Assembly: GCA_027064025.1 (NCBI GenBank)
Contig: JAMOQL010000208.1
Coordinates: 1-38,086 of the forward strand
Direction of reading: 5' to 3'
Source of the DNA: Bacteroidales bacterium
Lineage (GTDB): Bacteria; Bacteroidota; Bacteroidia; Bacteroidales; JAFGXI01
DNA length: 38,086 nt
The notes below the pieces were generated by a model, which saw only the letters and a program-made list of their open reading frames with translations, was not told where the DNA came from and did no database searches. Below are positions 1 through 38,086 of this stretch, one piece after another. The position numbers were made by a program, and so were the translations under genes. How positions within the stretch are numbered: position 1 is the first letter of the stretch; each line of letters starts with the position of its first letter.

Positions 1-84
1 GTTGGTTACTCCAATATATAGAACGGTTTTGTTTTTATTTGTGAGTATGTAAATGAAATAGTTATGGGTTCCTATTGGTTTCAT
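1..84 (-). CDS. GIY-YIG nuclease family protein, N-terminal fragment (runs off window start)
   Basis: Reverse complement of 1-84 reads MKPIGTHNYFIYILTNKNKTVLYIGVTN, matching the N-terminal GIY-YIG motif (YIL...LYIGVT). Open to the window edge and absent from the supplied ORF track. Confidence 0.85.
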   Translation of the reverse strand, partial: MKPIGTHNYFIYILTNKNKTVLYIGVTN

Positions 85-107
85 AATCTAAAGATAGAAT
101 AATATTT

Positions 108-240
108 TGTCATTTTGAGTTTGTGAATAAATCGAGAGATTTGTCATTTCGACCTTGTGGAGAAATCTAAAAGATCAAATATTTTATAGCATTACAGTTT
201 AGATATCTCGACTTCGCTATGCTTCAGTCGATATGACAGG
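108..240. repeat. Cluster of degenerate repeat units: two direct copies (108-133, 142-168) and one inverted copy (201-238)
   Basis: TGTCATTTTGAGTTTGTGAATAAATC and TGTCATTTCGACCTTGTGGAGAAATC match at about 21/26 positions. AGATATCTCGACTTCGCTATGCTTCAGTCGATATGACA is an approximate inverted counterpart (AGATwTCTCGAC...ATGACA). Confidence 0.75.
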
Positions 241-245
241 AGGTT

Positions 246-285
246 ATAAAAAAGCCTCTAAGAACTTAATGTCCTTAGAGGCTTG
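246..285 (-). terminator. Rho-independent terminator for the T9SS-sorted protein gene
   Basis: Perfect 11-bp stem AAGCCTCTAAG (252-262) / CTTAGAGGCTT (274-284), followed on the minus strand by a T-run (forward AAAAAA). Confidence 0.85.
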
Positions 286-306
286 TATTAAAATACCCAA
301 AAGAGG

Positions 307-3123
307 TTATTTTGTAAGAACAATTTTCTGAGTAGCAACTTCGTTGTTATTGATAATCTTAACAATGTAGTTTCCTGCATTGAAAGAAGATAAATCGATA
401 GTAGTTGTAGCAGAAGCATTAGCTTCAGTGTATACAGCTTCACCAATCATATTGTAAACAATAACTTGAGCTCCTTCTACACCTTCAACTTTTACTAAAC
501 CTGTAGTTGGGTTAGGATAAACATTGAATTTAGAGTTAGAATTAACTTGTTTTAATCCAGAAGTTAAATCTAAATTTACTGCAGTAGCATTTACAATTTC
601 TCCAGTAGCATTATCGATAACAATAGCAACATATTCAGTATTGTTTTCGTTGTTATCTGCAGGAATAGATCCTGAGTAAGAATGAGTAATAGCTACATTA
701 TATGTAACATCTGCAGCACTTAAAGCAGTACCTGCCCATCCATCAACTAATTGACGACCTACATGGTTGTATACCATATTTGCAGCAGGAACATAACCAG
801 CTCCTTGTCCATCATCAATAGTACCTTCAACAGTATAATCAAAGCCATCCCAATCTGTCATTGCACCATAACCACCACCTTGGTAGTAGTCATGTTGTCT
901 CCATTCATCTGTTGTACCAGAAACACCATTTTCCACAACAATAAGTGCTGTGTTGTAATTAGCATTAGTAATATCTAAAGCAAATGTAGTTGCAACTTCA
1001 ACAGTAAAGTTACGAGTTGTTGTATTCCATGTTTGAGAAGTAATATCAATTTTAGCAACTGGAGTTTCTAATAATTGAGCTTGGTATGCAGGTTCTAAGC
1101 TAGATAAACCAGGATCAACTTCAGTAGAATGTCTGTCAATAATTCCAGAAGGGTATCCTCCAATATATCCACCGATAGCAGCATCGTATGCAGTAACTGT
1201 CATTGGGTCACCATTGTGCACGCCAATACCAATCCATGTTCCGTCAGTAATGTTATGAGCCATAGTGTTAAGTCCTACAAGACCTCTAACACACCAGCCA
1301 CACCATGTTCCTGTTCCTTCTTCGTAAACAACATTTTTAGCGAAAACTTCATTTACAACTAAAATGTTTTTAGACATTACGTTATCAGAAGCATCCTCGT
1401 CAGTATTTCCATTAGGATTAGTTAAGGTAACCTCAATAGTATGTTGTCCTGTTGTTGCAGTCCATTGAACATTATGAGTAAAATCGTATGTTGCACCAGG
1501 AGCAATAGATACACCAGTTACATTATAAACAGCAGATGCAGCACCACCATCAATTGTATAAACTACATCGAAAGAAGTTAATGGACCTTGGTTTCCAAGG
1601 TTTCTAACTGTACCTGTAATGTCAATATTACTAGGAGTAGTTGCTACAGGAGTATTGATTGAAACCATTGCAACATTGTCATTTACTGGAATAACTGTTG
1701 CTAAAATAGCATTAAGTTCAAATAAATTAGGGAATCCAATAGAAGCCATTTCTGAAAAAGTAGTTCCATCAGTAGAAGCCCAACCTTTGTCTGCAACATA
1801 TCTAGTATCTGTTCCTAAACTCATAAAAGAAGCTGCTGCTAAATTATCAACAACAATTAATACTTCTTGTCCAGCAGTTACGCTAACAGGAACCATAAAA
1901 TCTTCAGTGTAGATAGCGTCTTGGTCAGTAACAGAAATAGTTCCTGTTTCTGCTAGTAAGTTACCTAATGTATTACCTGTAAATTCATATACCTTAACAG
2001 TACAGTCATATGCTGTCGCTCCAGCTGTAATATGGAAAGAAACTCCAGTTAAATCATCATTGGTATTAAATACAAATTTGTTTCCTAACATAGCTCCACT
2101 ACTAGCTCCTAATTGACCTGCATTAACACCATTACTGTATGATAATACATCATCAGTTATTGTAATTGTTTTAGAGTCTGTATTATTTGAAGGGTCAAAA
2201 TCATTACTAATACTAGCCTCGTATGTAAACTCATAAGTTCCATTAGCAGTAGGAGTAAATGCAGAACCTGCAGTCACAGTTTCTGTAATACCATTAGCCA
2301 TAGGTACAGTAATAGCTGAAGCATCTGTATAAGATTGTCCAGTAACAGCAAAATCTACATTTGTAGCATCTGTTAATTCAGAACCTGCATTTACAACTGT
2401 TGAAGCAGGAGTAATAGCCATTACTTGTGCTGAAGGAAGAATAGTATATACTTCTGATAAAGTTCCTGTTACTTGAAGATCTGGAACAGGAGGAATAGCG
2501 ATTTGAGGACCTGCGAAATTATCAATTTTAATGTTGTAAGAACCGTAGTCAGAAACTCCTCTAAATCTTACTTTTACGGTGCTTCCTGTATAATCGGTTC
2601 CGTTAAAAGCAGTAAAGTCAACAGAATGAACAACAGCTGCATTACCAGCAGTTCCTGCAATTACATTAGTGGCATCTTCGTTCCATGTAGAACCATTGTC
2701 ATCAGAAACAGCTATATATAACTCTCCTGCATCACCATAATCTCCACCTATTAAGAAGTATTCAAGATCAAAAGTCATTGTAGCATCACCACTTGTAATA
2801 GAAAGAGATGGTGTTGTGATTGTACCTTCATTTCCTGAAGCATAATTCCACATATCGAAGAAGCAACGATTATCAGTTCCTGATCCGTCATCTTCAATTT
2901 TCCAAGGATTATCAACGCTAGTTTCCCAACCAACAGGAATTGTTGTAGATGCATTAAAATCTTCTAATAAAGCAGCGTTTATGCTATGATTAGTAGTTTG
3001 ATGAGCAATAGCAGAATGAACTGTTCTTGTATTGGCTATGTCACCTTTTCTAAGATTACTTTGCCCAAAACTTACAGAGCTCATCAGAACGACTGCAAGT
3101 ACGAGAGATAAAATTTTTCTCAT
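307..3123 (-). CDS. Secreted multidomain protein: choice-of-anchor-type N-terminal module, CARDB-like repeats, Omp28-like thioredoxin-fold domain, T9SS type A C-terminal sorting domain
   Basis: Signal peptide MRKILSLVLAVVLMSSVSFGQ; EEGTGTWCGWCVRG CXXC motif; C-terminal FNVYPNPTTGLVKVEG...GNYIVKIINNNEVATQKIVLTK typical of a T9SS CTD. Confidence 0.85.
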   Translation of the reverse strand: MRKILSLVLAVVLMSSVSFGQSNLRKGDIANTRTVHSAIAHQTTNHSINAALLEDFNASTTIPVGWETSVDNPWKIEDDGSGTDNRCFFDMWNYASGNEGTITTPSLSITSGDATMTFDLEYFLIGGDYGDAGELYIAVSDDNGSTWNEDATNVIAGTAGNAAVVHSVDFTAFNGTDYTGSTVKVRFRGVSDYGSYNIKIDNFAGPQIAIPPVPDLQVTGTLSEVYTILPSAQVMAITPASTVVNAGSELTDATNVDFAVTGQSYTDASAITVPMANGITETVTAGSAFTPTANGTYEFTYEASISNDFDPSNNTDSKTITITDDVLSYSNGVNAGQLGASSGAMLGNKFVFNTNDDLTGVSFHITAGATAYDCTVKVYEFTGNTLGNLLAETGTISVTDQDAIYTEDFMVPVSVTAGQEVLIVVDNLAAASFMSLGTDTRYVADKGWASTDGTTFSEMASIGFPNLFELNAILATVIPVNDNVAMVSINTPVATTPSNIDITGTVRNLGNQGPLTSFDVVYTIDGGAASAVYNVTGVSIAPGATYDFTHNVQWTATTGQHTIEVTLTNPNGNTDEDASDNVMSKNILVVNEVFAKNVVYEEGTGTWCGWCVRGLVGLNTMAHNITDGTWIGIGVHNGDPMTVTAYDAAIGGYIGGYPSGIIDRHSTEVDPGLSSLEPAYQAQLLETPVAKIDITSQTWNTTTRNFTVEVATTFALDITNANYNTALIVVENGVSGTTDEWRQHDYYQGGGYGAMTDWDGFDYTVEGTIDDGQGAGYVPAANMVYNHVGRQLVDGWAGTALSAADVTYNVAITHSYSGSIPADNNENNTEYVAIVIDNATGEIVNATAVNLDLTSGLKQVNSNSKFNVYPNPTTGLVKVEGVEGAQVIVYNMIGEAVYTEANASATTTIDLSSFNAGNYIVKIINNNEVATQKIVLTK

Positions 3124-3296
3124 AGTTTTAAAATTTAAGATTAATATTAATTTTTGTTTTAAAATTTAAGTCTGCAATTTACGGAATTGTAATTGTATAA
3201 TCAAAATAATTAATCAATTATTGCTCATTTGTTGCCTATGTGTTACCCTTTTTTAATTCATTAACAATGAATTATTAACGGCGGTTATAAAGCTTA

Positions 3297-3364
3297 AGAT
3301 ATCTCGACTATGCTTTGCTTCGATCGATGTGACAATAAAAAGGTTTCGCTCCTGTCGATATAAC
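3297..3364. repeat. Second copy of the repeat unit (3297-3334) plus a degenerate half (about 3344-3364)
   Basis: AGATATCTCGACTATGCTTTGCTTCGATCGATGTGACA matches 32/38 positions of 201-238. TTTCGCTCCTGTCGATATAAC resembles the right half. Confidence 0.75.
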
Positions 3365-3375
3365 GGTAATAAATA

Positions 3376-4701
3376 CTAATTTGAAGAATAAAAAATATAT
3401 TTCAAAACTTTTCTGCTTGTAAAATCATTTCTTAAAAATGATAACAAAAAGAAAAACACAAAAATAAGTGCAGGGATTTTGTATCGAACGATGGCTCCTA
3501 ATATAGGTGTAACCAATCCAATAGTGATATAGAGGATTAATACAAATAGTAAAGAAAGCCAAATGAAAGGGAATTCTTCTTTTTTAGGAATGCGATATTT
3601 AAAGATTAACATTAAAGCAATAATTAGAATAAGAAGATTTTGAAATAGGTCGGGGAGGTAAAGTGGGTTTGTGAAATTGTATAGCCCAGGTTTAAACATA
3701 ACATTAGAAAAGGCTTTTGGGGTATTATAAATAAGTGAACTTAAGCTAGGATACAATTTGTTTATTTCGATTTGACTACCAACTTTCTGACTTTGTTCGC
3801 TTAGATTAATAGTTTCGTAGAAAGCATTTTGTTTTTGCGAGAGTTTTTCGAAGAGATTAAAGTGTGTAAAAGTTAATAACCAGAAAGTGAAAATTAGAAT
3901 TATTGAACTTCCTAATACAATTAAACTTTGTTTTTTGAAATTGAAATTTTCTTTGGATTTAAAAAGGATAAATATGAATATAGGGAAGCATAGAGCTAAA
4001 AGAACGTACGGCTTAATAAGAAAAGCAAGAATAAAAAAAGGGATACTTGAAACTAGATATATTAATTTCCAATTTTTGACCCATTTCCCGATGAAGAAAA
4101 GTAAGAATCCTATAGAAAAAATAATAAGAGGTTCTTTGAGGATGCTCGATGACCAAAGAATAAATGTTGGTAATAGAAATGTAACAAGGAGAATTAATAT
4201 GGGATTAATTTGAGATTGTCTTTTTACAAATCTAAAAATAGCAAGCTGCCCTAAAAAACCAATAAAGCTCATAAATAATGAATGAATATATATATTGCTT
4301 GCCGAAATAAAACCAAAAAGAACATTTAATAAAATGACGATTCGTTTTTCATGAATTAAGAAATCGATTGAGGAACTGTCCCAATATCGAAGCTTGATAT
4401 ATTGCTCGTGAACTTCGGACATATTAATATTATGTCCTAAAAGAATGTTCCAAAAAATATTGGGCTGATTTAAATAGAGGTTTTTTAAATGTAGGGCATC
4501 ATTAAAATAAATGTAGATATCGGATTGTTTAGGATCGTAAAAATGACCATATAAGTATACAAGAGCAAAGCCTGTAAGAGCCTTAAATGCAAATAATGCT
4601 ATTATGACAAGGGATTTGATTCCTGAGTGCTTAATCCATTTCCATTTGATAAGCCAAACAGATAGAATTATAAAATAAAATAATAGAAGTATAAAAAACA
4701 T
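3376..4701 (-). CDS. Polytopic membrane protein of unknown function
   Basis: Long ORF with many hydrophobic segments; no family motif recognised. Confidence 0.65.
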   Translation of the reverse strand: MFFILLLFYFIILSVWLIKWKWIKHSGIKSLVIIALFAFKALTGFALVYLYGHFYDPKQSDIYIYFNDALHLKNLYLNQPNIFWNILLGHNINMSEVHEQYIKLRYWDSSSIDFLIHEKRIVILLNVLFGFISASNIYIHSLFMSFIGFLGQLAIFRFVKRQSQINPILILLVTFLLPTFILWSSSILKEPLIIFSIGFLLFFIGKWVKNWKLIYLVSSIPFFILAFLIKPYVLLALCFPIFIFILFKSKENFNFKKQSLIVLGSSIILIFTFWLLTFTHFNLFEKLSQKQNAFYETINLSEQSQKVGSQIEINKLYPSLSSLIYNTPKAFSNVMFKPGLYNFTNPLYLPDLFQNLLILIIALMLIFKYRIPKKEEFPFIWLSLLFVLILYITIGLVTPILGAIVRYKIPALIFVFFFLLSFLRNDFTSRKVLKYIFYSSN

Positions 4702-4927
4702 ATATGAATATTTTATGAGAACAAATATACTTATTAAAATAATACCAATTTAATCGTAATTGTCTATTTTGTTAATCGGTTCATTTATAAACAGGTATAG
4801 TTTGTCTAGATGTTGCTTTTACCTCATTGGGTTAAATAAGTTTATTATTATAGAGCTTCAATTTAAGCTGATTATCTAAAGAATAGAATTTTTATTGAAA
4901 TAATCTGTTTATTATGAGTAGTGGTCA

Positions 4928-4935
4928 TATATTTG
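4928..4935 (+). promoter_or_regulatory. Putative Bacteroidota -7 element (TATATTTG) of the cysteine synthase gene
   Basis: Exact match to TAnnTTTG, 24 bp before the likely start ATG at 4960; no clear TTTG -33 element. Confidence 0.5.
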
Positions 4936-4959
4936 CATCTTATTAATTATAGATATTTA

Positions 4960-5868
4960 ATGATACACGAAGATATTATACAAACCATAGGAGATACTCC
5001 ATTAGTAAGAATAAACCGTCTTAATCCAAATCCGATGGTAGAGATTGTTGCTAAAATTGAAGGACGAAATCCTACTGGTGGCATAAAAGATAGGATTGCC
5101 CTAAAAATGATTGAGCAGGCAGAGGCTGTTGGAACTTTGACAAAAAATAAAACGATTATCGAAGCCACTTCGGGGAATACAGGAATAGGCTTGGCAATGA
5201 TTGCTGCTGTTAAAGGTTACAAAATAGAAATTGTAATGAGCGAGGCTGTTTCTGTAGAACGAAGAAAAATTATTCAATCGTATGGCGGTAAAGTTGTGCT
5301 AACTAAAAAAAGTATGGGAACCGATGGTGCAATTTTAAAAGTTAAAGAACTATGCGAAAACTTTCCAGAAAAGTATTTTAATACCGATCAATTTTCGAAT
5401 AAATATAATAAAATTGCTCATTATAAAACCACTGCCGAAGAAATTTGGAAGCAAACCAATGGTAAATTAGATTATTTTGTGTCTTCTATTGGGACCTCAG
5501 GAACTTTAATGGGTGTAGGGTCTGGTTTAAAAGAAAATGATCCGAGAATTAAAATTGTAGAGGCACAGCCTGTAAAGGGGCATTATATTCAAGGCTTAAA
5601 AAACATGCAAGAAGCCATAGTGCCATCTATTTATGATCCTTCAAAAATAGATGAAACTATAATGGTAGAAACGGAAGCGGCTTTTGAGATGGCTCGACAA
5701 ATTATTATGCAAGAAGGAATTTTTGTAGGAATGAGTAGTGGTGCAGCTTTATATGCTGCAATAGAAATAGCAAAAAAAATTGATAAAGGAAGAATTGTTG
5801 TTATTTTCCCCGATAGGGGAGAAAAATATTTAAGTACGGAGCTTTTTAATCCTATTCAGGATAATTAA
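4960..5868 (+). CDS. cysM: Cysteine synthase (PLP-dependent, CysK/CysM family)
   Basis: IIQTIGDTPLVRINRLNP, EGRNPTGGIKDRIA, EATSGNTGIGLAMIAA motifs. The supplied ORF begins at GTG 4921, but ATG 4960 (MIHEDIIQTIGDTP) fits the family start better. Confidence 0.85.
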   Translation: MIHEDIIQTIGDTPLVRINRLNPNPMVEIVAKIEGRNPTGGIKDRIALKMIEQAEAVGTLTKNKTIIEATSGNTGIGLAMIAAVKGYKIEIVMSEAVSVERRKIIQSYGGKVVLTKKSMGTDGAILKVKELCENFPEKYFNTDQFSNKYNKIAHYKTTAEEIWKQTNGKLDYFVSSIGTSGTLMGVGSGLKENDPRIKIVEAQPVKGHYIQGLKNMQEAIVPSIYDPSKIDETIMVETEAAFEMARQIIMQEGIFVGMSSGAALYAAIEIAKKIDKGRIVVIFPDRGEKYLSTELFNPIQDN

Positions 5869-5980
5869 TTTTGATGCTTGTATAGAGTAATATAATTATT
5901 CCAAAGTAAAACTTTGTAAGCTCTGCTTTGAGAATATTGATTTAGGATTAAGTAATAGTGATAAAAATAATATTATTGAA

Positions 5981-7606
5981 ATGAAAATATCAGGGAATAT
6001 AGTTGATGTTAGGAACAGAAGAATTTTTTCTGGAGAAATAACGGTCAAGGATTCGGAAATAACTAATATCGAAGAAAATAATAATCAGTACGATAATTAT
6101 ATAATGCCAGGTTTTATTAATGCCCATGTGCACATTGAAAGCTCAATGCTTTCGCCTTCATCTTTTGCGCATATAGCTGTAAAACATGGAACCGTGGCTA
6201 CGATTTCCGACCCGCATGAAATTGCTAATGTTTTGGGAATAAAGGGAATTGATTATATGATCGACAGTGCTAATAAAGTACCTTTCAAAGTATTTTTTGG
6301 TGCTCCATCCTGTGTTCCCGCAACCGCTTTCGAAACATCGGGAGCAATTATCGACGCCAAAGAGATTGAAAAACTCATTCAGCGTGATGATATTTGGTAT
6401 TTGTCCGAAATGATGAATTTCCCGGGAGTTATCTATAAAGATCAAGAAGTTCATGCAAAATTGAAATCGGCTCAAAAATATAATAAACCCATTGATGGGC
6501 ACGCACCTTTTTTGATGGGTGAAGATTTAAAGAAATATGCATCTGGAGGGATTACTACCGATCACGAATGTGTGACAATTGAGGAAGCTTTACAAAAAAT
6601 GGCTTTAGGAATTAAAGTTCAGATTAGAGAAGGCAGCGCAGCAAAGAACTTCGAAGCACTTCATTCTCTGATAAGCAAGAATCCAGATATGGTGATGCTC
6701 TGTACCGACGATTCTCACCCAGACGACCTTATTAATGGTTTTGTAAACCTAATAGTTAAAAGAGCCGTAGATTATGGACACAATATTTTTGATGTTTTGC
6801 AAACTGTAACCACCAATGTTGTAGATCATTATAATATTCCTGTTGGGCTTTTACAGGAAGGCGATTCTGCTGATTTTATTGTGGTCGATAATCTAAAAGA
6901 TTTTAATACTCAAGCCACTTATATCAATGGAGAATTAGTTTTCGATGGCAAAAAAACATTATTCGATATCCCTACTTCTGCTCCTATTAATCGTTTCGAT
7001 AGGGCAGTAATTAAATCAAAAGGTTTAGCTCAAGTGATTACAAAAGGATCTGTTCTTAAAATTATTGAAGCATATAATGGAGATCTTACTACAGGTGTTT
7101 TTAAATATAAAGTAAATAAGGATTATTCTAATTTTGAATCAGATTTAGATCAAGATATTCTAAAAATGGTTGTGTTAAGTCGTTACGATCAATCACCAGT
7201 TCAGGTAGCTTATGTCAAGGGATTTGGATTAAAAACAGGTGCATTTGCCTCTAGTATAGCGCACGATAGTCATAATATTATTGCCGTTGGAACCAATGAT
7301 AATGATTTGTTATCGGCTATTAATTTATTAATTGATAACAAAGGAGGAATAGCTTTTGCAGAAGGTAATAATAATGAAAGTTTACCCCTCGAAATTGCAG
7401 GGCTTATGAGTAATAAAAGCATTGAGGAGATTGCAAAAAGATATAAATCTATCGATGATAGAATTAAAGAAGCAGGTTCTACGCTTTACGCACCTTTAAT
7501 GACAGCCGCCTTTATGTCGCTTTTGGTTATTCCTAAATTAAAATTAGGTGACAAAGGTTTGTTTGATGTGGAGACTTTTTCTTTTACCGATTTGATAGAA
7601 AAATAA
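5981..7606 (+). CDS. ade: Adenine deaminase
   Basis: Amidohydrolase motif MPGFINAHVHIESSMLSPSSFA, HGTVATISDPHEIANVLG, CTDDSHPDDL typical of adenine deaminase. Confidence 0.9.
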   Translation: MKISGNIVDVRNRRIFSGEITVKDSEITNIEENNNQYDNYIMPGFINAHVHIESSMLSPSSFAHIAVKHGTVATISDPHEIANVLGIKGIDYMIDSANKVPFKVFFGAPSCVPATAFETSGAIIDAKEIEKLIQRDDIWYLSEMMNFPGVIYKDQEVHAKLKSAQKYNKPIDGHAPFLMGEDLKKYASGGITTDHECVTIEEALQKMALGIKVQIREGSAAKNFEALHSLISKNPDMVMLCTDDSHPDDLINGFVNLIVKRAVDYGHNIFDVLQTVTTNVVDHYNIPVGLLQEGDSADFIVVDNLKDFNTQATYINGELVFDGKKTLFDIPTSAPINRFDRAVIKSKGLAQVITKGSVLKIIEAYNGDLTTGVFKYKVNKDYSNFESDLDQDILKMVVLSRYDQSPVQVAYVKGFGLKTGAFASSIAHDSHNIIAVGTNDNDLLSAINLLIDNKGGIAFAEGNNNESLPLEIAGLMSNKSIEEIAKRYKSIDDRIKEAGSTLYAPLMTAAFMSLLVIPKLKLGDKGLFDVETFSFTDLIEK

Positions 7607-7633
7607 ATATATATACATAATATTAAAGAAATT

Positions 7634-8203
7634 ATGAGAAAATATATCTTGTTAACTTTGTGGGTTGTTTTTGGGGTAGAAACCATAGAGGCTCAGGTTA
7701 AAGTTAATCCGAATGTGGGGGTTACGTTTTCAAAATTATCGGATGGGGCATCTACAAAAATTCGCTCTTCATACGTAGTAGGGGTAGATGTTAGAATAGG
7801 AGGAACCTTAAATTTTATTCCTGGACTTTATTTTGGAAATGTAGGGACCGATATAGATTATAATAAAAATTCAGTCACTTATCAGTTTGATAATTCTATA
7901 AATACTTTGCAATTAAGAACCTTATTGGGTTTAAATATTGTGAATACAAAAGTATTAAGGATAAGAGCAATTGCAGGACCAACTTTACATTGGACTGTAA
8001 AATCGTTCGATATAGAGCAAAAGAATATTAATACAGCTATTGCTTTTTTGAATTTCGGAGCAGGGGTTGATTTGGGAATATTAACTTTGGATTTAAGGTA
8101 TGAATATGGCTTAACCAATGTTTTTGACGAATCGGGTCCGGAAAATATTAAAATTGACGCTAAAAATAATATCTTAATCTTTTCAGTCGGGTTGGTTTTT
8201 TAA
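7634..8203 (+). CDS. Outer-membrane beta-barrel (porin-like) protein
   Basis: Signal-like N-terminus, alternating beta-strand pattern, ends in aromatic residue (FSVGLVF). Confidence 0.6.
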   Translation: MRKYILLTLWVVFGVETIEAQVKVNPNVGVTFSKLSDGASTKIRSSYVVGVDVRIGGTLNFIPGLYFGNVGTDIDYNKNSVTYQFDNSINTLQLRTLLGLNIVNTKVLRIRAIAGPTLHWTVKSFDIEQKNINTAIAFLNFGAGVDLGILTLDLRYEYGLTNVFDESGPENIKIDAKNNILIFSVGLVF

Positions 8204-8237
8204 ATCAAATTCAAGAAATATAAATTAATAATTAGAA

Positions 8238-9368
8238 ATGAAAATTATTATTGCAGGAGCCGGAGAGGTAGGCTTACATCTAACAAAAATGTTTAGTGTA
8301 GGCGAAGAGCATAATATTGTTATTGTAGATGCCGATAGTAGTAAAAGTGAATCTATTAACAGTCGTTATGATGTATTAACTGTAACGGGGTCGGCAACTT
8401 CGATAGCTGTTTTAAAAGAGATTGGAATGAGTAATTCCGATTTGTTTATTTCGGTAACAGAAAAAGAGGAAACTAATATTACAGCTTGTACTCTTGCAAA
8501 AAAATTAGGTGCAAAGAAAACGATAGCTAGAATAGATAATCAAGAATATTTATCGTATCAGAATAAAAAAATATTACAAGAGATTGGTGTAGATCATGTT
8601 ACATATCCTCAGAAATTAGCAGCTCTAGAGATTGTCAATCTAATTAGAGAAACAGGAGTTACCGAGTCGTATGAATTTGCGGGAGGTAGATTGTCATTTT
8701 TTGCCATAAAATTAGAAAAGAACGCTTCTGTTATTGGAAAAACGTTAGAGGAAATTAACAGAACAAAATCATTAAATTATCGTGCTGTTGCTATCGAGCG
8801 AGATGAGAAAACAATAGTCCCAAAAGGGAAAGATATTTTTGAGTTGGGAGATATCGTATATGTATTATCTAATAAAGAGGGCGTCGAAGAATTAATGAAA
8901 AGTTCAGGTAAGGAACATATCGATATTAATGATGTGATGATACTTGGAGGGAGTAGAATAGGAACCCGAACGGCCAAAGAACTTCAAAGTCATTTTAATG
9001 TAAAACTGATTGATTCAGACGAGCAAAAATGTTTAACTATTTCGGATCAATTGTCAAAAACTCTTGTTCTTAATGGAGACGGTAGAGATACTGAATTGCT
9101 TGAAGAAGAAGGTATTAAGAAAATGGATGCTTTTATTGCAGTAACCGATAATTCTGACACCAATATTATTGCTTGTTTATTAGCCAAAAAGTTAGGAGTA
9201 AAAAGAACTATTGCCGAAATAGAAAACGAAGATTATATTCAGATAGCAGAAAATATAGGTATCGATACCATTGTAAATAAAAAGTATTTAGCTGCAAGTA
9301 GTATTTTTGCTTATACTCTAGATGCCGAAGTAAGCTCAATGAAGTATTTGATGGGTACTGATGCCTAA
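8238..9368 (+). CDS. trkA: Trk system potassium uptake protein TrkA, interrupted by in-frame TAA (9366-9368)
   Basis: Two RCK_N modules (MKIIIAGAGEVGLHLTKMFS; VMILGGSRIGTRTAKELQ) and TrkA_C. Reading continues without frameshift after the stop to TAG at 9576-9578. Confidence 0.9.
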   Translation: MKIIIAGAGEVGLHLTKMFSVGEEHNIVIVDADSSKSESINSRYDVLTVTGSATSIAVLKEIGMSNSDLFISVTEKEETNITACTLAKKLGAKKTIARIDNQEYLSYQNKKILQEIGVDHVTYPQKLAALEIVNLIRETGVTESYEFAGGRLSFFAIKLEKNASVIGKTLEEINRTKSLNYRAVAIERDEKTIVPKGKDIFELGDIVYVLSNKEGVEELMKSSGKEHIDINDVMILGGSRIGTRTAKELQSHFNVKLIDSDEQKCLTISDQLSKTLVLNGDGRDTELLEEEGIKKMDAFIAVTDNSDTNIIACLLAKKLGVKRTIAEIENEDYIQIAENIGIDTIVNKKYLAASSIFAYTLDAEVSSMKYLMGTDA

Positions 9369-9578
9369 ATATTAGAATTTGTAGTTCACGAAAATTCATT
9401 AATCACTCAAAAAGAATTAATGCACATTAAGTTTCCACAAAATGCAATAATCGGTGGTGTTACTAGAGATAAAAAGAGTTTTATTGCAGTTGGGTCAACG
9501 CTTATACAAACTGGAGATAGAGTTGTCGTTTTTGCTTTAGCAGAAGCCGTTCACGATTTAGAAATTATTTTTAAGTAG
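9369..9578 (+). pseudogene. Orphaned C-terminal TrkA_C segment of trkA, in the same frame as the upstream ORF
   Basis: Translation ILEFVVHENSLITQKELMHIKFPQNAIIGGVTRDKKSFIAVGSTLIQTGDRVVVFALAEAVHDLEIIFK* has the typical TrkA_C ending (IIGGV...GDRVVVFAL). Confidence 0.85.
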
Positions 9579-9703
9579 TTTAGTCAAAGTAATATAATAA
9601 ATCCTATATTTGTAGTTAAAGACAATTAACCCCTGTTTTTAGTTTAGGTCATTTATGACATTTGAAGATTGCGAATTTACTCGAAATTTAATAAAAATAA
9701 CAA

Positions 9704-11458
9704 ATGAAGAAGTCAATATTTATTTCAATTTTATCAATAAGTTTCTTCCTTTTAGGAATGAGCTCTTGCGATAAATTAGATACAAAAACTGCAGATAGTT
9801 ATATTTCAAATTACGTGAAAACAACAATTACAGGTGTTGTTTACGATGAATCTCATAATCTTTTACAAGATGTAGAAGTAACCGCATATGGGCGAGTTAA
9901 AAAAACAGACATGAATGGCGTTTTTGTTTTTGAAGATCTAATGGTTCCCAAAAGTAAGTGTTTTATAGTAGTAAAAAAAGATAATTATTTTGCAGTAATG
10001 CGATCTAGAACACCGATTATTAATGATGTAACAAGATTAGATGCCCATTTAATTAGTTATAATGGAGTTGTTGCCGAAACCCATATTTTTTCTACAGGGG
10101 CAGCTAGTTTAGTTGCTCTTAGCGACGGTTCATCGATAGATTTTACAGGTTCATCTTTTATAGATAAATATGGTAATGCGTATAATGGACAAATTACACT
10201 TCGTACAGCGGTGCTCGACGCAAGTGGCGAAGACTATTCTAGACGTGTGCCAGGAGGAGATCAATCGGGGGTTGATAATGGAGAAGAAATGTTTTTAGAT
10301 ACACGTACTGGAATAATGATTGAACTTACAGATGGAAGTGGAAATGCATTAAATCTTGCATCTTCTTCGACTGCTTTAATGAAGGCCCTAATACCACCAG
10401 CGTTGCAAGGAACATCTCCAGGGAATATTCCAATGTACTATGCTTCAACTTCAAGTCCAAATAATAATAGAGATGGTGATGCCGACGAAAATAATAATGA
10501 GTATGAAATGACTCTTGGGCATTTCTCATTTTGGTCAACACAAATAGCAAATCCAGATTTTGGAATTATTAATTGTAGGGTTATTGATGCAAATAATATA
10601 CCTCTAGTTGGCGTTCGTGTTCAAGTAGGAAATGCATATGGCATTACAGGGAATAATGGCGCCTTTAGAATGAAAGTCCCAACAGGTATGGCAATGGATG
10701 TTGCCGTACGTTCAGCAGATTTTTTTGGTTTCTCGGCTTTATCAAACGAGTCAGCTTGGAGTAATGGTGAATCTCGTTTTGTAGAATTACAATTACCAAA
10801 TTTAGACCATGCTAAAGGAATTATTGTAGATTGCGAAGGAAACCCATTAGCGGCTAATGTAAGTTTAGCTTGGAGTGCTTATGTATCGAACACCTTTACC
10901 AATAATGGTATTTTCGATTTACCTTTTTCAGTAGGATCAAATTATCAATTGCATGTAATAACAGCTAGCGTTGACACCTTTATGTCTGTTAATTTACAAT
11001 CAGGAGTTAATAACTTAGGCGATATTTCTATTTGTTCAGAGCCATTTGTTCCCTCTGTTATGAATACCGTTAGAGTAGATTCTGCAGGAACTGGAGTTAT
11101 TTTTAATTATTCAAGTTTTTATTCTTCTGAAGATGGGCATTTATATAGAGACCCTGTTAGTTTAGATCCTACAAAAACGTTTATTTCGGTATCTGGGAAC
11201 GATGGCGATTTTCAATTGGATTTAATGGGCGTCTATTCTGTAGGAACCTATGATATTAATTCAGATGGCTTGAGTTGTTACTTTATGAGTAATAGTCCGA
11301 GTAATTCTTATCAAATAGAAAGCGGAACAGTAACGATAACTCAATACGGTAATGTTGATGGGATTATTAAAGGTAGTGTTATCGGAACAACTACGTATAA
11401 CGATGATGTAACAATTAACTTTGAAGTTCATCGGTCTGCGGATGTTGTTGTGAATTAA
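9704..11458 (+). CDS. Lipoprotein with carboxypeptidase regulatory-like domains
   Basis: Lipobox LLGMSSC; repeated TGVVYDESHNLLQDVEVTAYG / CRVIDANNIPLVGVRVQVGNAYG-type CarboxypepD_reg-like segments. Confidence 0.65.
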   Translation: MKKSIFISILSISFFLLGMSSCDKLDTKTADSYISNYVKTTITGVVYDESHNLLQDVEVTAYGRVKKTDMNGVFVFEDLMVPKSKCFIVVKKDNYFAVMRSRTPIINDVTRLDAHLISYNGVVAETHIFSTGAASLVALSDGSSIDFTGSSFIDKYGNAYNGQITLRTAVLDASGEDYSRRVPGGDQSGVDNGEEMFLDTRTGIMIELTDGSGNALNLASSSTALMKALIPPALQGTSPGNIPMYYASTSSPNNNRDGDADENNNEYEMTLGHFSFWSTQIANPDFGIINCRVIDANNIPLVGVRVQVGNAYGITGNNGAFRMKVPTGMAMDVAVRSADFFGFSALSNESAWSNGESRFVELQLPNLDHAKGIIVDCEGNPLAANVSLAWSAYVSNTFTNNGIFDLPFSVGSNYQLHVITASVDTFMSVNLQSGVNNLGDISICSEPFVPSVMNTVRVDSAGTGVIFNYSSFYSSEDGHLYRDPVSLDPTKTFISVSGNDGDFQLDLMGVYSVGTYDINSDGLSCYFMSNSPSNSYQIESGTVTITQYGNVDGIIKGSVIGTTTYNDDVTINFEVHRSADVVVN

Positions 11459-11472
11459 AAAAAGTATTATTG

Positions 11473-11508
11473 ATGAGGAAATCTTTTGTAGGTTTCCTCA
11501 TTTTTCTT
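11473..11508 (+). terminator. Rho-independent terminator after the lipoprotein gene
   Basis: Stem ATGAGGAAA (11473-11481) / TTTCCTCAT (11493-11501) followed by a T-rich tract. Confidence 0.8.
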
Positions 11509-11534
11509 TCTTAAAACTTTCTTAACTTCGCTGA

Positions 11535-13790
11535 GTGAAATATCTAATCATCTTTTTCGTAATAATTAGTTTTTCTGCTCAAGCTATTCGAGTTGATAGT
11601 TTAGTAGATATTACCCAGAAAAATGCAGAGTATCATCTCAAATACGATGCATACGAAAAACTTATTTCTTATTATCAACAAAGAAATATTGATTCGGCAA
11701 AATATTTTGTTAAACAATTCTTACGACTTGGAGAAGTCCATCAAGATAAAAAGTTTTTGGCTAAGGCTTATGAGTATAGTGCAGAAATAGCTGCAAATGC
11801 AGCCGCGTTTGACGATGCTATTAAATATTATCAAAAAGCCTATCAGATTTATTTATTTAGAAAAGATACCCTTAAAATTTCTGAGGCATTAAAAAGTATT
11901 GGAAGAACATATTCCGATAATAAAAATACAGAAGACGCTATTAAATATTATTTACAATCTTTAGAATTAAAATTGAAAATAGGAGATAAACGAGGTAGTG
12001 CATCAATATACAACGAAATAGGAAGTTTATATTATATTGGGAAAAATGATAAAGAGGCTCTAAAATATTATAATAAAAGTTTAGAAATAGTTAAAGATTT
12101 AGGTTTTAAATTAGGGGTAGCGATGATAAACCTTAATTTAGGAAGTATTTATTTTAGACTCGATAGTCTTTCGTTTAAAAATATTGATACTTCCTTATAT
12201 TCAATTAGTGACGCAAAAGAAAAGTCCAAACAATATTTCCAAGAATGTCTGAGAGTAGGAAAAGAAATTCATAGAATTGATTTATTAGCCGATGCGTATT
12301 CAAATTTATCAGCTTTAGATAGTATTAACTCCATTCAGTATTCGACACAGGCTTTAGAATATAGAAGAAAAATGCATGATGTTTCTGGGCAATGGACATC
12401 CTTGTACAATATAGCAAATCGTTATTTTGATTTAAAGGAGTATAATTTAGCCGATAAATATATAGAGGAGGCATCTGAAATAGCTCTACAATATTTACCC
12501 ATGAGTATCCCCAAAACTTTAAAATTACAAGCTTCAATATTAGCAAAAAAGAATAATTATAGAGGAGCGTATTTTTCTATCTCAGATTATATTAGATTAA
12601 AAGATTCGTTAGATCAGGCAAAAAAGAATACAGAATATGCCGAGCTAGAGCGTAAATGGAATTACGAAAAGAATGAAAAGGAAAACCAATTATTAACGAA
12701 AAATAAGCAATTAGACGAAGAGCGTATAGCAAAACAACGTTTATATTTATGGGCTTCCGGATTAGGACTATTGTTATTTTCATTCTTAATTTTCTTTATC
12801 TTTAGAGGTTACCGTCAGAAACAGAAAGCCAATCAATTATTATCTAAACAAAAAGAAATAATTGAAGATGCTAACCATGAATTGAATCAGCAGAATGAGG
12901 AGATTGTTGCTCAAAGAGATGAGATAGAGAAGCAAAGAGATGTGGTTACCGAGCAAAAAGATCAAATTGAAGAAATCCACAGAGAAGTGTCTGAAAGTAT
13001 TGATTATGCTAAACGTTTGCAAGGAGCTATTCTTCCGAAACAAGATTTATTAAGAAAGAGTTTAGACGATTTTTTTGTGTTATTTATGCCCAAAGATAAG
13101 GTCTCTGGAGATTATTATTGGTGGACAGAAGTGGAGGGGCAAACTATTATTACGGCAGCAGACTGTACGGGACATGGTGTTCCAGGAGCTTTTATGAGTA
13201 TGTTAGGTGTTTCATTTTTGAAAGAAATTGTCAATAAAGAATTTATTACTCAGCCCAATATTATTTTAAACAAGCTTAGGAAAGAGATTATTAAGACTCT
13301 CGATCAAAAAGGAGTTTCTGGTGAACAAAAAGATGGGATGGATATGTGTTTAGTGAGTCTTAATCTTAAAAATAATAAAGTACAGTTCTCAGCTGCAAAT
13401 AATCCTTTATATATTGTATCAAATAAAGATATTTCTGAACAGCTTCCTCATGCAAAAGTGTTTGATGAAGGTCTTGTTGATTCGAAATTATATGAATTGA
13501 AACCAGACAAAATGCCAATTGCCATATATGAGAAGATGGATTCCTTTACGAACACAGAAATACAATTAGAAAAAGGAGATATTCTTTATATGTTTTCTGA
13601 TGGTTATGCCGATCAATTTGGAGGTCCAAAAGGGAAAAAGTTTATGTACAAACCATTTAAAAGATTATTGTTACAAAATAGTCAAAAATCAATGGCAGAA
13701 CAAAAGAGCATTTTAAAACAAGCTTTCCAAGAATGGCGAGGAGGCGAGGAGCAAGTCGACGATGTTGTTGTAATTGGGCTGAAAGTATAA
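11535..13790 (+). CDS. TPR-repeat, membrane-anchored SpoIIE/PP2C-family serine phosphatase
   Basis: GTG start with signal-like N-terminus, TPRs, TM segment (LYLWASGLGLLLFSFLIFFIF), coiled coil, then SpoIIE domain motifs (MPKDKVSGDYYWW, AADCTGHGVPGAFMSMLG, LYMFSDGYADQFGG). Confidence 0.85.
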   Translation: MKYLIIFFVIISFSAQAIRVDSLVDITQKNAEYHLKYDAYEKLISYYQQRNIDSAKYFVKQFLRLGEVHQDKKFLAKAYEYSAEIAANAAAFDDAIKYYQKAYQIYLFRKDTLKISEALKSIGRTYSDNKNTEDAIKYYLQSLELKLKIGDKRGSASIYNEIGSLYYIGKNDKEALKYYNKSLEIVKDLGFKLGVAMINLNLGSIYFRLDSLSFKNIDTSLYSISDAKEKSKQYFQECLRVGKEIHRIDLLADAYSNLSALDSINSIQYSTQALEYRRKMHDVSGQWTSLYNIANRYFDLKEYNLADKYIEEASEIALQYLPMSIPKTLKLQASILAKKNNYRGAYFSISDYIRLKDSLDQAKKNTEYAELERKWNYEKNEKENQLLTKNKQLDEERIAKQRLYLWASGLGLLLFSFLIFFIFRGYRQKQKANQLLSKQKEIIEDANHELNQQNEEIVAQRDEIEKQRDVVTEQKDQIEEIHREVSESIDYAKRLQGAILPKQDLLRKSLDDFFVLFMPKDKVSGDYYWWTEVEGQTIITAADCTGHGVPGAFMSMLGVSFLKEIVNKEFITQPNIILNKLRKEIIKTLDQKGVSGEQKDGMDMCLVSLNLKNNKVQFSAANNPLYIVSNKDISEQLPHAKVFDEGLVDSKLYELKPDKMPIAIYEKMDSFTNTEIQLEKGDILYMFSDGYADQFGGPKGKKFMYKPFKRLLLQNSQKSMAEQKSILKQAFQEWRGGEEQVDDVVVIGLKV

Positions 13791-13832
13791 TAGTTTATAA
13801 TTTGATAAAATTTATTTTTCAATACTAATATA

Positions 13833-15113
13833 ATGACTCTGAAAGAACGTTTATTATTTGATAAAAATCATATTTGGCACCCTTATACCTCGGCTACAAA
13901 CCCGTTAACAGTATTCGAAGTGCAATCGGCAAAAGGAGTACAACTAAATCTTAGCGATGGCAGAAATTTGATAGATGGAATGTCTTCCTGGTGGGCCGCT
14001 GTTCATGGTTATAATCATCCTGTGTTAAATCAAGCATTATTGGAGCAATCTCAGAAAATGGCTCATGTAATGTTTGGAGGTTTGACCCATCAACCAGCGA
14101 TAGAATTAGCAAAAAAATTAATTGAAATATCTCCAAAAGGATTAAATAGAGTCTTTTATTCCGACTCGGGAAGCGTCGCTGTAGAAGTTTCTATGAAAAT
14201 GGCTCTTCAATATTGGCATGCTAAAAATAAGTCAGATAAGATAGAGTTTGTGACTATAAAGAATGGCTACCATGGCGATACATGGCATGCGATGTCGGTT
14301 TGTGATCCCGAAACAGGAATGCATTCTATTTTTAATGGGCGGTTGAGTATTCAGAACTTTGTTGATGCTCCAAATATTGGTTTTTATGATGAATGGGACG
14401 AGCGAGATATTTCACCATTGAAAAATCTTTTACAAAAAAAACATAAACAAATTGCAGCTTTGATTCTTGAGCCTATTGTACAGGGGGCAGGAGGAATGCG
14501 ATTTTATCACCCTCAATATCTAACTGAGGCCAAATTATTATGTGAGCAATTCGGCATTTTGTTAATTGCAGATGAAATAGCCACAGGTTTTGGTCGCTCA
14601 GGAAAGTTATTTGCTTGTGAGTATGCAGAAATAACACCAGATATTATGTGTGTTGGAAAGGCTATTACCGGTGGATATATGAGTTTTGCAGCTACTTTGG
14701 CAACCGATAAGGTTGCAGAAACCATATCCGAAGGTCAACCCTCGGTTTTTATGCATGGACCAACTTTTATGGGGAATCCTCTCGCTTGTGCAGTGGCATT
14801 GGCTAGTATCGATTTGTTGCTACAGACTAATTGGGAGCAAAAAGTTAGAAATATTGAGAATACCTTGAAATCTTTATTACCCAACGCTTTAAATATTGAA
14901 TCGGTTGCTGATGTAAGAATATTAGGAGCAATTGGAGTTGTTGAAATGAAAGAAGTCGTAGATATGGAAAAGATACAGTCTGCTTTTGTTGAAAACGGGA
15001 TTTGGCTTAGACCTTTTGGAAAACTAATATATACTATGCCTCCTTATGTTATTTCAGAAGTAGAATTGAAATTTTTGTTGCAGAAAATACTGAAAGTGAT
15101 AGAAGAAATTTAA
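13833..15113 (+). CDS. bioA: Adenosylmethionine-8-amino-7-oxononanoate aminotransferase
   Basis: [65 protein letters not shown] motifs. Confidence 0.9.
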
Positions 15114-15133
15114 AGAATTAAAAATAAAAAATA

Positions 15134-15892
15134 ATGGAATTAGTTCAAGTAGAAAAATTAACAAATGGGATTACAATACTAACCCTTAATAGACCGAAGG
15201 TTTTTAATTCATTTAGTCGAGAATTATTGAACGAATTAAGCGAAACTTTAGACCGTTTATCGGAAGATAAAGAAGTACGGGTATTAATATTAACGGGAGC
15301 TGGCGATAAAGCTTTTTCATCAGGTGTCGATCTTACAATTCTGCAGAATTTTAAATCTATAGAAGAGGCTAGAGAATACGCATTACTTTTAGAAGGAACT
15401 TCAGAAAAGATATTTAATTTTCCTCGTCCAGTAATCTCTGCCATTAATGGTTATGCCCTCGGTGGAGGCTTAGGATACGCCGCTTCTACCGATTATCGGA
15501 TTGCATCGGAACAAGCCAAGATGGGTTTCCCCGCAGTTAAATTAGGAGCAATTTTGCCAGTAACTTGTACTTTATATATGACTAATATAGTTGGTCTGAC
15601 AAATACACGAGATTTACTTTTTACTGGGCGAATGATTTCTGCTGATGAAGCAAAAGCTTTGAATTTGGTTAATAAAGTAGTGCCTCATAAAAAATTAATG
15701 GAAGAAAGTATCAAGCTTGCAGAAATGATGCTTGGAGGTACTGATATGGCTTTGTTTTATACAAAGAAGACGCTCAATACAATGTTGGCAAAAGATATAG
15801 AAGCTCAAAAATTGTATGCTGCAGATAATTTTGCATACTTATCTCAAACTGCTGAGTGGAAAGACAGAATTATGAATTTTGGAAAAAAATAA
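15134..15892 (+). CDS. Enoyl-CoA hydratase/isomerase family protein
   Basis: Crotonase signatures LTGAGDKAFSSGVDL and INGYALGGGLGYAASTDYRIAS. Confidence 0.85.
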   Translation: MELVQVEKLTNGITILTLNRPKVFNSFSRELLNELSETLDRLSEDKEVRVLILTGAGDKAFSSGVDLTILQNFKSIEEAREYALLLEGTSEKIFNFPRPVISAINGYALGGGLGYAASTDYRIASEQAKMGFPAVKLGAILPVTCTLYMTNIVGLTNTRDLLFTGRMISADEAKALNLVNKVVPHKKLMEESIKLAEMMLGGTDMALFYTKKTLNTMLAKDIEAQKLYAADNFAYLSQTAEWKDRIMNFGKK

Positions 15893-15908
15893 TCTTGTTA
15901 GTGCTACT

Positions 15909-15946
15909 AAAAAAACGACGAGCTTTTTTAGAGTTCGTCGTTTTTC
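15909..15946. terminator. Bidirectional terminator between enoyl-CoA hydratase (+) and sigma factor (-)
   Basis: Stem AACGACGAGCT (15914-15924) / AGTTCGTCGTT (15932-15942) with one G-U pair, flanked by A-run and T-run between convergent genes. Confidence 0.8.
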
Positions 15947-15966
15947 TTTGCTTAAGAATGAACTTT

Positions 15967-16830
15967 CTAGCCTAAATAAGATTTTAAGGAACGATTCCTA
16001 CTTGAATGCTTAAGTCTACGTAAAGCCTTTTCTTTTATTTGTCTAACCCGCTCACGAGTTAAATCAAATGCTATTCCAATTTCTTCTAGCGTATGTTGAT
16101 GATAGCCATTTAAACCATAATATCGTTTTAATATATCGCCTTCTCGACCACTAATGGTCGATAAAACTCTATCAATCTCTATTTGTAGAGATTCATTAGC
16201 CAAAACATTATCTGGTCTTGGACTGTCTGACGATTGTAAAACGTCATACATGTTTCCAACTTCTCCATCTACCATAGGTGCGTCCATCGATAAATGTCGT
16301 GAGGTATTGTTTAATGCAATTTTTACATCATTGACATTAATTTCCATTTCATCAGCAACTTCTTGGTAGGTAGGTTTTCGTTGTAATTTTTGTTCTAATT
16401 TAATGACAACCTTATTAATTTTGTTAATAGAGCCAATTTTATTAAGAGGAAGCCTTACCATTCTTGCTTGCTCTGCCAAAGCAGATAAAATAGATTGTCT
16501 TATCCACCAAACAGCGTAAGAAATAAATTTAAAACCTCTTGTTTCATCGAAACGCTTGGCTGCTTTTATCAAGCCCATGTTACCTTCATTAATTAAATCG
16601 GGTAGGCTTAAGCCTTGATTCTGATATTGTTTAGCAACCGAAACAACAAAGCGTAAATTAGCTTTAATCAATTTTTCTAAAGCAATCTTATCTCCACTCT
16701 GAATTTTCTTTGCTAATTCAACTTCTTGATCCGCAGTAATTAATTCTACTTTTGCTATTTCGTGTAAGTACTTATCTAGAGATGCGGTATCTCTATTAGT
16801 GACTTGTTTTGTTATTTTTAATTGCCTCAT
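15967..16830 (-). CDS. rpoD: RNA polymerase primary sigma factor, short RpoD/SigA form
   Basis: LIKANLRFVVSVAKQYQNQGLSLPDLINEGNMGLIKAAKRFDETRGFKFISYAVWWIRQSI and C-terminal TLEEIGIAFDLTRERVRQIKEKALRRLKH. Start set at MRQLKITK rather than ORF-track 16857. Confidence 0.92.
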   Translation of the reverse strand: MRQLKITKQVTNRDTASLDKYLHEIAKVELITADQEVELAKKIQSGDKIALEKLIKANLRFVVSVAKQYQNQGLSLPDLINEGNMGLIKAAKRFDETRGFKFISYAVWWIRQSILSALAEQARMVRLPLNKIGSINKINKVVIKLEQKLQRKPTYQEVADEMEINVNDVKIALNNTSRHLSMDAPMVDGEVGNMYDVLQSSDSPRPDNVLANESLQIEIDRVLSTISGREGDILKRYYGLNGYHQHTLEEIGIAFDLTRERVRQIKEKALRRLKHSSRNRSLKSYLG

Positions 16831-17097
16831 ATTATCTTTTTTATTCTCAACTAGCAAAAACTTGGCTAAAGTATCTTAATGTACTGTTTTTTAAGAAATG
16901 TTAAGCTCTTAAGCTAGTCTTCTTATATTAGACGTCTTTTTATTATGAAAGGTTGCTGTATAACATATTTTATTTTCTGCTCTTGAACATTCAAATTATC
17001 AAGTGATTGCCCTAAATGTTTAAACATAAGACAAATAAATATTTTTATAGTTGTATATAAATGTATATTTTAGAAGGATAAACTACAATATACTGAG

Positions 17098-18726
17098 ATG
17101 AATATAGAATTTAACAAAAATGATGACAATATGCGTTTGATGATTGCTGAGGTAAAGCAACGCATGGAAAAAATTAAACTTGGGGGTGGACAAAAAAGGA
17201 TTGATAAGTTACACTCGAAAGGGAAAATGACAGCTCGTGAACGTATTGATTATTTGTTAGATGATCCTAAAGATTTTGTTGAAGTAGGAGGTTTTGTTGG
17301 AGATGGTATGTATCCCGAATATGGAGGTTGTCCTTCTGGAGGAGTAGTTATTGGAATGGGACATGTAAGTGAACGCCTTTGTGTTGTGGTTGCTAACGAT
17401 GCAACCGTAAAAGCTGGAGCTTGGTTTCCTATTACAGGGAAGAAAAATTTGAGAGCGCAAGAGATTGCAATGGAGAATAGAATTCCAATTATTTATTTGG
17501 TAGATAGTGCAGGTATTTTCTTACCGCTTCAAGATGAGATTTTTGCCGATAAAGAACATTTTGGTCGAATTTTCAGAAATAACGCTAAGATGTCGGCAAT
17601 GGGAATCACCCAAATATCTGCAGTAATGGGTTCTTGTGTTGCCGGTGGTGCTTATCTTCCTATTATGTCCGACGAAGCATTAATTGTAAATAAAACAGGG
17701 ACTATCTTTTTAGCAGGTTCTTTTTTAGTAAAATCCGCAATTGGAGAAAATATTGATAATGAAACTTTAGGAGGTGCAACTACACATTCAGAGGTTTCTG
17801 GAGTTATTGATTATAAAGTTGAAAATGATGCAGAGGCTTTAGATACAATCAAAAATATTATTGATAGAATTGGTAATGCAGAACAGGCTTGTTTTAATAG
17901 AAAAGAGCCAGCTTTACCCCAATTAGATGAAAAGGAAATTTATGGTATTTTACCAGATACTAGAGTAAAACCTTACGAAATGCGAGATATTATCAAGCGT
18001 TTAGTAGATGATTCTGAGTTTGAAGAATATAAAAAAGATTTTGGGAAAACAATAGTTTGTGGCTATGCCCGAATAGATGGTTGGTCTGTTGGTATTGTTG
18101 CAAATCAACGTAAAGTGGTGAAATCAGGGAAGAAAGAAATGCAATTTGGTGGAGTTATTTATACCGATTCTGCCGATAAATCTGCACATTTTATCATGAA
18201 CTGTAATCAGAAAAAAATTCCATTAATTTTTATGCACGATGTAACAGGATTTATGGTGGGATCTAAATCGGAAAATGAAGGCATAATTAAAGATGGTGCT
18301 AAAATGGTGAATGCCATGGCAAATTCTGTTGTCCCAAAATTCTCGATTGTGGTAGGAAATTCTTATGGTGCAGGAAATTATGCCATGTGTGGTAAAGCTT
18401 ATGATCCGCGATTGATGATTGCTTGGCCAACTGCACAAATTGCGGTAATGAGTGGTGCTGCTGCTGCTAAAACTTTATTGCAGATTCAAGTAGCAACATT
18501 AAAAGCTAAAGGAGAAACTATTTCTGAAGCTGATGAAAAGAAATTGTTGAAAGAAATAGAAGATAGATATACACGTCAAACTTCGCCTTATCATGCAGCG
18601 TCAAGGTTAAGAATAGATATGATTATTGATCCTTTAGAAACTAGAAAAGTAATTTCGATGGGAATAGAAGCTGCTAATCATAATCCCATAAAGGAACCTT
18701 ATATTACTGGTGTGATTAGAGCATAA
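17098..18726 (+). CDS. Acyl-CoA carboxylase carboxyltransferase (beta) subunit
   Basis: LHSKGKMTARERIDYLLD, YLVDSAGIFLPLQDEIF, GSCVAGGAYLPIMSDEALIV, GVIYTDSADKSAHFI motifs of biotin-dependent carboxyltransferases. Confidence 0.88.
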   Translation: MNIEFNKNDDNMRLMIAEVKQRMEKIKLGGGQKRIDKLHSKGKMTARERIDYLLDDPKDFVEVGGFVGDGMYPEYGGCPSGGVVIGMGHVSERLCVVVANDATVKAGAWFPITGKKNLRAQEIAMENRIPIIYLVDSAGIFLPLQDEIFADKEHFGRIFRNNAKMSAMGITQISAVMGSCVAGGAYLPIMSDEALIVNKTGTIFLAGSFLVKSAIGENIDNETLGGATTHSEVSGVIDYKVENDAEALDTIKNIIDRIGNAEQACFNRKEPALPQLDEKEIYGILPDTRVKPYEMRDIIKRLVDDSEFEEYKKDFGKTIVCGYARIDGWSVGIVANQRKVVKSGKKEMQFGGVIYTDSADKSAHFIMNCNQKKIPLIFMHDVTGFMVGSKSENEGIIKDGAKMVNAMANSVVPKFSIVVGNSYGAGNYAMCGKAYDPRLMIAWPTAQIAVMSGAAAAKTLLQIQVATLKAKGETISEADEKKLLKEIEDRYTRQTSPYHAASRLRIDMIIDPLETRKVISMGIEAANHNPIKEPYITGVIRA

Positions 18727-18742
18727 ATTAGATTATTAGAAT

Positions 18743-18780
18743 AAAAAAGGCTCGTAGCAATTAAGTTACGAGCCTTTTTT
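18743..18780. terminator. Bidirectional terminator between carboxyltransferase (+) and citF (-)
   Basis: Perfect 14-bp stem AAAAAAGGCTCGTA (18743-18756) / TACGAGCCTTTTTT (18767-18780). Confidence 0.9.
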
Positions 18781-18800
18781 ATAGAATTTGATTCAGAAAT

Positions 18801-20354
18801 TTATTTTTTCTTTACTTCACGTACGCAGTCAATTACAGTTCCGTCTACCCATTTGATGGCTGCGATAACTTTTTCTCCTAATTTTGGTTTATCGGGTTTA
18901 CCACAAATAGCTTCTGCTTCGTCTTTAAGCTCTTGAATAGTTTTAATTGGTAGCCCAGAATCTTTTGCGGCCTCAATCAAATCTTTACGAAGGGGGTTGA
19001 TAGCAATACCTCGTTCGGTAACAATAACATCGATTAATTCGCCAGGGCCACAAATAGTGGTTACCTCGTCCATTATCACAGGAATACGGTCTCTAAACAA
19101 TGGAATAGGAAGTATTACAGTTTTAGAGAATAGGCAATTTTGCCAACCTCCAATACCATGTAACAAATATCCATCGGAATGGGTTACCACATTAGCATTA
19201 AAATTCACATCGACTTCTGTGGCTCCTAAGATTACAATATCTACCAGACCTGCAAAGTTGCCTTTGCTGTGATAATTGTATGATGTAAAAGGACTTGTCC
19301 ATGTGTGATTTGGATTCTCTCCCATTGAGCGAACACCTTCTAAGTCAAATGTTTGCCCGTCTAAAATGTAGTCGATTTGACCTTCTTCTAACATACGAAC
19401 CAGATATTTGTTTGAGCCACCACGAGCAAAACGAGCTTTGATATCTTTCTTTTTCATTATTTTAGAAAAATAGTCGCTTACTGCTAGTGAAGTTCCCCCA
19501 GCACCTGTTTGGAAAGAGAATCCATCTTTTAATAAACCTGTGGCATCGCAAAATTTAGCCGTCATTTCTGCTAAAAGTAAACGGTCTGGACTTTTGGTAA
19601 TTTTAGTTGTTCCCGAAATAATTTTTTCAGGTTCTCCAACTTTATCAATGGCCACCGTAAAATCGACATTATTTCCTTGAATTTGCCATGGCATACAAGG
19701 AAAAGGTACCATATTATCTGTAATTACAATTACTTTGTCGGCATATTCAGAATCTGCTAATGCAAAACCTAAAAGTCCTGATGCACTATTACCGTATAGT
19801 CCGTTGGCATTGCCAAAAGGATCGGCTGTTCCTGCACCAATTATTGCAATATCAATTTCAACTTCTCCATCTTGCACAGCTTGGTATCTACCTCCGTGCG
19901 AACGTAAAATTGCCATTTTTTTCATTTTGCCCTCTGAGGTATATCGACCAAGTGCTCCATTCATTGAACCTTCGATATGCGAGATGGTTCCATCTTCTAG
20001 ATACTGAATTAAATGCTCGTGACAAGGGAAAGAGGCTGAAGGAAACCATCGCAAATCTTTTACTCCCAATTCTTTGGCAATATCAAAAACTTGATTCATT
20101 ATCAAATCTCCATTTCTAAAGTGGTGGTGCGACGAAATAGTCATCCCATCTTTAAGTCCTGCTTTAATTAAGGCATCTTTAATACTTGCAACTTGTTTGT
20201 TCCCGTCAGCAGGGTAATCCTTGTTCGATGTTATTTTATGTGAGTACCGTTTACCTTCAGGCTTGTATTTCCCAACTCCCTGAAAAGGTACTGCTTTTTC
20301 TCCGTTTATTTCCGTAGGTACTAAGCGACCAACTGCGTTTTTTTCAAGTTTCAT
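18801..20354 (-). CDS. citF: Citrate lyase alpha subunit
   Basis: TISSHHHFRNGDLIMNQV, SHGGRYQAVQDGEVEIDIAIIGAGTADPFGNANG, FQTGAGGTSLAVSDYF typical of CitF. Confidence 0.88.
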   Translation of the reverse strand: MKLEKNAVGRLVPTEINGEKAVPFQGVGKYKPEGKRYSHKITSNKDYPADGNKQVASIKDALIKAGLKDGMTISSHHHFRNGDLIMNQVFDIAKELGVKDLRWFPSASFPCHEHLIQYLEDGTISHIEGSMNGALGRYTSEGKMKKMAILRSHGGRYQAVQDGEVEIDIAIIGAGTADPFGNANGLYGNSASGLLGFALADSEYADKVIVITDNMVPFPCMPWQIQGNNVDFTVAIDKVGEPEKIISGTTKITKSPDRLLLAEMTAKFCDATGLLKDGFSFQTGAGGTSLAVSDYFSKIMKKKDIKARFARGGSNKYLVRMLEEGQIDYILDGQTFDLEGVRSMGENPNHTWTSPFTSYNYHSKGNFAGLVDIVILGATEVDVNFNANVVTHSDGYLLHGIGGWQNCLFSKTVILPIPLFRDRIPVIMDEVTTICGPGELIDVIVTERGIAINPLRKDLIEAAKDSGLPIKTIQELKDEAEAICGKPDKPKLGEKVIAAIKWVDGTVIDCVREVKKK

Positions 20355-20388
20355 TATTGTGTAACTTTATATTTTGTTTTATTTATAC

Positions 20389-20499
20389 TAGATGTTAGAC
20401 TTTAGATGTTAGACTTTTGATAGTCAATCTCTTTAGAATTTAATTTCTTAATGTTTTTTGAAAATCTCCATCCGGTCTATCTAATATCTAAACATCAAG
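20389..20499. repeat. Perfect 14-bp tandem duplication (20389-20416) with an approximate inverted counterpart at 20474-20499
   Basis: TAGATGTTAGACTT x2; GGTCTATCTAATATCTAAACATCAAGA resembles the reverse complement GTCTAACATCTAAAGTCTAACATC. Confidence 0.65.
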
Positions 20500-21702
20500 A
20501 AGCCAATCTTTATCAATCATTCCTAACTTAATTGCCAAGTTGATAGTTGTTTCGGCACGTTTAACTACAGGAGCATCAATCATTTTAGTCCCAAGCGATA
20601 CGACTCCAAGTCCTTTTTCTTTAGCTTTTGCGAAAGCTCTAATAATTTTTTGAGCTTTATCAATTTCTATTTGCTCAGGAGCAAATCCTTGCATAATAAC
20701 AGGAATCTGACGAGGATGAATACAACCCATACCTTCGAAACCGAGCGATTTTGATATTCTTACGTTTTCAGCTAAACCTTCCATATCGGAAGTGTCAGAA
20801 AAAACTGAATCGATAGGCTGAATGTTAGCAGCTTTACAGGCGTTAACCATGCGTGTTCTAGCGTATAAAGATTCTGTAGCTTCATTAGTTCTGCGCACGC
20901 CTAAATCAGCAGTGAAGTCTTCTAAACCAATAGCTAAAGAGCAAATATTTGGCGATGCTGTTGCAATTTCGAAAGCATTTTCAACTCCCAAGGCGGATTC
21001 TAAAATGGGCATGTACCAAATTGGATAATCGAAACCTTTTTCTTTACGGATTTTTTCAATTTCGGTATCAATTTTTAGAATTTCTTCAGCACTTTCACAT
21101 TTTGGAATTAATAATAAATTAACATTATGAGCAACCACATAGTGTAAATCTTCTATACCTAAATCGCCTTGATTAATTCGAACCATACGCTCTGCTCCGT
21201 AAAAGTTTACAGAACGTAAAGCATTACGGACTATATAACGAGCTTCGTGTTTTTTGTTTGGAGCAACGGCATCTTCTAAATCTAAAATAATTCCATTAGG
21301 GTAGTGAACGCCAGCGTTGAGCATCATACTAGGATTGTTGCCTGGTAAATACAAACGAGAGAATCTAAATTGTTCTTTTTTTGATGTATTTTTGTTTGCA
21401 TCGATTATTTCAAAAAGATATTCTTTATCAGTATCAATTAATTCTTTGATCGCGGCTTCTAGTCGAGCTGCAATAACATAAGGCAAAGATCCTTTATCAA
21501 TCATTGTTACCTTTGCATTTTTTATTTCGAAAAAATTTAATACATCGGTAATTAACTGACGGTTTGCTTTTCCAAACATGACATCGACTTTCGATTTTAA
21601 CTTGATATCGATACCTCCGTTAGCTGTTAATTCAATACTTAATTCGCAGTCCGAACGAGTTCTAGGACCTAAACTTCCTGCTTTTGCCATAATATTTTCC
21701 AC
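20488..21702 (-). CDS. Fused citrate lyase acyl carrier (gamma, CitD) - beta (CitE) protein
   Basis: N-terminal ~95 aa (AGSLGPRTRSDCELSIEL...GIDIKLKSKVDVMFGKANRQLITDVL...VTMIDKGSLPYVIAARLEAAIKEL) is CitD-like; the rest (RLYLPGNNPSMMLNAGVHYPNGIILDLEDAV...RINQGDLGIEDL...IGLEDFTADLGV...GMGCIHPRQI) is CitE. Confidence 0.85.
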   Translation of the reverse strand: MENIMAKAGSLGPRTRSDCELSIELTANGGIDIKLKSKVDVMFGKANRQLITDVLNFFEIKNAKVTMIDKGSLPYVIAARLEAAIKELIDTDKEYLFEIIDANKNTSKKEQFRFSRLYLPGNNPSMMLNAGVHYPNGIILDLEDAVAPNKKHEARYIVRNALRSVNFYGAERMVRINQGDLGIEDLHYVVAHNVNLLLIPKCESAEEILKIDTEIEKIRKEKGFDYPIWYMPILESALGVENAFEIATASPNICSLAIGLEDFTADLGVRRTNEATESLYARTRMVNACKAANIQPIDSVFSDTSDMEGLAENVRISKSLGFEGMGCIHPRQIPVIMQGFAPEQIEIDKAQKIIRAFAKAKEKGLGVVSLGTKMIDAPVVKRAETTINLAIKLGMIDKDWLLDV

Positions 21703-21945
21703 AATGCTAATATTTTATATTATAATTTATTAAAATCTATCAAAAACAGCAAAGATATGTATTCCTTTTAGATTATCTATTTGAGAATTTGATGTTTATT
21801 AGAATCTTCTTCACCTAATTGGATAAGTCTATATGGTTGGTGGAAATATATAATAGAGTTAGTGTATTTTATTAATGGTGAGAGGTTTTTACTAGTAATC
21901 TTAAGTAAATATTGTTAATCCTGCAATGTTAATTGTAGAGTAAGA

Positions 21946-22386
21946 TTAATGAATTCTTTTAGAGTTGAAAAAATCTTGAAGTAAACTTAAACAGTCGGAT
22001 TCTAAAATTCCAGAAACGATTTTTGTTTTTGGGTGAATAAGAGAAGGAGAGTACAAACTATACCCTTTTTTAGGGTCACTGGCTCCAAATACAATTTTTC
22101 CAATTTGTGTCCATGCCGAAGCACTAGCACACATGTTACAGGGTTCAAGAGTGACGTATAATGTGCAGCTTTTTAAGTATTTATTGGCTAAATATTCCGA
22201 AGCAGAAGTAAAAGCTAGCATTTCTGCATGAGCGGTAAAGTCATTTAATTGCTGGGTTTGATTATGAGCTTTAGCAATAATAGTGTTATTAGATACAATC
22301 ACTGCTCCAACAGGTATTTCTCCTTTTTTGTAAGCTAATTTGGCTTCTTGCAAAGCTATTTTCATAAAGTATTCATCTGTAAACAT
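21946..22386 (-). CDS. tadA: tRNA-adenosine deaminase / nucleoside deaminase
   Basis: GEIPVGAVIV, HAEMLAF and LEPCNMCASA zinc motifs, IVFGASDPKKGY. Confidence 0.8.
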   Translation of the reverse strand: MFTDEYFMKIALQEAKLAYKKGEIPVGAVIVSNNTIIAKAHNQTQQLNDFTAHAEMLAFTSASEYLANKYLKSCTLYVTLEPCNMCASASAWTQIGKIVFGASDPKKGYSLYSPSLIHPKTKIVSGILESDCLSLLQDFFNSKRIH

Positions 22387-22535
22387 CTTGCAAAATTAAT
22401 AAAAGATTATATTTTAGGAGCCTAAATCTTATTTTTACAGCAATATGCTTGTAAATAAATGATATTTATAGGCATTACTTGTAAAGAAAATTATATATGT
22501 TTGTATAGCAAGATTTATGTCTTAAAGAAATAATT

Positions 22536-25112
22536 ATGAAAAAGTTCTTATTTGTAGCATTAATGTTTCTGTCATTTTCTTTATTTTCACAAAAAGAAGA
22601 AGATCCGAGAGAGATTTTTATTAATGCCGAATATCATTATTTATACGAAGAATTCGATCAAGCTTTAGATTTATATTTACAAATTTACCAGAAAGATAGT
22701 GATAATGCCAACCTTAATTATAGGATTGGGCAGAGCATTCTTCATTTAACTAACGAGTTTAAGTATAGAAGAAAAGATGCAATTCCTTATCTAGAGAAAT
22801 CTATAGAACATATGACTCCTGAGTACAATGAAGGTTCCTACAGAGAAAGAAAAGCTCCATTAGAAGCTCTTTTTTACTTGGGTAATGCATATAGATATAA
22901 TCACGAATTTGATAAAGCAGTTATAGTTTACGAGCGGTTTATTGCTTTATTACCACCTACCGATTATTATTATATCGATTATGTTAAACGAGAAAGCCAA
23001 GCTTGTCACAATGCTCAAGAATTAATTTCAGTTCCTGTTAATTATAATACTGAGAGTTTAAACGATATTGTTAATTCGGAAGCTAGTGTAGAAAATTGTC
23101 CTGTTGTTAACTATAACGAGGATGTGATAGTTTATACATCGGGGACTAATAATTCATTTTCGCCAGATATTAATATGGCAGCAATGAATATGGATTATAA
23201 GATGGATCAAATTTATTTTACTCATTTTGTAGATGGAAAATGGACCAAGCCAGTATCTATTAATGAGGATTTAAAAGCAGGAAAGAATACGGTTCCAACG
23301 GCAATTACAGGTGATGGGAAAACCCTTTATACTGTTAGAGACGATAACGATAACGGGAATATTTATGTCAGTCATTTTAAAAATGGCAAGTGGACTAAAA
23401 TGAAGAAACTAAATAAGAAAATTAATTCTTCGGATTGGGAATCTCATGTGTCTATTACAAAAGATGGTAAAACAATATTTTTTACTTCTGATAGACCAGG
23501 AGGGTACGGTGGTCTAGATGTTTATAAATCGAATTGGGACGAGGATGAAGGGGACTGGGGTGATCCCGAAAACTTAGGGCCAACTATTAATTCTATTTAT
23601 GATGAAGAAACTCCATATATTATTAATGATGGTAAAATTTTATATTTTTCGTCGCAAGGCCATTATGGTATGGGCGGTTTCGATATTTTTTATTCTAGTT
23701 TATTAGATAATGGCAAATGGACCTCTCCAATGAATTTAGGTTATCCGTTAAATACTGTTGGTAACGATTTGTTTTATCTCCCACGTAGAAATGGTGAGTA
23801 TGCTATTTTCCCATTAAACGGAAATGATAGAGGACCTAGCCAAGCCAATAATATATATAAAATTAAAGTTCCAGTACCAGGAAATGACTCTACAGAAATA
23901 GAATTGCGCGGAACAGTGAGTATTGAAGATAATAATTGGCCTTTGTATTCGGGAGCTCAAGTTACGGTTATTAATAATAATAATAACGATACATTGGAGT
24001 ATCTAAATATTAATTTGGAGAATGGGAAATACAATACTATTATTTCTGCAGGAAGTTTTAAAGTTGTATATTTTGCTCCAGGTTATGAAACAAGAACAGA
24101 ATATATATTAATTCCAAAGATTTTTGCTAAAACAGAATTTGTTCTCGATGTAACACTTAAACCTCTGTCGGTATCTGAAGGTAAATTTTATGTTATTAAA
24201 AATGTATTCTTCGATTATGGCAAGCACGAATTAACTAAAGATGCTCAAATAGAGATCGAAAAACTTTACGATATTATGTTGGAAAACTCTGACTTATATA
24301 TTGAAGTAGTGGGTTATACCGATTCTAAAAGTAGTGCGGAATTTAATCAAAAACTCTCAGAGAGACGCTCAAAATCGGTAATAGATTATCTTATTGCTAA
24401 AGGCATTTCTAGTCAGAGGTTTATTGCAATAGGGAAAGGTGAAGCAGACCCAATTGCTATTAATCTGAACCCAGATGGTTCTGATAATCCTGAAGGTAGA
24501 AAATTGAACAGAAGAGTCGAGATTAAGCTAATGAATTATAATGGAGATAAAATAGTAGTAGAGAATATTAAAGTTCCGTCTAAACTAATATTTAATAACC
24601 AAGCAAGTTCTATATTATTATTGACTTCTGATAAAGAAATAGATAATAAATATTTCGAAGAGCATTTGCCAAAAGATCTTTTCACAGAGCAATTAAAAAC
24701 AATAAGCAGTAAAAATGAAAGTGGTAAGTATTCTTATTATTTTACAGGATACGATTCTAAAGCAAAAGCATTAAAAGATCTTAATGCATTGGTCGATAAT
24801 GGATTTCCAAATGCACAGATTGTAGAAAAAGGAGTTTCGGAAACTATAAATAAAAGTGCTGTTGTAGATCAAGAGAATCAAACGGGAATATTTACAGTTC
24901 AAATTAAAGCACTTTCTGTGAAAGTTGAGGCTAAAGAATTTACAGATTTAGAAGGTATAAAAGTATATAAAGGGAAAGATGGATTTTACAGGTATACTTT
25001 CGGAGAATTTAAAACTAAGGAAGATGCCGAAGCGGCAAGAGAGCAAATTACAAAACAAGAATTGCTAAAAGATGCTTATATAGTTCTGATTAAAAATTTG
25101 AAGAAGTATTAA
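22536..25112 (+). CDS. PorE-like OmpA-family protein: signal peptide, TPR, PD40/WD40-like propeller, regulatory-like domain, OmpA_C-like domain, C-terminal SPOR-like region
   Basis: EYHYLYEEFDQALDLYLQIYQ TPR; KDGKTIFFTSDRPGGYGGLDVYKS PD40; VFFDYGKHELTKDAQIEIEKL...VGYTDSKSSAEFNQKLSERRSKSVIDYLIAKGI OmpA; IFTVQIKALS...DGFYRYTFGEFKTKEDAEAAREQI SPOR-like. Confidence 0.8.
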   Translation: MKKFLFVALMFLSFSLFSQKEEDPREIFINAEYHYLYEEFDQALDLYLQIYQKDSDNANLNYRIGQSILHLTNEFKYRRKDAIPYLEKSIEHMTPEYNEGSYRERKAPLEALFYLGNAYRYNHEFDKAVIVYERFIALLPPTDYYYIDYVKRESQACHNAQELISVPVNYNTESLNDIVNSEASVENCPVVNYNEDVIVYTSGTNNSFSPDINMAAMNMDYKMDQIYFTHFVDGKWTKPVSINEDLKAGKNTVPTAITGDGKTLYTVRDDNDNGNIYVSHFKNGKWTKMKKLNKKINSSDWESHVSITKDGKTIFFTSDRPGGYGGLDVYKSNWDEDEGDWGDPENLGPTINSIYDEETPYIINDGKILYFSSQGHYGMGGFDIFYSSLLDNGKWTSPMNLGYPLNTVGNDLFYLPRRNGEYAIFPLNGNDRGPSQANNIYKIKVPVPGNDSTEIELRGTVSIEDNNWPLYSGAQVTVINNNNNDTLEYLNINLENGKYNTIISAGSFKVVYFAPGYETRTEYILIPKIFAKTEFVLDVTLKPLSVSEGKFYVIKNVFFDYGKHELTKDAQIEIEKLYDIMLENSDLYIEVVGYTDSKSSAEFNQKLSERRSKSVIDYLIAKGISSQRFIAIGKGEADPIAINLNPDGSDNPEGRKLNRRVEIKLMNYNGDKIVVENIKVPSKLIFNNQASSILLLTSDKEIDNKYFEEHLPKDLFTEQLKTISSKNESGKYSYYFTGYDSKAKALKDLNALVDNGFPNAQIVEKGVSETINKSAVVDQENQTGIFTVQIKALSVKVEAKEFTDLEGIKVYKGKDGFYRYTFGEFKTKEDAEAAREQITKQELLKDAYIVLIKNLKKY

Positions 25113-26008
25113 TCTAGTTTAGATTCAATATAATGCGTTATTTCTTCTATTTGTTTGGGGTTAAACCATTGGTACTCTGAGTCTCGGCGAATCCATGATA
25201 TTTGTTTACGAGCATATCTTCTGGAACTGTTCTGAATATATTTTACCCCCTCCTCTATAGAATGTTTACCATCGAAAGCATCGAATAACTCTTGGTAACC
25301 AACTGTTTTTAAAGCTGTCAAATTTCTATGTGAATAGAGCAATTTAGCCTCTTTTATCAAACCTTCGTTTACCATTGAAATTACTCGTTTGTTAATGCGT
25401 TCGTATAGCAGCTCCCGCTTCATATTAAGAGCTATCTTTATGGTTTTAAAATTTCTAACCTTATCTTTCGTTTTTCTAAAAGATGAATAAGTTCGGTTGG
25501 TTTGAATGCATATTTCTAGGGCTCTAATTAATCGAGCGGGATTATTTAAATCGACAGATTTGTAGTATTCAGGATCCAATATTTGGAGTTGTTTTTGTAA
25601 GCTGATAATTCCATTTTTTTCAAAAGTGCGATTGAGTTTCTGACGAATTTCAGGATCAGGATCTGGCATTAAATCGATGCCCTTGCAAATTGCATTAATA
25701 TATAAACCAGTGCCTCCGGTTAAGATTACGAATTTATTTTTTTTGTGTAATTCTCCGATTACAGAAATCGCTTCATTTTCGTATCTGCTAACGTTATAAT
25801 ATTCGTGTATAGAAATATTTTGAATAAAATGATGCCTAACCAATTTTAATTCTTTAGGAGAAGGAACAGCAGTTCCAATAGACATCTCTTTGTATATTTG
25901 TCGTGAATCGGCTGAAATTATTTCGGTATTGAATTTTTGAGCTAGTTTAACACTCAAATTTGTTTTCCCAATTCCTGTAGGTCCAGTTATAATGATTAGA
26001 TAGTTCAT
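25109..26008 (-). CDS. miaA: tRNA dimethylallyltransferase
   Basis: ITGPTGIGKTNLSVKLAQ, ISADSRQIYKEMSIGTAVPSPKE, LTGGTGLYINAI motifs. Confidence 0.93.
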   Translation of the reverse strand: MNYLIIITGPTGIGKTNLSVKLAQKFNTEIISADSRQIYKEMSIGTAVPSPKELKLVRHHFIQNISIHEYYNVSRYENEAISVIGELHKKNKFVILTGGTGLYINAICKGIDLMPDPDPEIRQKLNRTFEKNGIISLQKQLQILDPEYYKSVDLNNPARLIRALEICIQTNRTYSSFRKTKDKVRNFKTIKIALNMKRELLYERINKRVISMVNEGLIKEAKLLYSHRNLTALKTVGYQELFDAFDGKHSIEEGVKYIQNSSRRYARKQISWIRRDSEYQWFNPKQIEEITHYIESKLD

Positions 26009-26021
26009 TATTCCTTAAGTT

Positions 26022-26543
26022 CTAGAAATCTTCTAAATCGTCAATATTATCAAACGAAATGTTATCATCTTCAAATTCATCAAGGCCACTTTCTTTGGCG
26101 TTGCCTCCTATGTTTTGCATCAAATCGTCTATTTCCTCGTTATCAATATTTATTTGCATAGGAATTTTGCCTTTTACATCAATAGAAAATGCTTTTTCTT
26201 TTGTATCCGTTATTTTGTCAATATTTATGAAAAATGAGCGTTCAGAAAAAAAATCAAATAAATAAAGAAGCTTCTGGTCTTTATTTTTAATTTTAGAGCT
26301 GAGTTTAAAATCATCCATTAGAGCAATATTGCCCATGTCTTCCATATCAATCAACGCTATTTCTTCGTTTTTTTCCCAATCTTCGTTACTCAAGAAAAAA
26401 GAAGCCATTTGCAAAGGGTCATATTCTAAAGCTGTTTGAATAGCTTGGTGTAAATTGCTAAACAAAATATTTTCGTGAGCGATAATTTGCATCTCAAAGT
26501 CTTCAGATTCATCCGAAAACACAGTGATTGTATATTGTTTCAT
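26022..26543 (-). CDS. pRiA4b ORF-3-like / IS1096 passenger-like domain protein
   Basis: N-terminal YTITVFSDESEDFEMQIIAHENILFSNLHQAIQTALEYDPLQMASFFLSNEDWEKNEEIAL pattern; acidic C-terminus. Confidence 0.5.
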   Translation of the reverse strand: MKQYTITVFSDESEDFEMQIIAHENILFSNLHQAIQTALEYDPLQMASFFLSNEDWEKNEEIALIDMEDMGNIALMDDFKLSSKIKNKDQKLLYLFDFFSERSFFINIDKITDTKEKAFSIDVKGKIPMQINIDNEEIDDLMQNIGGNAKESGLDEFEDDNISFDNIDDLEDF

Positions 26544-26567
26544 GATTTTAGTATAGAGGTTAATTGC

Positions 26568-27635
26568 TTATAATTTAGATAAAAACTTTAAGCTATCTAT
26601 TTGGTCTGCATAATCCCATAATTCAGGCTCTTGAGCCATCCCAAAAGGGATACCTCCTTCAATTAACTGATCTTTGCAAGCTATACATTGAATATCGTTG
26701 TTTTGGTTTTTTATTCTGTTTCTTAAGGTTTCGATATTTGAATAATTTTCGTAAAAAATTACAGATAGAGGAGAGTGATGGCCAATATCTTCTTTTAATA
26801 TAACAAAACCATTTTGTAGAAATTTTAATAGATTCATTAGATATACCGATTGATTATAATCGTAATTATTAGCGTATTTATTGTTATTATATACATAACT
26901 AAAGGGTTCTATGGCTTCAAAGAATAATTTAAAATTGTAATTATCAGGGACAAATAGTTTAGATATGTTTCGACATCCTAGTCCATAATAAGAAAAAATA
27001 TCTTTCCCTAGATTGTACAAATCCTCTGAACTTTCTTTCCCAGTTAGTATTGCCCACGAACTTCTGTTTTTTCTAATGATATTAGGTTTTTTTCCAAAAT
27101 AATATTCAAAATAACGAGCAGAATTATCGCTGCCCGTGGCAATAATAGCATCTACGTCTTTAATACGTTCCTCCCACGAGATATAGTCATTAAACCTGGG
27201 TTCTATCTCGATAAGAATATTTGCTAAAAATTTTGGAAGAATATTATCTTTTGAAGATGTTTTCCCAACAAAATGATGTCCAGAAATTAAGACAGATAGA
27301 AAATCATGAAAGCCTACAAGAGGAATATTTCCTGCTTGAACAACTCCAATCTTTTTGCAATTTTTAGAAAAAGAATAAGCGTTAATCCATTTTGATAGGG
27401 TTGGAGTAGTTAATAAATTGGACCAAGCCTCAACAGATTGTAGAACATGGTCTTTAACGAACCAGCGATTGTAAACTTCTGCTTTTTTTATATTAATAAA
27501 AAAATCATCGTAGAATTTGTTATTTAAAATCCTAAGATCGTCGTTTTTTTCAGTAAAAAATTGTTTTAAAAATGTTCCTAGTTTAGCAAAAGCTTCAACT
27601 CGATTATCGATAGTCATACATTTAGTATTAAGCAA
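26568..27635 (-). CDS. Acyl-CoA reductase (LuxC-like)
   Basis: KKIGVVQAGNIPLVGFHDFLSVLISGHHFVGKTSSKDN, AIATGSDNSARYFEYYFG, YGLGCRNISKLFVP typical of LuxC-like reductases. Confidence 0.75.
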   Translation of the reverse strand: MLNTKCMTIDNRVEAFAKLGTFLKQFFTEKNDDLRILNNKFYDDFFINIKKAEVYNRWFVKDHVLQSVEAWSNLLTTPTLSKWINAYSFSKNCKKIGVVQAGNIPLVGFHDFLSVLISGHHFVGKTSSKDNILPKFLANILIEIEPRFNDYISWEERIKDVDAIIATGSDNSARYFEYYFGKKPNIIRKNRSSWAILTGKESSEDLYNLGKDIFSYYGLGCRNISKLFVPDNYNFKLFFEAIEPFSYVYNNNKYANNYDYNQSVYLMNLLKFLQNGFVILKEDIGHHSPLSVIFYENYSNIETLRNRIKNQNNDIQCIACKDQLIEGGIPFGMAQEPELWDYADQIDSLKFLSKL

Positions 27636-27718
27636 GACAATTTCAAAAGAATAACCTTAACCTTGTCACTGAATATTTTTAAGGAATGCTGATTCTCGAA
27701 ATGACTCATAAATTTCTG

Positions 27719-27726
27719 CAAAAGTA
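27719..27726 (-). promoter_or_regulatory. Putative TAnnTTTG -7 element upstream of the acyl-CoA reductase gene
   Basis: Forward CAAAAGTA = minus-strand TACTTTTG, 84 bp before the start codon. Confidence 0.4.
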
Positions 27727-27732
27727 ATAAAA

Positions 27733-28140
27733 TTATGAATTTTTAAACCATTCTAGTGCATCTTCTCTTTTGCTAAAGAATTTAAATTTAATCCCAAATT
27801 TTTTAGTGGAATTCATAATGTTGTTAAGATAATATTTTTGAAAGATATTACCTTCAAACAATACGGCTCCATCTTTTAATTTGTTTTTAATTGCCCTAGG
27901 AAGAGCAATCTCTTGAAACCATTTTCTGTAAGCTGGTGATAATACACCTTGTAATCTTATGTCTGAAAGGAAGTGTACTACTTTTTCAGGGTTGTTTTCT
28001 TGAAAATCTAAAGCATGATTAAATGCGTTTTGATATTCTTCGATACTAATTTTTTTTACCTTTTTCCAAATTATTTGAACTAATTGATCTGTTGGAAAAT
28101 ACTCTACAAGAGCATAGTCTGTTTCTAAAATTGTTTCCAT
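27733..28140 (-). CDS. Hypothetical protein, possibly STAS/SpoIIAA-like fold
   Basis: 135-aa ORF in an otherwise empty stretch with good length and composition; family assignment is weak pattern recognition only. Confidence 0.55.
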   Translation of the reverse strand: METILETDYALVEYFPTDQLVQIIWKKVKKISIEEYQNAFNHALDFQENNPEKVVHFLSDIRLQGVLSPAYRKWFQEIALPRAIKNKLKDGAVLFEGNIFQKYYLNNIMNSTKKFGIKFKFFSKREDALEWFKNS

Positions 28141-28265
28141 AAGTTGCGTAACTTTAATATTATGCTATGAAGATAATACATTTTAATTAAGTTTCTAAGA
28201 AAATAATCGAAATACCTGAATTTCTATGGGTGACTTCGTTGAACGAGTATAAATAAGCAAAATTA

Positions 28266-28297
28266 TTTGTCTAAACCCACTAATTTACATACATTTG
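28266..28297 (+). promoter_or_regulatory. Bacteroidota-type promoter of the rimP-nusA-infB operon
   Basis: TTTG (28266-28269), 20-nt spacer, TACATTTG (28290-28297): matches TTTG-N19-21-TAnnTTTG. Confidence 0.75.
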
Positions 28298-28314
28298 CAG
28301 CGAAATTGATAGTG

Positions 28315-28341
28315 TAGGGGACGGAAAGTCCCCTAATTTTT
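28315..28341 (+). promoter_or_regulatory. Leader hairpin plus T-run upstream of rimP (terminator/attenuator-like)
   Basis: TAGGGGAC-GGAAA-GTCCCCTA: perfect 8-bp stem with 5-nt loop, followed by ATTTTTT, ending just before the rimP ATG at 28348. Confidence 0.75.
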
Positions 28342-28347
28342 TAGCTT

Positions 28348-28824
28348 ATGATTGATAAAAACACAGTTAAAGACTTTGTAGTCAGTAATTTAAAAGAAAC
28401 TCATTTCCTTATTGATATAACAGTGAGTAATTCTAATCAGATTCAAGTTTATATAGATAGTATGGAGGGCTTGCCTATTGCAGAGTGTGTTTCTTATACG
28501 CGGTTAATAGAAGAGCAGTTTGATAGAGATGTTGAAGACTATGAGTTAAGTGTTTCTTCTGGTGGTTTAGATTTGCCATTTATCGTTTCCAAACAATTCG
28601 ATAAATATTTGGGTAAAGAAGTGGAAGTTGTTACTGCAGAAGGTGTTAAATCTAATGGCGTATTGCTTTCACATAATAATGATAATTTTGTGCTTGAGGT
28701 TGAAAGAAAAGAGTTAGTAGAGGGGAAAAAACGTAAGGTATTAGTGAAAAAAGGAGTAGAATTTAACAAAGATGCTGTAAAATCAGTAAAGCCTTTTTTT
28801 AGTTTTAAAAAGAAAAAGAAATAG
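28348..28824 (+). CDS. rimP: Ribosome maturation factor RimP
   Basis: VYIDSMEGLPIAECVSYTRLIEEQF...YELSVSSGGLDLPF; directly upstream of nusA and infB. Confidence 0.9.
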   Translation: MIDKNTVKDFVVSNLKETHFLIDITVSNSNQIQVYIDSMEGLPIAECVSYTRLIEEQFDRDVEDYELSVSSGGLDLPFIVSKQFDKYLGKEVEVVTAEGVKSNGVLLSHNNDNFVLEVERKELVEGKKRKVLVKKGVEFNKDAVKSVKPFFSFKKKKK

Positions 28825-28909
28825 AAATTTAAGATTCATAGCCAGACATTAAAGCAAATGAATTTTAATAATAAAAATTTAATTACAATATATTAAACAA
28901 TAGATTAAA

Positions 28910-30148
28910 ATGGAAAATCTTAATTTGATTGATTATTTCTCAGAATTTAAGGAACTTAAAAATATTAATAGAGAAATTTTAATAAAAGTACTCGAAGATG
29001 TTTTTAAGAGTATGTTAGAAAAGCAATTTGAATCAGCAGAAAATTTTGATGTTATTATTAACCCAGATAAAGGCGATTTCGAGATTTGGAGAAATAGAAA
29101 TGTTGTTGCAGATGAAGATTTTTCAGATCCTAATACAGAAATTTCTCTCACTGCGGCTAAAGAAATAGATGATGATTATGAGGAGGGAGAAGAAGTTACC
29201 GATGAAGTTAAGTTAGGCGATTTTGGAAGAAGAGCAATTCTTGCTTTACGTCAGAACCTTTCTTCAAAGATTATGGAATTAGAAAAAGATAATCTTTACA
29301 ATATATATAAAGACAGAATCGGATTAATTGTTTCTGGTGAGGTTTATCAAGTATGGAAACGTGAAATATTAATTATTGACGACGAAGGCAACGAGTTAAT
29401 ACTCCCTAAGCAAGAACAAATTCCTGCTGATTATTTTCGTAAGGGAGACAATGTTAAAGCCGTTGTAATTCGAGTAGAAATGCGCAATGGAAGCCCATTA
29501 ATTATACTATCAAGAACCTCGTCCGTATTCTTAGAAAGATTGTTCGAATTAGAAGTGCCCGAAATTTTTGATGGCTTAATAACGATTAAGAAAATTGTTA
29601 GAATGCCAGGAGAAAGAGCTAAGGTTGCTGTTGAGTCTTACGACGAAAGAATTGATCCTGTTGGAGCGTGTGTAGGAATGAAAGGCTCTAGAATCCATGG
29701 TATTGTAAGAGAATTGCATAACGAAAATATCGATGTAATAAATTATACCCATAACTTAAATCTTTATATCTCTAGAGCATTAAGCCCTGCTAAAATAAAT
29801 AGGATAGAAATAAAAGAAGACGATAAGAAAGCCGATATCTATTTAGATCCAGACCAGGTTTCTAAGGCTATTGGTAGAAATGGACTAAATATTAAATTAG
29901 CAATTCAATTGACCGAATACGAAATTGATGTCTATAGAGACGTTAACGAAGAAGATGAAGACGATGTTAAATTAGAAGAATTTAGCGACGAAATCGAGGC
30001 TTGGGTTATTGATGAGTTTAAGAAAGTTGGACTTGATACAGCAAAAGGTGTTTTAGCACTTTCAATTGAAGACTTAGAAAAAAGAACAGATCTCGAAGAG
30101 GAAACAATTGGAGATGTTTTACAAGTCCTTAAAGAAGAGTTTGAATAA
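28910..30148 (+). CDS. nusA: Transcription termination/antitermination protein NusA
   Basis: RMPGERAKVAVESYDERIDPVGACVGMKGSRIHGIVREL and KH motif DQVSKAIGRNGLNIKLAIQLT. Confidence 0.95.
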   Translation: MENLNLIDYFSEFKELKNINREILIKVLEDVFKSMLEKQFESAENFDVIINPDKGDFEIWRNRNVVADEDFSDPNTEISLTAAKEIDDDYEEGEEVTDEVKLGDFGRRAILALRQNLSSKIMELEKDNLYNIYKDRIGLIVSGEVYQVWKREILIIDDEGNELILPKQEQIPADYFRKGDNVKAVVIRVEMRNGSPLIILSRTSSVFLERLFELEVPEIFDGLITIKKIVRMPGERAKVAVESYDERIDPVGACVGMKGSRIHGIVRELHNENIDVINYTHNLNLYISRALSPAKINRIEIKEDDKKADIYLDPDQVSKAIGRNGLNIKLAIQLTEYEIDVYRDVNEEDEDDVKLEEFSDEIEAWVIDEFKKVGLDTAKGVLALSIEDLEKRTDLEEETIGDVLQVLKEEFE

Positions 30149-30277
30149 TATATTATTTTGTAATTTTGATTTTCTTCTGGTCTAAAAACTATGAATTAAA
30201 GAGAAGATAAAATAAGAACAAGAATATAATCACAAATCAACACATATTAAATGTGTAATTATTGAGTAAGAATTTAG

Positions 30278-33208
30278 ATGGCAAAATTGACACGATTAAG
30301 CAAAGCTGCAAGAGAATTTAATGTTGGAATTTCAACTATTGTTGATTTTTTAGCAAATAAAGGCATTGAGATTGACTCTAATCCTAATACGAAATTAGAG
30401 AACGATGCTTACAACCTGTTATCTGCGGAATACAGTGCAGATCTTAAGCTTAAAAAGGCCTCTGATTCATTAGATTTACATAGAAAGTCTAAAGAATCGG
30501 TCTCAATAGAAGATGTTGAAGAAAAAGAAGCTCCACAGCAGGAAAAAGAAGAAGAGCTTACCATTAAGACCAATACGGCAACAAAGCCAACGGTAACAAA
30601 GCCAACGGAAATTAAGACTAATGTGCCTAAAAGTGACGGTCCGAAAGTTTTAGGGAAAATTGACTTGAATAAGAAACCTAAGGTTAAAACGCCAGAACCT
30701 CCCAAAGAAGAACCTAAAAAAGAGGAAGAAAAAATTGAAGTAAAGGTTAAAGAAGAGGTAAAACCAAAAGTAAAGGAATCGACTCCTATTAAGGAAAAAA
30801 AACAAAATAAAAAGTCTAAATCAGAAATTGTTGTTACAGAAACACCAAAAGTTGAGAAAGAAGATCTTAAAGTTTTAGGTAAAATAGATTTAGATTCAAT
30901 TAATCAAAAAACTAGACCTAAAAAGAAGACTCGAGCTGAAAAAGATGCTGAGCGCGAGGAAAGAAAAAAGTCTAATAAAGTTATAGAGACAAAAGTTGAA
31001 GACAAAAAGGTAGAAGAATCTGTAGAGGTGACACCTATTGTTAAAAAAGAGGAAGAGATTTTTCGTTTAGAAAAAGCCAAATTAACCGGTCCAAAAGTAC
31101 TAGGAAAGATTGAACTGAAAGACGAGAAAAAGCCTAGTTTTGGTAAAAAGAAAAAGCGTAAACGGATTAAGAAAGAAAAAATTAACCCTGCTGCAGCTAA
31201 TAAACCAGGAAATAATAATCACAAAGCAAAACCTGGACAAGGTGGAGGCAAATTTGATAAAAAGAAAAAAGTTTTTGGAAAGAAAAAGCCTGTAGTTAAG
31301 GCTGAGGTTAGCGAAGAGGATGTTCAAAAGCAAATAAAAGAGACTTTAGCAAGACTTACCAACAAGCAAAAAGGAAAAGGTGCTAAACATCGTAGAGATA
31401 AAAGAGAGTCTGATAGAGATAAGGTTCAACAGGAATTTGATAAAGCAGAATCAGAAAAAAATATACTAAAAGTTACAGAATTTGTTTCTGTTAACGAACT
31501 TGCTACAATGATGAATGTGTCGGTTACCGATGTAATTTCATCTTGTATGAGTTTAGGATTATTTGTGTCAATAAATCAAAGATTAGATGCCGAAACCATG
31601 GCTATGGTGGCTGAAGAATTCTCTTATACTGTAGAATTTGTATCTGTAGAAGTTCAAGAAGCCATTGCTCAAGACGAAGATAACGAAGAGGATTTATTAC
31701 CTAGAGCACCTATTGTTACGGTGATGGGACACGTAGATCACGGTAAAACAAAATTGTTAGATTATATTAGAAAGGCTAATGTAATTGCCGGTGAAGCTGG
31801 AGGAATTACTCAACATATTGGAGCATATAGTGTAGAGTTAGAAGAAGGTAAAAAAATTACATTCCTAGATACTCCTGGTCACGAAGCATTTACTGCGATG
31901 AGAGCGCGTGGAGCACAAGTTACAGACGTTGCTATTATTGTAGTGGCGGCAGACGATGGAATCATGCCTCAAACAAAAGAAGCAATAAATCACGCATCAG
32001 CAGCTGGGGTTCCAATTATCTTTGCAATCAATAAGATTGATAAACCAGCAGCGAATCCCGATAAGATAAAAGAGCAATTAGCTCAAATGAATTATATGGT
32101 TGAAGAATGGGGTGGTAAATATCAATCTCAGGATATATCAGCATTGTCAGGATTAAATATTGGAGATCTTTTAGAAAAAGTATTATTGGAAGCAGAAATG
32201 CTAGATTTAAAAGCCAACCCTAATAAAAAAGCTGTCGGTTCTATTATCGAATCCGAATTAGACAAAGGAAGAGGATATGTTTCTACTATTTTAGTTGAAG
32301 CAGGAACCTTAAAAATAGGCGATGTTATCCTAGCCGGTTCATATCATGGACGTATCAAAGCTATGTTTGATGAACGAGGTAAAAAGGTGAAAGAAGTTGG
32401 CCCAGCTACTCCTGTTCAGATTTTAGGTTTGAATGGAGCGCCACCATCAGGAGATAATTTCAATGTTATGGAAAGTGATGCTGAAGCAAGAAATGTTGCA
32501 AATAAACGCGAACAATTGGGGCGTCAGCAAAGTTTAAGAACTCAAAAACATTTGACCCTAGACGAAATTGGAAGACGTATTGCTATTGGAAATTTCCAAG
32601 AATTGAATGTTATTATTAAAGGTGATGTGGATGGTTCTATAGAAGCGTTGACTGATTCATTAATTAAACTTTCTACAGAAGAAATTCAAGTTAATGTTAT
32701 ACATAAAGCCGTTGGAGAGATTTCTGAATCAGATATTAGTTTAGCAAATGCTTCCGATGCAATAATTATTGGTTTCCAAGTTAGACCATCACTGGCTGCA
32801 AGAAAATTAGCAGAAAAAGAAGAAATTGATATTCGTTTATACTCTATTATCTACGATGCTATTAATGAGTTGAAAGATGCTATGTCTGGTATGTTATCTC
32901 CAGAAATAAAAGAGGAAATTGTTGCTAATGTTGAAGTTCGAGAAGTATTTAAGATTACTAAAGTAGGAACAATTGCTGGCTGTATGGTTCGTGAAGGAAA
33001 GATTACAAGAAATTCAAAAATCCGATTAATAAGAGATGGAATTGTTATTTATGATGGCTTGTTAGGATCTCTTAAACGTTTTAAAGATGATGTTAAAGAG
33101 GTTAAGAATGGTTACGAATGTGGATTGAATATTGAAAAATATAATGACATTAAAGAAGGTGACGTTATTGAGGCTTACGAACAAAAAGAAGTAGCAAGAA
33201 CCTTATAA
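30278..33208 (+). CDS. infB: Translation initiation factor IF-2
   Basis: [57 protein letters not shown]-motifs; long K/E-rich N-terminal region. Confidence 0.97.
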
Positions 33209-33227
33209 TCTATATTAAAAGATATTT

Positions 33228-33258
33228 AAAGAGAAGTCGATTAGGCTTCTCTTTTTTT
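33228..33258 (+). terminator. Rho-independent terminator after infB
   Basis: Stem AAAGAGAAG (33228-33236) / CTTCTCTTT (33246-33254) followed by TTTT. Confidence 0.85.
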
Positions 33259-33290
33259 GTTTTCATAACTTTCGCAATCTAGGAAAATAG

Positions 33291-33298
33291 TATCTTTG
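33291..33298 (+). promoter_or_regulatory. Putative -7 element (TATCTTTG) for mnmG
   Basis: Exact TAnnTTTG match, 19 bp before the preferred ATG at 33318; -33 element weak. Confidence 0.5.
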
Positions 33299-33317
33299 TA
33301 AATTGAAAAAAGGAAAG

Positions 33318-35192
33318 ATGATACAAGAATACGATGTTATTGTAGTTGGAGCAGGACATGCTGGTAGCGAAGCAGCTGTTGCAGCTGCAAAAATGGGAGT
33401 TTCTACCCTTCTTATTACTATGGACATGAATAAAATAGCACAAATGTCATGTAATCCTGCTATGGGAGGTATTGCAAAGGGGCAGATTGTGCGCGAGATT
33501 GATGCCCTAGGAGGCTATTCGGCTATAGTTACCGATAAATCAACTATTCAATTTAGGATGTTGAATTTATCTAAAGGTCCAGCAATGTGGAGCCCTAGAG
33601 CACAATGCGATAGAATGGTTTTTTCTGCTCAATGGCGTAGAATGATGGAAGAAACCCCAGGTTTAGATTTCTGGCAAGAACCCGTTACTTCGTTAATTTT
33701 TGAAGAAGATAGAGTCGTTGGAGTAAAGACTCAATTGGGTGTTGAATTTAATGCAAAAACAGTTGTGCTAACCAATGGTACTTTTTTGAATGGATTAATG
33801 CACATTGGGAAAAAGCAAACTGAAGGAGGAAGAAGTGCCGAGCCGTCTTCTTTTGGATTATCTGAGCAACTTCTTGAGAAAGGATTTACTGTTGAACGAA
33901 TGAAGACAGGAACCCCTGCTCGTTTAGACGGTAGAAGTATAAATTTTTCAGTACTTATTGAACAAAAAGGCGATGAGAGGCCATCCAAGTTTTCTTATGA
34001 TAATAATACAAAACCAATAAAAAATCAACGTTCTTGTTATTTAGCCTATACCGATATGCAAGTGCATGGGATATTAAAAACAGGTTTTGAAGATTCTCCC
34101 CTTTTCGATGGTACAATTCAAGGAACTGGACCTAGATACTGCCCTAGTATAGAAGATAAATTAATCACTTTTGCATCAAAAGATTCGCATCAATTATTTT
34201 TAGAACCAGAGGGTTTCGAAACAGAAGAGTATTATATCAATGGATTTTCTTCTTCATTGCCATGGGATGTGCAATATAAAGCTTTGCGACAGATTAAAGG
34301 TTTAGAAAATGTAAAAATATTTAGACCCGGTTATGCTATTGAATACGATTATTTCGACCCTACACAACTGAATCATACACTTGAAACTAAACAGGTAAGA
34401 AACCTTTATTTTGCTGGTCAAATTAATGGCACTACTGGCTACGAGGAAGCTGCTGCTCAGGGACAAATGGCAGGGATAAATGCGGCTCTTAAAGTAAAGG
34501 GTGAGGGCGAATTTATTTTAAAAAGAGATGAGGCGTATATTGGAGTATTAATAGATGATTTGGTTACAAAAGGCGTTGACGAGCCCTACCGTATGTTTAC
34601 CTCTAGAGCAGAATATAGAATTCTTTTGCGACAAGATAATGCTGATCAGAGATTGACAGAAAAAGCTTATCAGTTAGGTTTGATTTCGGAAGAACGCTAT
34701 CAATTCTTTAAAAAGAAAAAATCTGAAATTGAAGAATTAACAGCTTTTATTTCTAAGTTTTCGGTCAAACCAGAATACGTTAATAACCTTCTTGAGGATT
34801 TAGATACATCGCCGTTAAAACAGAAAGTTAAACTCAAAGAATTGTTACTTAGGCCACAAGTTTCCCTTGAAAAAATAAAGGAAACAATAACGCCTCTAAA
34901 GCGACAAATTGAGAGTATTACCACTAATAAGTTTGAGGTGATGCAATCGGCAGAAATAGAAATAAAATATGCAGGTTACATCGAGCGTGAACGCCTGTTA
35001 GCAGATAAAATTTTACGACTTGAAGAAATAAAAATCCCTAAGCGGTTTAATTATAGTGAAATAAATTCCCTATCGACAGAGGCTCGGCAGAAATTAGCAA
35101 AGATTGAACCTAAAACTGTTGGGCAAGCCTCTAGAATAATTGGAGTTTCGCCTGCAGATATTAATGTTCTGTTAGTGTTGATGGGACGATAA
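33318..35192 (+). CDS. mnmG: tRNA uridine-5-carboxymethylaminomethyl modification enzyme MnmG (GidA)
   Basis: [58 protein letters not shown]. The ORF track starts at TTG 33303; ATG 33318 ([11 protein letters not shown]) preferred. Confidence 0.93.
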
Positions 35193-35242
35193 TCTAGGAT
35201 TATTGATAAATTCAATTTTTTAAATTAAAATTAAAAATATAA

Positions 35243-36022
35243 ATGGCAACTTTTCTTTTCGACCAAATTATCTTCGGGCCTGTTAATAGTAGGCGCTTGG
35301 GAGTCTCTTTAGGGGTGAATTTATTACCAACTACTTCAAAGTTTTGCAATTTCAACTGCATTTATTGTGAGTGTGGTTGGACACCGGGGAAAGGACAGAT
35401 GAAGTCTGATTTTCATTCTGTGGAAGATGTAATAAAACGTTTAGAGATTTTTATAAAAGACTATAGGGCTGATAATAAGATAATTGACACCATAACTTTT
35501 GCAGGAAATGGAGAGCCAACTTTACACCCAAAGTTTGAGGAAATGATAGATCGAACAATTTTATTGAGAGATTTGTATTATCCCAAAGCTGCTATTTCTG
35601 TATTGTCTAATGCAACAATGTTGCAATCTGAAAAAGTGGTAAGAGCTTTAAAAAAGGTGAATAATAAGATTCTGAAACTTGATTCGGCTGTAGAAGAGAC
35701 TGCCTTGCAAATGAATCAACCACTTGGTAAATATTCTATATCAAAAATTGAAGAACAATTAGGTCAATTTAATCATCAATTTATTTTACAGACCATGTTC
35801 TTAAAAGGTGATTATAATCAGAAGCCAATTGATAATACTACAGATCAAGAGGTCGATGCTTATTTAGAATTATTAGATAGGATAAGACCCGAGAAAGTTA
35901 TGATATATACAATTGCTCGTGATACACCTGCGGAGAGTCTAGAAAAAATATCGACCAAAAAAATGAACGAAATTGCAGATAGAATTCGTGCTTTAAGTAT
36001 TGAAGTAGAAGTCTCTTTATAG
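35243..36022 (+). CDS. Radical SAM family protein
   Basis: CNFNCIYCECGW (CX3CX2C) cluster motif and TFAGNGEPTLHPKF. Confidence 0.85.
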   Translation: MATFLFDQIIFGPVNSRRLGVSLGVNLLPTTSKFCNFNCIYCECGWTPGKGQMKSDFHSVEDVIKRLEIFIKDYRADNKIIDTITFAGNGEPTLHPKFEEMIDRTILLRDLYYPKAAISVLSNATMLQSEKVVRALKKVNNKILKLDSAVEETALQMNQPLGKYSISKIEEQLGQFNHQFILQTMFLKGDYNQKPIDNTTDQEVDAYLELLDRIRPEKVMIYTIARDTPAESLEKISTKKMNEIADRIRALSIEVEVSL

Positions 36023-36023
36023 T

Positions 36024-36851
36024 TTATTTAATAATGAGGGTATCGATATCTAAAGCATTGGCACCAAAAATACCTATCACATCTTTGCCTTCAACATTAG
36101 AAACTGGATTTCCAACAGAGGTTGAGAAAGCACTCATGCCGTTATCCTCAAGCACTTTAAAATATTCGTAATTGGCTCTGTCTATGTGATATAATTCTAC
36201 AATTAAAGTATCACCCGTAAAAACATAAACATTGCGTAAGGGAATTTTTGTGGCTTTTCCATCAAACATATCATCATTCATAATAAATGAATCTTCGTAT
36301 TTATTGTTAATAAGGTGAGTTTTAAATCTATAGAAGTTATTCTCGTCTGCGGGGTCTTGGAAATGTACATATACTCTATAATTTTTCTCGCCTCCTCCAG
36401 GTTTTTCTCCCGACCCTGGCCCTGGTCCATCAACTGAACGATTTTCCTTATATTCATAACTTACCGAATCTATTGGAACTATATGAGACATAATAGAATT
36501 AGAAATAATGGTTTCGCCTCCGTTATTTATTTCCAATTTATATTCTGATAGAACTTGACCGTTTAGGTTGGAATTTTGGTAGTATCCATCATGAATTTCG
36601 TATAGACTATAGCTGTTTCCATCGCTATTAGTAATTTGAACTTGAGCGTTTTTTATCATCTCGAAATCATTCGAATCGTAATAACTCCCAGATTTTGATA
36701 GAATGACATAATTGTTCCCAAGTCCATTATTGACTTGAGCCTCGACTACAGTTTGTACATCCGCATCTTTTAAATCTAATTCAATTACTTTTTCGCAAGA
36801 GCTTAGAAGAATACTGGCTAATAATATAATAATTATATATTTAGTTTTCAT
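36024..36851 (-). CDS. DUF4249-type lipoprotein
   Basis: Lipobox ILLSSCEKVIELDL; downstream of a TonB-dependent receptor gene, the usual DUF4249 context. Confidence 0.75.
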   Translation of the reverse strand: MKTKYIIIILLASILLSSCEKVIELDLKDADVQTVVEAQVNNGLGNNYVILSKSGSYYDSNDFEMIKNAQVQITNSDGNSYSLYEIHDGYYQNSNLNGQVLSEYKLEINNGGETIISNSIMSHIVPIDSVSYEYKENRSVDGPGPGSGEKPGGGEKNYRVYVHFQDPADENNFYRFKTHLINNKYEDSFIMNDDMFDGKATKIPLRNVYVFTGDTLIVELYHIDRANYEYFKVLEDNGMSAFSTSVGNPVSNVEGKDVIGIFGANALDIDTLIIK

Positions 36852-36869
36852 ATTTTTTAATTTAATGAA

Positions 36870-38086
36870 TTAAAATTTAAAATTATAAGTTATCGACGGA
36901 ATGATTTTGAATAATGATAATTGTACCGCTTCGGTTCTATTGGGATCGTCTTCGCTTTGTTGGAAAGTTATCATGTAAGCATTTTCTCGTGCGTATAAAT
37001 TATATACAGAGAAATTCCAGCTTGAGGTAAACTTTTTTTTAATTTTGGTTTTTTCACCAGAATTAGGATTAATCTGATAGGTGTATTGTTTGCCTTTCCA
37101 AGTTATCCCAAAATCTAATCTATGATAGGTTGGCATTCGATATCCATTGCGCTCAGAATATAACTCATAAATCTGTCCATCCATCATGTATTTTCCACTA
37201 GGGAAAGTGGTGGCATTTCCTGTATAATAGACCCACGATCCAGATATATTTACCCTTTCGGATATTTGGTACATTCCTACAACCGATATGTCATGGGTTC
37301 GATCCTGTCGGGCAGGATACCATGATCCATTATTAATTTCGTCAAAAACTTTTTCAGTTCTAGCGAGGGTGTAACTAATCCAGCCCGTAAAACTACCTTT
37401 CCGTTTTTTAAACAATAATTCTAGTCCGTAAGCCCTTCCCTCGCCAAAAATAAGTTGCCCTTCGGCAGCATCATTAAGAGTAACTTCTGCTCCTACTTTA
37501 TAGTCTACGGCATTCTGGATTTTTTTATAATAAGCTTCTGCAGAGAACTCGAATAAATTATTTCTGAAATTTCTAAAATATCCTACCGCTATTTGGTCTG
37601 CAATTTCGGGCTTTATATTGTTACTACTTGGCATCCATACATCGAGTGGGGTTCCGCTTGTGGAGTTCGATAATAAGTGCAGATATTGATAATTTCTTGA
37701 TAAAGAAGCTTTTACGGAGCTCTTTTTATTAATTATATAATTGGCAGAGATTCTTGGCGATAAGCCGTTGTAGCTGGCTACCGATTCCCAATTGCTATAT
37801 TCTGTACTATCAATAATATCTCCGTAATCGTTGTACGAATAAATGTTTCCTGGTCCGAATTGTGTAAAGTTGGTATATCTGGCTCCGTATGATAAAGTAA
37901 ATTTTTCTCCAAACTTTTGTTCATCAGAAATATAAAAAGCACTTTCGAGAGAATATCTATTTTCTATATGTAAATCATTAAAGTTATTAGTGGTTGTTTC
38001 TACATCTCCAGGTTTAAAAGTGTGATGAATAACATTAGCTCCAATTTTTATTTTATTATTTAGGTAATAATCGAAGTCTTGTTTTA
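36870..38086 (-). CDS. TonB-dependent receptor, C-terminal part (runs off window end)
   Basis: The ORF track starts at an internal Met (37634), but the frame stays open upstream as far as I translated it (e.g. SSVKASLSRNYQYLHLLSNSTSGTPLDVWMPSSNNIKPE). Ends IIPSITYNFKF. Confidence 0.85.
   Translation of the reverse strand, partial: KQDFDYYLNNKIKIGANVIHHTFKPGDVETTTNNFNDLHIENRYSLESAFYISDEQKFGEKFTLSYGARYTNFTQFGPGNIYSYNDYGDIIDSTEYSNWESVASYNGLSPRISANYIINKKSSVKASLSRNYQYLHLLSNSTSGTPLDVWMPSSNNIKPEIADQIAVGYFRNFRNNLFEFSAEAYYKKIQNAVDYKVGAEVTLNDAAEGQLIFGEGRAYGLELLFKKRKGSFTGWISYTLARTEKVFDEINNGSWYPARQDRTHDISVVGMYQISERVNISGSWVYYTGNATTFPSGKYMMDGQIYELYSERNGYRMPTYHRLDFGITWKGKQYTYQINPNSGEKTKIKKKFTSSWNFSVYNLYARENAYMITFQQSEDDPNRTEAVQLSLFKIIPSITYNFKF

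Follow-up and report, generated by a model that had tools for sequence, protein, structure and literature searches.

An early in-frame stop in the trkA gene of a Bacteroidales bacterium, most probably a new mutation or an assembly artefact

In the 38,086-nucleotide stretch of DNA analyzed here (the window, which is contig C208 of its assembly), a single trkA gene, encoding a potassium-transport regulator, is cut at codon 377 by an in-frame TAA, beyond which the frame stays open and encodes the last domain of the protein. In this metagenome-assembled genome the early stop most probably reflects either a new mutation or a mistake in assembly. We consider it probable that the stop is a real, very recent and lineage-private nonsense substitution in a trkA that is otherwise ordinary and single-copy, carried by a Bacteroidota-type bacterium. 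Nothing in the data suggests a new mechanism, and the finding is accurate but ordinary.

The interrupted trkA gene

The locus consists of the following parts.

8238-9368, + strand: first open part of trkA (376 aa plus TAA), comprising the whole of RCK domain 1 (N1, C1) and half of RCK domain 2 (N2)
9366-9368, + strand: in-frame TAA, codon 377, within the linker that joins N2 to C2
9369-9578, + strand: remainder of trkA, the second TrkA_C (C2) domain, 69 codons with its own TAG at 9576-9578

The preliminary description of this DNA gave the same coordinates, sequence and frame. Identification of the gene relies on profile matches to the two pieces. The first part alone scores 473.7 bits against the NCBIfam TrkA profile NF007038, above the equivalog cut-off of 374, and covers profile positions 1-375 of 445; the tail takes up the same profile at position 377 and follows it to 444. 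Upstream of the stop, Pfam detects two TrkA_N domains and one TrkA_C, and the tail alone gives a further TrkA_C match (43.2 bits, cut-off 27). The domain order over both pieces is thus that of TrkA (NF007038, PRK09496; Pfam TrkA_N and TrkA_C, each twice), but the four domains do not share one uninterrupted frame, as the second TrkA_C lies past the TAA. The first piece is 46-58% identical to close relatives among its top matches. By sequence, the gene is clearly a TrkA orthologue with an incomplete predicted product. The same frame remains open for 69 codons beyond the TAA (9369-9575), a run with a chance probability of ∼0.7%; the TrkA_C match in the tail removes chance altogether as the origin of this open run.

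The tail displays no decay, as the preliminary description held. It retains each of the six columns that never vary among relatives, and each of the ten nearly invariant ones (at least 93% conserved). The ratio of tail to first-part identity to relatives is 0.888, compared with a mean of 0.957 (sd 0.058, lowest 0.876) in the relatives themselves; the relative identity of the tail is therefore at the low end of, yet inside, the range of intact proteins. A leave-one-out count gives three invariant residues lost from the first part, against 0 to 5 lost by relatives. Either any loss of function happened too recently to leave a trace in the sequence, therefore, or the stop is not real.

TrkA across the order

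The order was surveyed through 149 genomes, one per species. At a TrkA match threshold of 1e-15, 121 TrkA matches were obtained, distributed over 112 genomes; 116 of the matches are near-full-length and 5 are partial. Only the copy in the window has an internal stop among the 116, making the stop private to this lineage with the relatives intact; the truncation is thus not a family trait. The preliminary description had named homologues that naturally end at GTDA as the case that would overturn its reading; neither these nor any other naturally short TrkA is present among the 116 near-full-length copies. An apparent second broken trkA in genome G054 was rejected, as its gap consists of scaffold N positions, and the partial matches in G138 and G145 are probably contig edges. 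No close relatives were found by scanning genome contigs.

The residue at the stop column was compared in 29 aligned relatives with full-length TrkA. The glutamate proposed in the preliminary description is indeed the commonest residue (20 relatives), but aspartate (7) and glutamine (2) also occur. The alignment thus does not single out one ancestral codon.

The remaining 37 of the 149 genomes harbor no TrkA match at 1e-15. Together with the one same-genus genome compared (G001), which has no TrkA, these genomes indicate that loss of TrkA is tolerated in the group. The G001 genome encodes a KtrB-type channel, and its only match to TrkA is a weak one to a single-RCK protein. Its contigs preserve the flanks of trkA, with a PLP enzyme and adenine deaminase on one (C295, L091) and the lipoprotein and TPR/SpoIIE genes on another (C181, L092). 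Both contigs end in the stretch where trkA would lie, one ∼280 bases past the adenine deaminase and the other ∼220 bases short of the lipoprotein, and the contig ends contain no trkA sequence; G001 was therefore set aside as a synteny reference. It is likely that trkA is absent from G001 at the locus between the adenine deaminase and the lipoprotein.

Genomic context and potassium uptake

The genes on either side of trkA in the window are as follows.

7634-8203, + strand: upstream neighbor, an outer-membrane beta-barrel protein (Pfam OMP_b-brl_2)
9704-11458, + strand: downstream neighbor, a putative lipoprotein with a carboxypeptidase-regulatory-like domain, not trkH

The lipoprotein has a weak match, under the cut-off, to TIGR04134 (radical SAM-associated lipoprotein), and is 44% identical to its counterpart in the same-genus genome, compared with 68% for the nearby adenine deaminase.

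The absence of trkH from the vicinity, reported in the preliminary description, holds for the whole 38,086-nucleotide window. An intact TrkH of 481 aa is encoded elsewhere in the genome, adjoining tpiA on contig C136 (G000:C136:42317-43570), and is ∼65% identical to the trkH product encoded next to trkA in relative G002. In 22 of the 29 relatives trkH lies beside trkA, whereas in the window genome the two are on separate contigs, each away from the contig ends, indicating that the operon was split in this lineage. The rest of the assembly contains neither a second trkA nor a strain copy of the locus.

A second potassium-uptake system is also present. A KtrA-type single-RCK protein and a KtrB-type channel are split between two contig ends, those of C15 and C249, with the channel gene preceding the KtrA-type gene. 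These contig ends (loci L002 and L039) overlap by 132 bases at 99.2% identity and can be joined.

Predicted consequences of losing C2

Solved homologues of the interrupted protein come from TrkA of Vibrio parahaemolyticus (4j9u, 6v4j-6v4l); relative to TrkA, the product as coded lacks C2. The Vibrio ring is built by N1-N1 and N2-N2 contacts, N1 and N2 also contact TrkH, and C1 moves together with C2 as a flexible unit that is unresolved in the ATP state (PMC6987127). TrkH alone is open ∼70% of the time, and Escherichia coli without TrkA is depolarized (PMC6987127). If the stop is real, the product would be a TrkA of 376 residues that retains N1, C1 and N2 and is missing the last subdomain, C2. 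Such a protein may be degraded, unstable or poorly assembling, and TrkH would lose its normal nucleotide control. Potassium uptake would be covered by KtrA/KtrB, and the truncation may be tolerated by the cell because this system is also present.

Weighing the explanations

A recent mutation is supported by the presence of one stop with an intact tail and no other damage, by the private nature of that stop, and by the lack of another trkA in the assembly. The locus resembles recent bacterial nonsense pseudogenes in its single stop, undecayed downstream frame, restriction to one species and redundant function elsewhere, and no difference from such pseudogenes was found. The view of the preliminary description that the loss is very recent or an assembly error fits on both counts, given the single stop, the undecayed tail and the absence of the stop from relatives. 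In the one consensus sequence that exists, an error would give the same picture as a real nonsense mutation. An artefact, in which a miscalled base or the allele of a minor strain entered the consensus of a metagenome-assembled contig and trkA is intact in the living population, is the second and less likely possibility. The assembly is fragmented and slightly contaminated (3.02 Mb in 304 contigs, 95.6% complete, 6.27% estimated contamination), the rest of trkA is without decay, and the stop is common to no relative. However, 407 kb of this assembly was sampled, with 328 non-overlapping ORFs (100 aa or longer), and among them trkA is the sole ORF with an in-frame continuation of at least 45 codons that is not accompanied by an early start or an overlapping neighboring ORF. 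A single unexplained continuation in 407 kb points neither to recoding across the genome nor to an assembly full of errors. Base errors with such an effect are therefore uncommon here, and the bin holds no second copy of the locus that would reveal strain mixing. Elsewhere in the assembly, contigs C67 and C276 (L052 and L053) carry the same Thr-Tyr-Gly tRNA cluster at 92% identity over 291 bases, which would reflect two separate loci or a mixture of strains in the bin.

The preliminary description also raised the prospect that the product works in its truncated form. A protein in which N1-C1-N2 functions without C2, perhaps with altered gating, would keep the two subdomains that bind nucleotide as well as both TrkH-contacting surfaces, in line with the location of the TrkH contacts and ring interfaces of the Vibrio protein in N1 and N2 (PMC6987127). 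The Vibrio nucleotide contact Asp283 aligns with D281, and the HN2 contacts Asp286 and Glu293 align with D284 and E291, all three of which are retained. Their retention shows no more than a recent loss, none of the 116 TrkA copies ends at this point, and removal of C2, which normally pairs with C1, should expose C1. A working truncated protein is accordingly doubtful, and a naturally functional TrkA that lacks C2 and has been uncoupled from the trkH operon is more doubtful still.

Explanations that rescue the tail by translation fare worse. Read-through or decoding of the stop, which would yield some full-length TrkA, is very improbable, despite an undamaged frame past the stop; this suggestion of the preliminary description gained no support. 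Of 39 tRNA matches, 38 have an assigned anticodon, and none of these 38 has the anticodon UUA that would read UAA, in a set that is incomplete, as neither a Gln nor an Asp tRNA was called. TAA also terminates 20 of the 26 other main ORFs in the window, no orthologue carries the stop, and the 407 kb sample contains no similar case. Stop reassignment and a suppressor tRNA were rejected on the tRNA calls and on the use of TAA in the window. A split gene, in which C2 would be made as a polypeptide of its own and associate with the 376-aa protein, is the most remote of these readings. The tail is an intact domain, but no ATG, GTG or TTG precedes its codon 18, and a start at or after that codon would cut off the first strand of the domain; no relative has such a split. 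Separate translation of the tail was rejected for want of a usable start. The lack of an early start in the tail and of a UAA-reading tRNA, together with TAA as the usual terminator, makes recoding, suppression and a split gene unlikely.

Significance

The finding serves mainly as a quality note on this assembly, from which automatic annotation would give a TrkA of 376 aa or a pseudogene. Should the short form be active, the gene would provide a natural test of the role of the last RCK subdomain, and a functional TrkA without C2 would mean that C2 is dispensable for gating TrkH. If the nonsense mutation is real, it would represent one more loss of Trk in an order in which a quarter of the sampled genomes are without TrkA.
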